Source: Methanolacinia paynteri (GTDB lineage: Archaea > Halobacteriota > Methanomicrobia > Methanomicrobiales > Methanomicrobiaceae). Taken from it: a stretch of 64,000 nucleotides of DNA. Position 1 is the first letter of the stretch; each line of letters begins with the position of its first letter. Under the pieces are notes generated by a model. It was not told where the DNA came from. It saw only the letters and a program-made list of their open reading frames with translations, and made no database searches. The translations under genes were made by a program, and so were the position numbers. Of the stretch, positions 1-64,000 are shown piece after piece. The stretch is taken from assembly GCF_000784355.1 (NCBI RefSeq), contig NZ_KN360928.1:129820-193819 (forward strand), read 5' to 3'.

Positions 1-350
1 TCGCCGGTATTTGCAATGAAAACTTCCAAATCACGGACAAATGCGGCAACGAGCGTTGTACCCATTCCGGCCCTGTCTCCTACGGCCAGAGTGCTGACAT
101 TTTCATCGGCCATCGCAAATGAATTTCTCAATAACTTTTCAATTTCAGCGGCACTCATGCCCGCCCTGTAATTTTTTGAGAACTCTGAACGCAGGGTATC
201 TATGGCTATGCGTGATGCCACATCACCGGCAGCATGACCTCCTATCCCGTCGGCAACCGCCATAAGAAGGCCGTCCTTAATTTGTGAAGCTAAACAGGAG
301 TCCTCATTGTGCCGCCTTTTTCCTGCAATCGAAACACAGCTGTATTCCAT
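1..350 (-). CDS. PP2C-family protein phosphatase, C-terminus cut by window edge
   Basis: The reverse-strand frame starts with ATG at 350 and stays open to position 1, giving about 116 residues of a Ser/Thr phosphatase of the PPM/PP2C family. The RRHNEDS segment (residues 12-18) matches the family's N-terminal metal-binding motif. ADGIGGHAAGD (about 34-44) is the hallmark DG(M/I)GGH motif whose aspartate binds the active-site Mn/Mg ions. GMGTT (about 96-100) is the next conserved motif. The catalytic C-terminal half lies outside the window. In the family these enzymes remove phosphate from Ser/Thr in the cytoplasm. The substrate and partner kinase are not visible here. Identification of the family is secure. 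Confidence 0.9.
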   Translation of the reverse strand, partial: MEYSCVSIAGKRRHNEDSCLASQIKDGLLMAVADGIGGHAAGDVASRIAIDTLRSEFSKNYRAGMSAAEIEKLLRNSFAMADENVSTLAVGDRAGMGTTLVAAFVRDLEVFIANTG

Positions 351-531
351 ATAATATATCCGGTACCTGAAATGCTGGACTGAATCTGAATTTCCTGTAA
401 AGACACGAAAACAATTACCTGTCCGCTTGAAGAGAGTTTATCCTGTTTATTTATTAATATTGACAGTGAGGAAGGTTAATAGATCTAACAATCCGGTTCA
501 ATAAAAAACAGTTTTAGATATATAATACGAA

Positions 532-888
532 TTATAATAATGCCATCCAGACCATATACGACCCTATGACCATTATGACTATAACCAAGATCAGGAGCTT
601 ATAGCAGCACTTATCACACAGGCATAAGAATCCCTTCTCTCCTTTGGATGCACCGCAGAGCCTGCATTTTTTATCTGAACCGGCAGTTATTCCGTGCTCC
701 TTTTCGTACATTTTCTTTATTTTCGAATCAAGATTGGGGCTGTTGTGGATCCTGTGCCATTCATCAGCGCTCATTCCAAGGAAAAAATCGCAATCCTTAC
801 ATTTAAGCCAGACTTCATACTCATCGGGATGTTCAATGTAAACTGATTTGTTTTTACATTTAGGGCATTCAATCTCTTTTTCACTCAT
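532..888 (-). CDS. small double zinc-ribbon protein with C-terminal membrane anchor
   Basis: A 118-residue protein with two probable zinc-binding modules and one hydrophobic helix. The first ribbon is CPKC (8-11) paired with CKDC (30-33). The second is built from CRLC (about 75-78) and a CLCDKCC stretch (about 89-95). The last 20 residues are strongly hydrophobic and should anchor the protein with its zinc ribbons in the cytoplasm. No catalytic motif is visible. Such proteins are often nucleic-acid or protein-binding adaptors, but nothing here fixes a role. It stands alone between the phosphatase gene and an oppositely transcribed lipoprotein gene. The 181 bp upstream of the phosphatase start (351-531) is AT-rich and shows no other gene. 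Confidence 0.75.
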   Translation of the reverse strand: MSEKEIECPKCKNKSVYIEHPDEYEVWLKCKDCDFFLGMSADEWHRIHNSPNLDSKIKKMYEKEHGITAGSDKKCRLCGASKGEKGFLCLCDKCCYKLLILVIVIMVIGSYMVWMALL

Positions 889-1037
889 AAGAAACTCCTA
901 AAAATTAATCGAAGTTTATGCATAATAAGAGTTCCATGTGATTTCGGAACCTAAGTCCGGCGAGGCAATTATTCAGGAACCACTCTCTACCCGGTTCATC
1001 ATGAACATTTTTCAGCTGAAAGGACAAAATTTGTGCA

Positions 1038-1625
1038 ATGAAATTCAGGGCAATTCATATCGCTTCAATACTGATACTCACAGCATTCATTTTTACTGCT
1101 GCATGTACCGGTTCGTCAGGGCAGGACAATAGTGAAATTTCCAGGTATATTGAAGACCTGTATTCAGATGACAAGGATACGGTGACATCGGCTGTAAAAG
1201 AACTTGCAGCCAGCGGTGAGGCAGCGGTAAATCCCCTGATCAATGTATTCTCTTCAGGGAATCGGCAGGCTTCGGGTTACGCAGCCGTAGCTCTTGTATA
1301 TATCGGAGAACCTGCGATCGAACCTCTCACCAAAAAGCTTGATTCAGATAACGAAGACGAGAGTGATTGGGCCTCAAATACACTGGCACTGATGGGCAGT
1401 AAAGCTGTTCCGGATCTTATAGAGATAGTAAATACCGGAAGCGACACAGAAAAAGAGCAGGCTGCAATAACGCTCATTAAGATCGGGGATAACGCGCTTC
1501 CTCTGCTAAATCTGGAACTCAATACCAATGCGGAGGCGGATCAGGCAGAGATCATCTCGATTATCCGGTCAATAGAAGCAACACAAAACCTGCAGGAAAA
1601 GTTAAACTATACGGGAACTGGATAA
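1038..1625 (+). CDS. HEAT-repeat lipoprotein
   Basis: A 195-residue exported protein. The N-terminus is a signal peptide of about 22 residues ending in a lipobox-like FTAAC, so Cys23 is a likely lipid attachment site. The mature part consists of four or five HEAT-like helical repeats recognisable by recurring segments such as GEAAVNPLINVF, GEPAIEPLTKKL, GSKAVPDLIEIV and GDNALPLLNLEL, spaced about 32 residues apart. HEAT repeats form a curved solenoid for protein binding, so the protein probably acts on the outer face of the membrane as a scaffold. It converges on tfrB with a 13-base gap and seems to be a single-gene unit. The specific partner cannot be inferred. Confidence 0.8.
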   Translation: MKFRAIHIASILILTAFIFTAACTGSSGQDNSEISRYIEDLYSDDKDTVTSAVKELAASGEAAVNPLINVFSSGNRQASGYAAVALVYIGEPAIEPLTKKLDSDNEDESDWASNTLALMGSKAVPDLIEIVNTGSDTEKEQAAITLIKIGDNALPLLNLELNTNAEADQAEIISIIRSIEATQNLQEKLNYTGTG

Positions 1626-1638
1626 AAATTCAGGCAAA

Positions 1639-3111
1639 TTAATTTGCCTTCTTTTCATCTTTTTTCCTGTAACCCTCAAGAATAAGTGAATTGATATTTT
1701 TAACGGGTTTATCAGTCGATTCCTGGATATGGAATTCACAGAACGGACAGGATGTTACAACAATGTCGCAGCCGGTCTTCCCGATCTCCTCTCCCCTTTT
1801 CATCCCGAGCGCTTTCGCCTCATCAGGAAGCCCGGATCTCACACCACCCCCCGCACCGCAGCAGATAGACGGCATCTCGACAAATTCTCTCGCGAACATC
1901 CCGATGAGTTCTCTCGGCTCGTCATGTACGCCCTGACCGCGGAGAAGGTGGCAGGGATCATGATATGTTACCCTTACATCAAGTTTTTCCGGGGGCTCGA
2001 TCCCGTATTTGACAAGCAGCTGGTTGATATCAATCACTTCAAACGGTGTGTCATAGTCATTTTTAAGTGTCGATCCACATCCCGCACACATTGTAAGAAC
2101 GGTATCAATGCCCCTTTTGGCAAAGCATACGATATTCGTCTTTTTCAGGTTTTCAAGGATCTGCGTCTGACCGGTCCTGATAAGAGGCGATCCGCAGCAG
2201 ACCTGATCTTTCGGGACAATGACCCTAATGCCGTTTCTTTTAAGAACCTCAATAGTATCGAGACAGGTCTGAACAACTCTCATATTGTACATGCAGCCTA
2301 CAAAGAAGCCTACCTCGCAGCGAACCTCACCATAAGGCTCGATTACCTCAGGAACCATCTCAAGGAAGGTTTCACCTGCCTTCTCGACACTTCTTCCTGT
2401 GGTCCTGACCAATTCTGCAACTGCCTTGTGCCGGTCAAGTGTTAAGCCCTGCCTGTTGGCAAGTTCCCTGAGTTTCTCTATCGCTCTTCCGGGAATAGCT
2501 ATCTTCTTAGGGCAGGCAAGGTAGCAGGCCTGGCAGGAAGTGCATGTGAAAAGCCCTTCATCGACAGCCAGCGGAACCCGGTTCCCTGAACTCCGCGGAT
2601 CAAGTGCAAGCCTCATCTCCTGCCTCATCAGGGTCGGCCCTGCAAAATCCACAACCCTCATCGCGGGACATACCGATACACAGCACAGGCACTCGATGCA
2701 GTCTCTTATCGGTCTTATCCTGTCGATCTCTTCCTTTTCCGGAAGTTCACCGCATCCGCAGGGGACAAGGCCGGGCATCTTTGAAAGCTCGGAGACCAGA
2801 TCGACAGCAAGATCCTTTATGACCGGAAGATCAAGAGGTTCCAGAATCATCCTGTCTTCTGCGATAGTCATGCATGCAAGCTTCGGTTCGCCGTTTATCT
2901 TTATTGCACAGCTCCCGCACTGGCCTGCACCGCAGCAGTACCTGAAAGAGAGAGACGGGTCCAGGTTGTCCCTTACAGCGATCAGTACATCGAGCACCCT
3001 AGCTCCCTCGTTGACCTCAACATTATAATCCTTGTAAGAGGGAGTGATTCCTGAAGAAGGGTCCTGCCTCAGGATCTTTACTTTCAGGCTGACTTTCTTA
3101 ACCGAAGCCAT
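1639..3111 (-). CDS. tfrB: CoM/CoB-dependent fumarate reductase, iron-sulfur/HdrB-like subunit
   Basis: Subunit B (490 residues) of thiol:fumarate reductase, which couples fumarate reduction to oxidation of HS-CoM and HS-CoB to the heterodisulfide in the methanogen cytoplasm. The order of domains is diagnostic. An N-terminal ferredoxin-like domain has the cysteines of a [2Fe-2S] cluster (YCCGAGQCGSC, residues 58-68, and C80). Two [4Fe-4S]-type motifs follow (CIECLCCVSVCP, 138-149; CTSCQACYLACP, 190-201). Two HdrB-like CCG domains complete it (CCG at 305-307 with CAGC 342-345; CCGAGGG at 417-423 with CPFC 455-458). The CCG domains are the site of heterodisulfide chemistry. A plain succinate dehydrogenase B subunit would lack them. 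The gene begins directly after the tfrA stop codon, so the two are co-transcribed. Confidence 0.93.
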   Translation of the reverse strand: MASVKKVSLKVKILRQDPSSGITPSYKDYNVEVNEGARVLDVLIAVRDNLDPSLSFRYCCGAGQCGSCAIKINGEPKLACMTIAEDRMILEPLDLPVIKDLAVDLVSELSKMPGLVPCGCGELPEKEEIDRIRPIRDCIECLCCVSVCPAMRVVDFAGPTLMRQEMRLALDPRSSGNRVPLAVDEGLFTCTSCQACYLACPKKIAIPGRAIEKLRELANRQGLTLDRHKAVAELVRTTGRSVEKAGETFLEMVPEVIEPYGEVRCEVGFFVGCMYNMRVVQTCLDTIEVLKRNGIRVIVPKDQVCCGSPLIRTGQTQILENLKKTNIVCFAKRGIDTVLTMCAGCGSTLKNDYDTPFEVIDINQLLVKYGIEPPEKLDVRVTYHDPCHLLRGQGVHDEPRELIGMFAREFVEMPSICCGAGGGVRSGLPDEAKALGMKRGEEIGKTGCDIVVTSCPFCEFHIQESTDKPVKNINSLILEGYRKKDEKKAN

Positions 3112-4746
3112 CTACTGCTCCTCCTTCCGTTCAATTCCCGATTTTTCAAGTGACTGGAACGTGTGGCTGTACGGTGATTTTTCCGGATTTTTACAAGGTC
3201 CTAGATCTGTCCTCATGTTGGCACCCCGTGATTCGGGCCTGATCAGTGAGCCTTTCACGACGAGAACGGCTGTAGTGAGCATATCTGCAACTGTACAGCA
3301 GTCAATAAGATTTTCACGCGATTCAGCCTTAGGTTTCTCTACGGAGAGTTTTTCAAGCTCTGAAAGAGCTGTTTTCAGGCCTTCTTCAGTCCTGAATATT
3401 CCGGCTTTCTCCCACATCAATGCCTTCATTCTCCTGCGGATTTGGGCAGGGTTCTTATCTCCTTTAAGGTATCCCTCCAGGCGGGTCCGGATTGCATCGA
3501 TCTGAATCGGATCGATCTTTCTGCTGGTCAAAGAACTCTTTCCCGCAGATTCTCCGGCACGCTTACCGAATACCTGGGTATCTGCAAGCGAATTCCCGCC
3601 GAGACGATTTGCACCGTGGACTCCGCCGGTCACTTCGCCGCATGCAAAGAGCCCGGGGACATTAGTCACCCCATGAGGATCTATCCTGATGCCTCCCATG
3701 AAATGATGGGCGGTGGGTGCGACCTCCATCGGCTCTTTCCTTATGTCGACACCGAAGTTGAGGAACTGCTCAAGCATGAGCGGGAGCTTTACTTCAATAT
3801 ATTTATCGTTAAGGTGCGAAACATCGAGATACACGCCTCCTTTTTCAGTTCCCCTGCCTTCGAGGATCTCGGTTGCAATTGAGCGTGCGACGACATCTCT
3901 TGTCGAGAGCTCCATCCTTTCGGGATCATAATTCTTCATGAACCTCTCGTCTTTGGTATTCTTCAAAACACCGCCTTCACCGCGGACAGCCTCAGTAATA
4001 AGCCTCCCGCGGGCGTCATACGGCTGAACTGCACCTGTCGGGTGGAACTGCACCATCTCCATGTCTATAAGCTCCGCTCCTGCCCTGAATGCAAGTGCAA
4101 AACCCTGGCCGTTGCCCGTTGCACAGTTTGTATTCACCTCGTAAATCTGCCCGGCCCCGCCGGTTGCGAGCACGACGGCATCGGCTTTTATGACGACCAG
4201 ATTTCCATTTCTGTCAAGCCCGGCCGCACCGCAGACTCTTCCTTCGGATTTTAAAAGTTCTATTGCAGAGATCTCGTGAAGTATTTTGATATTTTCTGTT
4301 CTCAGGTGCTCGACGAGAGTCATCATCATCTCGTGACCGGTCCTGTCTCCTGCATAGCATGTCCTGTTGAACCTCTGGCCGCCGAACGGGCGCTGGGCAA
4401 GCTGTCTTTCGGGCGTAAGGTCAAAGACTGCACCCCAGTCAATAAGATCCTTCATCCTCTCAGGCGCTTCAGCCACAAGTGTCTTTACAAGTTCAGGATC
4501 GTTCAGGTATGCACCGCCCTTCATCGTATCCTCTTCGTGAAGGGTACAGCAGTCCGCAGGATTCAGCACCGCATTGAAACCGCCCTCGGCCATAGGGGTG
4601 CAGCCGCCCTTTCCGGCAACAGAGCGGCTCATCATTACCACGTCACCGTAAAGTGCAGCTTCAATTGCCGCTCTTGTTCCGGCACCACCGCTTCCGATGA
4701 CCAGAACATGGCAATCTATGATATTTTCCGTATTCTCTGCAACCAT
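3112..4746 (-). CDS. tfrA: CoM/CoB-dependent fumarate reductase, flavoprotein subunit
   Basis: A 544-residue flavoprotein of the fumarate reductase/succinate dehydrogenase A family. The N-terminal dinucleotide-binding motif GSGGAGTRAAIEAA (about 18-31) binds FAD. The HPTGAV segment (about 237-242), the THH-like TAHHFMGGI (about 347-355) and NRLGGNSLADTQVFG (about 381-395) are the conserved dicarboxylate-binding and active-site regions. It forms the catalytic fumarate-reducing half of the soluble TfrAB complex. Succinate made here feeds 2-oxoglutarate synthesis in methanogens that lack a full oxidative TCA cycle, and the heterodisulfide product is recycled by Hdr. No membrane anchor subunits lie nearby, as expected for TfrAB. 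There is no clear Shine-Dalgarno before the ATG, so a very short or absent leader is possible. Confidence 0.93.
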   Translation of the reverse strand: MVAENTENIIDCHVLVIGSGGAGTRAAIEAALYGDVVMMSRSVAGKGGCTPMAEGGFNAVLNPADCCTLHEEDTMKGGAYLNDPELVKTLVAEAPERMKDLIDWGAVFDLTPERQLAQRPFGGQRFNRTCYAGDRTGHEMMMTLVEHLRTENIKILHEISAIELLKSEGRVCGAAGLDRNGNLVVIKADAVVLATGGAGQIYEVNTNCATGNGQGFALAFRAGAELIDMEMVQFHPTGAVQPYDARGRLITEAVRGEGGVLKNTKDERFMKNYDPERMELSTRDVVARSIATEILEGRGTEKGGVYLDVSHLNDKYIEVKLPLMLEQFLNFGVDIRKEPMEVAPTAHHFMGGIRIDPHGVTNVPGLFACGEVTGGVHGANRLGGNSLADTQVFGKRAGESAGKSSLTSRKIDPIQIDAIRTRLEGYLKGDKNPAQIRRRMKALMWEKAGIFRTEEGLKTALSELEKLSVEKPKAESRENLIDCCTVADMLTTAVLVVKGSLIRPESRGANMRTDLGPCKNPEKSPYSHTFQSLEKSGIERKEEQ

Positions 4747-4762
4747 TAGGATTAAAGGTTAG

Positions 4763-4773
4763 TTATTTATAAG
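4763..4773 (-). promoter_or_regulatory. candidate TATA box for tfrAB
   Basis: The reverse strand reads CTTATAAATAA, centred about 22 bases before the tfrA ATG, a good archaeal TATA-like sequence. Its position would give a nearly leaderless transcript. A second TATA-like stretch lies near 4800. The call rests on sequence resemblance only. Confidence 0.4.
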
Positions 4774-4866
4774 ACATAAAGAAATGGCAGACTGCAAAAT
4801 TTATAAACAGCACCCTAAACCCGGATAATCCCCACGCTTATTTTAATACCATAGCAACTCCATACA

Positions 4867-4874
4867 CTATAAAA
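4867..4874 (+). promoter_or_regulatory. candidate TATA box for aspartate kinase-purM
   Basis: CTATAAAA is centred 27 bases before the TTG at 4897 and 39 before the ATG at 4909. With the usual archaeal TATA-to-start distance, transcription would begin at or just before 4897. That makes the mRNA leaderless if TTG is used, or gives a 12-base leader if ATG is used. Confidence 0.45.
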
Positions 4875-4896
4875 CCAATAAAAAGAGTGAGCTAAA

Positions 4897-6297
4897 TTGA
4901 GGCTTTTAATGAAATTTGGCGGCACATCGGTCGGCGATGAGAACTGCATCGGGCGCGTTGTGTCGATCATCAGCCATTACCGGAGTTCAGGGTGCGAACT
5001 TGCGGTTGTAGTATCGGCGATGTCCGGGGTTACGGATCAGCTTATTGCAATAGCGGAGGAGGTCGAAAAATCAACTGACAAGCCTCCGATTGAGGCTACC
5101 ATACAGTCCCTGAGAACCAGGCACACAAAGGTGCTTAAAGGTGTTGCACCCGACGAATATGAGGCGGTCTCATCTGATATTGAAAACCGTCTCGACAACC
5201 TGAAAAACATCCTCACCGCCGTCCACAATTTAAGAGAGCTCACTCCAAGATCCAAAGACTACATCATTTCTTTCGGCGAAAGGCTCTCGGCATTGATCGT
5301 GAGCGCAGCACTGAGGCAGAACGGGATCGATTCGATGCCACTCAACGGATGTGAGGCAGGGATCATCACAAACGAGCGTCACGGATGCGCAAATGTACTG
5401 CCTGAGAGCGATGCAAGGATCAAAAGCAGGGTCGGAGCACTTTTGCAGGATATGGTCCCGGTTGTCATGGGATATATGGGATGCACGAAGGACGGAATCG
5501 TCACAACACTCGGGAGGAGCGGTTCGGATTATTCGGCGGCTGTCGTCGGTTCGGGGATAGATGCCGATGAGATCTGGATCTGGACTGATGTAGACGGCGT
5601 AATGACTGCAAACCCCCGCATAATTCCCGATGCCCGTGTAATATCCGACATCTCATACCATGAGGCGATGGAGCTTTCATACTTCGGGGCGGAAGTGCTC
5701 CACCCGAGATCTATCGAACCCGCGATGCAGAAAGGAATCCCTGTCAGGGTCAAAAACACCTTCAACCCCTCTGCCGGAGGAAGCTGCGTCCTTGCATACG
5801 AGAAGAAGGATGACCGGGTAGTAAAGGGGATAACATATATCGAGAAGGTCTCCATCATAAACATCACAGGTGCTATGATGGTCGGAAGGCCGGGGGTCGC
5901 AAAAGCGATATTCACCGAACTTGCAGACAGAAACGTCAATGTTATGATGATCTCACAGGGATCATCAGAGGCGAACATCTCCCTGATAGTGGATGATGAG
6001 CATCTCGATTCTGCAATCGCGGCACTTTCAAAGGTCCAGCAGGGAGGATACGTCCGTGAGGTTACATATGACAGGGATGTAGTCGCAGTGGCCGTTGTCG
6101 GGACCGGAATGGCAGGAACACCTGGGATCTCCGGCAGGATATTCACAGCGCTTGGAAAAGCGGGAGTCAACCTCATGATGATATCGCAGGGATCTTCAGA
6201 GGTGAACATATCCTTCGTAATAGCAGCCGAGGACGGAAAGAAGGCGGTGGCTGTTCTTCACGATGAATTCGAACTTTCTAAAGAGGAGAGCATATGA
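4897..6297 (+). CDS. aspartate kinase
   Basis: Phosphorylates aspartate, the first step to lysine, threonine, methionine and related products. The family signature KFGGTSV is at residues 6-12 of the 466-residue reading. GRSGSDYSAA (about 207-216) and WTDVDGVMTANPR (about 228-240) are the nucleotide- and aspartate-binding motifs. Two C-terminal ACT domains (about 315-385 and 395-460) each carry a VNVMMISQGSSE-type motif, the regulatory site that binds amino acids in feedback-controlled enzymes. The start is uncertain. TTG at 4897 follows AGAGTGAG by a few bases, while ATG at 4909 gives the more typical MKFGGTSV N-terminus. The gene overlaps purM by four bases (ATGA), so the two are translationally coupled although their pathways differ. 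Confidence 0.93.
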   Translation: MRLLMKFGGTSVGDENCIGRVVSIISHYRSSGCELAVVVSAMSGVTDQLIAIAEEVEKSTDKPPIEATIQSLRTRHTKVLKGVAPDEYEAVSSDIENRLDNLKNILTAVHNLRELTPRSKDYIISFGERLSALIVSAALRQNGIDSMPLNGCEAGIITNERHGCANVLPESDARIKSRVGALLQDMVPVVMGYMGCTKDGIVTTLGRSGSDYSAAVVGSGIDADEIWIWTDVDGVMTANPRIIPDARVISDISYHEAMELSYFGAEVLHPRSIEPAMQKGIPVRVKNTFNPSAGGSCVLAYEKKDDRVVKGITYIEKVSIINITGAMMVGRPGVAKAIFTELADRNVNVMMISQGSSEANISLIVDDEHLDSAIAALSKVQQGGYVREVTYDRDVVAVAVVGTGMAGTPGISGRIFTALGKAGVNLMMISQGSSEVNISFVIAAEDGKKAVAVLHDEFELSKEESI

Positions 6298-7304
6298 AAA
6301 AGAACGTCGCGGGCGGGTACACATACAGCGAGGCAGGTGTGGACATCAGCCTTGAAGAACTGGGCGTCAAAACCCTTGTCTCACAACTCACGTACAGAAG
6401 AACCGGCGGATATCAAATGTGCAGCGATGTAGGCCATTTCGCCGGACTCGTCGATTTTGGAGATTACGTGCTTGCACTTGCCGTAGACGGCGTCGGGACG
6501 AAGATGCTTGTTGCCGACAGGCTGAAAAACTGGTCGACTCTTGGAATTGACTGCATCGCGATGAATGTAAACGACCTTTACGTGATGAACATAGAGCCGG
6601 TTGCATTCGTCGATTATATCGCAACCGACAAAGTCGAGCCTGATAAGATGAGGCAGATCGGTGTCGGGCTAAACGAGGGTGCAAGGCTTGCAAATATGAA
6701 CCTCATCGGCGGCGAAACTGCGACACTAAAAGGGCTTGTAAACGGCCTTGATCTTGCAGGAACCTGCCTGGGTGTAGGGAAAAAGGATGAGATCATCACC
6801 GGTGCGGCAATAAAGGAAGGAGATGTCATTATCGGGATTCCTTCAACCGGTATTCATTCCAACGGCCTGACACTTGCAAGGAAGGTCGTCGATTCTTACG
6901 CGGATTACAGCGAGAAGATGCCGTGGGGAAAGACACTTGGCGAGGAGCTTCTTACACCTACAAGAATCTACAGCGAAGTCCTCGAAGTAACCCGTAATTG
7001 CGAGATCCACGGGATGTGTCATATTACAGGCGGAGGCTTAAACAACCTCAGAAGACTCGGACCCTACGGGTTCGACATCTCCAGTCCCCTTGTACCCTCA
7101 CCGATATTCAAATGGATCGAGGAGATCGGAAATATCGATAAACACGAGATGTACAGGACATTCAATATGGGAATGGGCTACGTCTTCATCGCACCGAAAG
7201 AAGAAGCCGGAAAGATCACGGAGATTGTTCCCGATTCAAAGATTGTCGGCGAAATCACCGGCGAAGAAGGCGTCCGCCTCGAAGGCGAAGTCTTCGAGAA
7301 ATAA
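6294..7304 (+). CDS. purM: phosphoribosylformylglycinamidine cyclo-ligase (AIR synthetase)
   Basis: PurM closes the imidazole ring in purine synthesis, converting FGAM plus ATP to aminoimidazole ribonucleotide. The 336-residue protein shows the family motifs DGVGTKMLVA (about 64-73), the LIGGETA stretch (about 138-144) of the ATP site, STGIHSNGLTLAR (about 182-194) and CHITGGGLNN (about 241-250). Length matches the family. It is expressed with the upstream aspartate kinase through an ATGA overlap, an arrangement with no direct pathway logic. A run of seven T residues directly follows the stop codon and may end transcription. Confidence 0.95.
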   Translation: MKKNVAGGYTYSEAGVDISLEELGVKTLVSQLTYRRTGGYQMCSDVGHFAGLVDFGDYVLALAVDGVGTKMLVADRLKNWSTLGIDCIAMNVNDLYVMNIEPVAFVDYIATDKVEPDKMRQIGVGLNEGARLANMNLIGGETATLKGLVNGLDLAGTCLGVGKKDEIITGAAIKEGDVIIGIPSTGIHSNGLTLARKVVDSYADYSEKMPWGKTLGEELLTPTRIYSEVLEVTRNCEIHGMCHITGGGLNNLRRLGPYGFDISSPLVPSPIFKWIEEIGNIDKHEMYRTFNMGMGYVFIAPKEEAGKITEIVPDSKIVGEITGEEGVRLEGEVFEK

Positions 7305-7316
7305 TTTTTTTAATTA
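7304..7316 (+). terminator. candidate oligo-T terminator after purM
   Basis: The purM stop codon is followed at once by a run of T residues and AATTAAG. Oligo-T tracts on the coding strand terminate archaeal transcription. No hairpin precedes it closely. Confidence 0.4.
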
Positions 7317-7792
7317 AGTTTCGGTGATTCCGGTCATTTCTATGGGATATAATCCTACAGAGATTTATAAAAGGGCATAAGCCCCTATCGAACCCCATCA
7401 CAGGTTTGCTTCGCAAACATGTGCAATTATGATACCCCGGCCTCACGGCCGGAAAATGTCATATTCCACGTTACAAGGCGAAAATTTGATGAGCAGGTCC
7501 CTTCATTCTGCTAAGACCAGTATATTTCCTATCGAAATTTTAAAATATATTCTCAACTTGTAATCCCCCGGCCGAGGCTTACCCGGAAGGGTAGCGTCCA
7601 GGCCGGCTATCGCCATAGCGCAAAGCCCTGAGGTCAGGGCGTGTTCACGTAGTGAACTTGCGCAGGGGTTGCCTACCGAAGGGCTGTCGGCCCAATCGAT
7701 TCCTACAGTGACCTTTGATCACCTGTAAAAAAATGAGTCAGGGAAGATGAATGCCTCCCCTCTATTCAAATTCCAGATAAACATTCAAAAAC
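7305..7792. other. non-coding, hairpin-rich stretch between purM and the Vms1-like gene
   Basis: About 490 bases between convergent genes hold no convincing gene. The region carries a series of short perfect inverted repeats with tiny loops: GTTTGC-TTC-GCAAAC (7404-7418), CCGGCC-TCAC-GGCCGG (7437-7452), TACCC-GGAA-GGGTA (7580-7593), CCCTGA-GG-TCAGGG (7626-7639) and GTTCAC-GTA-GTGAAC (7643-7657). Part of it is repeated, inverted, at 33950-34016. This density of stems suggests a structured RNA, a miniature palindromic repeat or its remnants. Confidence 0.7.
7617..7674 (+). repeat. dispersed palindromic element, copy A
   Basis: From AGCGCAAAGCCCTGAGGTC onward this stretch matches, with some gaps, the reverse strand of 33950-34016. 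Shared parts are AGCGCAA(A)GCCCTGAGGTCA followed by GGG, a GTG(T/C)TC segment, a GCGCA(A/G)G block and a final TTGCCT. Both copies contain the perfect palindrome CCCTGAGGTCAGGG and both have a (C)CCGG...CCGG(G) hairpin nearby. Found by eye, so other diverged copies outside this window are likely but unseen. Confidence 0.7.
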
Positions 7793-8755
7793 CTAAAACC
7801 TAAACCAGACGGAAGACCAGATCTCTTTTCGAAGAGCCTCACCACAGTGCCTGTCCGGTTTGATATCGGTAGTTCGTATGATCCTTTCAAGAGGGCAGTC
7901 TGCAGCAATCGCCTCTGCAAGCCGGACATCGCCCATAAGGACAAGGCAATCTGCAATATCCGCATGGGATTCCATCATAGAATCAAACGCAGCTGCGGCC
8001 TTTTCCGCATGATGTCGGATATCCTCCTCCCTGAGCCTCTCGAATCTCTTCTGCGACCACCCGCCCTTCGAATGCTTCTCCTTGACACCCGTTTTTACAA
8101 GTTCGCCTGAGAGAATATTCTTTGCATCGGCAATTCCTATGAAAGACTCTCCCGCATGTGCCAGTACAAAGGCTGCCGCCCGCTCGGAATTCAGGATGGC
8201 TGACAATTCGGCGGTTTCATAGGAATTACCGGATACTGAAAAAGACGATTCAACAGGGAATGGGGGGATAACCGCAAAAACAGGCAATAATTCAGATCCG
8301 CCGCCATGAAAGAGAGCAAATCCCGTATCCCTCTGGTCATCACGAATAACATCAACAATTTCCTGCACCGGCACTTTCGAAAGGACCTCATCATCCCCGG
8401 GAGTACCGTAAACAGACAGAAGATCTCCCTTTTCCGATCGCAGTGAGGACAGAAGGCCTATAAACTCAAGTGATTCCCTCTGTGAGAGCTTAAAACTTTT
8501 AAAAGACGGACCACAGGAGTCATTATTATCGCTCCTGCAGACCTCGAGTTCATGCTCGAGAACACCAATCTTTGTCAGTGCCTTTTTCAGCGACTCTTCG
8601 AGCTCCTGCCTCCTTGCAGGGTCCTCAGACGCCTTTGTTTCCCTCTTTGAAAGCCTTTTGCGGAGACTTTTATTATCCTTCTCGAGATCTCTTATTGTAT
8701 TCAGAAGGCGCTCTTTCTCCTCTTCTGCGCCGCGATTCAAAAATTTATCAAGCAT
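7793..8755 (-). CDS. Vms1/ANKZF1-like (eRF1-fold) peptidyl-tRNA release factor family protein
   Basis: A 320-residue protein. Residues about 10-75 are charged and coiled-coil-like, followed by an eRF1/Vms1-type domain. The key motif is KGGWSQKRFERLREE (about residues 230-244). It matches the GGxSQ.R..R loop of the Vms1/ANKZF1 family, which replaces the GGQ of release factors and cleaves peptidyl-tRNA on stalled 60S/50S subunits in eukaryotic ribosome quality control. That function is inferred by family resemblance. The start is placed at ATG 8755. An in-frame TTG lies two codons upstream. The gene is the last in a run with zpr1 and sepF, 27 bases after zpr1. Confidence 0.75.
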   Translation of the reverse strand: MLDKFLNRGAEEEKERLLNTIRDLEKDNKSLRKRLSKRETKASEDPARRQELEESLKKALTKIGVLEHELEVCRSDNNDSCGPSFKSFKLSQRESLEFIGLLSSLRSEKGDLLSVYGTPGDDEVLSKVPVQEIVDVIRDDQRDTGFALFHGGGSELLPVFAVIPPFPVESSFSVSGNSYETAELSAILNSERAAAFVLAHAGESFIGIADAKNILSGELVKTGVKEKHSKGGWSQKRFERLREEDIRHHAEKAAAAFDSMMESHADIADCLVLMGDVRLAEAIAADCPLERIIRTTDIKPDRHCGEALRKEIWSSVWFRF

Positions 8756-8782
8756 GATCAAAACCGGCCGAAAAAGATGCGA

Positions 8783-9322
8783 TCAGGATTCGTCAGGCAC
8801 ATCGCCATACGGGATATATTCGGATTTTTTGGCCTTTTTGCTGACGATTCCACTGTTCCCGTTGATATCCTGGATAATTAATGTAAACGGCTCTTTTCCT
8901 TCGCGTGCCCTCTCAAGCCTTTCTTTTAACGCGATGGCATTTGCCTTCTCAGGCTCTTCATCTGAACGGGTGATAATTCCTTCGACGACATTTAGGATTC
9001 TCAAAAGAACACCTTCGACATTCGATATGAATGCCTCGCACATAGGACCCGGTTCGACAAGTATACCGAATTCAGGAATCTCGATCGAGCCCCTGCTGCT
9101 CCTGACGACTCTTATCGCGAGATCCTCCTCTCCATCGACCTTTACAGTGTACCGGATTGGATTATTGTCTCCCATGACCATAGTGTCAACCGATTTAAAA
9201 CCACAGTCACAGGAAGCATGGGCAAGCATAACCTCTGAAAAATAGGGAATTCTTTCAGTCTGATATATATATTGGATATCCTTCGAACAGACCGGACATG
9301 GAGCTGTAATAACCCTTCTCAA
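8783..9322 (-). CDS. ZPR1-type zinc finger protein
   Basis: A 179-residue single-module ZPR1 protein. The zinc ribbon uses CPVC (9-12) and CDC (about 38-40), followed by the conserved MVMGDNNPIRYTVKV-type beta domain, and GPMCEAFISNVEGVLLRI in the alpha-helical part is typical of archaeal ZPR1. Eukaryotic ZPR1 carries two such modules and helps fold elongation factor eEF1A. The archaeal protein has one module and its role is less certain. It lies two bases after the sepF stop codon, so the two are surely co-transcribed. Confidence 0.88.
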   Translation of the reverse strand: MRRVITAPCPVCSKDIQYIYQTERIPYFSEVMLAHASCDCGFKSVDTMVMGDNNPIRYTVKVDGEEDLAIRVVRSSRGSIEIPEFGILVEPGPMCEAFISNVEGVLLRILNVVEGIITRSDEEPEKANAIALKERLERAREGKEPFTLIIQDINGNSGIVSKKAKKSEYIPYGDVPDES

Positions 9323-9324
9323 AC

Positions 9325-9693
9325 TCAGGCTCCAATTTTTTCGCGGGAGACCTTGACAGACATCGGAGTTATGATAATGTATTTCTGGTCGCCGAGACCG
9401 ATTATATCCCCGTTGATATCATTTGCAACATCCCTGAGATCCTTTACCACCCTTTCATATGTGATCTTGTCCATTTTAAGGCGCCCGATGTCCACGATCA
9501 CAATATTACCGTTATAGACCTCGTCTTTTATTCTTGGTGTGTCACGTATCTCGTTTATAGTCGCGATCTTGACGTACATTGTCGCCGGACCCCCCGAACC
9601 CGAGGATTCGACAGAGGCCAGATCAAGTTCCATGTAATCCGCTTCATCCGATGGACTTCCCTTTTTGAAGAGGGATGTAAACTTTTTAGCCAT
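9325..9693 (-). CDS. sepF: SepF-like cell division protein
   Basis: A 122-residue protein with the archaeal SepF plan. A short basic, amphipathic N-terminus (MAKKFTSLFKKG) would bind the membrane. A flexible acidic linker follows to about residue 35. The compact SepF/DUF552 domain comes after, with YVKIATINEIRD (about 40-51), NIVIVDIGRL (about 63-72) and GDIIGLGDQKYIIITP (about 93-108). In archaea SepF anchors the FtsZ ring to the membrane. No ftsZ gene is in the window. It heads the run sepF-zpr1-vms1-like. The last residues (VKVSREKIGA) are typical of the family's C-terminal end. Confidence 0.9.
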   Translation of the reverse strand: MAKKFTSLFKKGSPSDEADYMELDLASVESSGSGGPATMYVKIATINEIRDTPRIKDEVYNGNIVIVDIGRLKMDKITYERVVKDLRDVANDINGDIIGLGDQKYIIITPMSVKVSREKIGA

Positions 9694-9748
9694 ATGAAGA
9701 ATTGTAGAGTGAATTTTATTTAATTTTATCTTTTGTTATTCGAATAAA

Positions 9749-10246
9749 TCAGATCTCGAGGTTCCAGAGATCGTCTCCCACATAGTGGATATTCTTGGCC
9801 ACCTTTCCCTTATCAGAAGCCATAATGCCCTCAGAATCCATAAGCGCAACCGCTATTGCCAGTGGTTTGCCATGCTTTTCCTCCACGATGACAAACGGCC
9901 TGCCCTCCCTGATGTCGCCGGTAAGACTGACAATGCCCGGGCGCATAAGATCTGCACCCTTGGCCATAAAAGCCACCGCACCGGAATCGACAACAGCCTT
10001 GCGGACTTCAAAAGGAGTCTCAACAAATGCCCTCAGGGTAGGAAAAACCCAGCCGTCCCTCTCCATAATCGCCGGTTTCCTGTTGACAAGATAGATCATA
10101 AAATCGCTGTCCGTCTCTGCAATCTCCACATTTCCGGAAAGAAAACTGTCAGCCGATTCCCCGATCTCCTCTTCCAGTTTCTTTTTAAGATCGGCAAGAC
10201 GCGATTTCCGTATAGAATATCTCTTTTTTACATTCAGCTTTGCCAT
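9749..10246 (-). CDS. PUA-domain RNA-binding protein (MCT-1-like)
   Basis: A 165-residue protein with an N-terminal DUF1947/MCT-1-type region (about 1-75) and a C-terminal PUA domain (about 78-155). The PUA domain is recognisable from VVDSGAVAFMAKGADLMRPGIV and the following EGRPFVIVEEKHGKPLAIAVA. PUA domains bind structured RNA. The eukaryotic relatives MCT-1 and eIF2D act in translation initiation and ribosome recycling, and a similar role is inferred here. It diverges from the lsm-rpl37e-purF unit, placing several RNA and ribosome genes together. Confidence 0.85.
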   Translation of the reverse strand: MAKLNVKKRYSIRKSRLADLKKKLEEEIGESADSFLSGNVEIAETDSDFMIYLVNRKPAIMERDGWVFPTLRAFVETPFEVRKAVVDSGAVAFMAKGADLMRPGIVSLTGDIREGRPFVIVEEKHGKPLAIAVALMDSEGIMASDKGKVAKNIHYVGDDLWNLEI

Positions 10247-10304
10247 TTTAACTCCGATATTAGTTATTCATCATATCGATGCCAGGACTGATACACCTTT
10301 TGCG

Positions 10305-10314
10305 CTATATTTAT
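10305..10314 (+). promoter_or_regulatory. candidate TATA element between the PUA gene and lsm
   Basis: CTATATTTAT lies in the 121-base divergent region, 54 bases before the lsm ATG. The complementary strand is also TATA-like, so it could serve the PUA gene. Based on resemblance only. Confidence 0.35.
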
Positions 10315-10367
10315 CTATCTTACACTCGCAATTATACTAATCCTCATCAAAGAATAAAGGGAACCCC

Positions 10368-10595
10368 ATGACAAAGAGACCACTGGAAATTTTGGACCAG
10401 GCTTTAAATCAGAAGCCGGTAATAGTCAGTCTGAAGGGCGGCAGAGAAATTCGCGGGATATTACAGGGATACGATGTTCACATGAATCTCGTCCTTGAGA
10501 ACGCAGAAGAAGAGATTAACGGAGTTATCAAGAGCCAGGGGACATTAATTGTCCGTGGCGACAATGTAATCTACATATCTCCGTCGGTAAACTAA
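10368..10595 (+). CDS. LSm (Sm-like) RNA-binding protein
   Basis: A 75-residue archaeal Sm protein. The Sm1 motif covers [17 protein letters not shown] with [10 protein letters not shown] (about 20-48), and the Sm2 motif is [13 protein letters not shown] (about 61-73), where RGDN matches the canonical RG(D/N) uridine-binding loop. In archaea these proteins form homoheptameric rings that bind U-rich RNA. The gene is 44 bases upstream of rpl37e. The lsm-L37e pair is a well-known conserved archaeal arrangement, which supports the call. Confidence 0.95.
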
Positions 10596-10639
10596 GAGTA
10601 TTTTTTGAAAGAGAAATTTATAATTTTAGGTGATTTAAA

Positions 10640-10822
10640 ATGACAAAAGGAACTCCATCAAGAGGAAAGAGACAGACCCAGACCCACATCGTATGTAGGA
10701 GATGTGGAAAGGTGTCCTATCACAAGCGCGATAAAGTCTGTTCGGCATGTGGATTCGGAAAGACATCAAGAATGCGCAAATATAACTGGGTTACGAAAAA
10801 ATCGAAAACCCCCACACACTAA
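10640..10822 (+). CDS. rpl37e: 50S ribosomal protein L37e
   Basis: A 60-residue zinc-binding ribosomal protein of archaea and eukaryotes. It begins [19 protein letters not shown] and carries two zinc-binding pairs, CRRC (19-22) and CSAC (34-37). A basic C-terminal tail rich in Arg and Lys contacts rRNA. Length and motif spacing match the family exactly. It sits between lsm and purF in one transcription unit. Confidence 0.97.
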
Positions 10823-10849
10823 AATCTCCAGCCTAACAAGACAGATATC

Positions 10850-12271
10850 ATGTGCGGTATCGTTGGCATCATCGGTGCCGGTGATGTTTCAATCCCGATA
10901 TACTACGCTCTTTACGCCCTGCAGCATCGCGGGCAGGAGAGCGCGGGTATTACCACTTTTGACGGTAAAACACTTTTTAAGCATAAAGGTCCCGGCCTTG
11001 TCGCAGAGGTATTTGACGAGGATATACTCCACGAACTGAAGGGTTTTTCAGGTCTGGGTCATGTCCGTTACCCTACAACAGGCGAAAAGATCGCGGAAAA
11101 TATCCAGCCCTTTACATTCAGGTTTATGGGAAGGTTTTGTGCCATAGCACACAACGGCAACCTGACAAATACGGAAAAGCTGCGCGAAGAGTTCGAAAAA
11201 CGTGGCCAGATATTTTCTACAACCACGGATACGGAAGTTATCGGAAATGTAATCGCCGATGAACTCAGGAAATCCGGGCGCATGGAAGATGCGGTATTGG
11301 CCTGTATGAAAAGGCTCGAAGGCTCATATTCCGTGGTTTTTCTCTCCGAAGACAAGGTCTATGCATTCCGTGATCCCCTCGGGATCAGGCCGCTCTGCAT
11401 CGGAAAAACGAAAGACGGATATATAGTATGTTCTGAATCCGTTGCCGTGGACGCTTTAAACGGCACGTTGATCCGCGATGTCAGGCCGGGAGAGCTTGTC
11501 TGCATAAGTAAAAAAGGGCTGGAGTCCGTACAGATTGCAGAGAGTTCAGGCCATGCACACTGTGTTTTTGAATACATCTATTTTGCAAGGGCCGATTCGG
11601 TTATTGACGGCCGCCTGGTTTATGATGTCAGGAGAAAGATCGGCCAGGCATTGTACCTCGAAGCTCCCGTAAAGGCCGATCTCGTCTCACCTGTTCCCGA
11701 TTCCGGAATAGCCCATGCAACAGGCTATTCGGAAAGTTCCGGCATCCCTTACAGGGAGGGCCTGATCAAGAACAGGTACATGGGCAGGACCTTCATAATG
11801 CCTACGCAGGAAGACAGGGAGAACGCCGTCAGGATAAAACTGAATCCTGTAAAAGGCCATATCAAGGATAAATCCATTGTTATCGTCGACGACAGCATAG
11901 TCAGGGGAACAACCTCAAAGAGAATTATAAATATCCTGAAGGAAGCCGGAGCTGAAGAGGTCCACATGAGAGTAGGATCCCCCCCGATAAAGGCCCCCTG
12001 TTACCTTGGAGTTGATATGCCGACAAGAGAGGAGCTTATCGCAAGCGACAAGTCGAATGAAGAGGTGAAGGAGGGGATAGATGCTACTTCACTCCATCAT
12101 GTGTCTGTCGAATCGCTCATTGATGCAATAGGCATGCCCGCAGATGATCTCTGCCTCGGCTGCCTTACCGGAGTATATCCTCTCTGGATCAAGGGCGAAA
12201 AGGCCTGCCCGAGATATACCGATTTTATAAAAGGCTCGTACCAGACGAATATTAAGGAATTCAACGAATAA
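10850..12271 (+). CDS. purF: amidophosphoribosyltransferase
   Basis: PurF makes phosphoribosylamine from PRPP and glutamine, the committed purine step. The 473-residue protein starts MCGIVGIIG, where Cys2 is the glutamine-attacking nucleophile exposed after Met removal. RYPTTGE (about 74-80) and AHNGNL (about 99-104) belong to the N-terminal glutaminase domain. In the phosphoribosyltransferase half, IVIVDDSIVRGTTS (about 343-356) is the PRPP-binding loop. CLGCLTG near residue 438 may serve an Fe-S site as in other type PurF enzymes. It follows rpl37e by 27 bases. Its stop codon directly abuts the stop codon of the convergent gene. Confidence 0.96.
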   Translation: MCGIVGIIGAGDVSIPIYYALYALQHRGQESAGITTFDGKTLFKHKGPGLVAEVFDEDILHELKGFSGLGHVRYPTTGEKIAENIQPFTFRFMGRFCAIAHNGNLTNTEKLREEFEKRGQIFSTTTDTEVIGNVIADELRKSGRMEDAVLACMKRLEGSYSVVFLSEDKVYAFRDPLGIRPLCIGKTKDGYIVCSESVAVDALNGTLIRDVRPGELVCISKKGLESVQIAESSGHAHCVFEYIYFARADSVIDGRLVYDVRRKIGQALYLEAPVKADLVSPVPDSGIAHATGYSESSGIPYREGLIKNRYMGRTFIMPTQEDRENAVRIKLNPVKGHIKDKSIVIVDDSIVRGTTSKRIINILKEAGAEEVHMRVGSPPIKAPCYLGVDMPTREELIASDKSNEEVKEGIDATSLHHVSVESLIDAIGMPADDLCLGCLTGVYPLWIKGEKACPRYTDFIKGSYQTNIKEFNE

Positions 12272-12952
12272 TCAGATATCCAGTTCCCTCTTTTTTTCCT
12301 TTATCCATTCCTGCAGCAGGATCGTCAAAAACGATTCTGCCTCCGAAAGATACATCAGGTCCGCAGATTCGCCACCTTCACAGGATTCACCGGACGACAA
12401 ACGGTCCGCCGAATACAGGAACCAGCCCAGCTCATCATCAGAACACCATCCTTTCGCCACGGGATTTCCCGCAGAAGACTCGATCATCCGGAACAATTTT
12501 AAAAATCCATCCCATGTTCCGAATGCACCGGGGATCTCGCTTATTGCTGCGCCGAGGTCGCTATCCGCAGTTGCAACGAGAAAAACCGACTCGAAAGGGC
12601 TCCTGATCTGAATCTCCTCGTCATTCCCGTCCTCACACGAGATAATGAAATTCCCGTCATTTCCTGAATGCGTGTCACTCAAAAAATCTTTCTTTTCCTG
12701 CTGTGTCTCGCTAATATCTTCCGCCTTTATTTTAGGATCGCCGTTAAAGACCAGCATCGACACCCCCCGTATAAGTTTGATCTTATTGCCGGCGTCAGAG
12801 CTGACATCTTCCGCAGTAGAAAAATCCCCGGAAGAATCATAAAAAAAAGCGTACCGGCAGTCTGAAGCGGTGCGGATCAATAGTTCTGGAGCTGACCGGG
12901 ATATAATATCCATGAGGTGAGCGTCTCCGGAAAGATAAACAAGCCAGTTCAT
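12272..12952 (-). CDS. uncharacterised acidic protein
   Basis: A 226-residue soluble protein rich in Asp, Glu and Ser, with no signal peptide, membrane helix or motif that I recognise. It is Met-poor and shows predicted alternating strands in the first third, a helical C-terminus ending in EWIKEKKRELDI, and only scattered cysteines without zinc-site spacing. It is transcribed towards purF with stop codons directly adjacent. Codon use resembles its neighbours, which favours a real, resident gene. Function unknown. Confidence 0.6.
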   Translation of the reverse strand: MNWLVYLSGDAHLMDIISRSAPELLIRTASDCRYAFFYDSSGDFSTAEDVSSDAGNKIKLIRGVSMLVFNGDPKIKAEDISETQQEKKDFLSDTHSGNDGNFIISCEDGNDEEIQIRSPFESVFLVATADSDLGAAISEIPGAFGTWDGFLKLFRMIESSAGNPVAKGWCSDDELGWFLYSADRLSSGESCEGGESADLMYLSEAESFLTILLQEWIKEKKRELDI

Positions 12953-13097
12953 AATAGTAATATGATCAGAAGAAGTAGATTCTTTTCATATTTTCCTAAC
13001 ATATGATTAAATACTGTATTTCCAAATTTAACCATAGCTTTTAGCAACTCATTTATTTAACCCGGAAAAATACTATTTCATATTCAGGGTTTGTAAA

Positions 13098-14723
13098 ATG
13101 GGTGAATACAGGGGTTTGATCGTATTATTCTTTCTGGCTGTATGCCTCGTTCCGGCTGTTTCAGCAGTCCATTACCAGGCGGCAGGTACAATCTCCACGT
13201 TAACGGATTATCCGGAAGACAGATGGGAGATAGGAATCAGCGGAGACAATGTTATCTGGGTCGAACCCGGAGAAGGATATGGAGAACAGATCCTGTACCT
13301 ATATAATATTCCTGAAAAGGAAGTCAAAAAGATTGCATCATCAAAATATTCCACCTTTCATCCGGGGATTGCAGACGATCTTCTTCTCTGGGGAGAGAAG
13401 ACAGACATTCCGGGACCCATAAACCTAATCCGCTACGATATCCTGAATGGGAGCCTGTCTTATGTCGATCCCTACCTCTCAAACCAGGATTTTCCTGCAA
13501 CCGACGGCAGTACCGTTGTATGGCTGGACAGCAGGACAGGAGGCTATACGAATATCTATCTGAAGAAAGGTGATGACGGCAGCTATCTGTTCCACGGATC
13601 GGACACAAGCGACAAGCACACCCCTCAGATTAGCGGAGAGTACGTCTACTGGGTGGAGAAAGGAACGCTCTACAGGCAGAACATAGATTCCGGGAACGCA
13701 GAGGCCATAATATCAGAAATACCGGACGATTACTCGATCTCGGGAGAAAATATAGTATGGGAGTACGAGAACGGCGATCAAACCGACATTGCCCTCCTCG
13801 ACACGAACGCGATGTCAGCCGAAACCGAAGTGGATAACCCCGGCGACCAGTTGAACCCGGATATCGACGAAAACAACATAGTCTGGCAGGAAAAAGAAGA
13901 CGGCCTGAATTTAATCAGGGTAAAGAACATCGAAACCGGAATAAGCGCCGGGATCTATTCTTCCGAATATCTTCAGTCCGAACCGAAGATAAGCGGTGAC
14001 AACATAGTCTGGTTCGATTCCACGCCTGGAAATGAATCGGTCAGGATGTTCGATCTTGACAGTTATGCGGTGCCCTCCGCTGATTTCATATCGGATGCCG
14101 AACCTTCGCTCGTGCCGTTTACGATTCATTTTGTTCCCGAGATCACAACTTCGGTAAATATCAAACCCGATCTGCTATGGAATTTCGGAGACGGAACATT
14201 CTCGCCAGAGGCCGAGCCGGATCATACGTACACAGAGCCCGGCATATACAATGTCTCATTGACCATCTCCAACGAATATGGTACAAAAACCGAATTCAAA
14301 CCCTCATATATCATTGCCGGCGAACTGCCCGACCCTGACTTCTACTCTGAAATCACTACAGGATATACACCGCTCACTGTAAGATTCACGGACAACTCCA
14401 CTGGGTCTTATGACACGATACTATGGGACTTTGGAGACGGAGTGGGATCATTACTGGAAAACCCGGTACACACCTATGATGAGCCGGGACTCTATACCGT
14501 GGCACTTACCCTGTCCAACCGGTTCGGATCGGTTACAGAGACAAAATACGGATACATCAGGGCCGGTTTTGAAGTCGACATCCAGGAGCAGGATGTAACG
14601 AAAGAGGAAGGGGCATTAGGCCTCCCGGATATCTTCACCCACGGATCGACGGGAACCAGCGGTAATGAATCGGAGATGCCTTCGTTTGACGTTGAGGACT
14701 TCATAGGACTATTAAACAAATAA
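13098..14723 (+). CDS. secreted surface protein with beta-propeller repeats and two PKD domains
   Basis: A 541-residue protein that begins with a clear signal peptide ending near VSA (about residue 22). Residues about 40-325 hold seven repeats with a core such as ISGDNVIWVE, DGSTVVWLDSR, ISGENIVWEYE and ISGDNIVWFDS, consistent with a TolB/WD-like beta-propeller. Two PKD domains follow (about 338-420 and 425-505), each with the FGDG(T/V) and H-T-Y-x-E/D-P-G-x-Y-x-V signatures. The end lacks an evident membrane helix or sorting motif, so anchoring is unclear. PKD-propeller proteins are typical cell-surface components in Methanomicrobiales. The gene appears monocistronic. Confidence 0.85.
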   Translation: MGEYRGLIVLFFLAVCLVPAVSAVHYQAAGTISTLTDYPEDRWEIGISGDNVIWVEPGEGYGEQILYLYNIPEKEVKKIASSKYSTFHPGIADDLLLWGEKTDIPGPINLIRYDILNGSLSYVDPYLSNQDFPATDGSTVVWLDSRTGGYTNIYLKKGDDGSYLFHGSDTSDKHTPQISGEYVYWVEKGTLYRQNIDSGNAEAIISEIPDDYSISGENIVWEYENGDQTDIALLDTNAMSAETEVDNPGDQLNPDIDENNIVWQEKEDGLNLIRVKNIETGISAGIYSSEYLQSEPKISGDNIVWFDSTPGNESVRMFDLDSYAVPSADFISDAEPSLVPFTIHFVPEITTSVNIKPDLLWNFGDGTFSPEAEPDHTYTEPGIYNVSLTISNEYGTKTEFKPSYIIAGELPDPDFYSEITTGYTPLTVRFTDNSTGSYDTILWDFGDGVGSLLENPVHTYDEPGLYTVALTLSNRFGSVTETKYGYIRAGFEVDIQEQDVTKEEGALGLPDIFTHGSTGTSGNESEMPSFDVEDFIGLLNK

Positions 14724-14756
14724 TGAAACGGAACAAAAAAAATAACAGAATAATAG

Positions 14757-14831
14757 TAGCGAGGAATGGATTTGAACCATTGATCTACGGGTTATGAGCC
14801 CGCCGGGATTTCCTGACTACCCCACCTCGCT
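14757..14831 (-). tRNA. initiator tRNA-Met (CAT)
   Basis: The reverse strand folds into a full 75-base cloverleaf. The acceptor stem AGCGAGG pairs with CCTCGCT, followed by discriminator A. The anticodon loop is CTCATAA (anticodon CAT). The T-loop is TTCAAAT on an AATGG/CCATT stem. Three consecutive G:C pairs (GGG/CCC) close the anticodon stem and A1:U72 ends the acceptor stem. Both are archaeal initiator marks that separate it from elongator Met and Ile2 tRNAs. CCA is not encoded. Confidence 0.95.
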
Positions 14832-14860
14832 ATTGTGCTATAAACCTCTGGCATTATTGC

Positions 14861-14872
14861 TGATATATGTTT
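14861..14872 (-). promoter_or_regulatory. candidate TATA box for the initiator tRNA gene
   Basis: The reverse strand reads AACATATATCAG, centred about 36 bases before the mature tRNA 5' end, which fits a TATA box plus a short 5' leader removed by RNase P. Confidence 0.4.
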
Positions 14873-14969
14873 TGATATCTACATCTGGCAGATTATTCAT
14901 TATTGAGGGAATTTATCCATGCATCCGGGATATATAATAAATATTGAATAAGCGACAAAACTGAGTACT

Positions 14970-15389
14970 ATGTCAGGAAGCGACAATGCGGACGATGATA
15001 TCCAAAAGCTCAGGGAACAAAGGAAGGCAGAAATAATGAACAAGATCGGAAAAAAAAGAAATCCCGGGGTAAATGTTGTGGACGAACTGAATTTTCGCGC
15101 ATTTATATCAGAAAACAGGTTTTCAGTTCTTGATGTGTGGGCCGAATGGTGCGGCCCGTGCCTGAGAGTTGCACCCGTCATCGAAGAATTTTCAAATGAA
15201 TTTTCTGGAAAAATCGCATTCGGAAAGTGCAATGTCGATGAAAATCAGAATATTGCGGCGGCATTCGCCATATCTGCAATACCTACCCTGCTTTTTTTCT
15301 CCGAAGGAAAACTGATAAACAGAATCACCGGCGCATACCCGAAGGAAGCGCTTGAAAAACAGATCCGGTCCATTTTCCCGGGCATATAA
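14970..15389 (+). CDS. thioredoxin
   Basis: A 139-residue thioredoxin with an N-terminal extension. The active site WCGPC lies at about residues 60-64 within DVWAEWCGPCLRVAPVIEEF. The cis-proline is in AISAIPTLLFF (about 104-114), and GAYPKEAL precedes the last helix. The first 35 residues are charged (KLREQRKAEIMNKIGKKR) and not part of the fold. Such extensions are common in archaeal thioredoxins. It reduces protein disulfides in the cytoplasm. The reductase is not nearby. Confidence 0.93.
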   Translation: MSGSDNADDDIQKLREQRKAEIMNKIGKKRNPGVNVVDELNFRAFISENRFSVLDVWAEWCGPCLRVAPVIEEFSNEFSGKIAFGKCNVDENQNIAAAFAISAIPTLLFFSEGKLINRITGAYPKEALEKQIRSIFPGI

Positions 15390-15402
15390 AATAAATTAAT
15401 TA

Positions 15403-15744
15403 TTATTTCCCTTTTTTAAACCTCTCTTTGAAATTCATCTTCGCAGCCATTATGAAATCATTGATAGTCAGGCTGCCGACCGGATAAGTATAGAAACTCA
15501 CCTCAACATATTTCCCCTGATAGATACGGACATCAGGATAATGACCCTCCCTCTTTGAAAGATCTGCAATTTCGATGAAGAACTCCTCGCATTTCTGGAA
15601 GTTTCCAAGATCATAAATCCTGAAAATCCTCCCGTCCCTGACCTCCCAGCCCGGAACCGCCCTGATGTATTCAAGGACCTCCTTTCTTGTCAGTGGTGAA
15701 AGGCGGCCGGGATTGGGATCGCATTTCATAGCATGCAGTTCCAT
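15403..15744 (-). CDS. 4a-hydroxytetrahydrobiopterin dehydratase (pterin carbinolamine dehydratase family)
   Basis: A 113-residue PCD/DCoH protein. The family signature is EGHYPDVRIYQGKYVEVSFYT (about residues 67-87, split as EGHYPDV then YVEVSFYT), with the conserved His and Pro of the pterin site. GWEVRDGRIFRIYDLGNFQKC (about 32-52) matches the N-terminal strand pair and helix. LTINDFIMAAKMN is the last helix. The second histidine of the bacterial HHP motif is Tyr here, a common variation. Methanogens use modified pterins, so the exact substrate is uncertain. An in-frame ATG at codon 6 is an alternative start. Confidence 0.88.
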   Translation of the reverse strand: MELHAMKCDPNPGRLSPLTRKEVLEYIRAVPGWEVRDGRIFRIYDLGNFQKCEEFFIEIADLSKREGHYPDVRIYQGKYVEVSFYTYPVGSLTINDFIMAAKMNFKERFKKGK

Positions 15745-16086
15745 TACTCTTAAATCCCCATTATTCTAAAAAAAGTTTTGTAAAAAAAAATGTGTATCTG
15801 CCGGCAATTCTGCATAGAGGCGCTGATGCAATAAATGTAGAAAAGGGACAGATCCAATGCGCTTTACGGCACAAAAAATACTGAAAAATCCCATCCGGGC
15901 CACATTTGCGTTTATACTATCACGACAGATAATATCCTGAGATCATTCCCGAAAAAAAGACCGTCCGTCAACCTGTACAAAATTCAAAAGGGAATCAATT
16001 TTTATTTCTTTTTCAAAAAAATAAAGAGAATGAAAAGGATACGAATATTTTTATTATTAATCATGTAAAATTTATTGGGGATTTTT
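15745..16086. other. non-coding region upstream of porCDAB
   Basis: About 340 bases with no plausible gene. The last 100 bases are very AT-rich (A and T runs, and ATATTTTTATTATTAATC at about 16045-16062), likely the por promoter region. An A-rich tract near 15770-15790 may end pterin dehydratase-antisense transcription. No strong hairpin or riboswitch was recognised. Confidence 0.5.
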
Positions 16087-16629
16087 TTGAGAGAACTTCG
16101 TATACACGGAAGAGGCGGACAAGGTTCGGTCACCGCTGCCGAACTCATTGCTACAGCGGCCTTCAAGAGTAATATCTACTCACAGGCCTTTCCCGCATTT
16201 GGAGTTGAAAGAAGAGGAGCTCCGGTGCAGGCATTTGTCCGTTTTGATGATAAGAAGATCAGGCTTAGGAGCCAGATCTATGAACCGGATTACATCATCG
16301 TCCAGGACAGCACATTAATCGGCGATGTGAACGTCTTCAGCGGAATGAAAGAAGGCGGAATAGCAATAATCAATACGGAAAAGGAGATCGATGGCGGAGT
16401 ACCGGAAGGAGTTAAAGTGGTAAAGATCAACGCGACATCGATCGCGCTGGAGACACTTGGTCTTCCTATCGAGAACACAACTCTCATGGGCGCATTCGCA
16501 GCGGCAACAGGAGAGATCGAGTTCGACGCCCTTGAAGAATCTCTCCGCGAGAGATTCCCGGGAGTGCTTGCAGACAAGAATATTGCAGCAGCCAGAAAGG
16601 CATATGATATCGTAAAAGGAGGCACCTGA
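16087..16629 (+). CDS. porC: pyruvate:ferredoxin oxidoreductase gamma subunit
   Basis: The gamma subunit of archaeal four-subunit pyruvate synthase. ELRIHGRGGQGSVTAAELIA at the N-terminus is the hallmark glycine-rich motif, and AFPAFGVERRGAPVQAFVR (about 36-54) is the second conserved block. The start is placed at TTG 16087 (180 residues), preceded by GGGGAT at 16077-16082 with a four-base spacer. An upstream in-frame TTG at 16075 would add MGIF and has no ribosome site. First gene of porCDAB. It ends with TGA three bases before porD. Confidence 0.9.
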   Translation: MRELRIHGRGGQGSVTAAELIATAAFKSNIYSQAFPAFGVERRGAPVQAFVRFDDKKIRLRSQIYEPDYIIVQDSTLIGDVNVFSGMKEGGIAIINTEKEIDGGVPEGVKVVKINATSIALETLGLPIENTTLMGAFAAATGEIEFDALEESLRERFPGVLADKNIAAARKAYDIVKGGT

Positions 16630-16631
16630 GT

Positions 16632-16892
16632 ATGCCGCTCAACGTAGGCTGTTCCGCTAGGCCCGGAAATGCAAGGGACAACAAAACAGGTTCGTGGAGA
16701 ACATTCAGGCCCGAGTTCGACAACGACAAATGCAACAAATGCGGAACCTGCATGATGATCTGCCCCGAGGTCTGTATCGGCGAAGATGAAGAAGGATACC
16801 CGGATGTCGACTACGATTTCTGCAAGGGCTGCGGCCTGTGCGCCGAAGAATGCCCCAAAGAGGCAATCACGATGAAAAAGGAGGAGAAATAA
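16632..16892 (+). CDS. porD: pyruvate:ferredoxin oxidoreductase delta subunit (2[4Fe-4S] ferredoxin)
   Basis: An 86-residue ferredoxin subunit that passes electrons from the catalytic core to external ferredoxin. It has two classical cluster motifs, CNKCGTCMMICP (about 36-47) and CKGCGLCAEECP (about 66-77). The N-terminal segment with GSWRTFRPEFDNDKCN is typical of PorD rather than free ferredoxin. Its stop codon TAA shares a base with the porA ATG. Confidence 0.95.
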   Translation: MPLNVGCSARPGNARDNKTGSWRTFRPEFDNDKCNKCGTCMMICPEVCIGEDEEGYPDVDYDFCKGCGLCAEECPKEAITMKKEEK

Positions 16893-18052
16893 TGCTTCAG
16901 ATAATGGAAGGCTCACACGCAGTCGCAGAGGCCGTAAAAATGAGCAGGCCCCAGGTTGTATCAGCCTACCCGATTACCCCACAGACTCATATAGTCGAAA
17001 GGCTCGCCGAGATGGTGGCCGACGGAGACCTGAATGCGGATTATATCTGTGTTGAGAGTGAATTTTCCGCCTTATCGTCATGCCTCGGCGCCTCTGCTGC
17101 AGGTTCAAGGGTCTATTCAGCAACGACATCGCAGGGCCTCGCCTTTATGACAGAGGTCGTATTCAATGTCGCGGGAATGAGGCTTCCGATTGTAATGACA
17201 ATCGCCAACCGTTCTCTCGGTGCTCCCCTGAGCATATGGAACGATCAGCAGGACTCAATATTCCTCAGGGATTCCGGCTGGATGCAGTTATATGCAGAAG
17301 ACGCACAGGAGGCAACAGATCTCCATTTCATTGCATACAAGGCTGCGGAAAACTATGATGTTCTCCTTCCGGCGTTCGTGTGCTTCGACGGCTTTATCCT
17401 CACGCATACTTTCGAACCGGTAGATATCCCCACGCAGGAGGAAGTCGATGCATATCTTCCTGCATTCAAACCGTACCAGCGGCTGGATGCAAAGGATCCG
17501 ATATCGTTCGGAATGTATGCAACACCCGACTACTACCAGGAGTTCAGGTACGAGATCAATGCCGCAATGACAAGGGCAGATAAAGTCCTGAGAGAGGCCG
17601 GTGCCGAATTCGGAGAAATGTTCGGGCGCGACTACTCCGGCCTTGTAGAAAGCTACAGGCTTGACGATGCAGATACAGCCATAGTGGCACTCGGTTCAGT
17701 CTGCGGAACGATAAAAGACGCAGTCGACGAGATGAGAGACGACGGAAAGAAGGTAGGGCTCCTGAAGCTCAGGTCTTTCCGCCCGTTCCCGGCCGAAGAC
17801 GTAAAGAAAGCCCTTGCAGGTGTGTCGAATGTCGCCGTGCTCGAAAAGAACCTCAACATCGGATCAAGGATGCTCGGTGCGGTAGGTCTTGAGGTAAAGG
17901 ATGCAGTGTACTCGTCAGGAATACCGGTTCATTCGTATGTCGGAGGTCTCGGCGGCCGCGACATCAGGAAGAAAGATATAAAGATGATTACGGAATGGGC
18001 CGAAAAAGGCAAAGACGACTGCTTCTTCGGACTTCGCGAGGAGGTGCTCTGA
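16892..18052 (+). CDS. porA: pyruvate:ferredoxin oxidoreductase alpha subunit
   Basis: The 386-residue alpha subunit carries the pyrimidine-binding part of the thiamine diphosphate site. [17 protein letters not shown] (about 24-40) and [21 protein letters not shown] (about 51-71; key residue Glu in VESE) are the family motifs. [11 protein letters not shown] and [17 protein letters not shown] form the active-site region. The start is ATG 16892, preceded by GGAGG at 16880-16884. A longer in-frame reading from 16838 would overlap porD needlessly. With porB it reversibly converts acetyl-CoA plus CO2 to pyruvate. Confidence 0.95.
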
Positions 18053-18942
18053 TGGCAGACAATAAACCCGAACTCTTCGAACCCGGGCACAGGGCCTGCG
18101 GAGGGTGCGGACCCGCACTTGCTGCACGGCTTATCATGAAAGCGGCAGGCGAAAACACCATCGTAGTCGCCTCGACAGGATGCATGGAGGTATTCTCCAC
18201 GCCTTATCCCGAGACCGCGTGGAAGACCCCGTGGATCCATTCCCTCTTCCAGAACTCCGCCGCCGTTGCATCGGGAATAGAGTCATCGATCAAGATGCAG
18301 GGACGCGATGAGAAGGTCGTGGTGATTGCAGGAGACGGTGCGACCTTCGATATCGGAGTTCTCTGTATCAGCGGAGCGTTCGAGAGAGGACATGACATCA
18401 CCTACATCTGCTACGACAACGAGGCATACATGAACACAGGCATCCAGAGGTCAGGCGCCACGCCATACGATGCCTCGACTACCACCAGCCCGGCAGGAAA
18501 GCAGTCAACAGGAAACAGCAGGCCCAAAAAGGACATGCCTGCAATTCTCGCCGCACACGGAGCACCGTATGTTGCGACGGCGTCTGTTGCATATCCCGGG
18601 GACCTGATGAAGAAGATCGAGAAAGCAATCAACACAAAAGGCCCCTGCTATGTCCAGGTGCATGCACCGTGCTGCACCGGGTGGGGCTTTGACGGATCGA
18701 GGACGATGGAGATCGGAAAAGCCGCCATCGACTCGGGGCTCTGGGTTAACTTCGAGATGGAGGACGGCGCAGTCACGAAGGCCAAAAAGGTGAAGCGTGT
18801 CCCGGTCGACGAATATCTAAAGGCGCAAAAGAGGTTCAGGCATCTCTTCAAACCCGAACCGAATCCCGAAGAAATTGCCAAGATCCAGGCAATAGCCGAT
18901 AAAAACGCTGAAAAATACGGAATAGACATCACTCCGAAATAA
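18052..18942 (+). CDS. porB: pyruvate:ferredoxin oxidoreductase beta subunit
   Basis: The 296-residue beta subunit binds the thiamine diphosphate pyrophosphate and an Fe-S cluster. [13 protein letters not shown] (about 14-26) and the later CCTGW (about 205-209) provide cluster cysteines. GDGATFDIG (about 88-96) followed by [13 protein letters not shown] is the Mg-ThDP motif. [19 protein letters not shown] (about 44-62) is specific to pyruvate rather than 2-oxoglutarate enzymes, which supports naming the complex POR. The start ATG overlaps the porA stop (TGATG), with GAGGTG upstream. Last gene of the unit. Confidence 0.95.
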
Positions 18943-19021
18943 AAAATCCCCCAACATCACCACAACAACTTTTTTTACTGACCTACAATAGTACTGGATA
19001 ATCAATCATCCTGAGGGAAAC

Positions 19022-19783
19022 ATGAAAAAAATATTATTGATATTCGCTGTATTTCTGATCGCGGCATTCTTCACATCCCCTGCATGCGCTGAAGATAATA
19101 CGTCAGCGCTTCAGATAACTGATACCGGTTACATCGATCAATATAACAACGCAGTCGACCTCGCAAACTCCGGGGACTACGAAGCTGCGCTCGAAGCGAT
19201 CAACGAATCGCTGGCTGAAAATGCTGACTTTGCGCTTGGATACGCAACTAAATCCGGGATCCTGTATGTGATGGGCGATTTCACCGGAGCCCTTGAAGCG
19301 GCTGATACGGCAACAGAAATCCAGCCCGAACAGGCGTGGGGATGGATAGGTAAATCAAACGCACTGCTCGCACTCGAAAGATATGACGAGGCTCTTGAAG
19401 CAGCCAATGCAGCAATAGAGATCGATCCTGATAATGCCGACTATGTTAATGCATACATCAACAAGGGTACGGCACTGATACTTCTGGGACGATACGAAGA
19501 GTCGATCGAAGCGTCGGATAAAGCAATCGAACTGAGTCCGACAGTAATCGAGGGATACATCAATAAGGGAAATGCTCTTGAATATCTCGGAAGATATGAT
19601 GAAGAGCTTGAGGTCTGCAATGCGGCTCTTGAAATTGACCCTTATAACAGCATAGTCTGGGCAAACAAGCGTTATGCAGAAAAGATGATAGAAAATGAAC
19701 AAAACCCGCAGGAATCTCCTCTTGCACCGGCACTGGCTGTTCTCGCAGTTGGGGCGGCTATACTAATTGCAAAAAGAGATTAA
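19022..19783 (+). CDS. secreted, membrane-anchored TPR protein
   Basis: A 253-residue protein with a signal peptide (about 1-24, ending ACA), five or six tetratricopeptide repeats (about 40-215) and a C-terminal hydrophobic helix followed by KRD. Repeat cores include YEAALEAINESLAENADFALGY, split over residues 54-75, then ALEAADTATEIQPEQAWGW, ALEAANAAIEIDPDNADY and SIEASDKAIELSP. The single C-terminal helix after a proline-rich linker resembles archaeal surface-protein anchors. TPR arrays bind partner proteins, so a role outside the membrane is likely. The partner is unknown. It converges with the DUF3821-like gene six bases away. Confidence 0.85.
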   Translation: MKKILLIFAVFLIAAFFTSPACAEDNTSALQITDTGYIDQYNNAVDLANSGDYEAALEAINESLAENADFALGYATKSGILYVMGDFTGALEAADTATEIQPEQAWGWIGKSNALLALERYDEALEAANAAIEIDPDNADYVNAYINKGTALILLGRYEESIEASDKAIELSPTVIEGYINKGNALEYLGRYDEELEVCNAALEIDPYNSIVWANKRYAEKMIENEQNPQESPLAPALAVLAVGAAILIAKRD

Positions 19784-19789
19784 TTTATT

Positions 19790-20875
19790 TTATTCCTTTT
19801 TTGAGGCCATAAAAATCATAATCGCGGCAAATACCACCGACATCATAATTAACATAACCGGGAGCGAAGTTTGGGGAAGTTCTGCCGGATTCGCGGTTGC
19901 CGTTGTTGTGCTTGTTCTGGTCTCTTCCGTCTGAACAGGCGTAACAGCAGTCTCCACGGGCGTTGGAGCCGAGGTGGTTGCAACCGGCGTCACAACTGAA
20001 GTTGCGGTAGGGGTCGGCGTAGGGGTCTTTGTTGTTGTCGGAGTCGATGATTTTGTTGAAGTAGTTGCCGTAGGTGTGGGCGTGGAAGTCGATTTCAGCG
20101 AACTTAGAGCCGGGGTGATAGTCTCCCCTTCAATCGATCCCAGGTTGTCCTTCATTCCGTTGACATTGCACTCGGCCCACACAGTATAGCTTCCTGCACT
20201 ATACTGGCTGTTTCCGGTATCCCATACGCATGTAAGCGTTCCGGATGGAAGGAAATACTGCTGTTCCGTCGGATGAACGTTCACTATGCTTACCGACGCC
20301 CCATTGCAGTTAATTAATGCGGTGAGAGTTGCACCGACCTGATTTCTAACCTTGACATATATCCCGTCGTCACCGGATGTTACACCAGCCCTCTGGAATA
20401 TCGGATACAGGTTTGAATCGATCCTGAAATCAAGGGCTTCGCCTTTGACAATCTTTCCATTAGTTATATCAAAACTCTCACCGCCCGAGCGATATGCCCA
20501 CAGGCGAAGATCAAGTGAAGGCTGCAGGACGTTTATAGAAGCATAGCCGCTGGCCGAGCCGTTAGGATATGAGTACCACTGGCCTAAACGGCTGGAGAAG
20601 ACTGACGGGGCAACATAGAAGCTATTCTTTGAAGGAGTGAGCACATATTCAGGAGAACCGGTTGCCGGATTGCTCCCGCTATAATATGCTAGCTGATCGT
20701 CAGACACTCCTCCCGAACTGTAAAAGACATCACTGGCAAGAACAAGACCCTGTTCCCCGATAAACACGCTGTCTCCCTCATGGATATTGGTAAGTACTGC
20801 GGCCACAGGCGACACCATTGCCAGCGAAGAGACAGTTACAAAGATTAACATTGCAAACTGTATTTTTGCATTCAT
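19790..20875 (-). CDS. DUF3821-like surface protein with Thr/Pro-rich stalk
   Basis: A surface protein of about 361 residues. It has a signal peptide (about 1-27), a globular region (about 28-255) beginning LTNIHEGDSVFIGEQGLVL, a low-complexity Thr/Pro/Ser stalk (about 265-330, with repeats such as TPTPTATT) and a C-terminal helix ending in MASKKE. The start INxGDxVFIGE-type motif is characteristic of the DUF3821 domain that is frequent in Methanomicrobiales. The stalk is probably glycosylated. ATG 20875 is preceded by GTGAT, so it is preferred over the TTG at 20899. Likely part of the cell envelope. Confidence 0.8.
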   Translation of the reverse strand: MNAKIQFAMLIFVTVSSLAMVSPVAAVLTNIHEGDSVFIGEQGLVLASDVFYSSGGVSDDQLAYYSGSNPATGSPEYVLTPSKNSFYVAPSVFSSRLGQWYSYPNGSASGYASINVLQPSLDLRLWAYRSGGESFDITNGKIVKGEALDFRIDSNLYPIFQRAGVTSGDDGIYVKVRNQVGATLTALINCNGASVSIVNVHPTEQQYFLPSGTLTCVWDTGNSQYSAGSYTVWAECNVNGMKDNLGSIEGETITPALSSLKSTSTPTPTATTSTKSSTPTTTKTPTPTPTATSVVTPVATTSAPTPVETAVTPVQTEETRTSTTTATANPAELPQTSLPVMLIMMSVVFAAIMIFMASKKE

Positions 20876-21001
20876 ATTATCACAAGCCTTAGACAACAAC
20901 TCTTCGGACTTAACCGGTATTATGTTTTCCTGATGATTTAAATGGATTGACGAGAAATATTCTCCATGTTATCCGGTCAGCCAGGGTGATTGGTGTCTGT
21001 T

Positions 21002-21850
21002 ATGGAGAAAGGAAGAATTATTCGCATATTAATCCTTGTCGCTGTGATCGCTGTTGCGATCGTTCTTTTTTCAAGCGGTGCAATATTCCCTGAGCAGCAG
21101 GGAGATAGTACTGAGCCTGACCAGCTGACATCCGTTACTGCAGCTATCCAGGAGAGACTTGATACAATTGCAGGTGAAGTTGAGAAAGCTTCCGCCGGAT
21201 TATCTACCGGGATAAAAGGCGAAGAAGCAGAAAAGATCCTGTATGATGTTTTCAATGAAACTCCTGATGCAGTCCTTTTCTATTCATTCTCGCCGGGCGG
21301 GACTATTGCAGAGGTAACTCCCGACTCATACAATATTTCGTCGCTGAATATAAGCCTGCCTGGATTACCGGATCTATCCGGATCTGTGGTGAAGGGACCT
21401 GCAATGACTGAAGTCGTTGAATACGACAGCTACTACGTTTTTGAGATCGTTCATCCTGTATATGATAAAGACGGAGAGAGCATCGGGGGTGTTGCAGCCG
21501 TTATAGACTCCTTCAGCCTTCTCGGCGGGATTATAAACCCTGAAGAAAATACATCGGGCAATACTTTTACAGTGATGCAGACCGACGGCCTGATACTCTA
21601 TGATATGGATAAACGGCAGGTCGGTGCAAACCTCTTCACCGATGATATATTCAGCAGTTTCCCGAATCTGAGAAATCTTGGAGTCAGATTTACCACACAA
21701 AGCAGCGGGTACGGATCATATTCATATTATCCGACCGGCAGCAGTGATGGGGGGAGTCCTGTGAAGAAACTCGCATACTGGGATTCAGCAGGGCTCTACG
21801 GGACCGAATGGCGGGTGATAATGTTTAAGGGGGCACTGGTCGCCGGATAA
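21002..21850 (+). CDS. membrane-anchored Cache-like sensory domain protein without output domain
   Basis: A protein of about 282 residues with an N-terminal membrane helix (about 6-27) and an extracytoplasmic domain. That domain begins with a long helix (VTAAIQERLDTIAGEVEKAS) and continues with features of a double Cache sensor: GGTIAEVTPDSYNISS, VFEIVHPVYDKDGESIGGVAAVID, and TDGLILYDMDKRQVGANLF. In chemoreceptors and kinases this domain binds small ligands. Here the protein ends after the sensor domain with no HAMP, kinase or MCP part. It may be a ligand-binding accessory protein. Start ATG 21002 is 11 bases after GGTGAT. TTG 20990 and GTG 20993 are alternatives. Confidence 0.7.
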   Translation: MEKGRIIRILILVAVIAVAIVLFSSGAIFPEQQGDSTEPDQLTSVTAAIQERLDTIAGEVEKASAGLSTGIKGEEAEKILYDVFNETPDAVLFYSFSPGGTIAEVTPDSYNISSLNISLPGLPDLSGSVVKGPAMTEVVEYDSYYVFEIVHPVYDKDGESIGGVAAVIDSFSLLGGIINPEENTSGNTFTVMQTDGLILYDMDKRQVGANLFTDDIFSSFPNLRNLGVRFTTQSSGYGSYSYYPTGSSDGGSPVKKLAYWDSAGLYGTEWRVIMFKGALVAG

Positions 21851-21882
21851 TAGAATCAGATAAAATTATTATAATGACTTTT

Positions 21883-22521
21883 TTAATGCCAGTATTTCCT
21901 TATGTATAACTCATGGTTTTCCACCAGAGGTGTGAAGAACAGGAGGATGAAAGGAACCAGACATAGGCACAATATGAAATTTCCAAGAAACCATATCGAA
22001 CTTACCAGGAAGACGGAATCCCATGCGATCTGGCCGCCCAGTGCAAGAGCAACCGGCCCCCATACAGCTCCCGCAATATTGTTGACAATAACCCCGAAGA
22101 CCAGCAACACGATGACATCCCGCCGGTTCCTTAACGCAGGGTCACACCCAAACGTCCTGAATGCAACAAGCGGAATGAGGGCCTCCCAAAAATCCGTCAG
22201 CGACCATACGATGTTCAAATCCAAAGGAAGCCCGCTTAACAACCCCGCACCAATAAAACACCCGGCATATGCCGCAACCGCCCCGTACATTCCGAACCAG
22301 AGGGCAAAAACTATCATAAAGGCTATGCTGACGTAAAGATAGGCCGTGCCCGGGGCAAAATTAAACGAGAATACAACAAATTTGGCAATCAGGGCATTAA
22401 CACAGACCAGCAGGAAAAAAAGAGCCGCGTAAAGGTATTTTGGAACCTTTTTGTTCATGTCTCCCTGATTACCGATCAGAGGCAGTCCTGCAGCACCCTG
22501 ACCGGGGTTCGGCATATTCAT
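21883..22521 (-). CDS. integral membrane protein of unknown function (MASE1-like topology)
   Basis: A 212-residue protein with about five or six membrane helices from residue 25 onward and a proline- and glycine-rich cytoplasmic N-terminus. Conserved-looking polar residues sit between helices (DLNIVWSLTDFWEA, RNRRD). Topology and small residues resemble membrane sensor modules such as MASE1 or ECF-type transport components, but no signature is decisive. It diverges from a histidine kinase gene with only about 40 bases between them, which suggests a shared promoter and a possible functional link. Confidence 0.65.
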   Translation of the reverse strand: MNMPNPGQGAAGLPLIGNQGDMNKKVPKYLYAALFFLLVCVNALIAKFVVFSFNFAPGTAYLYVSIAFMIVFALWFGMYGAVAAYAGCFIGAGLLSGLPLDLNIVWSLTDFWEALIPLVAFRTFGCDPALRNRRDVIVLLVFGVIVNNIAGAVWGPVALALGGQIAWDSVFLVSSIWFLGNFILCLCLVPFILLFFTPLVENHELYIRKYWH

Positions 22522-22561
22522 CAATCAATATTAAAATTGATCGGGCATAAATATTAAACTG

Positions 22562-23530
22562 ATGAAAAGTCATTTTTCCGGCATACAATGGAAGAAAAAG
22601 ATTTTTTATTATCTTTCATTTCCCCCGGTAAAGGCAATAATAATTACAATTATTCTCCTGGCTATTATGCTTCCATACTGGATGCTTGCTGTTGAATGGG
22701 CAAAAACCGTACTTATGTCGCCGGATCAGCAATTCGCTTTTACGACCACTACTTTTCTCCTTGTACTTGTAATTGCGGATAGCGCATTTTTAGTTAGTTA
22801 CTACCAGACCAGCCAAAAAAACGAACTTCAGAAGATCACTGAAGAACTGAAGAGGAGTGAAGAGGCTCTTCTTAGTGCGAACAAAAAACTGGCTTTGCTT
22901 TCCGGAATTACCAGGCACGATATAAAAAATCAGCTGGCAGCACTTGGAGGGTATATCGATCTCAGCCATTATTCCCTAAACAATCCTGAAAAAATGGAAG
23001 AGATCATTGAAAAAGAGATGAATATCGCCAGAATGATCAATAAAGAGATTGATTTTACAAAGGATTACGAGGATATGGGGGCATCAGCCCCGGTATGGAA
23101 CAATCTCCACCAGATGATCAGGAGAGCATCTTCCGGATCTTCTCTTGGAGAGATTAAGGTATCAGAGCACGACACCGATGTTGAAATTTATGCAGACCCC
23201 CTTGTAGAGAAGGTCTTCTTCAATTTAATCGACAACACCCTGAGACATGGCGGAGACAATGTTTCAAAGATCGATATCTCCGCAAAAGCGGCTGAAGGCG
23301 GACTGAAAATATTATACACTGACGACGGAGAGGGGATATCTTCATCCTTCAGGAATAACCTGTTTACGAGAGGATACGGCAGGAATACAGGTCTTGGGTT
23401 ATTCCTCTCAAAAGAGATCCTTTCCATAACCGGAATCAGCATCCAGGAGACCGGCGACAGCAATCCGGGAGTATGCTTCGAAATTCAGGTTCCTCCCGGA
23501 GGATACCGCACCCTTTCAAAAACTACCTGA
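22562..23530 (+). CDS. membrane histidine kinase
   Basis: A 322-residue kinase with two N-terminal membrane helices (about 24-45 and 60-82) and almost no extracytoplasmic loop. A short coiled coil (about 88-112) comes next. The H-box ITRHDIKNQLAALGG has the phospho-acceptor His at residue 119. The ATPase domain has the N-box FFNLIDNTLRHGG (about 220-232), G1 DDGEGIS (about 258-264) and G2 GRNTGLGLFLSKEI (about 277-290). All catalytic boxes look intact. No response regulator gene lies in the window. It is divergent from a membrane protein that could provide input. Confidence 0.9.
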   Translation: MKSHFSGIQWKKKIFYYLSFPPVKAIIITIILLAIMLPYWMLAVEWAKTVLMSPDQQFAFTTTTFLLVLVIADSAFLVSYYQTSQKNELQKITEELKRSEEALLSANKKLALLSGITRHDIKNQLAALGGYIDLSHYSLNNPEKMEEIIEKEMNIARMINKEIDFTKDYEDMGASAPVWNNLHQMIRRASSGSSLGEIKVSEHDTDVEIYADPLVEKVFFNLIDNTLRHGGDNVSKIDISAKAAEGGLKILYTDDGEGISSSFRNNLFTRGYGRNTGLGLFLSKEILSITGISIQETGDSNPGVCFEIQVPPGGYRTLSKTT

Positions 23531-23554
23531 TTTTTTATACCGGGCTATTTCTTT

Positions 23555-24346
23555 TTAGTCCAGACTTCCGCTGACAAAACCGTCGAGATCGAGGGTCACG
23601 AACTTAAAACCGTTCTGTTTTAAGAAAGATGATATTTCATCACTGTTTGAAATTATCAATCCAAAATCACCAGGATCAGTTTCAATCCTGGCTATGCCAC
23701 CATGTTTCCTCACCCGTACCTGCCCCACGCCAAGGGAACTTATAAAATCCTCCGAGGCTTCGATCTCCCCGAGGATTTCCTCTTCGAGCTGGTCTCCGTA
23801 AGGTATCCGCGATGCAAGACAGGAGTAAGACGGCTTTTCACTGACCGGAAGCCCATAGATCCTTGCAAGTTTCCGGATATCCTCTTTATCCATCCCGGCT
23901 TCAATGAACGGATGGATGATTCCTGCCTCCTCCGATGCCTGGAACCCGGGCCTGAACTTTGCGAGATCCGAGATGTTGCTCCCGTCGGCTACATGCTCCA
24001 AACCAAGCATCTCTGCTTCCCGGAGGAGAAGACCGGACATCTTCTTTTTGCATATGTAACAGCGATCCCTTCCGTTCTCCCGGAACTCCGTATCCTCAAA
24101 AACATCTGATTTTATGACGGAGCATGGCAATGAAAGCGACTCGGCAAGCTCCAGTGCCTCTCTTATCTCCGAACGGGAGACAAGCGGCGAGTCTATGAGT
24201 GCGCATGACATCCGGGCGGGAAGAACCTCATTTGCGGCTACGGCAAGGACGGTGCTGTCTACACCTCCCGAATAGGATACAAGGAGACTCCCGGCCGAAT
24301 TGATGACTTCTTTCAGCTTTCTTATCTTTTCATCGAACGAATCCAT
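23555..24346 (-). CDS. larE: LarE-family ATP-dependent sacrificial sulfur transferase
   Basis: An ATP-pyrophosphatase of about 263 residues. The P-loop motif SYSGGVDSTVLAVA is at about 24-37. RCYICKKKM (Cys96, Cys99) and KPSYSCLASRIPYG (Cys176) are diagnostic of LarE, which activates a pyridinium carboxylate by adenylation and donates a sulfur, in known cases from that same cysteine. LarE serves synthesis of the nickel-pincer cofactor of lactate racemase and related enzymes. No larB or larC is nearby, so the acceptor here is uncertain. The start is set at ATG 24346. An upstream ATG at 24388 adds 14 unlikely residues. It diverges from iscS. Confidence 0.88.
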   Translation of the reverse strand: MDSFDEKIRKLKEVINSAGSLLVSYSGGVDSTVLAVAANEVLPARMSCALIDSPLVSRSEIREALELAESLSLPCSVIKSDVFEDTEFRENGRDRCYICKKKMSGLLLREAEMLGLEHVADGSNISDLAKFRPGFQASEEAGIIHPFIEAGMDKEDIRKLARIYGLPVSEKPSYSCLASRIPYGDQLEEEILGEIEASEDFISSLGVGQVRVRKHGGIARIETDPGDFGLIISNSDEISSFLKQNGFKFVTLDLDGFVSGSLD

Positions 24347-24487
24347 GATATCAGGGACAATGGAATAACTTGACCGCTCCCACCGCATATTACTTCCGGC
24401 ATTGAGAGCAGAGGGAGAGGACCGATCGGATAATTTCTTTTTGTCTCAGATCGAGATTCTGTGCAGGACTTTAACAGAAAGATCGAT

Positions 24488-25672
24488 ATGACCGAGGAAA
24501 AGAGATTCATATACATGGACAATGCAGCAACCACTCCCACCAGGAAGGAGGTGGTCGATGCCATGATACCCTATATGTCGGATAATTTCGGAAATCCGTC
24601 ATCCCTTTACAGCATTGCGGAATTATCTGCTGAAGCAGTAGAGACAGCAAGATCACAGGTTGCATCCGCGATTGGTGCATTGCCGAAGGAGATCTATTTC
24701 ACATCCGGCGGAACCGAGGCTGACAACTGGGCGATCAAAGGCGTTGCATTTGCCAACAGGGACAAAGGCAATCATATCATAACCTCGCAGGTGGAGCATC
24801 ACGCAGTTCTCCATACAACCGAATGGCTGGAAAAACAGGGATTCGAGGTAACTTACCTCCCGGTGGACAGCTACGGCATGGTCAGCCCCGGCGATGTCAG
24901 AGACGCAATTACCGATAAGACCATCCTGATCACGATAATGACGGCCAACAACGAGATCGGGACTATCATGCCGATTGCGGAGATCGGGAAGATTGCACGT
25001 GAAAAGGGCGTTCTTTTCCACACCGACGCTGTTCAGGCCGCAGGTCATATCCCTCTCGATGTCAACGAGATGAATATCGACATGCTCTCGTTGTCGGGAC
25101 ATAAATTCAGGGGGCCGAAAGGAACAGGTGCACTCTATATCGGCAAAAGGGTGAAGATCGATCCGCTTATGCACGGCGGCGCACAGGAGAGGCACAGGAG
25201 GGCCGGCACAGAGAATGTCCCCGGAATCGTAGGGCTGGGAAAAGCCATCGAACTTTCAGCAGCAGAGATGGAAGAAGAGTCCGGGAGGATCTCTTCTCTT
25301 CGCGATGTGCTGATTCAAAAACTCCTTGAAATCCCGAAGAGTCACCTGAATGGCCATCCGGAGATCAGGCTCCCGAACAATGTGAATGTCGTCTTTGAGT
25401 ATATAGAGGGGGAATCAATTCTGCTTATGCTCAACCGCAGAGGAATATGTGCATCCACAGGCAGTGCGTGCAGTTCGAAATCACTTGATCCCTCCCATGT
25501 CCTTATGGCATGCGGCCTGCCCCACGAGACAATCCACGGCTCGCTGAGGCTTACGCTCGGGCACGATACCACCGAAGATGATATTGAATATGTCGTGCAA
25601 AATATCCGCGAGGTAGTGCAGAAACTGCGGAACATGTCTCCGCTGACACCGCCTGAACTGAGGAACAGCTGA
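24488..25672 (+). CDS. iscS: cysteine desulfurase
   Basis: A PLP enzyme (about 394 residues) of the NifS/IscS family, which removes sulfur from cysteine for Fe-S cluster and thiol synthesis. MDNAATTP (about 10-17) opens the fold. VEHHAVLHT (about 101-109) contains the conserved His. SLSGHKFRGPKGTG (about 201-214) carries the PLP lysine. ASTGSACSS (about 322-330) is the loop with the catalytic cysteine in the IscS group. GTG 24461 is an alternative start but ATG 24488 gives the usual N-terminus. iscU follows after 17 bases, confirming the assignment. Confidence 0.95.
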   Translation: MTEEKRFIYMDNAATTPTRKEVVDAMIPYMSDNFGNPSSLYSIAELSAEAVETARSQVASAIGALPKEIYFTSGGTEADNWAIKGVAFANRDKGNHIITSQVEHHAVLHTTEWLEKQGFEVTYLPVDSYGMVSPGDVRDAITDKTILITIMTANNEIGTIMPIAEIGKIAREKGVLFHTDAVQAAGHIPLDVNEMNIDMLSLSGHKFRGPKGTGALYIGKRVKIDPLMHGGAQERHRRAGTENVPGIVGLGKAIELSAAEMEEESGRISSLRDVLIQKLLEIPKSHLNGHPEIRLPNNVNVVFEYIEGESILLMLNRRGICASTGSACSSKSLDPSHVLMACGLPHETIHGSLRLTLGHDTTEDDIEYVVQNIREVVQKLRNMSPLTPPELRNS

Positions 25673-25689
25673 GAAAGGGAGAATGAAAA

Positions 25690-26103
25690 ATGTACAGCGA
25701 TAAGGTAATGGACCACTTTGAAAATCCCAGGAACCAGGGAACGATCGAGGATGCCGACGGAATTGGAGAGGTAGGAAATCCCCAGTGCGGGGATATTATG
25801 AAGATCTACATAAAGGTCAGGAATGACACCATCGAGGATGTGAAGTTCCAGACGTTCGGGTGCGGAGCTGCAATTGCCTCCAGCAGTATGGCAACCGAGA
25901 TGATAAAGGGAAAGACCGTTAAGGAGGCGTGGGATCTGTCCAACAAGGCCGTTGCAGAGGCTCTCGAAGGCCTCCCGCCCCAGAAACTTCACTGCTCCGT
26001 GCTGGCCGAAGAGGCGATCCACAAGGCTATCAATGACTACCGGGCGAAAAACGGCCTTGAGACATGGGAAGAGACAGGCGGGCACCAGGAACATCACCAT
26101 TAA
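25690..26103 (+). CDS. iscU: Fe-S cluster scaffold protein IscU
   Basis: A 137-residue scaffold on which IscS-derived sulfur and iron form clusters. The three ligand cysteines are in GNPQCGDIMKIYIKV (Cys36), TFGCGAAIASSSMATE (about Cys61) and LHCSVLAEEAI (about Cys104). The Asp following the first cysteine motif is also present. A His-rich C-terminus (ending GGHQEHHH) is a small peculiarity. Located 17 bases behind iscS and surely co-transcribed. Confidence 0.95.
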   Translation: MYSDKVMDHFENPRNQGTIEDADGIGEVGNPQCGDIMKIYIKVRNDTIEDVKFQTFGCGAAIASSSMATEMIKGKTVKEAWDLSNKAVAEALEGLPPQKLHCSVLAEEAIHKAINDYRAKNGLETWEETGGHQEHHH

Positions 26104-26160
26104 TCGATCCCTGACATTTTTTGTCATAATCTAAATAACAGGAACTACAGATCCTTTTTT

Positions 26161-26340
26161 ATGAAAAACGTTGATATGAAACTTGAAGGAAGCATTCTCA
26201 CGATTAAGGTTGACATCTCAAAGGATTTCGGAGAGTCGAAGTCAGGAAAGTCAATCACAATCGCATCGACAGAAGGGAATGTTTCGATACCGGACAATGA
26301 AGAGATCAAGATCGGCCTGAACATCTACAGGAAGAAATAG
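26161..26340 (+). CDS. small conserved protein (59 aa) of unknown function
   Basis: A complete frame from ATG 26161 to TAG 26340 encodes 59 residues beginning MKNVDMKLEGSILTIKVDIS and ending INIYRKK-like GLNIYRKK. Alternating hydrophobic positions suggest an all-beta fold. KSGKSITIASTEGN in the middle and the closing KIGLN(I/V)Y(R/K)K look like a conserved small family that I recall from methanogens and some bacteria, without known function. It lies 57 bases after iscU, in the same direction, preceded by AT-rich sequence. The balanced third-position codon use supports a real gene. Confidence 0.75.
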   Translation: MKNVDMKLEGSILTIKVDISKDFGESKSGKSITIASTEGNVSIPDNEEIKIGLNIYRKK

Positions 26341-26408
26341 TCTCCGGGCAAATCTCTTGTTTGGTATTTCCGAATTGCTTAAATCAAATCTGAACCATCA
26401 GTATTCGT

Positions 26409-26621
26409 ATGAAGAAGGTATTCTTCCTGGTACTGGTGGCATTTGTTATGACAGCAACTGTTCTTTCAGGAGGGTGCACGGCACTTGACCCGGGCGAAAC
26501 GCTTTTCCTGGACGAACTTTATGGCAGCACCCCGACACAGACTCCTGATAATGCAGATTCGGGGGATCTGGATAAGATCCCGGACGATGTGGAAAGGGTC
26601 GATAATAACAAAGACTGGTGA
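26409..26621 (+). CDS. small lipoprotein
   Basis: A 70-residue exported protein with a signal peptide and the lipobox LSGGC (lipidated Cys about 23). The mature part of some 47 residues is acidic, with a Thr/Pro segment (STPTQTPDN) and many Asp residues, and no recognisable domain. Similar tiny lipoproteins are common in methanogens. Function unknown. Confidence 0.7.
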   Translation: MKKVFFLVLVAFVMTATVLSGGCTALDPGETLFLDELYGSTPTQTPDNADSGDLDKIPDDVERVDNNKDW

Positions 26622-26727
26622 TCTCTAAGCGGAATCCACCCTGATTCAACCGCATTTTAAGCAGGATTTCACGAAAAAATTCTCTTAAAGCCTGAAATCA
26701 ATATGCGGTTTATGAAAAATTGTATTT

Positions 26728-27351
26728 TTATTGATCTTTTTTCCTTCTTGACTGGAGATACGGTATCAGGAATATGAGTACAAGAGCCAGCCAGAACGAC
26801 CCGAATGCAAACAGCATCTTCTCCTGGAAATCGTCATAGAATCTTGCTTCCGCATATTTTTTCATCTTCCACGAGATTTCGGTGAAATTTCCGCTCTTAT
26901 TTACCGAACCGCCCGTGGACACCATCCCGAGAAGCGGATTGGATACCGAGTATTTATCCGGAAGATACAGCGTGATGTTATAGGATGAATCCAGCAGGAC
27001 ATTGAAATCATTGTTACTGAAGGCCTGGTCGTACCCGACCGTATAGTTGCCTTTCTCAAAGGAGATCGAATGCCATCCCTCCTCAAATTCGGCATCTTCA
27101 CCCGACTCCCCGGAAAGCGAGATATTTGTGACATCCACAGAAACTTTCTCGCCCAGGTAACCGGGTTCCGTAAACTCATACGCCTCAGCTCCCTGAATGG
27201 CGACTTCGGCATGAAAGAGGCTGCCGTTTTCCGCAACGTAATAATCCGCATCAAGAGCAGATGCAGGATAAAAAAAAGCTGCGAGAAGGATTAACGCAGC
27301 ACAGAGAGCAAGGATTCGAGATCCGCGTCTATCTCTGTCGGGGGTTCGCAT
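26728..27351 (-). CDS. secreted protein with C-terminal membrane helix
   Basis: A 207-residue protein with an N-terminal signal peptide (about 13-32), an extracytoplasmic beta-rich domain (about 33-175; segments such as YYVAENGSLFHAEVAIQGAE and SYNITLYLPDKYSV) and a C-terminal helix (about 183-200) followed by the basic tail SRRKKDQ. This is a type I membrane topology. It may belong to the DUF5803-like group seen in archaea, but I am not sure. The first 20 codons overlap the end of thrC by 61 bases in another frame. No downstream start codon preserves the signal peptide, so the overlap is probably real. Confidence 0.7.
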   Translation of the reverse strand: MRTPDRDRRGSRILALCAALILLAAFFYPASALDADYYVAENGSLFHAEVAIQGAEAYEFTEPGYLGEKVSVDVTNISLSGESGEDAEFEEGWHSISFEKGNYTVGYDQAFSNNDFNVLLDSSYNITLYLPDKYSVSNPLLGMVSTGGSVNKSGNFTEISWKMKKYAEARFYDDFQEKMLFAFGSFWLALVLIFLIPYLQSRRKKDQ

Positions 27352-28493
27352 TGCCTGATCACCGTCTCCGGGTCCTTTAAAAGGTGACCCGTTACTACAC
27401 AGACTATTCTCTCGTCCTTATCCAAAAGACCTTCCTCGGCCATCTTCTTAATACCGGCAACGGAAGCGGCAGATGCGGGCTCCACACCTACACCTTCCTT
27501 TCTTGCGAGATCCCTCTGCATCGCAAGAATCTCGTCGTCAGTAACCGAAAGAGCGGTTCCGCCTGTCTCCCTTATCGCACGAAGGGCCTTTTCGGCATTT
27601 ACGGGCGCACCGATCCTTATGGCCGTTGCGATGGTCTCAGGATTCTTGTCAGGTATGACTTCCGGAAGCTTCTTCGAGATCGCATCTGCAACCGGCCTCG
27701 AACCTTCGGCCTGGACACCGGTCATCATCGGCATCGAGTCGATGAATCCAAGCTTTATGAGCTCCCCAAGACCCTTGTGAACCGCAGATATGTTGCCTGC
27801 GTTTCCTACCGGAAGAACCATCCTGTCCGGAACTCCTCCGAGCTGGTCTATGGCCTCGAAACCGATGGTCTTCTGGCCTTCGAGACGGTATGGGTTGACC
27901 GAATTGAGAAGATAGAGACCTTCCTTGATGCAGAGGTCATGGACCATCTCGAGTGCCCTGTCGAAGTTGCCGCGTATTGCGATGACCTTTGCACCGTGCA
28001 TAAGCGCCTGAGCAACTTTTCCGAGCGCAACCTTTCCAGCAGGAAGGAGGACGACTGACGGTATGCCGGCCTTTGCCGCATACTGTGCAAGGCTTGCCGA
28101 TGTATTCCCTGTGCTTGCGCAGGCGACGGTCTTCATCCCGAGCTGGAGCGCCATCGAGACCCCGACAGTCATTCCGCGGTCCTTGAACGAACCGGACGGG
28201 TTCATTCCCTCGTGCTTGGCATAGAGCTCTTTTAACCCGAGTTCTTCGCCTATTGTTTTCAGGTGATAGAGCGGAGTTCCGCCCTCCTGGAGTGTGACAG
28301 GCTCCCTGCTAACAGGCAGTAGTTCCTTATAGCGCCAGAGCTTCAGCGGGCGCGAGTCCCATTCCCGGCGCGAGACATCTATCGTGTCGAAATCGTATTC
28401 GACCGCAAGAAGGTGTCCGCACTTGCCACAGCGGTAAATTACCTCGTTCTGGTTGTATTCTGCACCGCAGTTTATACAGACAAGACGAAACAT
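27291..28493 (-). CDS. thrC: threonine synthase
   Basis: Makes threonine from O-phosphohomoserine using PLP. The 400-residue protein starts with a zinc-ribbon-like segment (CINCGAEY, 6-13; CGKCGHLLAVEYD, 22-34), usual for archaeal and plant-type enzymes. GMNPSGSFKDRGMTVGV (about 94-110) holds the PLP lysine. ACASTGNTSASLAQYAAKAG (about 123-142) is the phosphate-binding region, and LPVGNAGNISAVHKG (about 227-241) is the glycine-rich loop. Length matches the family. Aspartate kinase elsewhere in the window feeds the same pathway. Confidence 0.95.
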   Translation of the reverse strand: MFRLVCINCGAEYNQNEVIYRCGKCGHLLAVEYDFDTIDVSRREWDSRPLKLWRYKELLPVSREPVTLQEGGTPLYHLKTIGEELGLKELYAKHEGMNPSGSFKDRGMTVGVSMALQLGMKTVACASTGNTSASLAQYAAKAGIPSVVLLPAGKVALGKVAQALMHGAKVIAIRGNFDRALEMVHDLCIKEGLYLLNSVNPYRLEGQKTIGFEAIDQLGGVPDRMVLPVGNAGNISAVHKGLGELIKLGFIDSMPMMTGVQAEGSRPVADAISKKLPEVIPDKNPETIATAIRIGAPVNAEKALRAIRETGGTALSVTDDEILAMQRDLARKEGVGVEPASAASVAGIKKMAEEGLLDKDERIVCVVTGHLLKDPETVIRQCEPPTEIDADLESLLSVLR

Positions 28494-28564
28494 GATTAAA
28501 AGTTTCTGTCCCCTGAGATGTTATATGTAGTGGACATCAGCCCCGGCAAGGGCAGGAATACGAA

Positions 28565-29293
28565 TCAGCTCCACTTCGCCCCGGTCATTTTGAGGATGAT
28601 CGCCCAGGCAAAGATGAGAACGATCAAAGGGGCTGCAAAAGGCATTTGAGGTGGGAAAGTGGCTGTGAAGTCTTTGACATATACAGCAGCGAAACCGATT
28701 CCGAGGACTGCCGTTATCAGGAGGTTTCTCTTCCCTCTTGAAAGCAGGGTCCCGCCGACTTTTTTATCCGAAAAAGGGAAGAACCAGTAGACACCGCTCT
28801 TAGAACACGAATCTTCGACGAGGTGCATGAACGCACCGAAGAACATCCCTGCACCGAACAAAAGTGCATATTGCGAATAATCCGGTGCCGACAGCAGGTA
28901 CAGGATAATCAGGAGCATCGCCGTAAGTATTGCAGACATGAAGAATGTCCCGAAGAGGGAGTGCAGAAGCCCCCTGTGCTTCGGCTTCACCTTCCCGAGA
29001 GTTATTATCCATAACAGCGCCGAGAGAGGGAAATAGATCAGGTAGCGTATAAGATATCCGAAGAACGGGAGGATGAGAACGGTATGCCGACGGACCACCC
29101 TTACCGTGCCGTTTCCCCCGGGTATCCCGTGCATGATCGAAGAGTCGGCGGAGTCGGCGTCCGGTGCAAGCGACCCGACGAATGCCGCAACGAGGAACAC
29201 GATTATAAATGGAATATTTTCGATGGAGACTACGGGGGACAGCAGGATTCCTGCCGATAGGAGCGTGTAGAATACGTGTTTTTCCCCCTTCAT
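28565..29293 (-). CDS. YdjM-like membrane-bound metal-dependent hydrolase
   Basis: A 242-residue protein with about five membrane helices. GEKHVF near the start, LAPDADSADSSIMHG (about 41-55), KHRGLLHSLFGTF (about 104-116) and FMHLVEDSCSKSGVYWFFPFS (about 155-175, read as two blocks) supply the conserved His and Asp residues of the YdjM/DUF457 family. These are thought to bind a divalent metal at the membrane. In bacteria the family is linked to DNA-damage and membrane stress responses, but the substrate is not known. It is followed by a nitrilase-family gene 12 bases upstream on the same strand. Confidence 0.85.
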   Translation of the reverse strand: MKGEKHVFYTLLSAGILLSPVVSIENIPFIIVFLVAAFVGSLAPDADSADSSIMHGIPGGNGTVRVVRRHTVLILPFFGYLIRYLIYFPLSALLWIITLGKVKPKHRGLLHSLFGTFFMSAILTAMLLIILYLLSAPDYSQYALLFGAGMFFGAFMHLVEDSCSKSGVYWFFPFSDKKVGGTLLSRGKRNLLITAVLGIGFAAVYVKDFTATFPPQMPFAAPLIVLIFAWAIILKMTGAKWS

Positions 29294-29305
29294 CCTTTAT
29301 GATCT

Positions 29306-30112
29306 CTAAGAGTTCTGCATCCAGGACTTGTAAAGATCATCTCTGCGGTCCGAAAGTGTATCGGGGCCGGGTAATTTTTCCGAATTTATGGGATCTATAT
29401 CCGCGTAGAGAAGGCCTTCCTCCTTCACCGGGCCTGCTGCAATAATATCTCCGGAAGGGGATACAACCATCGAACCACCGCAGTACTCGTCCACCGGGGT
29501 TCTGCCGGTCGTATTGATGCCCGCCAGATAGTACCTGTTCTCGACAGCTCTTGTCCGGAGGAAGAGGTCCCAGTGTGAGAGTCTGATGCAAGGCCACGCC
29601 GCGGGCACAAGTATGCATTCGGCGCCGAGATTCCTGTACCTGAGGAAGAGTTCCGGGAACCTCAGGTCATAGCATATCGCGATACCGAACCGGATACCCT
29701 TGTATTCAAACACCGACGGTGAAGAGCCCGAATTATAGCATTTGTCCTCGCCTGCCGGGGAGAAGAGATGTATCTTTGAATATTTCGAAAGAACCTTACC
29801 GTGTTCGTCGAAGAAAACCGCCGTATTCCGAAAGCCGTCACTGTTCCTCTCCCTGAAACTCCCGAGAACACCTATACCGGATTCCGCCGCGATATCACTG
29901 TATGCACCTGATACGGGGCCGCCTTCATCTTCGGCAAATGACGATGAAGCAGGGTCCCAGCCGGTCGCAAACTGTTCGGGAAAACAAATTATCGCCGCAC
30001 CCTCGCGGGATGCACGTTCAGCAAAAACAGATGCCTTTTTCAGGCTTGATTCCGGGTTTTCCCACGCGGATTCGGCCTGTGCCAGGCAGAGCCTGAGAGC
30101 CGTCCTATTCAC
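29306..30112 (-). CDS. carbon-nitrogen hydrolase (nitrilase superfamily)
   Basis: A 268-residue enzyme with the Glu-Lys-Cys triad: PEQFATGWDP (Glu about 45), YSKIHLFSP (Lys about 113) and IAICYDLRFPELF (Cys about 147). Domain length and the RFPELF motif suggest an omega-amidase or carbamoylase-like subgroup, hydrolysing a small amide. The exact substrate cannot be told. It appears to start with GTG at 30112, overlapping the upstream small membrane gene by eight bases, with GAAGAG-type ribosome-site sequence inside that gene. Confidence 0.88.
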   Translation of the reverse strand: MNRTALRLCLAQAESAWENPESSLKKASVFAERASREGAAIICFPEQFATGWDPASSSFAEDEGGPVSGAYSDIAAESGIGVLGSFRERNSDGFRNTAVFFDEHGKVLSKYSKIHLFSPAGEDKCYNSGSSPSVFEYKGIRFGIAICYDLRFPELFLRYRNLGAECILVPAAWPCIRLSHWDLFLRTRAVENRYYLAGINTTGRTPVDEYCGGSMVVSPSGDIIAAGPVKEEGLLYADIDPINSEKLPGPDTLSDRRDDLYKSWMQNS

Positions 30113-30317
30113 CCGACTCTTCCTGCTCTTCTTTGATCTTTGAAGTTCCGTACATTATGATTACGATCCCGACAACGATAAGGACGGAGATTATTGCCAA
30201 AATAATATTGAAATATTCATAGCTGTATCCCATAATCATCGCCGCGATTATTATTCCGCCGACGGCTAAGCTTACGGCTGAAAGAATGGCGCCTTTATAT
30301 ATAATACTCTCATTCAT
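30105..30317 (-). CDS. small two-helix membrane protein
   Basis: A protein of about 70 residues with two hydrophobic helices (about 9-28 and 34-57) and an acidic C-terminal tail (KIKEEQEESGE). No motif is recognised. It overlaps the nitrilase gene by eight bases and is probably translated with it. ATG 30317 is preferred over the TTG two codons earlier. Confidence 0.6.
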   Translation of the reverse strand: MNESIIYKGAILSAVSLAVGGIIIAAMIMGYSYEYFNIILAIISVLIVVGIVIIMYGTSKIKEEQEESGE

Positions 30318-30401
30318 TACCAATTTCCATTAGGTTTCATACATAATATAAAGCAATCGCTGATTGTTATAAAAGGAAAAAGAATTGCCGGAGAGGGTAA
30401 A

Positions 30402-30989
30402 TCAAGGCTGTTTTTTTCCTTCCCTGACCCCGATCTCAAAGGCTTTTGAATTTATTTCAACTGTTTTGGGCGGAACCAGTTTTTTGACCACCTCAAGAAG
30501 CGACCCGGGTTTTACAGGGAGAGGGTGCGATGCGGCACCAAGCATGACTATATTTTGCGAGAGCATATTCCCGGCTTCAAGCGCGGCCGAAACGGCGTCG
30601 ATTATGTAGCATTCTGTCCCGGAAAGCATCTCTTCAAGCGATTCACGGGAAGGAACTTCAAGGCCCTGCTGGAATGTCGATGTGGGAACCACGATGTCTT
30701 TACCCGAGACTATGACCCCTCCTTTCTTCAGGAAATGGCTGTACCTCACCGCCTCAAGCAGATCGAATGAGATTATCAGGTCTGCCGTTCCGGGAGAGAT
30801 CAGCGGGCCGTATTTTCCGTCGATCCTGATATGGGTCTCAACCGATCCACCTCTCTGCGACATGCCGTGCGTCTCAGCCGAACGGACCGTTCTGCCCTCT
30901 GAAAGGCAGGCCTCCCCGATTATATTGGATGCAAGGATCGTTCCCTGGCCTCCTACGCCGACTATCAGGAGATCGTAACTTCCGGTCAT
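30402..30989 (-). CDS. iorB: indolepyruvate ferredoxin oxidoreductase beta subunit
   Basis: A 195-residue subunit of IOR, homologous to the gamma subunit of pyruvate synthase. LLIVGVGGQGTILASNIIGEA (split at about 7-16 and 17-27) is the glycine-rich motif, and SAETHGMSQRGGSVETHIRI (about 37-56) is specific to IorB. The start ATG 30989 overlaps the iorA stop by four bases and is preceded by an excellent ribosome site, GGAGGTGA, inside iorA. With IorA it oxidatively decarboxylates aryl pyruvates to aryl-acetyl-CoA with ferredoxin, or runs in reverse to supply aromatic amino acids. Confidence 0.93.
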   Translation of the reverse strand: MTGSYDLLIVGVGGQGTILASNIIGEACLSEGRTVRSAETHGMSQRGGSVETHIRIDGKYGPLISPGTADLIISFDLLEAVRYSHFLKKGGVIVSGKDIVVPTSTFQQGLEVPSRESLEEMLSGTECYIIDAVSAALEAGNMLSQNIVMLGAASHPLPVKPGSLLEVVKKLVPPKTVEINSKAFEIGVREGKKQP

Positions 30990-32761
30990 CTCTTCACCTC
31001 CGGTCTTATCGCTCCCTGGGGACAGATATCCGCACACACTCCGCATCCGGAGCATAGGGAATTAATCGACGCCTTCCCGTCTATGAACTCGATCGCAGGG
31101 CAGCCATATTTGACGCAGACTCCGCAGCCCGTGCAGGTCTCGGTATCGACGAAGTAATGCTTCCTTTTAATTCCCCTGCGTCTTGCATCGATGACGCACG
31201 GCTGCCTGGAGATAATGACCTTGACGCCAGCAGTCTCCTTCGCTCTTTTGAATGTCTCGATCATAGTGACATAGTCGTATGGATCTATCGTCTCGACGAA
31301 CGAGACACCGCAGGTCCTGCATAGGGCCTCGAGCGAGATCGCCGGCGAAGGATCTCCCATCGCCGTTACACCCGTATTCGGGTTTGGCTGGTGGCCTGTC
31401 ATCGCGGTGATCCTGTTGTCGAGTATTACCACTGTCATGTTGGCGCCGTTGTAGGCTGCGTTGATAAGACCCTGGATTCCGGTATGGAGGAAGGTGGAAT
31501 CTCCGATCGTGCATACTACCGGGTTTTCATCGCCCGCGTTCGAGATTCCGCTTCCGATCGTAATCGAGGCGCCCATGCATATCGTGGTGTCGACGGCACC
31601 GAGCTGGAGCCCGAGCGTGTAGCACCCGATATCGGAGGGATATATCCCCTTGTTTCCGAAGACCTTCTTCATCGCGTAGAATGTCGCACGGTGGCCGCAT
31701 CCAGCACAGAGAATCGGCGGGCGGGGCGGGAGCCCCTCTGCGGGAGAGATGTCTTCAGGGAATTCTCCGTTATATGGTATTCCGGCCTTTTCGAACGCTG
31801 CGGCTGTCGATGCAGGATCGAGTTCTCCTTCGTACGGGACACAACCGTCCTTCTTGCCGTGGACAACTGTTCCGCATGCAACCTGGCGGACGACCTCCTC
31901 GACCACCGGGGCGCATTCCTCAACGACAAGGATTGTCTCATGCTTCGATACGAATCCGGCGAGCCATTCCTCGTCTATCGGGTACGCACCGATCTTTGCG
32001 ACCGAGACATCCCCGGGCACGATCTCGTTTACGTATTCCGATGCGATTCCGCTCGTGATAATCCCGGTCTTTCCCTTTATCTCGTACCTGTTGAACCCGA
32101 GTTCGACGAGTCTTTTCGCGAGGGCGGCCTGCTTCTCGTTGAGCTTTTTATGAAGAATACGGGTATGGGCCGGAATTACGACATACTGCTTCGGGTCCTT
32201 TTCGAAGATCCCCTTGCGGCGGTCATCAGCCGGTTCACCAAGCTCGACATCGCTCTTCGAGTGACATACTCTCGTCGTCGGCCTGAAAAGAACAGGAAGC
32301 GAGAACTCCTCAGAGAGTGAGAATGCGGCGGCCATCATATCATGCGCTTCCTGCACTCCGGCCGGGTCGAGACACGGAATTCGTGCGAAATGTGCATAAA
32401 CCCTCGAGTCCTGCTCGTTCTGCGAACTGTGCGCATATGGGTCGTCGGCGGAGAGGATGATGAATCCCCCCTTCACCCCTGTATATGCACTGGTCATGAG
32501 CGGGTCTGCGGCGACGTTCAGCCCGACATGCTTCATCGTCACGAGAGAACGGACGCCGGTCCACGCCGCACCGAGCGCATTCTCGAACGCAACCTTCTCG
32601 TTTACAGACCATTCGATATAGAAATCACGGACTTTCTGCCGTCTCAGGGTATCGACGACCTCGGACGATGGCGTCCCCGGATAGCCGGATGCAAAATCGA
32701 TGCCGGCCTCAACGCAGGCGTGTGCGATCGCCTCGTTTCCAAGCATATATCTGACAGCCAT
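30986..32761 (-). CDS. iorA: indolepyruvate ferredoxin oxidoreductase alpha subunit
   Basis: A 591-residue catalytic subunit. SGYPGTPSSEVVDTL (about 22-36) and the MKHVGLNVAADPLMT block (about 75-89) are in the pyrimidine-binding domain. ILCAGCGHRATFYAMKK (about 354-370), GDSTFLHTG (about 421-429) and ILDNRITAMTGHQPNP (about 442-457) form the thiamine diphosphate domain. The C-terminus carries two Fe-S motifs, CTGCGVCVKYGCP (about 536-548) and CSGCGVCADICP (about 565-576). The start is set at ATG 32761 (MAVRYMLGNEA). A longer reading to 32860 lacks support and approaches tRNA-Ile. Known IOR acts on indole-, phenyl- and hydroxyphenylpyruvate. Confidence 0.94.
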   Translation of the reverse strand: MAVRYMLGNEAIAHACVEAGIDFASGYPGTPSSEVVDTLRRQKVRDFYIEWSVNEKVAFENALGAAWTGVRSLVTMKHVGLNVAADPLMTSAYTGVKGGFIILSADDPYAHSSQNEQDSRVYAHFARIPCLDPAGVQEAHDMMAAAFSLSEEFSLPVLFRPTTRVCHSKSDVELGEPADDRRKGIFEKDPKQYVVIPAHTRILHKKLNEKQAALAKRLVELGFNRYEIKGKTGIITSGIASEYVNEIVPGDVSVAKIGAYPIDEEWLAGFVSKHETILVVEECAPVVEEVVRQVACGTVVHGKKDGCVPYEGELDPASTAAAFEKAGIPYNGEFPEDISPAEGLPPRPPILCAGCGHRATFYAMKKVFGNKGIYPSDIGCYTLGLQLGAVDTTICMGASITIGSGISNAGDENPVVCTIGDSTFLHTGIQGLINAAYNGANMTVVILDNRITAMTGHQPNPNTGVTAMGDPSPAISLEALCRTCGVSFVETIDPYDYVTMIETFKRAKETAGVKVIISRQPCVIDARRRGIKRKHYFVDTETCTGCGVCVKYGCPAIEFIDGKASINSLCSGCGVCADICPQGAIRPEVKR

Positions 32762-32837
32762 AATTGTTTGATATTTTTGTATCCGGATGGCATTTAAGCT
32801 GTTGATGAATATCCGCTTCGCCAAACAAAATCCACAA

Positions 32838-32849
32838 CCTATAAAAACC
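32838..32849 (+). promoter_or_regulatory. candidate TATA box for tRNA-Ile
   Basis: CCTATAAAAACC is centred about 37 bases before the tRNA 5' end. A second AT-rich element (AATTTATTTAGG, 32859-32870) is nearer. The region also contains the divergent iorA promoter. Confidence 0.4.
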
Positions 32850-32880
32850 AATGAAAACAATTTATTTAGGCACTACTAAA

Positions 32881-32953
32881 GGGCCCGTAGCATAGTCGGT
32901 GGTGCACCCGGCTGATAACCGGGAGGTCGTGCGTTCGAGTCGCACCGGGCCCA
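32881..32953 (+). tRNA. tRNA-Ile (GAT)
   Basis: A complete 73-base cloverleaf. The acceptor stem GGGCCCG pairs with CGGGCCC, with discriminator A at 32953. The anticodon arm CCCGG-CTGATAA-CCGGG gives anticodon GAT. The T-arm has loop TTCGAGT with stem GTGCG/CGCAC. CCA is not encoded and there is no intron. Confidence 0.96.
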
Positions 32954-32985
32954 TTGCTTTTCTTATGATATGATTCTTCAAAGTG

Positions 32986-33852
32986 CTAGTTATTTAATAT
33001 CCTATTTTTCAAATCATCAAATTCATCCGGATTTAGAGTTCCCTTCTCTTTTAAAGATGTAATTCTTTCCAAATCAGTTATTGTATTGGCCATTGATTCA
33101 GAATTTGTCCTTTTTAATTCATTGATATAGCCAGACGACATTATTGCCGTAGGCAGAGCCACAAAACCAATTCCAAGAAGTACAATAAATCCAGCCATAA
33201 ATCTGCCCATTGCGGTCACAGGATATACATCACCGTACCCCACTGTTGTCAAAGAAGCAACCGCCCACCACATTGAATTAGGAATGGATCCAAACACTTC
33301 AGGCTGAACGTCCTTCTCGGCATAATACATCAATGAAGATGAAATAATCAAGGTAACTATCAAAAGGAAAAAAGTGATAACTAAAGATTCTTTCTCTTTT
33401 TTCAAAACTCTGGACAATATTGCAAAAGATTGTGTGTATCTTGCAAGTTTAAATACTCGGAAAATTCTGAAAAGTCTCAGTACTCTTAAAAATAATAAAT
33501 CGATTGGGAAGATGAAGGGGAGATAAAAAGGTATTATCGCCAGTAAATCGATTATTGCAAGGGGTGTGGTTGCATATCTTAACCTTCCTGTAAAAGGATT
33601 ATGATATTTTTTATCTTCTACGCATGACCAAAATCTCAGGATATATTCTATTGTAAAAACAACTATTGAAAGCAATTCAATTACAATAAAAATTTCATAA
33701 TTTGCTAACGCAGGAATACTTCCAATTATTAGCGATAAAACACTCAAAATTATTAATACAATTATGAAAATATTCAAAAATATCGCAAATCTTCCTGAAT
33801 CTTCAGTTAATTCGAGATTATCATAAACTTTTTTCCTGATTTTTCTGAACAT
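32986..33852 (-). CDS. voltage-gated potassium channel family protein
   Basis: A 288-residue six-helix channel. Helices S1-S3 lie at about 22-90. S4 is LRVLRLFRIFRVFKLARY (about 122-139) with regularly spaced arginines, the voltage sensor. The pore has WWAVASLTTVGYGDVYPVT (about 193-211) with the selectivity filter TVGYGD. S6 ends near 238, and a short C-terminal charged tail (about 240-288) resembles a coiled coil or assembly domain. The gene is clearly more AT-rich than its neighbours, uses many ATA and AAA codons, and lies beside tRNA-Ile, which together hint at transfer. Confidence 0.92.
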   Translation of the reverse strand: MFRKIRKKVYDNLELTEDSGRFAIFLNIFIIVLIILSVLSLIIGSIPALANYEIFIVIELLSIVVFTIEYILRFWSCVEDKKYHNPFTGRLRYATTPLAIIDLLAIIPFYLPFIFPIDLLFLRVLRLFRIFRVFKLARYTQSFAILSRVLKKEKESLVITFFLLIVTLIISSSLMYYAEKDVQPEVFGSIPNSMWWAVASLTTVGYGDVYPVTAMGRFMAGFIVLLGIGFVALPTAIMSSGYINELKRTNSESMANTITDLERITSLKEKGTLNPDEFDDLKNRILNN

Positions 33853-33949
33853 TTGTTATAACTATTGATGATAAATTTAGTGCATTAATAACATTTTGAT
33901 TTAAATCGATTTTTCAATCCATTTATGCCCTAAACGGTTTGAGAGAGAA

Positions 33950-34016
33950 AGGCAATCCTTGCGCAGTCCGCTCCGCATCCTCTTCGCGAGCACACCCTGA
34001 CCTCAGGGCTTGCGCT
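33950..34016 (-). repeat. dispersed palindromic element, copy B
   Basis: The reverse strand starts AGCGCAAGCCCTGAGGTCAG and ends ATTGCCT, matching 7617-7674 in order, with a longer middle part. The shared palindrome CCCTGAGGTCAGGG is at 33995-34008. The neighbouring CCCGGTCACGAGGCCGGG (34028-34045, reverse strand) parallels the CCGGCC hairpin near copy A. The copy lies roughly 100 bases upstream of the channel gene and in the same orientation as it. Confidence 0.7.
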
Positions 34017-34116
34017 TTCGTGATAAACCCGGCCTCGTGACCGGGAAAAGAACGCGGTTTGAAGATTTATTAATGATTGAATTCCTAAGATCTAAAAATT
34101 CAAGGGACATTCAGGA

Positions 34117-34146
34117 GCAAAAGGGATGCTCGTCCATCCCTTTTGC
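34117..34146. repeat. perfect inverted repeat (12-base stem, 6-base loop)
   Basis: GCAAAAGGGATG and CATCCCTTTTGC are exact reverse complements around the loop CTCGTC. It lies in a gene-free stretch. Possible roles are RNA stem, protein-binding site or terminator. No oligo-T follows directly. Confidence 0.8.
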
Positions 34147-34177
34147 AACCTATCGCCATGAGGGGGAGGGTCAGAGG

Positions 34178-34197
34178 GAGGGGGAGACCTCCCCCTC
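34178..34197. repeat. G-rich perfect inverted repeat (8-base stem, 4-base loop)
   Basis: GAGGGGGA and TCCCCCTC pair exactly around GACC. The plus strand just upstream (34161-34185) has several G runs. Only 31 bases from the previous hairpin, in the same gene-free region. Confidence 0.7.
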
Positions 34198-34290
34198 ACT
34201 CGAATATAACATTCTAAGAAAATATAACTCGCAAAGAAGGAAGATTTTCGAAGCTCATCCTCCTTTCAAAAATCTCCAACCTTCCGAAAA

Positions 34291-34710
34291 TTATTGCGAA
34301 TACATCTTCAAAAGGTCCATGGTGTTTTCGTCGCAGAAACGCCTGTAGACCCTCGCATGAGCAATCTTGTCGTTTTTCACGGTATAGAAACCGGCATCGT
34401 AGAAGGTTTCCTTCTCCCCTTTCTTCCTGTCCCGGATATAGAAACCGTCCTTTATGGCCGTAAGGAGGATCTGTAATTCGACCGATACGAGGCCGTCTTT
34501 TTCCATATAATTGATCAGGGTAATCTCCTCCTTCACAACCGAACTTAAGGCATTGGCGAAGTGGTCGGCAAGGTTGTCCGCCCCGTGGATCGTATAGCCG
34601 GTCTTTTCGAATATGGCATCATCGGCATAATATTTTTTTACAAATTCACTGAAATTGCCCGAATTAAAATTTTTCAGGTACTCCTCAAATTTCTCTCGCG
34701 TCTCTATCAT
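34291..34710 (-). CDS. SnoaL/NTF2-like fold protein
   Basis: A 139-residue protein of the NTF2-like/SnoaL superfamily. The N-terminal helices (REKFEEYLKNFNSGNFSEFV) lead into YYADDAIFEKTGYTIHGADNLADHF, where the Ala-Asp-Asp-Ala-x-Phe pattern and the later GFYTVKNDKIAHARVYRRFC are typical. The fold forms a cone-shaped pocket used by ketosteroid isomerases, cyclases, dehydratases and binding proteins, so the reaction is not predictable. It is last in a three-gene run with an isochorismatase-like and a PrpD-like gene. Spacing of 21 bases supports an operon. Confidence 0.8.
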   Translation of the reverse strand: MIETREKFEEYLKNFNSGNFSEFVKKYYADDAIFEKTGYTIHGADNLADHFANALSSVVKEEITLINYMEKDGLVSVELQILLTAIKDGFYIRDRKKGEKETFYDAGFYTVKNDKIAHARVYRRFCDENTMDLLKMYSQ

Positions 34711-34731
34711 GATGACTCTCCGTCCGGCTCT

Positions 34732-35415
34732 TTAGTTTCCTTTCTTGGGCAGGACGGATAATAAACCTTTCATGCTTCTCACGTCCCCGAAGAACAGCCT
34801 GAAGTTCAGAAGCGTGATTTTATGAATCAGTTCGAAAGAAGAAGCGGTCGCATCCGATATCAGGATCGTTTCGAAACCGGACTGCATGGCATCGCGGGCT
34901 GTGCATTCGACACACACGTTAGTCGCAACCCCGCAGATCCATAACTGTTCTGTGCCAAGCCCGCTCAGTACTTCCTTCAGACTGGATGAACCTGGCGCGA
35001 AGGCGCTGTACCTGTTCTTGAAGACAGTAATATCTCTTTCCGGGTCAAAGTTCATTCCCTCATATATTTCCGTATCAGGGCCTTCATTGAACATCCCGGC
35101 GGAGATCGGCCGCCTGTGGAAGAGAGGATACAAACCGGCATTATCTCCTCCATTATCCCTTTCAAAATTATGCCTCAGCCAAATCACCGGGACATTACTG
35201 CTCCTGCAGTTTTCCGCAAGGGCGTTTATGCTTTCAATAACCGAATCAAGGCCCTCAAGCCTCCTCCCGTCTTTAGGAGAGCAGACGAAGTTTTGCATGT
35301 CGATAATAACAAGAGCGGCTTTCTCCGGGTTTATCGCGAAGACATTCTCAGCTCTTCCGCAGATCTCCATGTATTCTTCGGCCTGAGCCTCAAGCTCTTC
35401 GAATTCAGTTTTCAT
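34732..35415 (-). CDS. isochorismatase-family cysteine hydrolase
   Basis: A 227-residue hydrolase with the family triad. The Asp is in LVIIDMQNFVC (about 36-46). A basic Arg/Lys region is at WLRHNFERDN (about 79-88). The Cys is in WICGVATNVCVECTARDA (about 158-175). The cis-peptide motif GVATN precedes the catalytic cysteine. Family members hydrolyse isochorismate, nicotinamide, N-carbamoyl compounds and similar substrates. It overlaps the PrpD-like gene by four bases (ATGA). Substrate unknown, though the neighbours suggest a short organic acid or amide pathway. Confidence 0.88.
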   Translation of the reverse strand: MKTEFEELEAQAEEYMEICGRAENVFAINPEKAALVIIDMQNFVCSPKDGRRLEGLDSVIESINALAENCRSSNVPVIWLRHNFERDNGGDNAGLYPLFHRRPISAGMFNEGPDTEIYEGMNFDPERDITVFKNRYSAFAPGSSSLKEVLSGLGTEQLWICGVATNVCVECTARDAMQSGFETILISDATASSFELIHKITLLNFRLFFGDVRSMKGLLSVLPKKGN

Positions 35416-36812
35416 TTCCCCTTTCCTCCTGTCATTCTGCGTTTAAGGGGTGCAACGAGCCAGTCGATCCTCTCTTCGGACTCGATATTCCATATCCGGC
35501 CGATGATCCCGTCTGCGGTTTTATCATCCATGACACAGGCAATATTCAACCGTGCCTTCTCTTCGAGTTCCTTATCGCTGAGCGGATCGTGAGGATCGCC
35601 TTTAGGAAAATCCCTGTTCCCTGAGAAAGTCGTTCCGTCATTCATACGGACCGTAATACTGCACGGTGCTCCGTCAGGATACTTCCCGTTCATCCCGGCA
35701 TTCTCAACGACCCGGACTTTCTTCATGAGACTGCCGACTTCAGTCTCCTTCTCTGCGAAATCATCGTCAAAACACGAGTACTCGATCGTTTTCATGACCA
35801 GTGCGGCCGCCACGCAGTAGGGGATCGAATGGGTCCTTCCTGCACGCGATACCGGATTGAACGCCCCTTCGGTCGCCGCGTTCCTGATCGCCTGCCCGTA
35901 TGTCTGCACCTCGATACGATCGATATCCCCTGGACTGCCGATCTCGCCGGAAAGATCTATCGCGACATCGATCGGTGTCTGGCAGAATACAAGCGCCGGC
36001 CATCTCTTGAAGACAATCGAACCGAGATCCGGAAGTTTAGGGAGCATCTCCTTACTATGAGGAAAGAACCGGTTGACACCCGCATCACCTTCGTAGATCT
36101 CTTTGGCACCCTCAAAACCCGCGAGGGCCATTCCTGCGATATGAGTCCCCCTCATGGCACAGGATGCATAGGTGCAGTGCTTCCAGTCGGTCACCTCACC
36201 CACTGCAGTCTGGTTGATATCGAGCCCAAAGACACCTGCAATCCGCTGAACTTCAGTGAGCTGCGCCTTATCAAGACCAAGAATATACCCGATAATCACA
36301 GGGACGTAAAGAACAGCCTGTGCGTCATGATCGTAGCCCGACGGCTCGGGATTATAGTAATCCGAAAATGCGCACGAGAGAATGAACGAGGCATAGGTAT
36401 ATCCCAGCAGGTCCTTCCCGCTTTTCCCGAGCCAATCTGCCATGCACAGGACGAGAGCAACGTTATCGGACGGATGATTCCCCCCCATATTCCCGGGGGA
36501 AAGATACGTATCGAGCAGATCGCTTCTCCGGGCAAGGATCGTGTTCATGAATACCGCATCAGGAACCGCTGCCTTCCTGCCCACGCCCCAGACATCCATT
36601 CCATTCCCGTCAGGCACGAAAGAGGCCAGCTTATCGAATTTCTCCAGCATCACCGTATCCCTGAGAGAGGCACAGATTCCCGCATACGAATCAAGGAGGT
36701 TTCTCTTCAGTATATGCAGATCCGCCCCGTCTATGGATTCATAAGAAATGCCTGAGACGAAATCCGCAAGCCGTTCCTCTATCATCATATCTCTGATTAA
36801 GTGAGGTCCCAT
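35412..36812 (-). CDS. MmgE/PrpD family protein (2-methylcitrate dehydratase-like)
   Basis: A 466-residue member of the MmgE/PrpD family, which includes 2-methylcitrate dehydratase, iminodisuccinate epimerase and cis-aconitate decarboxylase. LLDSYAGICASL (about 39-50), NHPSDNVALVLCMADWLGKSG (split about 110-130) and a helical domain to about 270 are followed by the smaller C-terminal domain with SRAGRTHSIPYCVAAALV. No prpB or prpC genes are near, so methylcitrate use is unlikely. First gene of the run with the isochorismatase- and SnoaL-like genes. Start ATG 36812 is uncertain. ATGs at 36788 and 36785 follow GAGATATG. Confidence 0.85.
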   Translation of the reverse strand: MGPHLIRDMMIEERLADFVSGISYESIDGADLHILKRNLLDSYAGICASLRDTVMLEKFDKLASFVPDGNGMDVWGVGRKAAVPDAVFMNTILARRSDLLDTYLSPGNMGGNHPSDNVALVLCMADWLGKSGKDLLGYTYASFILSCAFSDYYNPEPSGYDHDAQAVLYVPVIIGYILGLDKAQLTEVQRIAGVFGLDINQTAVGEVTDWKHCTYASCAMRGTHIAGMALAGFEGAKEIYEGDAGVNRFFPHSKEMLPKLPDLGSIVFKRWPALVFCQTPIDVAIDLSGEIGSPGDIDRIEVQTYGQAIRNAATEGAFNPVSRAGRTHSIPYCVAAALVMKTIEYSCFDDDFAEKETEVGSLMKKVRVVENAGMNGKYPDGAPCSITVRMNDGTTFSGNRDFPKGDPHDPLSDKELEEKARLNIACVMDDKTADGIIGRIWNIESEERIDWLVAPLKRRMTGGKGK

Positions 36813-36869
36813 ATAAGAATAATGCAGCTAAAGAGCAGGATCGATCAAAAATATATTGAAATTAATAAA

Positions 36870-38147
36870 TCAGAGGGTCTCGGTACCATTCATGTACGGC
36901 CTGAGGGCCTCGGGAATTACGACCGTTCCGTCCTCTTCCTGGCAGTTTTCAAGAATTGCACGGAGAGTTCTCGTCGTCGCGACCGCCGTGCTGTTCAGGG
37001 TGTGGACATAATCCTTCTTCTCGAACTCGTGGGGGTCCCGGACCTTGATGTTGAGCCTTACCGCCTGGTACGCTGTGCAGTTGGAGCATGAGACGACCTC
37101 GCGATAGGTCTCCTCGCGGGGCATCCAGACCTCGATATCGTACTTCTTCGCGGCAACCGTTCCGATATCACCTGTACAGATATTTACGACGTGATACGGG
37201 AGCTTAAGCATCCGGAAGAAATCCTCTGCATTCTTAAGAAGCTCCTCATGAAGATTCCATGAATCCTCGGGTTTGCAGTAGATGAACTGTTCCACCTTGT
37301 TGAACTGGTGAACCCTGAAGAGTCCCTTTGTATCGAGACCGTGGGAGCCGATCTCGCGCCTGAAACATGTGCTTATACCGGCAAGCCTTAGCGGAAGATC
37401 CTTCTCTTCGAAGATCTCGTCCATGTACATCGCGGCCATCGGGTGCTCGCTCGTTGCGATAAGGAACTCGTCCTCGCCGTCAATCTTGTACATCACGTTC
37501 TCGAAGTCCGAAAGATCGGTAACACCCTCGTATGCCGCACGGTTCATCATATAAGGCGGCATTATCGGGGTATATCCACGATCAGCCAGGAGATCGATCG
37601 CAAGCCTCTGGAGGGCGAGGTCCATCAATGCAAGCTTTCCTTTGAGAATATAGAATCCAGCACCGGATATCTTCGCAGCCCTTTCGAACTCCGCGAGACC
37701 TTTCTCCATCGCAAGCTCTCCGTGGTTCTTAACCTCGAATGAAGGAATTGCCGGCTCACCCCATCTTCTGACCTCGACATTCTCCGAATCGTCGGCACCC
37801 ACGGGAACGCTCTCGTGCAGGATATTCGGTATCCTCATCTGGTAGAATTTTATCTTTTCCTGGATCTCCGCAAGCTCCGTCTCGGCATCCTTTATCTTTG
37901 ACGGTAGAGACTTTGCCTCTTCCAGGAGACCGGAGATATCCCCGCCGGCCTTTCTTGTCTGGTTTATCTCACGGCTGATGACATTTCTCCGGTTGCGCAT
38001 GGAGTTTATTTCGACCTGCATCTCGCGTGATCTTTCGTCCTTTGCAAGAAGATCGTCCACCCATGCAAGCTTCTCCGCGTCGCCCCTCTTCTTAAGATCG
38101 GCCCTGACTACATCCGGACTGCCCCGGATAAATTTCAGTTCAAGCAT
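36870..38147 (-). CDS. serS: seryl-tRNA synthetase (common type)
   Basis: Charges tRNA-Ser with serine. The 425-residue enzyme has the N-terminal antiparallel coiled-coil arm (about 30-105) and the class II core. Motif 2 is FRREIGSHGLDTKGLFRVHQ (about 271-290) and motif 3 lies in NSTAVATTRTLRAILEN (about 387-403). EHPMAAM and the TGDIGTVAAKKYDIEVWMP segment fit the bacterial/eukaryotic SerRS type. This is not the divergent zinc-dependent SerRS of Methanococcus and Methanothermobacter. Probably transcribed alone. Confidence 0.95.
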   Translation of the reverse strand: MLELKFIRGSPDVVRADLKKRGDAEKLAWVDDLLAKDERSREMQVEINSMRNRRNVISREINQTRKAGGDISGLLEEAKSLPSKIKDAETELAEIQEKIKFYQMRIPNILHESVPVGADDSENVEVRRWGEPAIPSFEVKNHGELAMEKGLAEFERAAKISGAGFYILKGKLALMDLALQRLAIDLLADRGYTPIMPPYMMNRAAYEGVTDLSDFENVMYKIDGEDEFLIATSEHPMAAMYMDEIFEEKDLPLRLAGISTCFRREIGSHGLDTKGLFRVHQFNKVEQFIYCKPEDSWNLHEELLKNAEDFFRMLKLPYHVVNICTGDIGTVAAKKYDIEVWMPREETYREVVSCSNCTAYQAVRLNIKVRDPHEFEKKDYVHTLNSTAVATTRTLRAILENCQEEDGTVVIPEALRPYMNGTETL

Positions 38148-38272
38148 ATCTCCATTAATTTATGTAGATCATAGAGGATTATATTTGCGAGCAGATCTTC
38201 TTTCTGCCCGGATTTTCAACAGAACAGTCCGGCGCCGTTAAGATAAATTCAGAATAAAACTCAACTCATAAC

Positions 38273-38950
38273 ATGGAAGAGACCGGAAAGGAACAGAACT
38301 GTACTGTTAGAAAAGAGCCAGGCTGCGGTTCGTGCACGATGGGGAGATACCTGAACTGCAGGTGGGACAAAAATATTCTGAATTCCTTTTTAACTGCGGC
38401 CTCCGGTCTTTTTATCGGGACTATTATACTTCTGGCCATGATCTGGCTCATGACTGCACTTTACTGGCCGCTCATTCTCTATATAATTCTCATCTTCGCC
38501 ATGTTCGGGTACGAGATCAAATTTCTCTGCAGCCACTGTCCTTATTACGCAGGGGAGGGTAAGACCCTGAAATGTCTTGCAAACAACGGGATGCCGAAGA
38601 TCTTCAGGTATAACCCGGCCCCTATGACTGGTGGTGAAAAATTTATGATGAAACTCCTGATCGCTGTTTTTATGGTTATTTTTCCAGCGGCATCATCGGC
38701 AACAGTATTCTGGTTAACCCTCTTGGGGCATTACGGCACAATCGCTCTCGCGGCTGTAACAGGAGTTATTATCCTTATTCTCTATGCAATTGCTGCATTT
38801 TACCAGGTATTAAGGACATTTTTTTGTAAGAGATGTGTAAATTTTTCGTGCCCGTTCAATAAGGTTGAAAAAAGATTCGTCGACGAGTACCTGATGAAAA
38901 ACGATGTAATGAGAAAAGCGTGGGAAAAGTCCGGTTACAGGATGGGATAA
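38273..38950 (+). CDS. cysteine-rich four-helix membrane protein
   Basis: A 225-residue protein with four membrane helices (about 45-65, 68-82, 126-148, 155-180). Cysteines are placed on the cytoplasmic-side loops: C10, CGSC (18-21), C29, CSHCPYY (about 82-88), C99 and a CKRCVNFSCPF cluster (about 190-200). This could ligate zinc or an Fe-S cluster at the membrane. I do not recognise the family. It diverges from serS. The motif layout suggests electron transfer or metal sensing, but that is inference. Confidence 0.7.
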   Translation: MEETGKEQNCTVRKEPGCGSCTMGRYLNCRWDKNILNSFLTAASGLFIGTIILLAMIWLMTALYWPLILYIILIFAMFGYEIKFLCSHCPYYAGEGKTLKCLANNGMPKIFRYNPAPMTGGEKFMMKLLIAVFMVIFPAASSATVFWLTLLGHYGTIALAAVTGVIILILYAIAAFYQVLRTFFCKRCVNFSCPFNKVEKRFVDEYLMKNDVMRKAWEKSGYRMG

Positions 38951-39033
38951 TTCATTTTTTACAGCCTGAAGACTTTATCGGTTACAGATCAAATCCATTA
39001 TAATCTATACCCTGCAAAAAATGGTTTATTCAG

Positions 39034-39492
39034 ATGGAGAAAATTTATAAAATTGCAATTGCAATCTGCCTCGCAATATCGATCCTCCTTTTCCCTGTTT
39101 CGGTACTGCTGACAGCCACGGGACTGATTCTTACAGGAACCCTTGCAATGGTGATCCATATAACGGAATCGGCAGGAGAAGCGATCGACAGGCCTGTTCT
39201 TTTTGTATTTTTAGGAGAAGACGGCCGGAGTTTTGTCATACGTAACATAGGAAATGCGGCCGCCTCCGGGATCCATGTGTCTGTAGTGCCTTCGAACCTT
39301 GAATATATAATCGAGCGGATCGATGCCGACGGAGAAGAGAAAACCGACTGCGGGCAGTTGATCGGAAAGAACAGGGTTATTATTGAGTACGCGGATGAGG
39401 CCGGAAAAAGATATAGCAAATCGGAAGATCTCCGTTTTGAAGACGACTGTGAATACGATCCCACGAAGCCGATGATCCCGATCTTCAAATAA
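39034..39492 (+). CDS. membrane-anchored small protein
   Basis: A 152-residue protein with two adjoining hydrophobic stretches (about 5-23 and 26-44), so one or two N-terminal helices, and a soluble beta-rich domain of about 100 residues (RSFVIRNIGNAAASGIHVSV). The pattern IRNIGNAAASG resembles CARDB/immunoglobulin-like adhesion modules. It lies 83 bases after the cysteine-rich membrane gene in the same direction. Function unknown. Confidence 0.6.
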   Translation: MEKIYKIAIAICLAISILLFPVSVLLTATGLILTGTLAMVIHITESAGEAIDRPVLFVFLGEDGRSFVIRNIGNAAASGIHVSVVPSNLEYIIERIDADGEEKTDCGQLIGKNRVIIEYADEAGKRYSKSEDLRFEDDCEYDPTKPMIPIFK

Positions 39493-39619
39493 TTTTGGCA
39501 ATTGTATTGAAAATTATTAATTAATTGCACCTTTTTGTGATAAAGGAATTTTTGTCTTTGAAAGATCATCTCGAATAAAACAAGTGTTGCGCGTCGCCCT
39601 TACATAACTACTTACACAC

Positions 39620-39629
39620 TTTATATATC
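39620..39629 (+). promoter_or_regulatory. candidate TATA box for the gene at 39680
   Basis: TTTATATATC is a strong archaeal TATA-like sequence about 55 bases before the ATG. A second, CATATATACAA, starts near 39649 and is closer to the start codon, about 25 bases upstream of the ATG. Confidence 0.4.
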
Positions 39630-39679
39630 CATTCAACTTTTCAAAAAGACATATATACAATAATCATTCATCGCGAATT

Positions 39680-40198
39680 ATGCCTGCAAAAATCAGTGGG
39701 ATAGCTGTCTACCCCCTTGAAAAGTTTAAACTACTAAAAGAAGATGTACTGGAAGACCAAAAATACAGAGAAGACAATCTCATCAAAGTCAAAACATCGT
39801 GTAACGTTATGAGTGTTCCCTGTACAAAAGAAGTCAAAATTCGAATGGATCCGCGTCTAAAATACAGGATGGCATGTGCAATCAGTTGTGAAAACCCCAA
39901 TGAAGTAAGTAACTATTCAGTAGAGGGAGCTATTAAAAAAACCTTTGGTCCACTTATCGCTGACAAAGAGCTTCAAAAACGAACCTTCAATGATGGAAGT
40001 AAGGATCTAAATGGGCACTATCGACATTGGTGGGATTGGGAATATCACTTCCCTCAATGGACAGAGTTCGGAAGATATGATGTTAAACTCATCCTGACTA
40101 ATAAAAAGGACAAAAAATCAAGTGAAATTACAATTCCTGTAACATTTTCCGAAACTGATTACCCTAAACATGGAATTGACATAGATCCGATGTGTTGA
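39680..40198 (+). CDS. uncharacterised protein, possible transferred gene
   Basis: A 172-residue soluble protein with no signal peptide or membrane helix. It looks beta-rich, with KVKTSCNVMSVPCTKEVKIRM (split into two strands) near 37-57, a Trp-rich centre (HYRHWWDWEYHFPQW, about 112-126) and strands up to the end. The C-terminal half, ending YDVKLILTNKKDKKSSEITIPVTF, resembles an immunoglobulin-like or CARDB-like beta sandwich. Base composition is more AT-rich than the flanking genes. It meets the next gene nearly head to head at the 3' ends (two bases apart). No family recognised. Confidence 0.6.
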   Translation: MPAKISGIAVYPLEKFKLLKEDVLEDQKYREDNLIKVKTSCNVMSVPCTKEVKIRMDPRLKYRMACAISCENPNEVSNYSVEGAIKKTFGPLIADKELQKRTFNDGSKDLNGHYRHWWDWEYHFPQWTEFGRYDVKLILTNKKDKKSSEITIPVTFSETDYPKHGIDIDPMC

Positions 40199-40200
40199 AA

Positions 40201-40743
40201 TTAAATTCCTTTTTTCTCTTCCTCTTTCATTATAAACGAAATAACCTTCTCAAGAGCAGTGACAAACTCCTTCTCATCCGTCAGGTACTGCTCAAACGCC
40301 TTATAGAGCATATACAGGATCTCAAGGCCGTAAAGATCAAGAGCCTCTTCAGCAGTAAGTTCGTTCTCATATGAATCCGTCAGGGGGCCTATTGTCGAAT
40401 ACATTATCTCAATGAACTTCCCGTCCTCGCTCAGGGCACAGAACTGGCTGTTGACAGGTTTGCTCATATCGTCCGGGCGGTAAGGCATGGGATCGGTCTT
40501 CCCAAGGACAAACATCTTCCTGTCATGGAAGCGTGTCTCGACCATCTGGCCAGATGCATCGGATTTCGCACCGATCAGAAGTGTAACACCCAACTTTGAT
40601 ACGAGGGGTTTTGCCTTCTCCGCCAGTCTCCTGAGAAGAAGCGCCTCATTTTCCAGCACTTCTGAGGTCAGCTCCTCCTCCCTCTCTTTGGACTCCTCGA
40701 TCTGTTTCAGCAGTTCGTCAAACCCTTCCTCTATTTTTCCCAT
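40201..40743 (-). CDS. uncharacterised cytoplasmic protein with N-terminal coiled coil
   Basis: A 180-residue protein. The first 45 residues form a charged coiled coil (EGFDELLKQIEESKEREEEL). The middle (about 48-120) is a compact alpha/beta segment with KLGVTLLIGAKSDASGQMVE and the Arg/Lys-rich TRFHDRKMFVLGKTDPMPYRPDDMSK. The C-terminal part (about 128-180) is helical. It looks like a conserved methanogen protein but has no motif I can name. It lies 48 bases downstream of the tRNA methylthiotransferase gene, on the same strand. Confidence 0.65.
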   Translation of the reverse strand: MGKIEEGFDELLKQIEESKEREEELTSEVLENEALLLRRLAEKAKPLVSKLGVTLLIGAKSDASGQMVETRFHDRKMFVLGKTDPMPYRPDDMSKPVNSQFCALSEDGKFIEIMYSTIGPLTDSYENELTAEEALDLYGLEILYMLYKAFEQYLTDEKEFVTALEKVISFIMKEEEKKGI

Positions 40744-40791
40744 GCCAGAAAATTGGATCTATAAAGCAAAAAAACGATCAGGTATAATTAT

Positions 40792-42006
40792 TCACTCAAT
40801 CCTCTCTCCGATGAGATAATGCCGCCTGTGGGAAACTATCCGGACCATGTAGCGGGCTCCGGCATCCAGCTCCTCTTCTATAACGATATTATTGTATGAC
40901 TTATCCCTTGCAATGCAGCTTCCGGCCCTCTTCCTCTCTGTTACGATAACATCAAGATCCTTTCCGATAAACGACTCGTTTACCGAATCATAGAGCCTGT
41001 TCGCGGCAATCGTAAGTGTTCTGGAACGCTCCTTTTTTATCCAGTCGGGAATGTCCTTCAGTTTCGCCGCATCGGTCCCTTCTCTTGCCGAAAAGCGGGT
41101 GATATTCACCTTGGTTGGCCGGATCTCTTCAAAAAATGCAAGCGTTTTAAGGAAGTCATCTTCGGTCTCAGTAGGATAACCTACGATAAAGTCGGTCGAT
41201 ATTCTGATCACGGGATCCTTCTTCCTGAGTTCAGCTACCAGGTTCCTGAAATCCTGTACCCGGTATTCCCGGTTCATATCCGAAAGGACCTTATCAGATC
41301 CCGACTGCACCGGAAGATGGGCGAAGGAGAATATCTTTTCTCCCAAAAAAGCATCGGACAGCTCATCAGTCAGCGGGATAGCTGTAGAAGGATTCATCAT
41401 CCCGACACGAACCATAAACTCTCCTTCCAATGAATTGATCCTGTCTAAAAGTTCCGGGAGGGAGGAGCCGGTATCCATCCCGTAAGCACTCAGGTCCTGC
41501 CCGGTGAGCTGGATCTCGACGGCACCGGCGGATACAAGCCTTTCAATCTCTTCGATTATCTTATCCTCCGGAAAACTCCGGAGATGGCCCCGGGCGCTTC
41601 TTGTGATACAATAGGCACACCTGCTTACGCATCCCCTGGCAGTCTGGACAATTCCTGTCGAACCGTCCACGAGGGCTCCGATCGTCTCCGGGCACCTGTT
41701 CAGATCCTCGGGAAGGATCAGCCTTGCATCGGGGCGGACACCATATATCAGATCCGGCTGGACTACCGCCATACACCCGGTGACATAGATCTCCTTGTCG
41801 GGAAACTCGGCGATCGCTCTCAGCATCGCCCTTTCGGTCTGAGCGACAACAGTACAGGTATTGATAATAACTGCTTCCGCCTCACCCGGCGGCACTATAC
41901 TGCAACCCTGCTTTTCTGCAATGCGGACAATCTTTTCAGTATCGGCAAAATTGAACGTGCAGCCATATGTCTCAATATGAATTTTTTTGTCCTTCAGGGT
42001 GTGCAT
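40792..42006 (-). CDS. tRNA threonylcarbamoyladenosine methylthiotransferase (MtaB/CDKAL1 type)
   Basis: A radical SAM enzyme of 404 residues that converts t6A37 to ms2t6A37 in tRNAs. Three N-terminal cysteines for the auxiliary cluster are in YGCTFNFADTEKI (Cys15), NTCTVVAQTE (about Cys51) and VTGCMAVV (about Cys78). GCVSRCAYCITRSARG (about 124-139) has the radical-SAM CxxxCxxC. QLTGQDLSAYGMDTG follows. A C-terminal TRAM domain (about 340-400) binds RNA. The short length and the CITRSARG sequence match the archaeal/eukaryotic e-MtaB group. Confidence 0.93.
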   Translation of the reverse strand: MHTLKDKKIHIETYGCTFNFADTEKIVRIAEKQGCSIVPPGEAEAVIINTCTVVAQTERAMLRAIAEFPDKEIYVTGCMAVVQPDLIYGVRPDARLILPEDLNRCPETIGALVDGSTGIVQTARGCVSRCAYCITRSARGHLRSFPEDKIIEEIERLVSAGAVEIQLTGQDLSAYGMDTGSSLPELLDRINSLEGEFMVRVGMMNPSTAIPLTDELSDAFLGEKIFSFAHLPVQSGSDKVLSDMNREYRVQDFRNLVAELRKKDPVIRISTDFIVGYPTETEDDFLKTLAFFEEIRPTKVNITRFSAREGTDAAKLKDIPDWIKKERSRTLTIAANRLYDSVNESFIGKDLDVIVTERKRAGSCIARDKSYNNIVIEEELDAGARYMVRIVSHRRHYLIGERIE

Positions 42007-42163
42007 ATCGCTTCTCTCTATTTATTAGCAGTTCCAAAATGAAAAACAAGACCGTATGGGTATACTGCCATAAAATTTAAATGCGGCCATATTTTAAATA
42101 GAATATATATTCCTATTGTGAAAATTAAATATAATCCCGCTTAAGAATCAGTTTAATCTAAGA

Positions 42164-43588
42164 ATGATACCTAAAACGTGGGCGGAGATGGGTTGTCAAA
42201 AAGATTCAACGCAGAAATCGGGGGAGATTAATGGATATGCACCGTTGAACAGGGCGCTAAGATTAATTATAGATAATGCTTCGAATCCCGTGATAATAAC
42301 GGATGAAAGGGGAAGGATAATATATAATAATCCTGCTGCACTGCAGTTCATATTCATGAACCCGCAATCAGCTGAACCTCACATCCACAATCTGAAATTT
42401 GCAGGCGACTATGGAGATATTCTGGCAGTTTACGATTACAATAAAGATGAAGGCTGCATCTGGACCGAGGATGTCGAACTCCTGAATACAAAAGGTGAAA
42501 AGAGAACCCTGAAGTTAAAAATAAGCGTATTCTTTGAAGATTCAGAGAGCCAGTACTGCTTCCATATGGTCGATCTGACAGACAAAATCCTCTCTGAAAA
42601 GGCCCTGAAAAAATCAGAGATGGACAAGACCTTAATCCTGAATTCGGTTCACGAAAATCTCGTGTATTACGATAAGAATTACAGGATTATATGGGCTAAC
42701 CAGCAGCCTGCAGACTCTGTCGGCCTCACTCCGGCTGAAATGAAGGGCAGGTTCTGCTATGAACTATGGTACAACCGCGATTCGCCTTGTCCCGACTGTA
42801 CAATTAAAAAGGCAATGGAATCGCACCAGCCCCTGATAGAAGAAAAGGTGAAACCCGACGGAAGAAACGTGAAGGTCGCCGCATACCCGGTATTCAGTGA
42901 AAAGGGAGGGTTAATCGGAGCAGTCGAGTCGGTGCTTGACATTTCACGCCGAAAGAAGGCTGAAATGGCTCTCGACGAGATCCTGAAAAAGTACAGGGAG
43001 CTCTTCACCACGATGACCAACGGATTCGTCCTTCACGAGATTATTACCGACGATTCGGGAAAGCCATATGATTTCAGGTTTTTGGACGTAAATCCGGCAT
43101 TCGAAGAGATGACAGGCCTCTTCTCCTCGGAGATGGTTGGAAAGACAGTACTTGAACTCTTCCCCGATTACAGCAGGGAATGGATAGAAAGGTACGGGAG
43201 GGTGGCCCTTACAGGGGAGCCGGAAGAATTTTCAGACTATAATCCGACATTCGGGAAGTATTACCACATCTATTCATATTCACCTAAGAAAGGCCAGTTC
43301 GCAGCTATATTCTCAGACGTAACCGATCTTGTGGCCCTGAGAAAAGAGCATAATCAGATGATGATCCAGATCAACAGGAATTTTGAACAGCTTGCAATCC
43401 TGAACGACGAGATCAGGAACCCGCTGCAGGTTATCGCCGGATATGCACTAATGGACGAATCAAATTATTCTGAGAAGATATTAAGCCAAATCCATACAAT
43501 CGATAAACTGATCAATGAGCTTGATAAGCGATGGCTTGAATCGGACAAGATCAGGGAATACCTGATGAAACATCACAACCTTTACTGA
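42164..43588 (+). CDS. PAS-domain sensor protein with degenerate histidine-kinase dimerisation helix
   Basis: A 474-residue cytoplasmic protein with three PAS domains: about 25-145 (RLIIDNASNPVIITDERGRI), 150-275 (including NRDSPCPDCTIKK and a PAC-like RRKKAEMALDEI end) and 276-395 (KYRELFTTMTNGFVLHEI, typical Methanomicrobia PAS). The C-terminal 75 residues look like a HisKA helix, yet the H-box reads ILNDEIRNPLQVIAG with Asp415 where His is normal, and no ATPase domain follows. It therefore cannot autophosphorylate. It may sense and act as a regulator or partner for another kinase. Confidence 0.8.
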   Translation: MIPKTWAEMGCQKDSTQKSGEINGYAPLNRALRLIIDNASNPVIITDERGRIIYNNPAALQFIFMNPQSAEPHIHNLKFAGDYGDILAVYDYNKDEGCIWTEDVELLNTKGEKRTLKLKISVFFEDSESQYCFHMVDLTDKILSEKALKKSEMDKTLILNSVHENLVYYDKNYRIIWANQQPADSVGLTPAEMKGRFCYELWYNRDSPCPDCTIKKAMESHQPLIEEKVKPDGRNVKVAAYPVFSEKGGLIGAVESVLDISRRKKAEMALDEILKKYRELFTTMTNGFVLHEIITDDSGKPYDFRFLDVNPAFEEMTGLFSSEMVGKTVLELFPDYSREWIERYGRVALTGEPEEFSDYNPTFGKYYHIYSYSPKKGQFAAIFSDVTDLVALRKEHNQMMIQINRNFEQLAILNDEIRNPLQVIAGYALMDESNYSEKILSQIHTIDKLINELDKRWLESDKIREYLMKHHNLY

Positions 43589-43597
43589 ATTAAGGAA

Positions 43598-44011
43598 TCA
43601 TCTGGTCTTCATCAAAAGCCAGTCCTTATCACCAGCCTTCTTAAACCTGACAAGAACATAACGGCCTTTGAACTTCCTGCCGTTCAGCACGAATACAATC
43701 TTTTCATCCTTCCATGATTCCGTTTCATAAGTTCCCGAATCATAAATTGAAATCTCGCCGGCACCGTATTGCCCTTCCGTAATAGTCCCGGAAAAATCTA
43801 GGACCGACAGAGCATGATCGCCGCTGTCGATTGCAAGACGCCTGAGTCCGGGGTGATCAGGGATTCCTTTGGGAACTGCCCAGCATTTAAGAACCCCATG
43901 CCTCTCCAGGCGAAGATCATAATGTGGTGTCTTTGACCTGTGACAGTGAACCACAAACCTTTGCAGACTTTCCGTCTTTTCACCCGCAGGATCATTCCCG
44001 GGATAATCCAT
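43598..44011 (-). CDS. stand-alone LigD-type 3'-phosphoesterase domain protein
   Basis: A protein of about 137 residues matching the PE domain of bacterial DNA ligase D, which trims 3'-phosphates and ribonucleotides at DNA ends. RFVVHCHRSKTPHYDLRLER (about 18-37) carries the conserved His, His and Asp of the metal-dependent active site. WAVPKGIP (about 44-51), EGQYGAGEISIYDSGTY (about 79-95) and RYVLVRF (about 117-123) are the other family blocks. No ligase, primase or Ku gene is near. ATG 44011 is chosen with GAGGTGA at 44024-44030. GTG 44026 is the alternative. Confidence 0.9.
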   Translation of the reverse strand: MDYPGNDPAGEKTESLQRFVVHCHRSKTPHYDLRLERHGVLKCWAVPKGIPDHPGLRRLAIDSGDHALSVLDFSGTITEGQYGAGEISIYDSGTYETESWKDEKIVFVLNGRKFKGRYVLVRFKKAGDKDWLLMKTR

Positions 44012-44174
44012 TGATTTTTGATTCACCTCGCCGGTTCAAAAAATTATCCCCGCTCCTGAAGGGGCCATCTAGGGGTGCCTCCGATCCTTCGGATCTTCCG
44101 GGATGAAAAAAATAAATCTAATAATCCTCAGTACAACTTATAATCATTTAATCTTCGCATGGAGTTACAGTTCA
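44012..44174. other. gene-free stretch with short hairpins before the HEPN gene
   Basis: Hairpins include CCCC...GGGG (about 44049-44066) and GATCC-TTC-GGATC (about 44090-44102). TTATAATCATTTAATC near 44140 may be the HEPN gene promoter. No shared sequence with the palindromic element was evident. Confidence 0.5.
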
Positions 44175-44609
44175 ATGAGAACGAAGTTTGAAGAATGCGT
44201 CAGAAAGGGCCTGATATCAAAGGCGAATATCGACCCAACTCTCGTAAACAGGGAGATAACTGATGCAGAAGAAGATTTGAAGCGCGGGCACAAAGCCCTT
44301 GAAGAGCACGATTTTATCAGGGCAATGATCTCGGGCAGAAACTCCCAGATACATTCTATAAGAGCGCTTGTCTTTTCCGAAGGATACAGGGAAAAGAAGG
44401 TTTTGCTGCTTGTGATTGCTGCGGAGTCGCTGCTTCTGGACAAAGGTCTTATAAGAAGTGAAATTCTTGAAGATTTTGAATATGCGATGAAGTATGAAAA
44501 TCCGGAATCCGAACCCGAATACCTCCACGAATCGATCGCGGAAGACATAATGAGAGGATCAGACAGGATATTCAAAAGAGCAAAGATAATTCTTGAAAAA
44601 AATATTTAA
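44175..44609 (+). CDS. stand-alone HEPN-domain protein
   Basis: A protein of about 144 residues, all helical, resembling HEPN domains. RNSQIH (about residues 57-62) fits the catalytic Rx4-6H motif of HEPN RNases, within MISGRNSQIHSIRALVFSEGY. HEPN proteins often pair with a nucleotidyltransferase as toxin-antitoxin, but none is adjacent. The start is ATG 44175 behind GGAG at 44161-44164. An upstream frame to 44103 adds an unlikely N-terminus. Role is unproven. Confidence 0.65.
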   Translation: MRTKFEECVRKGLISKANIDPTLVNREITDAEEDLKRGHKALEEHDFIRAMISGRNSQIHSIRALVFSEGYREKKVLLLVIAAESLLLDKGLIRSEILEDFEYAMKYENPESEPEYLHESIAEDIMRGSDRIFKRAKIILEKNI

Positions 44610-44629
44610 TTTTTCACATCAGGAACTTT

Positions 44630-46066
44630 TTATACAGAACCGGTAGCTTTAGCTTCGGCTTTATCCTCGTACTTCAGGATTCTTCTAAGATACGCCGAGG
44701 CCCACAGGTAGCCCACTACTCCGCCCAGGATATCTCCGGCGACAATTCCCCACCAGATTCCTGCCTGGCCGAGGTCGAAAACAAATGCAAACACCCATGC
44801 GAAGATCGAACTGAAGATCAGGCTCCTCAGCAGATTGATTATAAGGGAGTTTACACCTTTTCCTACCGCCTGGAACAATGATCCCGACATCATTCCCGGC
44901 GGGACGAATATGTAGAAGAAGCACATCGTCTGCAGGAAGGCGATGATGGTCGGAGCAATATGAGCCGATTCACCTGAATATGTAAAGATCAGCGTGATCT
45001 GGGGTGCAAACACCCACGTAATTACGGCAATAAACAGGGATATGATCAGGCCCAGTTTCAATGAGTAATAATAGGACTCATTCATTTTGCTATAGAGTCT
45101 GCCGCCGTATGCAGCTCCGGCGACGGCGACAAGTGAGGTTGCAATCGCTATCATGGGGATGATTGCAAACATTACAACTCTCCAACCGGTGGTATATACC
45201 GCAACGGCATCGGTTCCCCCGACTATAACGAGCATCCAGTTGATAATTATCATTAAAGCCGACATTATCACGAATTCAAGGCTTGCAGGAATCCCTACGG
45301 AAAGGATACCCTTGATAATTCCAAAATCGGGAGAAAAATCCTTAAATTTAAAACTGATATATGTGTCCTTTTTGACAAAGAACCAGTACAAAATTACCAG
45401 GCTTACTACGGCAACGGACAGTATCGTTGCAACTGCAGCTCCTGCAATTCCCATCCCCAAGGTATAGATGAATATCGGATCAAGGATCATATTCAGGACT
45501 GCCGAGATAGCCATCGCATACATCGTCCTCTTCGTATCCCCTTCCGCACGGAGTATTGAGTAGGAGATGTTCGAGAATATGAAGAATATGGTACCATAAA
45601 ATATTATGCTCCCGTAATCGAGCGTAAGCCCTATAACGTCTCCTGCACCGAGCATGAGCAGGATCTGTTCTGCCAGGGGAACCAACAGTATTGTGAAGAT
45701 AACCGATAGTACCAGAGCAAGGATCAATGAATGTATTGCAGCACTGTCCGCACCTTTTTTATCCTTAGAACCAATTCTCCTTGAGATTAAGGATGTTACT
45801 CCTGCACCGATTCCGTTTCCAAACCCTACGACAATCATAAAGACGGGAGTGACGAAACCGATTGCGGCAAGAGCATCGGAACTGATGCCTGCAACCCATA
45901 TCGCATCTACGATATTGTACATCGTAAGGAGAAACATCGCTACAAAGATAGGCCAGGCCATTGATCTTATGGCGGCTTTCGGTTCGCCTACCAAAAGTGA
46001 GACACCCCTCGTTATCTCTTCCTCCCTGGGATCGGCACTGTTTACAGTGTTTTCGTCCTGCATCAT
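44630..46066 (-). CDS. MATE-family efflux transporter
   Basis: A 478-residue transporter with 12 predicted helices in two homologous halves. Typical features are PIFVAMFLLTMYNIVDAIWVAG near helix 1, GFGNGIGAGVTSLISRRIGSKD in helix 2-3, FSNISYSILRAEGDTKRTMYA and the second-half match PASLEFVIMSALMIIINWML. MATE proteins export drugs, cations or metabolites using Na+ or H+ gradients. It overlaps the upstream marR gene by four bases, so the regulator probably controls it. Substrate unknown. Confidence 0.93.
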   Translation of the reverse strand: MMQDENTVNSADPREEEITRGVSLLVGEPKAAIRSMAWPIFVAMFLLTMYNIVDAIWVAGISSDALAAIGFVTPVFMIVVGFGNGIGAGVTSLISRRIGSKDKKGADSAAIHSLILALVLSVIFTILLVPLAEQILLMLGAGDVIGLTLDYGSIIFYGTIFFIFSNISYSILRAEGDTKRTMYAMAISAVLNMILDPIFIYTLGMGIAGAAVATILSVAVVSLVILYWFFVKKDTYISFKFKDFSPDFGIIKGILSVGIPASLEFVIMSALMIIINWMLVIVGGTDAVAVYTTGWRVVMFAIIPMIAIATSLVAVAGAAYGGRLYSKMNESYYYSLKLGLIISLFIAVITWVFAPQITLIFTYSGESAHIAPTIIAFLQTMCFFYIFVPPGMMSGSLFQAVGKGVNSLIINLLRSLIFSSIFAWVFAFVFDLGQAGIWWGIVAGDILGGVVGYLWASAYLRRILKYEDKAEAKATGSV

Positions 46067-46533
46067 GAACGATCCCCGTATCCCGGAACCTCCATTGCCG
46101 AAAGAAGGCTCCTTTCGCAGATTGTCCTCAGCAGGGAGTTGAATTTATCAAGATCTTCCGGTGAAAAGCCCTTGCAGACATCTTTATCCCATTTATTCGC
46201 GATTTCTTTAATATAAGGTAGGATTTTTTTCCCTTTTTCAGTGAGGCTCAGCTTGTGCGCCCTGCGGTTATCCGGGTCCTGCGTTCTGCATATGTATCCG
46301 GAATCCTCGAGTTTGCGGACTGCACGGGCAACTGTTCCTTTGTCGAGATAGAACAACTCCGCGATCCTGTCCTGTGTGATATTATCCTCCTTTGAAAGAG
46401 TGATCAGGGCAAAGACCTGCCCCTGGGAAAGCCCTGTAGTATTCATTGAATTATTGAGATAGATATTCCGTGACCGGTATATTATTGAGAAAAGACCGCC
46501 GAGCGGAATATCTTTATTCAGAATGTCCTGCAT
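46063..46533 (-). CDS. MarR-family transcriptional regulator
   Basis: A winged-helix regulator of about 156 residues. The DNA-binding region is DRIAELFYLDKGTVARAVRKLEDSGYICR (about 51-79, read as helix-turn-helix then wing), followed by DPDNRRAHKLSLTEKGKKIL (about 81-100), the standard MarR wing and loop. MarR proteins are dimeric repressors released by small ligands and often control an adjacent efflux gene, as here (ATGA overlap with the MATE gene). Start ATG 46533. An upstream TTG at 46566 is possible. Confidence 0.92.
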   Translation of the reverse strand: MQDILNKDIPLGGLFSIIYRSRNIYLNNSMNTTGLSQGQVFALITLSKEDNITQDRIAELFYLDKGTVARAVRKLEDSGYICRTQDPDNRRAHKLSLTEKGKKILPYIKEIANKWDKDVCKGFSPEDLDKFNSLLRTICERSLLSAMEVPGYGDRS

Positions 46534-46606
46534 GAAGGTACAGGTTTGATCAGAACATGGTATCAATGTTGCTTATGCAACAGTTGCATACGCAATAAAA
46601 TCCCGT

Positions 46607-47095
46607 TTAACTTCGTTCATCCGGAAGATTTCCGCCATAAGGCGCAGTCATGACGATCCGATCTTCACCTTTCCCGAAATAATCTTTGATATAATCGGAC
46701 CTTGCAAAACCAAGTTTTTCATAAAGCCTGACAGCTCCTTCGTTCGACGGCGACACTGTCAGTGACACTGAGACTACCCTGAATTGCGAAAAACGCTTTC
46801 CAAGTTCATCCATAAGCAACCGTCCCGCCCCGCATCTCCTGAAACCAGAAGCGACAAATATCCTCATCACCAGACCGGATTTCGGTTCGCCTGCACTTAT
46901 GCCTCCGAGCGTATACCCGATAATGTCACCGTCTTTATTGAGAGCAATAATAAACAATTGAGGAAAAAGAACCGCCATCTGGCGTATAAAAACGGCATGC
47001 GAGTATGGATCGCCGCCTCTTGACGATTCCATCTCAAGTATGGTATTAAAATCGCTCCCCCTGTATTCCCTTACAAAAAAATCATCACGGCCCAT
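46607..47095 (-). CDS. GNAT-family N-acetyltransferase (RimI-like)
   Basis: A 162-residue acetyl-CoA-dependent acetyltransferase. IFVASGFRRCGAGRLLMDEL (about 78-97) holds the acetyl-CoA phosphate-binding motif (R/Q-x-x-G-x-G/A, here RRCGAG), and VSPSNEGAVRLYEKLGFARS (about 117-136) is the RimI-like N-x-x-A-x-x-x-Y-x-x-x-GF motif. N-terminal protein acetylation is the likely role by resemblance. It starts 41 bases upstream of the marR TTG/ATG region, with separate coding, so a common transcript is not certain. Confidence 0.9.
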   Translation of the reverse strand: MGRDDFFVREYRGSDFNTILEMESSRGGDPYSHAVFIRQMAVLFPQLFIIALNKDGDIIGYTLGGISAGEPKSGLVMRIFVASGFRRCGAGRLLMDELGKRFSQFRVVSVSLTVSPSNEGAVRLYEKLGFARSDYIKDYFGKGEDRIVMTAPYGGNLPDERS

Positions 47096-47192
47096 GAGAT
47101 TACTACCAGATATGCCGGACTATCAGAAAAGATGTTTGATATCCGTGGATCTGGATTGAGGATAATTGTTCTTTCCGCAAGCTCGTCTCTTA

Positions 47193-47552
47193 TTACTTAT
47201 TACGGAAAATCCCGCCGATTCCTCCCCCTATCATGCCAAAAATTCCGAAAAGAAGAGTTGCAAAGATCATTATCACAAGATCGATAATAGCACCTACGAA
47301 AGCTCCGATAATTCCAAAGAGAGCAGCCCCTGTAATAAGTATTATCACTGAAACCAGCAGGGCGCCGAAGACTCCCGAGATAAAGCCGACCTTTGCACCT
47401 TCACCGACACCTTCGCCAAGGACAATTCCCGCGATGAAACCACCGCAAAGAGGACCGATTAAAGATGCATATAACGGATAAGAGTCTTTGAGGAGCCAAG
47501 TGATTACAACCATCGAGATAAAACCTAAAATAGCAGCAATCCAAAATCCCAT
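47193..47552 (-). CDS. DUF5518-like glycine-rich membrane protein
   Basis: A 119-residue protein with four hydrophobic helices rich in glycine and alanine (GPLCGGFIAGIVLGEGVGEGAKVGFISGVFGALLVS in the middle, residues about 33-68 read in parts). The PLCGGFIAG and EGAKVGFISG pattern recalls the DUF5518 family of archaeal membrane proteins. Function unknown. Single gene. Confidence 0.7.
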   Translation of the reverse strand: MGFWIAAILGFISMVVITWLLKDSYPLYASLIGPLCGGFIAGIVLGEGVGEGAKVGFISGVFGALLVSVIILITGAALFGIIGAFVGAIIDLVIMIFATLLFGIFGMIGGGIGGIFRNK

Positions 47553-47691
47553 TGTAATATACTAATTTCAATATAGAATAAAAAGGTTTTTGGTATGAAT
47601 ATATTAATGAAACAAATAAACAATCTCCTCCCAATAATTCGAAAATAATTTATGCTACAAAAAGAATTGAGAATAAAAGGAGGATAAAATT

Positions 47692-48276
47692 ATGGTAGAT
47701 GAATCCGGATTTCTTGGAAATCCGATAAACTTCACACCTGAATGGTGGACCTTTGTTCTGATGGGTATCTGTGCCCTGATTCTGGGAGCACTTGGATTTG
47801 CGATGCCTCTCTGGTTTGCAGAATTTTTCGGACTGTTTATAGCATTCCTTGTAATAATTTACAGCATTATTACGCTCATCCAGGGAATTAAAAGCAAGGA
47901 AGGAGCCGGAGCTTCAATAGCACTGATAATTCTCGGAATTATCGGAATCATAATAGGGATTCTGATTGTAACAAGTGCTCTTGCAGCATTCCTGCTGACT
48001 ACATACCTCATTGCATTCTGGATGTTAATGATCGCCTTTTCGGACATCTGGATGGCATTTACAGGCAGTGCCGGAACCGGATACAAGATTCTTCTTGTAA
48101 TTGCCGGAATATTCGCACTCATTATTGGGTTCTACCTGTTGATGTTCCCGATTCTCGGAACAGGCATCATGATCCAGGTTATTTCAATATTCGCCATGGT
48201 TTGGGGAATATTCATGATCATTACAGGTATGGCTGGCAAAGGTGTTTCTGCTGCTGCGGCGGCTGAAGCAAGCTGA
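47692..48276 (+). CDS. HdeD-like (DUF308) membrane protein
   Basis: A 194-residue protein with about six membrane helices arranged as three pairs, matching the HdeD/DUF308 family (WWTFVLMGICALILGALGFA, ending the first pair, about residues 15-35). Members are linked to acid or stress tolerance in bacteria, without a known biochemical role. Preceded by a strong ribosome site, AAAGGAGGATAAAATT, upstream of the ATG. An Ala-rich C-terminal end follows. Monocistronic. Confidence 0.85.
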   Translation: MVDESGFLGNPINFTPEWWTFVLMGICALILGALGFAMPLWFAEFFGLFIAFLVIIYSIITLIQGIKSKEGAGASIALIILGIIGIIIGILIVTSALAAFLLTTYLIAFWMLMIAFSDIWMAFTGSAGTGYKILLVIAGIFALIIGFYLLMFPILGTGIMIQVISIFAMVWGIFMIITGMAGKGVSAAAAAEAS

Positions 48277-48351
48277 ATGCATTGAAGAGAAAAACAAAAT
48301 CGCTTCAATGCGATTAACCTTTTTTTATTATTTCCAGATCAGTAACTGAAG

Positions 48352-49636
48352 ATGAAATTCCTTTACGGCCCTGACGAAAGACCCCCTTTCTCCGTTTCTT
48401 TACCGGCAGGGATACAATGGGCGGTTATCTCGGTTGCATATATCCTCAGCTTTGCGATGCTAATTGAAAATATCCAGGGCGGAAACGGTGCGGTTACGGT
48501 TGCATTCATCCAAAAAGTCCTGCTGATAACTGCGGCGGCACTGGTACTCCAGATATTCGCAGGACACAGGCTTCCGCTTGTCTTCGGACCGTCGGCAGCC
48601 CTGCTTATAGGAATTTCTTCATCCACCGGTTTTACAGAGGGAGTTATTTACGGTTCGATGGCTGTTGCAGCCGCCGCAGGAGTCCTGATCGCCTCAACAG
48701 GGCTGCTGGCTTACATCAGCAGGCTCTTTACGTACAGGGTGATCACCGTTGTCCTCTTATTGATCTCGTTCACGCTGATTCCGGTAATTACTCCGATGTT
48801 CATCTCTTCAGAAGGAAGTTCAGGAAGCTTGTACACCCTAATATTCGGACTTGCGGTATTGGCCGGGATGTACCTTGCGCAGAGATTCGGCGGAAGGATC
48901 ATCAGGGCAACGCTCTTTCTCTGGGTGCTGATACCGGGAACTCTCATATACAGCCTGATCTTTGCATATAATCCCGCAGAGATTCCGCACTTCGGGCTTA
49001 TGGGGATTTCCAACAGGATTCACTGTCGAACCCGGTGTCCTGATCTCATTTTTGATCTGCTACCTTGCCGTAATTGTAAACGATATAGGTTCGATACGTT
49101 CGATTGCCGAGGTGATCGAAGAAAGATCGATGCGGGGAAGATACAAACGCGGCATAATTGCGACAGGAATCGCCAATATCGCATCCGGTCTTTTCGGGGT
49201 GATAGGCGGGGTCAATTATTCGATAAGTGCCGGGATGATACTTGAAACACGCTGCGCATCCAAATGGACACTTTTACCGGCAGCCATTATAATGGCCGCG
49301 ATCGCCTTTCTGCCTGACCTGGTAGCCCTCATGACTCTGGTTCCTCCCGTAATCATAGGAGCCGTCTTAATCTATGTTCTGGCAGCCCAGTTTTCGGCCG
49401 CGTTGTATGTTTTCTTCAAAGAGACTGCGGGCAGGGAATTTGAATATGAGTCCGGAATTATAGTAGGCCTGCCTGTAATCATCGGCACCATGATATCGTT
49501 CATCCCTTCGGAGACTGCGGAGGCGTTCCCGCCACTGGTCAGGCCGGTTATTGCAAACGGCTTTGTTATGGGAGTGATCGTAGTGATACTGCTGGAGCAT
49601 GTCATATTCAGAAAAAAGAAAGAACCTGTATCCTGA
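48352..49636 (+). pseudogene. NCS2-type (uracil/xanthine) permease, frameshifted
   Basis: Two overlapping plus-strand frames together encode one nucleobase permease of about 427 residues. The first frame runs from ATG 48352 and is convincing to about 49005, covering the N-terminal helices and GPSAALLIGIS. The second frame takes over and runs to 49636, with IVNDIGSIRSIAEVIEE and GVIGGVNYSISAGMILETRC, matching the second half of the family. The switch is at the GGGG at 49002-49005. With one G fewer the reading would run MGFPTGFTVEPG without a break. It is either a real disruption or a sequencing error in a homopolymer. The transported substrate (uracil, xanthine) is not certain. Confidence 0.85.
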
Positions 49637-49648
49637 CGGGATTACACT

Positions 49649-50638
49649 TCAGATTCTGCTGATCTTTTGGGAGAGAAACGCATCTGCAAGTACCAGGGCG
49701 GCCATGCATTCCGCAACCACAACAACCCTCGGGACAATGCAGGGATCGTGCCTTCCTCCGACAGATATAGTGCGCTCCGACCCGGAGACATCCACCGTTT
49801 TCTGATCTTTTTCTATCGAGGGAGTAGGTTTCACAGCGATCCTGACGACAATCTCATTGCCGTTGGAGATCCCGCCGAGAATTCCGCCGGAGTGGTTTGA
49901 GAGAAAACCGGATTTGTCCATGCAGTCGTTGTTCTCGCTCCCGAGTGCTCCTGCGGAGAGAAAACCGTCACCGATCTCAACGCCCTTGACTGCGCCTATC
50001 GACATCATCGCTGCTGCAAGCGAGGCGTCGAGTTTCCCGAACACCGGGTCCCCGAGACCTGCCGGACAGCCCATAACCGAGACCTCGACAATTCCCCCGA
50101 CCGAATCTCCCGATCGTTTTGCCGAGAGGATCGCCTCCTCAAAGATGGCAGGGTCGGTTTCGCCGTGTATCTCGAGTATCCTTCCATCGACCGTTATACC
50201 CTCGCAGCTGAGAAGTTTCATAGCAAGGGCACCCGCCATTACACGCCCTGCAGTCTCTCGTCCTGAACTGCGCCCGCCGCCGCGGTAGTCGCGGATACCG
50301 TACTTCTGCTGATAGGTGTAGTCTGCATGGCCGGGGCGGAACATGTCCTTTAACTCGTCGTAATCCCCGGACCTGAAGTTTTCATTCCTGATTATCATTG
50401 CAACCGGAGTCCCTGTGGTGACGCCTTCAAAGACACCGGAAAGGATCTCCACCTGGTCCGTCTCGGACCGTGGAGTGGAGAGCGGATTCTTCCCCGGCCT
50501 CCTTCTTTCCATCAGCGGCATTACGTCGTCTTCGGAGAATTCTATCCCCGCAGGGCAGCCGTCAACAACGGCACCTATCGCCCTGCCGTGGCTTTCACCG
50601 AATGTCGTGCAGCGGAAGAATCTCCCTGTCGTATTCAT
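49649..50638 (-). CDS. aroC: chorismate synthase
   Basis: The last shikimate-pathway enzyme, making chorismate from EPSP using reduced FMN. The 329-residue protein has [20 protein letters not shown] (about 8-27), [17 protein letters not shown] (about 46-62), [25 protein letters not shown] (about 101-125, read as two blocks) and [10 protein letters not shown] (about 249-258). All conserved His and Arg residues for FMN and substrate binding are present. It ends the aro operon and overlaps the upstream aroKE gene by four bases. Confidence 0.96.
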
Positions 50639-52014
50639 CTCTGTAAAACCTCCCTTATCTCTCCTGTATCTGGAATTATGCCGAACAGCTGCCTGAACTG
50701 TTCAGCTGCCTGATATATGAACATCTCTGTGCCGGGAATGCAGTTGCATCCCGCTTTCTTCGCCATCTTAAGCAGAGGCGTCTCAGGCGGTGTATAGACG
50801 AGATCGAAGACGGTCATATGGGACCTGAACTGATCCTCCGCCAGAGGAGAACCCTTTCCTCCCATCCCGAGGGATGTCGCATTTACGACGATCTCCGTCT
50901 CATCAGGCCTGAAATCTCCGGGCGGTGAGAAGGAACACCTGAAATGCTCCGCAAGTGCCAGTCCCCTCTCTACGGTTCTGTTTATAACGGTTACATCCTT
51001 CCCGAGATCCGTCAGGGCGTATACGGCTGCTCTCGCTGCACCGCCGGCACCGAAGACGACCGCGTTCCTCCCTTTCAAATCACGGAGCGGCTCGCGTATT
51101 CCTATCCAGTCGGTATTGGTCCCGTATAGCCTGCCGCAGGAGTTCAGGACGGTATTAACCGCCCCGATTTTCTGCGAATGGATGTCGGTTTCGTCAAGGC
51201 ATTCCATGACATCCTCCTTGAACGGTATTGTGACTGAGAGACCTTTCATTCCCGCCGTTTTCATGACCTCAACAATAGTCCGTATGTCTTCAGCCTGCAT
51301 ATATGTGTAATGCGAATCTATGCCGTAGCGGGCAAAGAGTGCTGAATATAATTGCGGGCTTTTGCTGTGGAGGCACGGATTCCCTGCGATTGCACAAAAG
51401 GGGACCGCACCGGCAAGCCCGATCCTCGAAAGGGTTCTCTCTCTCAGATCTTCAGGCACCGGGGAATTTCTGAAAAACACGGCTGCCGCAGTACGTTCCT
51501 CCACCGTGCACGGGCCGTAGTTCATGATCCCGCCTATCCTGTCGCAGATTTCTTCAGGAGAAAGACCGGCATCGATACAGAAATCCGAAGCCATCCTGTA
51601 ATACGGCATCCTCCGGGATATCAGGCCTGCGGCCTCGTCCCCTACAGGTTTTCCGGTAAGAGACGGGCGTTCGCTGCCCGAGATCCTCATCGTGGCAAGT
51701 TCCGGGGAGACGTTCAGCAGGAAAACAAGAGAGTCACGCCTGAGGTTCATGACGTTTTCAGGGTTCAGGATCGCACCGCCGCCTGTCGAAACTATGCATG
51801 GCATGGCAGGGAGTTCCCGGATTACCTTTGATTCAGCTCTCCTGAAGGCGTCCTCCCCTTCTTTCGAGAATATTTCTGGGATAGGCATCCTGCATTCGGC
51901 TTCGACCATCTCATCGGTATCATAAAGCGGAAGGCCCGTCCTCTCCGAAAGCATTTCACCTACGGTAGTCTTGCCTGAGCCGCGGAATCCGGTGAGAATA
52001 ATTCTCTTCTTCAA
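50635..52014 (-). CDS. fused shikimate kinase - shikimate dehydrogenase
   Basis: A 459-residue bifunctional protein. Residues about 1-165 are a P-loop shikimate kinase of bacterial AroK type ([20 protein letters not shown], 8-27, with the P-loop Gxxxx[15 protein letters not shown], about 76-87). Residues about 190-459 are shikimate dehydrogenase AroE ([15 protein letters not shown], about 206-220, binds shikimate; SVTIPFKED, about 256-264, with the catalytic Lys; [15 protein letters not shown], about 317-331, binds NADPH). Most archaea use an unrelated GHMP-type shikimate kinase, so this fusion is unusual. It catalyses two consecutive steps: dehydroshikimate to shikimate, then to shikimate 3-phosphate. 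Confidence 0.94.
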
Positions 52015-53282
52015 AGTCCCGCCCTCCTGAGTTCATCCCAGAAACCGGGATACGACTTCCCGACGCACTCCGGGTCTTTTATCGTCACCCCTCCGGCACC
52101 AAGACCAATTACCACACCGGACATTGCGGTCCTGTGATCGTCCTGGGGATCGAGGACAAACCCGTGAATCTCACCCGGTGTTATCACGATCTCGCCTTCA
52201 TTATCATTATATTCAAAACCGGCACCGCATCCCTCGACCATCCGTCCGATCGCTCCTATGCGATCGCTCTCCTTGTATATGAGATGCGAAACTCCGGTTA
52301 TCCTCGTAGGTGAGCCTGCAAATACCGCTACTGCTGCAAGAGTCTGTACCGTGTCGGGCGATGATGACATATCGATGTCCACTCCCGAAAGATGGCCCTT
52401 TCGTGTTACCGTTATCGAACCGGCATCTTTCGTTACCCGGCAACCCATAGAGACAAGCGCCCCGAGAAAGGCGGTGTCGCCCTGGACGGAATCCGGATTC
52501 AGGTTGTTCACGGCAACGGTTCCACCGCATACTGCGGCGATTGCAAAAAGATAAGACGCGGACGAATAGTCTCCTTCCACCCTGTAATCCCGCGGAACGT
52601 ATGCACCGGACGGCACATGGAATCTGCCATCCGGCATTCGTTCAACCGCCGCACCGAACTTCTCCATTACATCTACAGTGATGTCGAGATAGGATTCCGA
52701 TGCTACGTGGCCTTCAGGAATGATATCCACAGGATCTTCTGCATACGGTGCCGAAATGAGCATCGAGGATATGAACTGGCTGCTCTTCGATGCGTCGATC
52801 GACACGCTTCCCCCGGAGAGCTTCCCTGATATTTCAACAGGGGGAAATCCGGGTCTTTCAGTAAACCGGATATCTCCCCCTATATCTCTCAACCCCCCGG
52901 CAAGCTCCCCGACAGGCCTCTCCTTCATCCTCTCACTTCCGGTAAGCGTCACCCTGCCGGGATAAAGAAGTGCAAATGTTGCGAGGAACCGGAGCGACGT
53001 ACCCGAACCCTCGCAGTCTATTGTCACATCGCCGCCGGGGGGCATTACGCCGCCGCACCCGTCAACGATAATCCCGTCTGCCGTTCGTTCGGTCCGGACT
53101 CCAAGCTGCCCCAGGGCCCTGCACGTGACCTCCGTATCGCCGGAATAAAGAGGGTTCTCTATTATCGATATGCCGTCGGCAAGGGCCGCACAGAACAACG
53201 CCCTGTGGGTATAGCTCTTAGACGGAGGGGCAGAGAAAGTCAGATCAACATCCCGGTGCCGGTTGATAACGATCCTGTCCAT
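52011..53282 (-). CDS. aroA: 3-phosphoshikimate 1-carboxyvinyltransferase (EPSP synthase)
   Basis: Transfers an enolpyruvyl group from PEP to shikimate 3-phosphate. The start ATG 53282 gives 423 residues. SKSYTHRALFCAALA (about 18-32) contains the N-terminal substrate-binding Lys-Ser motif, and DCEGSGTSLRFLATFALLYPG (split about 82-102) is the PEP loop. MKERPVGELAGGL, EGDYSSASYLFAIAAVCGG and YKESDRIGAIGRMVEGCG follow in family order. It is tied to its neighbours by 1- and 4-base overlaps. An earlier frame to 53309 is not needed. Confidence 0.95.
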   Translation of the reverse strand: MDRIVINRHRDVDLTFSAPPSKSYTHRALFCAALADGISIIENPLYSGDTEVTCRALGQLGVRTERTADGIIVDGCGGVMPPGGDVTIDCEGSGTSLRFLATFALLYPGRVTLTGSERMKERPVGELAGGLRDIGGDIRFTERPGFPPVEISGKLSGGSVSIDASKSSQFISSMLISAPYAEDPVDIIPEGHVASESYLDITVDVMEKFGAAVERMPDGRFHVPSGAYVPRDYRVEGDYSSASYLFAIAAVCGGTVAVNNLNPDSVQGDTAFLGALVSMGCRVTKDAGSITVTRKGHLSGVDIDMSSSPDTVQTLAAVAVFAGSPTRITGVSHLIYKESDRIGAIGRMVEGCGAGFEYNDNEGEIVITPGEIHGFVLDPQDDHRTAMSGVVIGLGAGGVTIKDPECVGKSYPGFWDELRRAGL

Positions 53283-54091
53283 CAAACGACCTCCGTTCCC
53301 GAATAGCACCCGAGCTCCTTAACGAAAGTAATCTCCTTCAGCCGCCTGACTGCATCGCCGGAATAGGGAGTCATGGCAAAATCGATGAAGAAGACATAGC
53401 TCCCCATACCTCTTTTAGAGGGCCTGGACTCGATCCTGGAGAGGTTGATCCCCATGGCTGCAAAGACACCGATGATCTCGTAGAGAAGGCCGGGACGATC
53501 TTCCTCCGGATCGATCAATATGCTGCACTTTTTACAATCGGGCGAATCATACGGGTATCCCCCGGGATAAAGGCTCTTCTCTACTCTGACAAATCTCGTC
53601 ACGTTATTGTCCGAGTTTTGGACGTTCTCCCTGATTATCTCCAGGCCGTGTATAGCCGCCGCAGGGGCGGAGGTTATCGCCGCAGTTCCTGGTTTTTCGG
53701 CCGCGGCCTTTGCACTTGCCGCATTGCTCGCCGTATGAATTACCGGAACACCGAGATCATCGACAAAACGGCTGCACTGTCCGTGAGACTGCGGGTGTAC
53801 ATAGATGCATGACGGTTTTTCTCCCACGGGGACAGCGGCTGCATAATGATGCCTGACAGGGAGATAGTATTCGGCAGTTATGTGGCAGTCGGTCTTCATG
53901 AACCCGTCAAGGGTCTCGCCTACACCGCCTGCTTCGCTGTTTTCAAGAGGAACTATTCCGGTGCATCCTCCGGAGGCGACTTCTGCAAAGACGGCCCCGA
54001 TAGTCGGGCAGAGTATTATATCCCTGCCGCAGACTTTCAGGGCCATTTCGTGGGAGAATGTCCCTTCCGGCCCAAGGACTGCGCACTTCAT
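53282..54091 (-). CDS. pheA: prephenate dehydratase
   Basis: Converts prephenate to phenylpyruvate for phenylalanine synthesis. The 269-residue enzyme begins GPEGTFSHEMALKV (about 7-20) and carries GIVPLENSEAGGVGETLD (about 45-62) and the conserved Thr-Arg-Phe near NNVTRFVRV (about 161-169). A C-terminal ACT domain (about 185-265) with GLLYEIIGVFAAMGINLSRIESRPSKRG binds phenylalanine for feedback inhibition (the ESRP motif is typical). No chorismate mutase domain is fused. Overlaps tyrA by four bases. Confidence 0.95.
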   Translation of the reverse strand: MKCAVLGPEGTFSHEMALKVCGRDIILCPTIGAVFAEVASGGCTGIVPLENSEAGGVGETLDGFMKTDCHITAEYYLPVRHHYAAAVPVGEKPSCIYVHPQSHGQCSRFVDDLGVPVIHTASNAASAKAAAEKPGTAAITSAPAAAIHGLEIIRENVQNSDNNVTRFVRVEKSLYPGGYPYDSPDCKKCSILIDPEEDRPGLLYEIIGVFAAMGINLSRIESRPSKRGMGSYVFFIDFAMTPYSGDAVRRLKEITFVKELGCYSGTEVV

Positions 54092-54918
54092 GTGAGATTC
54101 ACCAGCGCCTCGATCAGGGCATCCGTATCCCTCGTTGCAAGTGGGATATATTCATTAAAGCATTCCCTGTTACCGTTGAAAAAGGCCTGAAACTCTTTCT
54201 CGTCAGGAGATGCGACAGACTCCCTGAGTCTTTCGACCGAATCGGAGAAGCCGTTCAGCACAGGCATGACCTCGGGATTCATCCTCAGGATGTCACCGTA
54301 CAGATCGGGACTCTGGCCGAGTATCCTCCCTATAAGGCCCATCTCGATCCTGTAGACAGGGCTCATGACCGAGAGGATCTTTTCGAAATCGGTCCCGCTC
54401 GTCCTGACGGCATCGGCGACCGCTAGGGTTGCGAAATGAACGAGCCCCTGGACGACCGCCACCACACGGTCATGCTCCTCCGGGGTCATAATCGTGACCT
54501 GTGCCCCTTCCGAAGCGAAGATCGATGTAAAGACGGAGAGTATTTCTTCAGGACACCTTGCAGGAGTCGCAACGATGTTCTGCCCTCTTATTCCGGGGAG
54601 ATTCGGCCCGAACATAGGATGGAATCCAATAACCGAAGCCTTCGATTTGAGCATCGCCTGAACGGGCATCGTTTTTACAGACGTAAGATCGCACAGCACC
54701 TGCTCCGGCTTCATGAGAGGGACGATCTCATCTATTACGCTCACCGTCGCCCTTATCGGGACCGAGACCATAACGATTTCGCAGCTCTCTGCAAGGTCCC
54801 TGTTCGAGAGCCTGGTGTTCCTCCCGGATACAGAAACCTCATAGCCGGCCCTTGAAAAGACCGATGAGAAGAGGCGCCCCATCCCTCCGTTTCCGCCGAT
54901 GATGCCTATACTATTCAT
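54088..54918 (-). CDS. tyrA: prephenate dehydrogenase
   Basis: Oxidatively decarboxylates prephenate to hydroxyphenylpyruvate with NAD(P). The 276-residue enzyme has the dinucleotide motif IIGGNGGMGRLFSSVFSRAGYEV (about 5-27, read as GxGxxG) and the family blocks LTSVKTMPVQAMLKS and HPMFGPNLPGIRGQN (about 98-112). TPEEHDRVVAVVQGLVHFATLA contains the conserved His in the hydroxyphenyl pocket. It makes tyrosine precursor in the same operon that makes the phenylalanine precursor. No fused chorismate mutase. Confidence 0.94.
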   Translation of the reverse strand: MNSIGIIGGNGGMGRLFSSVFSRAGYEVSVSGRNTRLSNRDLAESCEIVMVSVPIRATVSVIDEIVPLMKPEQVLCDLTSVKTMPVQAMLKSKASVIGFHPMFGPNLPGIRGQNIVATPARCPEEILSVFTSIFASEGAQVTIMTPEEHDRVVAVVQGLVHFATLAVADAVRTSGTDFEKILSVMSPVYRIEMGLIGRILGQSPDLYGDILRMNPEVMPVLNGFSDSVERLRESVASPDEKEFQAFFNGNRECFNEYIPLATRDTDALIEALVNLT

Positions 54919-54928
54919 GGATCATGCC

Positions 54929-55921
54929 TCATTTCTCGAGTATGGTCTCTTCTATGGCGTGCCCGAAGTGCCTTCCACCCTTCTCCATCCGTCCGAGGAT
55001 ACGATCCCCAGGTTTCAGTTCGATTACGGATACGGCGCTACCATCCTCCCTCATCAGGCGGATCGTCTCGGCGTTCTGGAGAACCACGGATATCGGGGCT
55101 CCGCCACCATCAGGCTCGGCCTCGACGAGAAGAAGCGGCCTCTTCTCTATCTTTACACGCCCGACGGTCGCCTCCTCGGTTTCGCCAGTACTGTTTACTA
55201 TCAGTACCCGGTCGCCGGCTGAGATCTCCGAGAGATACGAGGTTTTTCCTCCCGCAACAAGTGCATATGAGTGCACTGCACCGGCATTCACCCTGAAGGG
55301 CCTCGGGGAGACATATGGGTTCTCAAGCGTCTCCGCGTGAACCAGGAGGAATGCTGATGACGTATTTCCGACAGCCATTCCCTCGCCGTCATGCATCATG
55401 GTGCATGTATCTACGCAGACCCGGTCGCCCATTCCTGCGGATGTCACCGATTTTACGGTGAATACCGAGAGCTCCAGTTTCCCGCCCGACTTCTTCACGA
55501 GGGATGAAACCGACTTTATCACATTGGGATCGGTATTTTTGAGCATTATTCCTGCAACACCGCCTTCAAGTACCCCGAGAGCGGTTTCCGTCTCTTTTTC
55601 ATCCAATACAGCCGCGATTATTCTGTCTGACTGCGCAACGAGATTTTCAAGAGGGATTACAGTCCAGTCCGTAGTCGAAACTATGACATAACCTTTCTTT
55701 CCAAGCTCTGCGGCCTTTTCTTCGGATTTTTTATCCGTGATCTCAATCTCGAATACATCTCTGCCGGGGACGAGGTCTCCGTCGGGAGAGATTATCTTGA
55801 TGAGCCCGAGCTCTCTGACCTTTGCTGCCTTCTCTGCAACAATTGCGTCCGCACCGCTCTCGATAGCCGTTGTCGCGGCATCCTTATCCCATTCCCTGAG
55901 GTCGATCCAGAATAATTTCAT
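54929..55921 (-). CDS. 3-dehydroquinate synthase II (AroB'-type)
   Basis: The archaeal second enzyme of 3-dehydroquinate synthesis, oxidising and cyclising the sugar made by AroA' with NAD. The 330-residue protein shows KLFWIDLREWDKDAATTAIESGADA (split near 2-26), VAGIMLKNTDPNVIKSV, GDRVCVDTCTMMHDGEGMAVGNTSSAFLLVHAETLENPYVSPRPFRVNAGAVHSY (read in parts, about 165-220) and the closing GRHFGHAIEETI. These blocks are characteristic of DHQ synthase II, unrelated to bacterial AroB. It overlaps the aroA' gene by four bases. Confidence 0.95.
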   Translation of the reverse strand: MKLFWIDLREWDKDAATTAIESGADAIVAEKAAKVRELGLIKIISPDGDLVPGRDVFEIEITDKKSEEKAAELGKKGYVIVSTTDWTVIPLENLVAQSDRIIAAVLDEKETETALGVLEGGVAGIMLKNTDPNVIKSVSSLVKKSGGKLELSVFTVKSVTSAGMGDRVCVDTCTMMHDGEGMAVGNTSSAFLLVHAETLENPYVSPRPFRVNAGAVHSYALVAGGKTSYLSEISAGDRVLIVNSTGETEEATVGRVKIEKRPLLLVEAEPDGGGAPISVVLQNAETIRLMREDGSAVSVIELKPGDRILGRMEKGGRHFGHAIEETILEK

Positions 55922-56712
55922 GCAGGTTTCTCCAGGTCCCTGATCGCTTCCCCGGGCGTCGCCTTCCCGTTCACCACTCTGGACAGGGCACTGATGAAAG
56001 CGGACGGGTTTTCACGCTGGAACGAGTTTCTGCCGAGACATACTCCGGCACCACCGGCTTCGACGGAATCGAGAACGGTCTCTAGGGTTTGGAGGTCGCC
56101 CGCCTTTTCACCGCCAGCGATAAGAACCGGGACTGAACAGGCTGCGGTTATCTTCCTGAAGCTCTCTGGATCGCCCGTATAGCTGGTCTTGATCAGGTCT
56201 GCACCGAGCTCTTCCGCAACCCTGACACAGTGCCCCACCGCCTGCGGGGAGTTGGGATCAATGCCCTGCCCGCGTGGGTAGATCATTATCAGGAGCGGCA
56301 TACCCCATTTCGTGCACTGCTTCGATACCATCCCGGCATCCTCGATCATCTTCGACTCGTTCGGAGCTCCGAGGTTTATGTGGATTGAGACCGCATCCGC
56401 TCCGAGTGCGATTGCCTCCTCGACTGTGCACACCATTACCTTGTCATTCGGATCGGGGTTCATCGAAGTGCTCGCCGAAAGGTGGACAATGAGACCGATA
56501 TCCTTCCCGTGCTTCCTGTGGCCGGCCTTGACCATTCCCTTGTGCAGGACGATAGCATTCGCACCGCCTTCTGCTACAGCGGAAATTATCTCCGGCATGT
56601 CGCCCAGGCCCTCGATCTGACCTAGCGTGAACCCGTGATCCATCGGGATTATAACCGCACGTCCAGTATTCCTGTTCATTATCCTCTCAAGACGAATCTG
56701 TTTTCCAATCAT
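55918..56712 (-). CDS. 2-amino-3,7-dideoxy-D-threo-hept-6-ulosonate synthase (AroA'-type class I aldolase)
   Basis: The archaeal first enzyme of the DKFP route to 3-dehydroquinate, a DhnA-type class I aldolase joining aspartate semialdehyde to a 6-deoxyhexulose phosphate. The 264-residue protein has IPMDHGFTLGQIEGLGD (about 22-38), ADAVSIHINLGAPNE (about 100-114), MIYPRGQ (about 144-150, with the catalytic Tyr) and DLIKTSYTGDPESF (about 174-187, with the Schiff-base Lys). Location directly before the DHQ synthase II gene supports the assignment over fructose-bisphosphate aldolase. The ribosome site AGGAG is suitably spaced before the ATG. Confidence 0.92.
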   Translation of the reverse strand: MIGKQIRLERIMNRNTGRAVIIPMDHGFTLGQIEGLGDMPEIISAVAEGGANAIVLHKGMVKAGHRKHGKDIGLIVHLSASTSMNPDPNDKVMVCTVEEAIALGADAVSIHINLGAPNESKMIEDAGMVSKQCTKWGMPLLIMIYPRGQGIDPNSPQAVGHCVRVAEELGADLIKTSYTGDPESFRKITAACSVPVLIAGGEKAGDLQTLETVLDSVEAGGAGVCLGRNSFQRENPSAFISALSRVVNGKATPGEAIRDLEKPA

Positions 56713-56731
56713 TTTTTTCTCCTTTTTCGCC

Positions 56732-57526
56732 TCAATCCTGTTTGAGGATCTCCATCGCCTCTTCTGCAGAGCGCCTCTCGTGCACTATCATCGTTGCAGC
56801 CCTTACAAATTTGTCCGGGTATTTGTGCTGGAACGCATTCCTGCCGATTGAAACACCTGCACCGCCACCCTCCATCGAACCCTCGATAAGCTTCAGGGTT
56901 GTCAGGTCGTCGGACTTCGAACCGCCTGCAATCACAACAGGCACATGGCAGCCTTCGGTGACCTCGCGGAACGTATCGGGGTCTCCGGTGTATACGGTCT
57001 TCACAATATCTGCACCGAGTTCGGATGCCACCCTTGCCGCGATCTTAATGGAATCTACCATATTATCGTCGTTAATCTTTTTTCCGCGGGGGTACATCAT
57101 CGCAAGAAGCGGCATGCCCCATTCGATGCACTCGATCGCGATCGAACCGAGGTCCTGAAGCATTCTTGCCTCGGATTCTGCACCGACATTGATGTGAACC
57201 GATACCCCGTCCGCACCCATTTTCAGTGCGTTTTGTACCGTATTCACGAGAACCTTATCGTTGGGATCGGGCCCGAGGTCTGTACTTGCAGACAGGTGCA
57301 GTATAAGGCCAATATCGGGGCCTCCTTTGCGATGGCCGTGCAATGCAAGTCCCATATGCCCGATTACGGCATTGGCACCGCCACGGGCGACAAGTTCGAC
57401 ACTCCTGTCAAGGTCTATCAGACCCGGAATAGGGCCTGACGTGACGCCGTGATCCATCGGGACTATGACCGTCGTTCCGGTGTCCCGTCTCATTATCCTT
57501 TCAAGTCTAATCTCTTTTCCACGCAT
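56732..57526 (-). CDS. second DhnA-type class I aldolase (AroA'/fructose-bisphosphate aldolase paralogue)
   Basis: Another 264-residue class I aldolase, head of the aro operon and close relative of the next gene. VPMDHGVTSGPIPGLIDL, ADGVSVHINVGAESEARML, MMYPRGK and DIVKTVYTGDPDTF parallel the partner's motifs position by position, including Lys and Tyr of the active site. Methanogens often carry two such genes. One makes the AroA' product and the other may act as fructose-bisphosphate aldolase, or both may work in the pathway. Which does what cannot be told from sequence alone. ATG 57526 is preferred, with GAGTGAT four bases upstream. GTG 57535 is the alternative. Confidence 0.88.
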   Translation of the reverse strand: MRGKEIRLERIMRRDTGTTVIVPMDHGVTSGPIPGLIDLDRSVELVARGGANAVIGHMGLALHGHRKGGPDIGLILHLSASTDLGPDPNDKVLVNTVQNALKMGADGVSVHINVGAESEARMLQDLGSIAIECIEWGMPLLAMMYPRGKKINDDNMVDSIKIAARVASELGADIVKTVYTGDPDTFREVTEGCHVPVVIAGGSKSDDLTTLKLIEGSMEGGGAGVSIGRNAFQHKYPDKFVRAATMIVHERRSAEEAMEILKQD

Positions 57527-57932
57527 AATTATCACTCTCTAATTTATCATAACGGATTTCAGCACCCAAAAAGCCTGCGGAGGTTTTACAAAGCAGATGG
57601 CTTTCAGGTGCGGGTCAACCAGCTGAAATAATAGCCGAAGAAATAGCTAAAATCAGCAAAATAGCTAAAGAAGATGTTAAATAAGCCAAAAAATTCAAAA
57701 CGAAGTGACGATATAAAAAGAGCCCCGGCTGCGCCGTTTAGTTGCACAGGAGAAGCGGATCTTTCACATGTGCGGATTTCAGTGCCGTTGCTATCAGAGA
57801 TAAAAGCATTCACCGGCGAAAAAACATTCACCACACATTGAATATAATTTCCCATTCTATGATTTAAATACATTGTGATGCAGGCGAAACGGACTATGAA
57901 AAAACCGGTTTGTGAATCCTGAATTCAATGAA
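57527..57932. other. gene-free region between the aro operon and a histidine kinase gene
   Basis: About 400 bases between same-strand genes. The aro operon promoter should lie near 57540-57600. A plus-strand segment near 57615-57690 reads like a coding remnant (AEIIAEEIAKISKIAKEDVK then stop) but has no start codon or clear upstream part. The minus strand has an 89-codon frame at 57604-57873 with no recognisable domain. No obvious riboswitch or terminator hairpin. Confidence 0.45.
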
Positions 57933-58796
57933 TTAAATATCTAAACCGCATTCCGCCGGGAAATGAATAATCCACTTCGTTCCGGATTCACTCTGTAATT
58001 CGGCATTTCCCTTAAGCTGCATGGACACTATGTCATGTATAAGGTTAAAACCCAGGGATTCACGGCTACCGTGAAGCAGATGTTTGGGGATGCCCACACC
58101 GTCATCGCAGACGCACAACTCGAACATGCCGTTTCTGCATTTGTATTCAACGCATATCTCCCCTGAAGCCCTGCCTGAAAACGCAAATTTCAAAGAATTG
58201 CTGATAATTTCATTCATCACGATACCCAGAGGTACGGCCTGGGTCATACTGATATAGCATTCATCCCCCTTTACGTTATAATCGATATCTCCGGCAAGGA
58301 AATAAGTCTGAACCAGCTGTTCTCCCAGACCTGTAAATGCGTCACGGACATTCACTTTGGAAACACCTTTTGAATGCAGAAGATTTTGATGCACCAGCGA
58401 AATGGCCATTATCCTGTTGTTGATCTCGTTCAGTTTCTGCTTTGTCTCCTCTTCATTCGAATTTAAAATCTGCATAGAGACAAGACTGCTGATAACGGCA
58501 AAGGTGTTGTTCAAACGTTCGCCAACCTCGGTGCTGAAGGCTTCTCTTTCTTCACAAAGCTTTTTCAGCAGAGTCTGGCTCGTCTTAAGCCTGCCGGAGT
58601 AAAAAAATGTTATAAAAAGAACCGCGGTAAATGACAGAACGAGGATCGTCCCTACAGCAGTGTAGTCATTGAGTGGCGAAATTCCGGATGAAGACTGATC
58701 TGAATACAGCGATGCCATGCATTCGCCCGGCAAAACACAGCCGGCAAATATGGCCATAAATAGCAATACAGTAAGAAGATGCCTTTTGGTTGTCAT
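57933..58796 (-). CDS. histidine kinase-like protein (HisKA_2 type) lacking the phospho-acceptor histidine
   Basis: A 287-residue membrane protein with an N-terminal signal/helix (about 6-26), a second helix (about 48-67), a HisKA_2-type dimerisation helix (about 85-140) and an ATPase domain (about 180-280). The H-box reads EVGERLNNTFAVISSL (90-105) where the family has E-(I/V)-H-H-R-V-K-N-N. Both histidine positions are Gly92 and Glu93. The N-box MNEIISNSLKFAF and G1 CDDGVGIP look intact, so ATP may bind. Such a protein might be a regulatory pseudokinase. The next gene upstream on the same strand is cheW, 142 bases away. Confidence 0.85.
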   Translation of the reverse strand: MTTKRHLLTVLLFMAIFAGCVLPGECMASLYSDQSSSGISPLNDYTAVGTILVLSFTAVLFITFFYSGRLKTSQTLLKKLCEEREAFSTEVGERLNNTFAVISSLVSMQILNSNEEETKQKLNEINNRIMAISLVHQNLLHSKGVSKVNVRDAFTGLGEQLVQTYFLAGDIDYNVKGDECYISMTQAVPLGIVMNEIISNSLKFAFSGRASGEICVEYKCRNGMFELCVCDDGVGIPKHLLHGSRESLGFNLIHDIVSMQLKGNAELQSESGTKWIIHFPAECGLDI

Positions 58797-58938
58797 TTTA
58801 TCTCTTGCAGTCCTGTAAATGGTGAAGTAAAGGTGGAGGATTTATTTTCTGTATGTCCTCCGGATATCCCCGGAATTCCGGTATATTATATAACGGTTAT
58901 TTCCCGGAAGCCTCCAGATTCGCTTCACCCTTTTAATT

Positions 58939-59409
58939 TCAGACTACTGCCTCCCCGCTACAAAGAGTCTCCGACAGAAGCTTTTCAATGTCTATCCAGA
59001 TTACAAGGTCTTTTTTCCCGTCCCCCGATTCCCCGGTCTTGATAATCCCCTTCACATAGGCCTCTTTTGATATTGATGCATCCATCTTATCGATATCATC
59101 CTGGTTTACCTGGAGGACGCTGTGTACATCATCAACTATAAGACCGATGATTGAACCTCCGGCAGCCTCAGGAACGAGCACGATTATTTTCTGGCCCTCT
59201 TGTTTATTTTCGGAACTTAAGCCCATAAGATGGCTTAGATTCATTATGTTTGTGATCTCCCCTCTTAGATTGATAATCCCCGCAATATGAGGCGGTGCCC
59301 TCGGTACCGGCGTTATCGGCATCATCTCCACGATCTCCCTCGCGGTTTTGATATCAATGGCATAACTTGTACCCGAAAGCTGAAACTGAACGACGTCAAT
59401 GATCTCCAT
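58939..59409 (-). CDS. cheW: CheW chemotaxis coupling protein
   Basis: An adaptor of about 156 residues that links chemoreceptors to the kinase CheA. VVQFQLSGTSYAIDIKTAREIVEM (about 6-29), VPRAPPHIAGIINLRGEITNIMNL (about 35-58; the NLRG motif is the receptor-contact hallmark) and GLIVDDVHSVLQVNQDDI (about 92-109) identify it. ATG 59409 is chosen because GGAGTGAT lies four bases upstream. It directly follows the chemoreceptor gene (14-base gap). cheA is not in the window. Confidence 0.93.
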   Translation of the reverse strand: MEIIDVVQFQLSGTSYAIDIKTAREIVEMMPITPVPRAPPHIAGIINLRGEITNIMNLSHLMGLSSENKQEGQKIIVLVPEAAGGSIIGLIVDDVHSVLQVNQDDIDKMDASISKEAYVKGIIKTGESGDGKKDLVIWIDIEKLLSETLCSGEAVV

Positions 59410-59423
59410 CAAAATCACTCCAT

Positions 59424-61049
59424 TCAGTATTTGAAATGCGAATTCGCTTCATCCAGTTTCTTAATTAGTTCATTCACCTCATGGATTGCACTTCCGATCT
59501 CCTCAACGGAAGCACTTGATTCCTCTGCAAGTGCAGCAAGCTCCTGGGCATTTTTCTGGACGTCTTTAGTCATCTTATTGCCTTTTTCGGCAGAGATTAC
59601 GACATTGTTAGCAATATTTGCCTGATCCTCGATCGCCTTCGTGATCTCTCCGACATCGTGGGTCACCTGGCCGGCGTTCTGGATGATCGTATTCAGTGCC
59701 TGCAATGTTTTGTTAACACTGTCCACACCTTCAATAATTTCGTCATTAGCAGTCATAATGGCCTTTGCAGTATTCTCACTGCCCGCCTGAACTGCAGATA
59801 CGACATTTCCGATAGAATCAGTTGCAGATCTTGCCTCTGCTGCAAGGTTCTTGACCTCGCCGGCGACAACAGCAAAACCCCTCCCGTGTTCGCCTGCACG
59901 GGCCGCCTCTATTGCAGCATTGAGTGCGAGAAGATTGATCTGGCTTGTTATATCGTTTATGAGTTTGACAACGTTTCCGACTTCCTTTATCTGATCGTTC
60001 AATGCTCTTATCTCTTCAACGCTCTTGCTCGCAATCTTCTCGACACTGCTCATCTTATCGTTGGTGCCGTTTGCAAGATCCTGCGTCTGCTTGCCGATCT
60101 CTACGACGTGGTTGGCCGCGGTATATACTTCCTGGGAAGTGCTCGCAATCTCCTCGTTTGAAGCGGACAGATCGGCAATCTGCCGGGTAATATCATCGAT
60201 GCTCTTTAAAAGATCGTTTGTCAGATCAGCAGTTTTCTGGCTCGAATTTGCAACGCCTTCGGTTGCCTTTGCAACCTCGTCGGTTCCCTTTGTAACCTCA
60301 CTCGAGTTGGAAACCACCTGCATTGTTACGTTGCTTGTTAAGGCAAGACTCTCTGATACCGATTCTCCGATGTTGTTAATCGCGTTTTTAAAATTCTCAA
60401 AGGCGCCCTTCATTTCAACTGATGGGGAAAAACGCTCTGAGAAATCAGCGTCGGCATAACTGCTGCAAACCCTTATCGATTCCTTTATCGGAATTAAAAA
60501 GGCCTCTGCAACATTGTTTACGGATTTTATGATCTCGCTGAACTCGCCTTTATGATCCGACGCCTTCCCGCGATAATAAACATCTCCATCCGAGATTTTT
60601 TCCCCGATCACTTCGACTTCCAGGGTGACGTTGCTAATCGCTTCCATCATGGATATAAATGCAGGAACGATTTTGTCATTTTCACATCTCTTTCCCGCCC
60701 CTCCGCCTATACCTCTGAATTTATCAAGATCGGAAAAATTCCCTGCAGAGATGTCTTCTGCCGCCTGTTGAAGAGTCAGCAGGCGTAGCTGAACAAGGTT
60801 GACAGACGTGGATAATTTTTTATAAATTCCTAAAGAATTATTGTCTACTTTTCGGGTGTAATCATTGTTTGACATCTCGCTGAGAATGTCATCAATGTCA
60901 TACAGCGCTGTAAAGCCGTCCTGAAGAGTGTTCAATTCATTGACTATCCCGTGGAATTCCTGCCCGAATTCCGCGGGGTTTAGACCTTTTGTCCTGTCAC
61001 CATTATTTAACGCCGACAGAAAGGATTCAATGGTTTTTAGTTCTGACAT
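59424..61049 (-). CDS. soluble methyl-accepting chemotaxis protein
   Basis: A 541-residue chemoreceptor without membrane helices. The N-terminal 220 residues contain HAMP-like helical units (ALYDIDDILSEMSNNDYTRKV and ISAGNFSDLDKFRGIGGGAG). The signalling domain ends with a long coiled coil whose tip reads INLLALNAAIEAARAGEHGRGFAVVAGEVKNLA (read in parts, about 370-402), the highly conserved CheA/CheW-binding hairpin. Adaptation sites are likely in the flanking helices (e.g. EEIASTSQEV). It senses a cytoplasmic signal or an energy state rather than an external ligand. Strong ribosome site GGAGGG before ATG. Co-transcribed with cheW. Confidence 0.94.
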   Translation of the reverse strand: MSELKTIESFLSALNNGDRTKGLNPAEFGQEFHGIVNELNTLQDGFTALYDIDDILSEMSNNDYTRKVDNNSLGIYKKLSTSVNLVQLRLLTLQQAAEDISAGNFSDLDKFRGIGGGAGKRCENDKIVPAFISMMEAISNVTLEVEVIGEKISDGDVYYRGKASDHKGEFSEIIKSVNNVAEAFLIPIKESIRVCSSYADADFSERFSPSVEMKGAFENFKNAINNIGESVSESLALTSNVTMQVVSNSSEVTKGTDEVAKATEGVANSSQKTADLTNDLLKSIDDITRQIADLSASNEEIASTSQEVYTAANHVVEIGKQTQDLANGTNDKMSSVEKIASKSVEEIRALNDQIKEVGNVVKLINDITSQINLLALNAAIEAARAGEHGRGFAVVAGEVKNLAAEARSATDSIGNVVSAVQAGSENTAKAIMTANDEIIEGVDSVNKTLQALNTIIQNAGQVTHDVGEITKAIEDQANIANNVVISAEKGNKMTKDVQKNAQELAALAEESSASVEEIGSAIHEVNELIKKLDEANSHFKY

Positions 61050-61519
61050 AAAATGCCCTCCTTAGATGTACTATTCTGTGTGGTTTTCAACGGTCATCGA
61101 TCAGGGGAAAATAATGTTGACCGGTCAATATGATTTATCGCCAACGACCACAATCCTCACGTGAAACACCACGATTGGGAGGTTATTTTTTATATTATAT
61201 TAATATGATCAAATAAAATAATATATAGATAATATTATTATTATTAAGAGATCGAAGCATGAATATATTAATTAATATTTAAAAAAGAATATTTATAATG
61301 AGGACTATATATCTCAAAACACCTGCACCTATCATCAGTCAACAGTGCCATCTATATCAGCATCATTCTGGTACCGTCTCCGATTAGCAACTATGCCAAG
61401 CACATAGGACTATCACCACCATCTTACTTTAGTATTTCCATACCGGTAAAATTCAGAATATTACCACCTTTAATCACTCATCACAACAATTAACCGTAAA
61501 TAAGCAGCAATAAGTAACA
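61050..61519. other. AT-rich gene-free region between mcp and the nad operon
   Basis: About 470 bases separating divergent transcription units. The middle (61180-61310) is almost all A and T with runs such as ATTATTATTATTAAG and several TATA-like elements. The 61320-61510 part is more mixed and could be a nad leader. No gene, tRNA or well-known riboswitch was recognised. A short inverted repeat, TCACGTGA, is at about 61157-61164. Confidence 0.5.
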
Positions 61520-62278
61520 ATGATAAAGGTTGGCCTCCTGGGATGTGGAAATGTGGCACATGTCATAGCAAAGGAGACTGAAGGCTTTTTAATAAAAGCC
61601 TGCTTTGATCTGATGCCCCGGCGGGCTGAAGAAATATCAAAGCTAACAGGTGCCGGATCGTTTTCATCTTTTGAAGAATTTATAAAAGAAGACCTCGACA
61701 TAGTGGTTGAGGCGGCTTCCGTGACAGCAGTCCACGAATTTGCCAGAGAGGTGCTCGAAAACGGAAAAGATATTGTAATCCTCTCCGTCGGGGCGCTCGC
61801 TGATCCCGGGCTGAAGAATGAGCTCAAAGAGACCGCAAAGAGGACAGGAAGGAGAATATATATCCCCAGCGGCGCAATAATGGGCCTCGACAACCTCAAG
61901 ATCGGAAGGATCTCCAATATTTCAAAGCTCCTGCTCAGGACGACCAAGAATCCCCGTTCGCTCGGGATCGAAACGGACAAGAAGACGATGGTGTTTTCCG
62001 GAAGAGCGGACGAATGCATCAGGCAGTTTCCGAAAAATATCAACGTGGCTATAGCACTCGAACTTGCAACAGGGCATGATGTCGAGGTAGAACTGTGGGC
62101 TGACCCGGACCTTCAGAGAAATACGCACGAAATTATCGTCGAAGGGGATTTCGGGAATTTTTACCTGAAGATCGAGAACAAACCCTGTCCGGACAATCCT
62201 GCTACAAGTTACCTTGCCGCATTATCGATCATAACACTGCTGAGAAACCTGGAAGAGCCTATAAAGATCGGGACATAA
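61520..62278 (+). CDS. nadX: L-aspartate dehydrogenase
   Basis: Makes iminoaspartate from aspartate with NAD(P), replacing the flavin-dependent NadB in archaea. The 252-residue enzyme starts VGLLGCGNVAHVIAKE (about 4-19, Rossmann GxGxxA-type). Next come EAASVTAVHEFAREVLENGKD (about 68-88), YIPSGAIMGLDNLKIGRI (about 114-131), FPKNINVAIALELATG (about 172-187) and the C-terminal NPATSYLAALS. It is the first gene in nadX-nadA-nadC, which confirms the role in NAD synthesis. Ends 18 bases before nadA. Confidence 0.93.
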   Translation: MIKVGLLGCGNVAHVIAKETEGFLIKACFDLMPRRAEEISKLTGAGSFSSFEEFIKEDLDIVVEAASVTAVHEFAREVLENGKDIVILSVGALADPGLKNELKETAKRTGRRIYIPSGAIMGLDNLKIGRISNISKLLLRTTKNPRSLGIETDKKTMVFSGRADECIRQFPKNINVAIALELATGHDVEVELWADPDLQRNTHEIIVEGDFGNFYLKIENKPCPDNPATSYLAALSIITLLRNLEEPIKIGT

Positions 62279-62296
62279 ATAAAAGACAGGATTCCA

Positions 62297-63193
62297 ATGG
62301 GCGTAAAAGAAGATATTGAGAGACTCAAAAAGGAGAAGAAAGCTGTCATTCTGGCTCACAACTACCAGCCTCCCGCAATTCAGGATCTTGCAGATATCAT
62401 AGGAGACAGCCTTGAGCTTGCAATAAAGGCAAAAGAGGCAACAGAAGATCTAATCGTCCTTTGCGGAGTTCAGTTCATGGCAGAGACGGCAAAGATTCTC
62501 AATCCCGGCAAGAAAGTGATATTGCCCGTAAAGGATGCGGGATGCCCGCTTGCCGACCAGCTTACTCCTGATATGATAAAAGAGGCGAGGAAAAAACATC
62601 CCGGGGCAGCAGTGGTCGTCTATGTAAACTCGTCTGCCGAATGCAAGGCCGAAGCGGACGTAGCATGCACCTCTGCAAACGCAGCCGGTGTTGTCAGGTC
62701 CCTGGAAGAGACGGAGGTCATATTCGGGCCTGATTCGAACCTCGCCTCGTGGGTTCAGGAGCAGGTTCCCGGGAAAAAGATAATTCCTGTTCCTCCCGAC
62801 GGCCACTGCCCGGTCCATGCTGTATTTGAGATCGGGGATACGGAGGAGGCAAAAAAGCTGGGCTACTGTATTGTCTGCCATCCCGAATGCGAAAAGAGCA
62901 TCCGGGACACATCCGATTTCGTAGCATCCACAGGCGGTATGATGAAGATCGCTTCCGAAGCCCGGAGATGGGCCGTCCTTACCGAGAAAGATATGACATA
63001 CAGGCTTTCGAAGGAGTACCCCGAAAAGGAATTTCTCGCTTACGAAAAGTCAGTCTGCAAAGATATGAAAAAGATCACGCCCGGAATTCTCAGGAATTCC
63101 CTTGAGACAGAAGAGTACGAGATCGTACTTGACGAAGAGGTAATGAACCGTGCAAGAGGTGCGATCGAGAGGATGATAGCAATAAGGAGTTAG
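62297..63193 (+). CDS. nadA: quinolinate synthase
   Basis: Condenses iminoaspartate with dihydroxyacetone phosphate to quinolinate using a [4Fe-4S] cluster. The 298-residue protein has VILAHNYQPPAIQDLADIIGDS (about 17-38), VLCGVQFMAETAKILNPGK (about 54-72; Cys56-type cluster ligand), YVNSSAECKAEADVACTSANA (about 112-132), FGPDSNLASWV (about 144-154), GHCPVH (about 169-174) and HPEC(E)KSIRDTSDFVASTGG (about 195-214). The cluster cysteines are present. Followed after two bases by nadC. Confidence 0.96.
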   Translation: MGVKEDIERLKKEKKAVILAHNYQPPAIQDLADIIGDSLELAIKAKEATEDLIVLCGVQFMAETAKILNPGKKVILPVKDAGCPLADQLTPDMIKEARKKHPGAAVVVYVNSSAECKAEADVACTSANAAGVVRSLEETEVIFGPDSNLASWVQEQVPGKKIIPVPPDGHCPVHAVFEIGDTEEAKKLGYCIVCHPECEKSIRDTSDFVASTGGMMKIASEARRWAVLTEKDMTYRLSKEYPEKEFLAYEKSVCKDMKKITPGILRNSLETEEYEIVLDEEVMNRARGAIERMIAIRS

Positions 63194-63195
63194 TT

Positions 63196-64000
63196 ATGCA
63201 TATAAACAGGGAGATCCTCACGGGCTATCTTTCGGAAGATACGGAAAGAGGAGATCTGACATCGGATGTTGTTGTCCCGGATATTGAGTCCTACGCCGAG
63301 ATCATCTCAAAGGACGACGGCATCATATGCGGACTTGAAGAGGCGGCATTCCTGTTCGGCTATGCGGGCGCCAAAGCCGTTCTTACCGCATCCGATGGCG
63401 AGAGGGTCTCTGCAGGAAGGAAACTGATGGAGATCAGGGGAAAGGCGAAGGCCATTCTTCTTGTCGAGAGGACCGCCCTGAATATAATAGGAAGGATGAG
63501 CGGAATTGCCACAAAGACCGATATTATAGTCCGGAAGGCGAGATCGGTCAACCCGAAGATCAGAATAGCCGGAACCAGAAAGACATCTCCGGGTGCAAGG
63601 GCGATAGACAAAAAGGCCATTGTTACCGGCGGGGGAGACCCGCACAGGTACGATCTCTCCGACGCATTTCTGATAAAGGACAATCACCTTGCAGTATGCC
63701 CTGCAGCAGAGGCAATAAGAAAAGCAAAGGAATATTCGGCATACAAGAAGATCGAGATCGAGGCCGAATCCCCGGCAGACGCACTTGCCGATGCAAAGGC
63801 AGGTGCAGATATTATTATGCTGGATAATATGAAGCCGGAAAAAGTATCGGAGGCATTAGGGCTCATAACCGACGCAGGACTCCGCGGTAGGGTCTGCATA
63901 GAGATTTCAGGCGGGATCGACGGAAAGAATTTCGAGACCTATGCAAGTCTCGATATCGATGTAATAAGCATGGGTGCGCTTACGCATTCGGTCAAAAACT
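63196..64000 (+). CDS. nadC: quinolinate phosphoribosyltransferase, C-terminus cut by window edge
   Basis: ATG 63196 opens a frame that runs to the window end, giving about 268 residues of NadC, which joins quinolinate with PRPP to nicotinate mononucleotide. ERGDLTSDVV (about 15-24), LVERTALNIIGRMSGIAT (about 92-109), IAGTRKTSPGARAIDKKAIVTGGGDPHRYDLSDAFLIKDNH (about 116-156, read as several blocks) and IIMLDNMKPE are the conserved active-site segments. Only the last few residues are missing. Third gene of the nad operon. Confidence 0.95.
   Translation, partial: MHINREILTGYLSEDTERGDLTSDVVVPDIESYAEIISKDDGIICGLEEAAFLFGYAGAKAVLTASDGERVSAGRKLMEIRGKAKAILLVERTALNIIGRMSGIATKTDIIVRKARSVNPKIRIAGTRKTSPGARAIDKKAIVTGGGDPHRYDLSDAFLIKDNHLAVCPAAEAIRKAKEYSAYKKIEIEAESPADALADAKAGADIIMLDNMKPEKVSEALGLITDAGLRGRVCIEISGGIDGKNFETYASLDIDVISMGALTHSVKN

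Follow-up and report, generated by a model that had tools for sequence, protein, structure and literature searches.

A probable REP/BIME-like composite repeat, rich in hairpins and lying between genes, in Methanolacinia and a few relatives

A 64,000-nucleotide stretch of the Methanolacinia paynteri draft genome (the window) contains two copies of a structured sequence that is, with a probability of roughly 60%, the 3' portion of a larger unit. This unit would be a polar composite repeat with many hairpins, situated between the genes of Methanolacinia and a few relatives and similar to bacterial REP and BIME sequences. The copies are confirmed as a real structured repeat that is present about 20 times per genome in one small group of methane-making archaea. 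Direct support for the composite comes from its copy number, the conservation of its structure, its polarity, its preference for certain gaps between genes, the absence of a copy at a matching site and the occupancy of gaps in opposite orientation in sister species. Against it stand the lack of a linked enzyme (Y1 transposase or reverse transcriptase), the absence of terminal inverted repeats or consistent target duplication, and differences between species that look like deletions.

The initial annotation of the window had placed two inverted cores at 7617 and 33950. Both are present as described, with covariance-model matches at 7608-7673 on the forward strand (copy 1, 88.3 bits) and at 33951-34025 on the reverse strand (copy 2, 74.8 bits), and we refer to them as type I cores. 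Copy 1 starts with the linker TATCGCCATA (7608-7617) and ends with the tail AGGGGTTGCC (7664-7673), and between these are three arms, namely P1 (GCGCAA at 7618-7623 with TTGCGC at 7658-7663), P2 (GCCCTG at 7625-7630 with CAGGGC at 7635-7640) and P3 (GTTCAC at 7643-7648 with GTGAAC at 7652-7657), all on the forward strand. In copy 2, each arm of P1 is one base short and P3 is lengthened, and the two copies match at 87% over 30 nt without gaps. Directly 5' of the copy 1 core lies the long form of a further hairpin, hairpin B (7567-7606, forward strand, CCCGGCCGAGGCTTACCCGGAAGGGTAGCGTCCAGGCCGG), and directly 5' of the copy 2 core lies a short form, read from the sequence at 34028-34045 on the reverse strand (CCCGGTCACGAGGCCGGG), which is also the first hairpin in the computed fold of that locus. 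A second CCGG-type hairpin had been noticed beside the two cores; it is present at both copies, but it is hairpin B and hence belongs to the element. Copy 1 continues on the forward strand into a degenerate tail module C (7674-7723, TACCGAAGGGCTGTCGGCCCAATCG...GACCTTTGATCACC, with a pattern match at 7710-7723). Copy 2 is accompanied by module A at 34104-34202 on the reverse strand (pattern matches; fold z -5.4), in which a G-rich/C-rich part at about 34200-34161 is followed by a ATGGCGATAGGTTGC linker and a hairpin at 34146-34117 (GCAAAAGGGATG-GACGAG-CATCCCTTTTGC).

Beside copy 1, a related element occupies the opposite strand at 7365-7455 (pattern matches; fold z -4.1). It consists of a short hairpin B (7437-7452), then a type II-like core and the tail GGGGCTTATGCCC (7373-7385), and at other loci type II cores ending in this same tail come after hairpin B. 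Copy 1 is flanked by an AIR-synthase-like gene and, convergent with it, a gene with a release-factor domain; the neighbors of copy 2 are a SnoaL-like gene and an ion-channel gene, both on the same strand. The domain encoded by the gene facing copy 1 (7793-8761, reverse strand) is acVLRF1/baeRF-like. A recent duplication as the source of the two copies was rejected, in line with the original suspicion, because each has its own counterpart in Methanolacinia petrolearia; for copy 1 the synteny extends over about 5 kb, and for copy 2 the match is limited to the element and part of one flank.

To count only two copies was an underestimate. The 14-mer CCCTGAGGTCAGGG alone occurs exactly 14 times in the 2.79-Mb draft genome of M. 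paynteri, as opposed to about 0.02 times expected from length alone and zero times for the reversed control, which excludes a chance match. A covariance model (R1) built from the copies of this genome returned 38 matches at E<=0.1 in the same genome, of which 19 were at E<1e-17, giving 19 strong and 2 weaker copies. The total of 21 copies in M. paynteri (G000) compares with 21 in M. petrolearia SEBR 4847 (G111), 12 in the Methanomicrobiaceae metagenome-assembled genome Zod_Metabat.358 (G112), 3 in Methanoplanus limicola (G120), 2 each in G113 and G119, and 1 in G107. These are 7 of the 232 genomes of the order, all belonging to one family, the Methanomicrobiaceae, and the covariance model found no further hosts among 393 genomes sampled from the phylum. 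Viral contigs, phages and plasmids contained no copies, and a viral or plasmid source was rejected on these grounds. A 17-mer was found at 24 loci in the genome collection; the 4 from one Methanomicrobiaceae metagenome-assembled genome carry the element, and 4 inspected of the other 20 are chance matches of the 17-mer alone. The starts of five M. paynteri draft contigs (C4, C27, C32, C35 and C44) coincide with element sites of M. petrolearia. Such contig ends suggest that the repeats may break the assembly, making the copy number in M. paynteri a lower bound.

Alignment of the 14 exact copies defines a core of 63-77 nt with the arrangement TATCGCCATA-GCGCAA-A-GCCCTG-AGGT-CAGGGC-GT-GTTCGC-GAA-GCGAAC-TTGCGC-AAGGGTTGCC, in which the closing arm P1, the arm P2 and the variable arm P3 together form a three-way junction. 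RNAalifold recovered the same junction unaided from the core alignment, as did a fold of copy 1 with DNA parameters (z -4.2). The order of parts first reported from the two window copies, AGCGCAA(A)G, CCCTGAGGTCAGGG, GTG(T/C)TC, GCGCA and TTGCC, is correct. The supposed perfect palindrome CCCTGAGGTCAGGG, which corresponds to P2, is actually an inverted repeat with 6-bp arms on either side of GG; with its flanking bases it reads GCCCTG-AGGT-CAGGGC. The middle, described as differing in length and sequence, does vary in length, but it is a third hairpin, GTTCGC..GCGAAC, whose variation arises from internal duplication of GCGAAG-like units. In an alignment of 60 copies, which was fitted to the covariance model and so leans towards the structure, 97% of cells pair and 5 pairs show double changes (10 cells); the covariation score was reached by 0 of 500 shuffles. 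P1 also shortens in a paired manner, with one base missing on both arms in 10 copies, on neither in 45 and on one only in 5 (Fisher p=1e-7 without correction for shared descent). The element withstood the refuting check set out with the initial annotation, as both further copies and covariation were found. In one copy of the M. paynteri genome (L136:2846-2985), tail C lies inside the core and parts the P2 side from P3, an apparent nested module insertion.

An elaborate conserved fold with covariation could also indicate a transcribed structured RNA family, in which the three-way junction would function as RNA, either in stand-alone small RNAs or within 3'-UTRs. Consistent with this, the modelled strand has more wobble pairs than A-C mismatches, with 26 versus 14 in the core and 7 versus 5 in hairpin B, but the excess in the core is not significant (p=0.08), and hairpins of single-stranded DNA would give the same covariation. 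Moreover, where the element lies between genes in tandem, it is oriented the same way as the genes in 16 cases and the opposite way in 16; such independence of the neighboring genes argues against an mRNA element and is a misfit for one in a 3'-UTR. Rfam recognized only tRNAs in the window, and lax searches of both loci gave only sub-threshold matches, so a tRNA or known RNA family was rejected for want of any match at the gathering cut-off. Taken together, a transcribed RNA appears unlikely, and the support found for the structured nature proposed at the outset does not extend to its being RNA.

The core is one part of a larger unit. Hairpin B, directly upstream of it, has the consensus CCGGCC-GA-GGCTACCC-loop-GGGTAGC-GTCCA-GGCCGG, and its counterpart in Methanoplanus and G113 reads CCTGCT-GA-GAATACCC-loop-GGGTATTC-TTGA-AGCAGG. 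Between the genera, 4 base pairs have changed on both sides and the shape has been kept, indicating that hairpin B and the core behave as one unit that is older than the genus. Of the 52 type I copies of Methanolacinia, 33 are preceded on the same strand by module A, 37 have a type B hairpin and 16 are followed by tail C. The order is fixed as module A, a unique AT-rich spacer, hairpin B, core and the optional tail C, and module A is itself made up of a G-rich/C-rich block, a linker like ATCGCGATAAGTCGC and a hairpin (GCAAAAGGGGATG..CATCCCCTTTTGC). In Methanoplanus, the core is present without module A. The long form of hairpin B was found 29 times in M. paynteri and 36 times in M. petrolearia, with 0 in the controls, and where it is not followed by a type I core, a second core type comes after it that has no P2 hairpin and ends in GGGCTGCCCCGAAGGGGCTTATGCCC. 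M. petrolearia has a larger sister family of this kind (L164-L183), with type II cores after hairpin B (GCGAAAGTTCGC..GCGAACTGAGCA plus GGGCTGCCCCGAAGGGGCTTATGCCC) that are sometimes arranged in tandem arrays with module A (L179, L180).

Local repeats are also seen at individual loci. In Methanoplanus limicola (L125), a minisatellite of the 12-mer TGTTGTATTTGC reaches the element just upstream of the core at 2995-3061 on the reverse strand, and at L126 there is local repeat expansion in the element tail. At 2.104 Mb in M. petrolearia (L097), spacer and hairpin B are duplicated locally over about 100 nt and the core of the second copy is largely lost, which shows an example of array decay.

Module A corresponds to a motif that is already in the literature. 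Chashchina et al. 2021 (PMC8044849) described recurrent potential G-quadruplex sequences (rPQS) in Methanomicrobiaceae, with Methanolacinia among the hosts. These sequences carry a C-rich tract on their 3' side and are all intergenic, about half tail-to-tail, 39% head-to-tail and 11% head-to-head, and without strand preference relative to genes. Module A has the same G-runs followed by a partly complementary C-rich tract between genes and matches the pattern, and the element's gaps are distributed 35 convergent : 32 tandem : 7 divergent, compared with about 50/39/11% in the passages available from that report (PMC8044849). The statement that no named family matches is therefore right for the core, which has no Rfam match, and does not extend to module A, the rPQS motif that precedes most copies, that at 33950 among them. 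The rPQS report covers the PQS and C-rich tract with +/-100 nt of context, and its available passages are silent on module A's second hairpin, on hairpin B, on the type I and II cores and on their fixed order (PMC8044849). Neither the open-access main texts searched nor Rfam yielded an account of hairpin B, of the cores or of the composite. The core, hairpin B and the composite therefore appear to be new, and the front half, module A, was already reported in 2021.

Convergent gaps make up 35 of 74 element-bearing gaps as opposed to 11 of 90 other gaps (p=7e-7), and divergent gaps 7 of 74 as opposed to 31 of 90 (p=2e-4); these counts are approximate, given that genes were called with a greedy ORF method that mislabelled some gaps (copy 1, which is in a convergent gap, was called tandem). 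TTTT within 30 nt downstream was found for 24% of cores. This low proportion indicates that the element is not a typical hairpin-plus-T terminator, which was rejected on this basis and on the 16:16 orientation in tandem gaps. The strong convergent bias would suit static DNA sites with a host role in such gaps, kept by selection and not by mobility, such as bidirectional transcription blocks, replication-transcription insulators or binding sites for a chromosomal protein. Such sites would also account for hairpins that can be used from both strands and for modules that are conserved where the spacer between them is not, and related module A oligonucleotides from Methanomicrobiaceae form triplex/G4 structures in vitro according to the available passages of the rPQS report (PMC8044849). 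On the other hand, many convergent gaps have no element, TTTT downstream is too rare for a typical terminator, and the fast turnover described below is at odds with a fixed site. Selection for a static host function seems to us rather improbable.

The orientation of the element along the M. petrolearia chromosome (G111:C1) is uneven. The 55 merged sites are mostly on the forward strand below about 1.5 Mb and mostly on the reverse strand from 1.5 to 2.35 Mb, a pattern that gave a permutation p of 0.053 in the orientation scan and p=0.015 with a midpoint split that was selected post hoc. GC skew does not clearly match the split. A replication-strand bias is suggestive only.

Comparison of the two sister species reveals both shared and private copies. 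M. paynteri and M. petrolearia share the positions of about ten copies, and at one site common to these genomes and G112, module A, hairpin B and core are kept and the spacer that separates A from B defies alignment. At another site (L136), a 398-bp stretch with a whole copy in M. paynteri is absent from M. petrolearia, with flanks that are 93-95% identical. Furthermore, in five gaps the element of one species points the opposite way to that of the other (L143/L092, L138/L100, L137/L149, L130/L150 and L148/L151). Simple inversion of whole gaps was rejected at these sites where inspected, as the spacers are unrelated and the core types differ at two. The absence of a whole copy and the opposite-orientation occupancy indicate fast turnover, and they bear out the original description of the element as dispersed, as do the about 20 copies per genome. 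Several other differences between the species resemble deletions between modules and not insertions. Orthology was assessed by pairwise comparison, which leaves gain and loss mostly unpolarized, and several M. petrolearia sites that fall at contig ends of the M. paynteri draft were left out. Neither terminal inverted repeats nor a consistent target duplication were seen, with one possible 10-bp direct repeat (AAAATTTAAT) at a single site that is absent in M. petrolearia. The mobility originally proposed is inferred from the site turnover, and no transposase was identified in a search for Y1 enzymes.

The Y1 transposase search (PF01797) gave 0 matches in the three Methanolacinia genomes (G000, G111 and G112) and was positive in 5 relatives and in 5 of the 14 genomes that served as controls. 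Among core-bearing genomes, Y1 transposases occur in G107, G119 and G120, and four IS200-like (Y1) loci fetched from relatives have no core match nearby. The known REP and IS200 machinery is thus not supported, and mobilization by RAYT or IS200 was rejected. One reverse transcriptase is present in M. paynteri and none in M. petrolearia, which has 21 copies, so mobilization by reverse transcriptase was rejected as well. The Y1 genes in some hosts and the subterminal type of the hairpins could be taken to mean that the repeats are now immobile remnants, of MITE or PATE type, derived from the ends of an insertion sequence, IS200/IS605-like or other, that has died out. However, copy number is highest in genomes without a Y1 gene and low in those with one, and neither cores near the IS200-like loci nor terminal inverted repeats were found; such an origin is very improbable.

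With the REP/BIME-like composite as the favored interpretation, the element would be dispersed and non-coding and would fold into single-stranded hairpins. It would be tolerated almost exclusively in gaps between genes, above all in those where the genes converge, with rapid gain and loss. New copies may arise when a single-stranded intermediate is inserted with the help of an enzyme, and the copies would act at the level of DNA, or be selfish, and not act as transcripts. The bias for convergent gaps would then mainly reflect where insertion is least harmful. There is also a slim chance that this archaeal element represents a mobilization system not yet known, spreading as single-stranded hairpin DNA or via RNA and re-occupying the same convergent gaps without HUH-Y1 or a consistent reverse transcriptase.

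Archaeal MITEs and palindrome-associated transposable elements are small non-coding elements in intergenic DNA. The composite differs from their description in that neither terminal inverted repeats nor consistent target duplication were seen, and no parent transposase was found when Y1 genes were sought. It resembles bacterial REP, BIME and REPIN sequences, which are likewise short extragenic palindromes in many copies, forming modular arrays between genes (PMC2817692, PMC3116915, PMC3733652); in both, the conserved feature is a DNA hairpin, and both Methanolacinia genomes with 21 copies display multiple dispersed extragenic palindromes. It differs from RAYT-associated REPs in the absence of a Y1/RAYT gene from Methanolacinia and in being a longer, polar, multi-hairpin unit. 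A GTAG/CGTC tag at the hairpin foot was not seen in the aligned copies, which instead have the conserved bases TATCRC.ATA ahead of the core. According to one survey, Y1 proteins in archaea are of the IS200 subclass only (PMC6006769). The CGTC-type REPs are also a dispersed palindromic family without a dedicated mobilizing enzyme, but they are single hairpins of 8-9 bp with a CGTC tag in bacterial phyla, and their sequence and architecture differ from the composite (PMC3733652). Because it has neither the transposase nor the tag, we file the composite as a REP/BIME-like intergenic repeat outside the RAYT-associated REP family.

REP-like composites that come with a transposase of their own are a feature of bacteria. 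A polar, fast-turning and structure-conserved repeat in a methanogen genus free of Y1 enzymes provides a test case for how palindromes spread without RAYTs. In addition, the published G-quadruplex motif of Methanomicrobiaceae often forms, in Methanolacinia, the front part of a larger element, and its genomic distribution may therefore reflect the spread of that element and not gene regulation.
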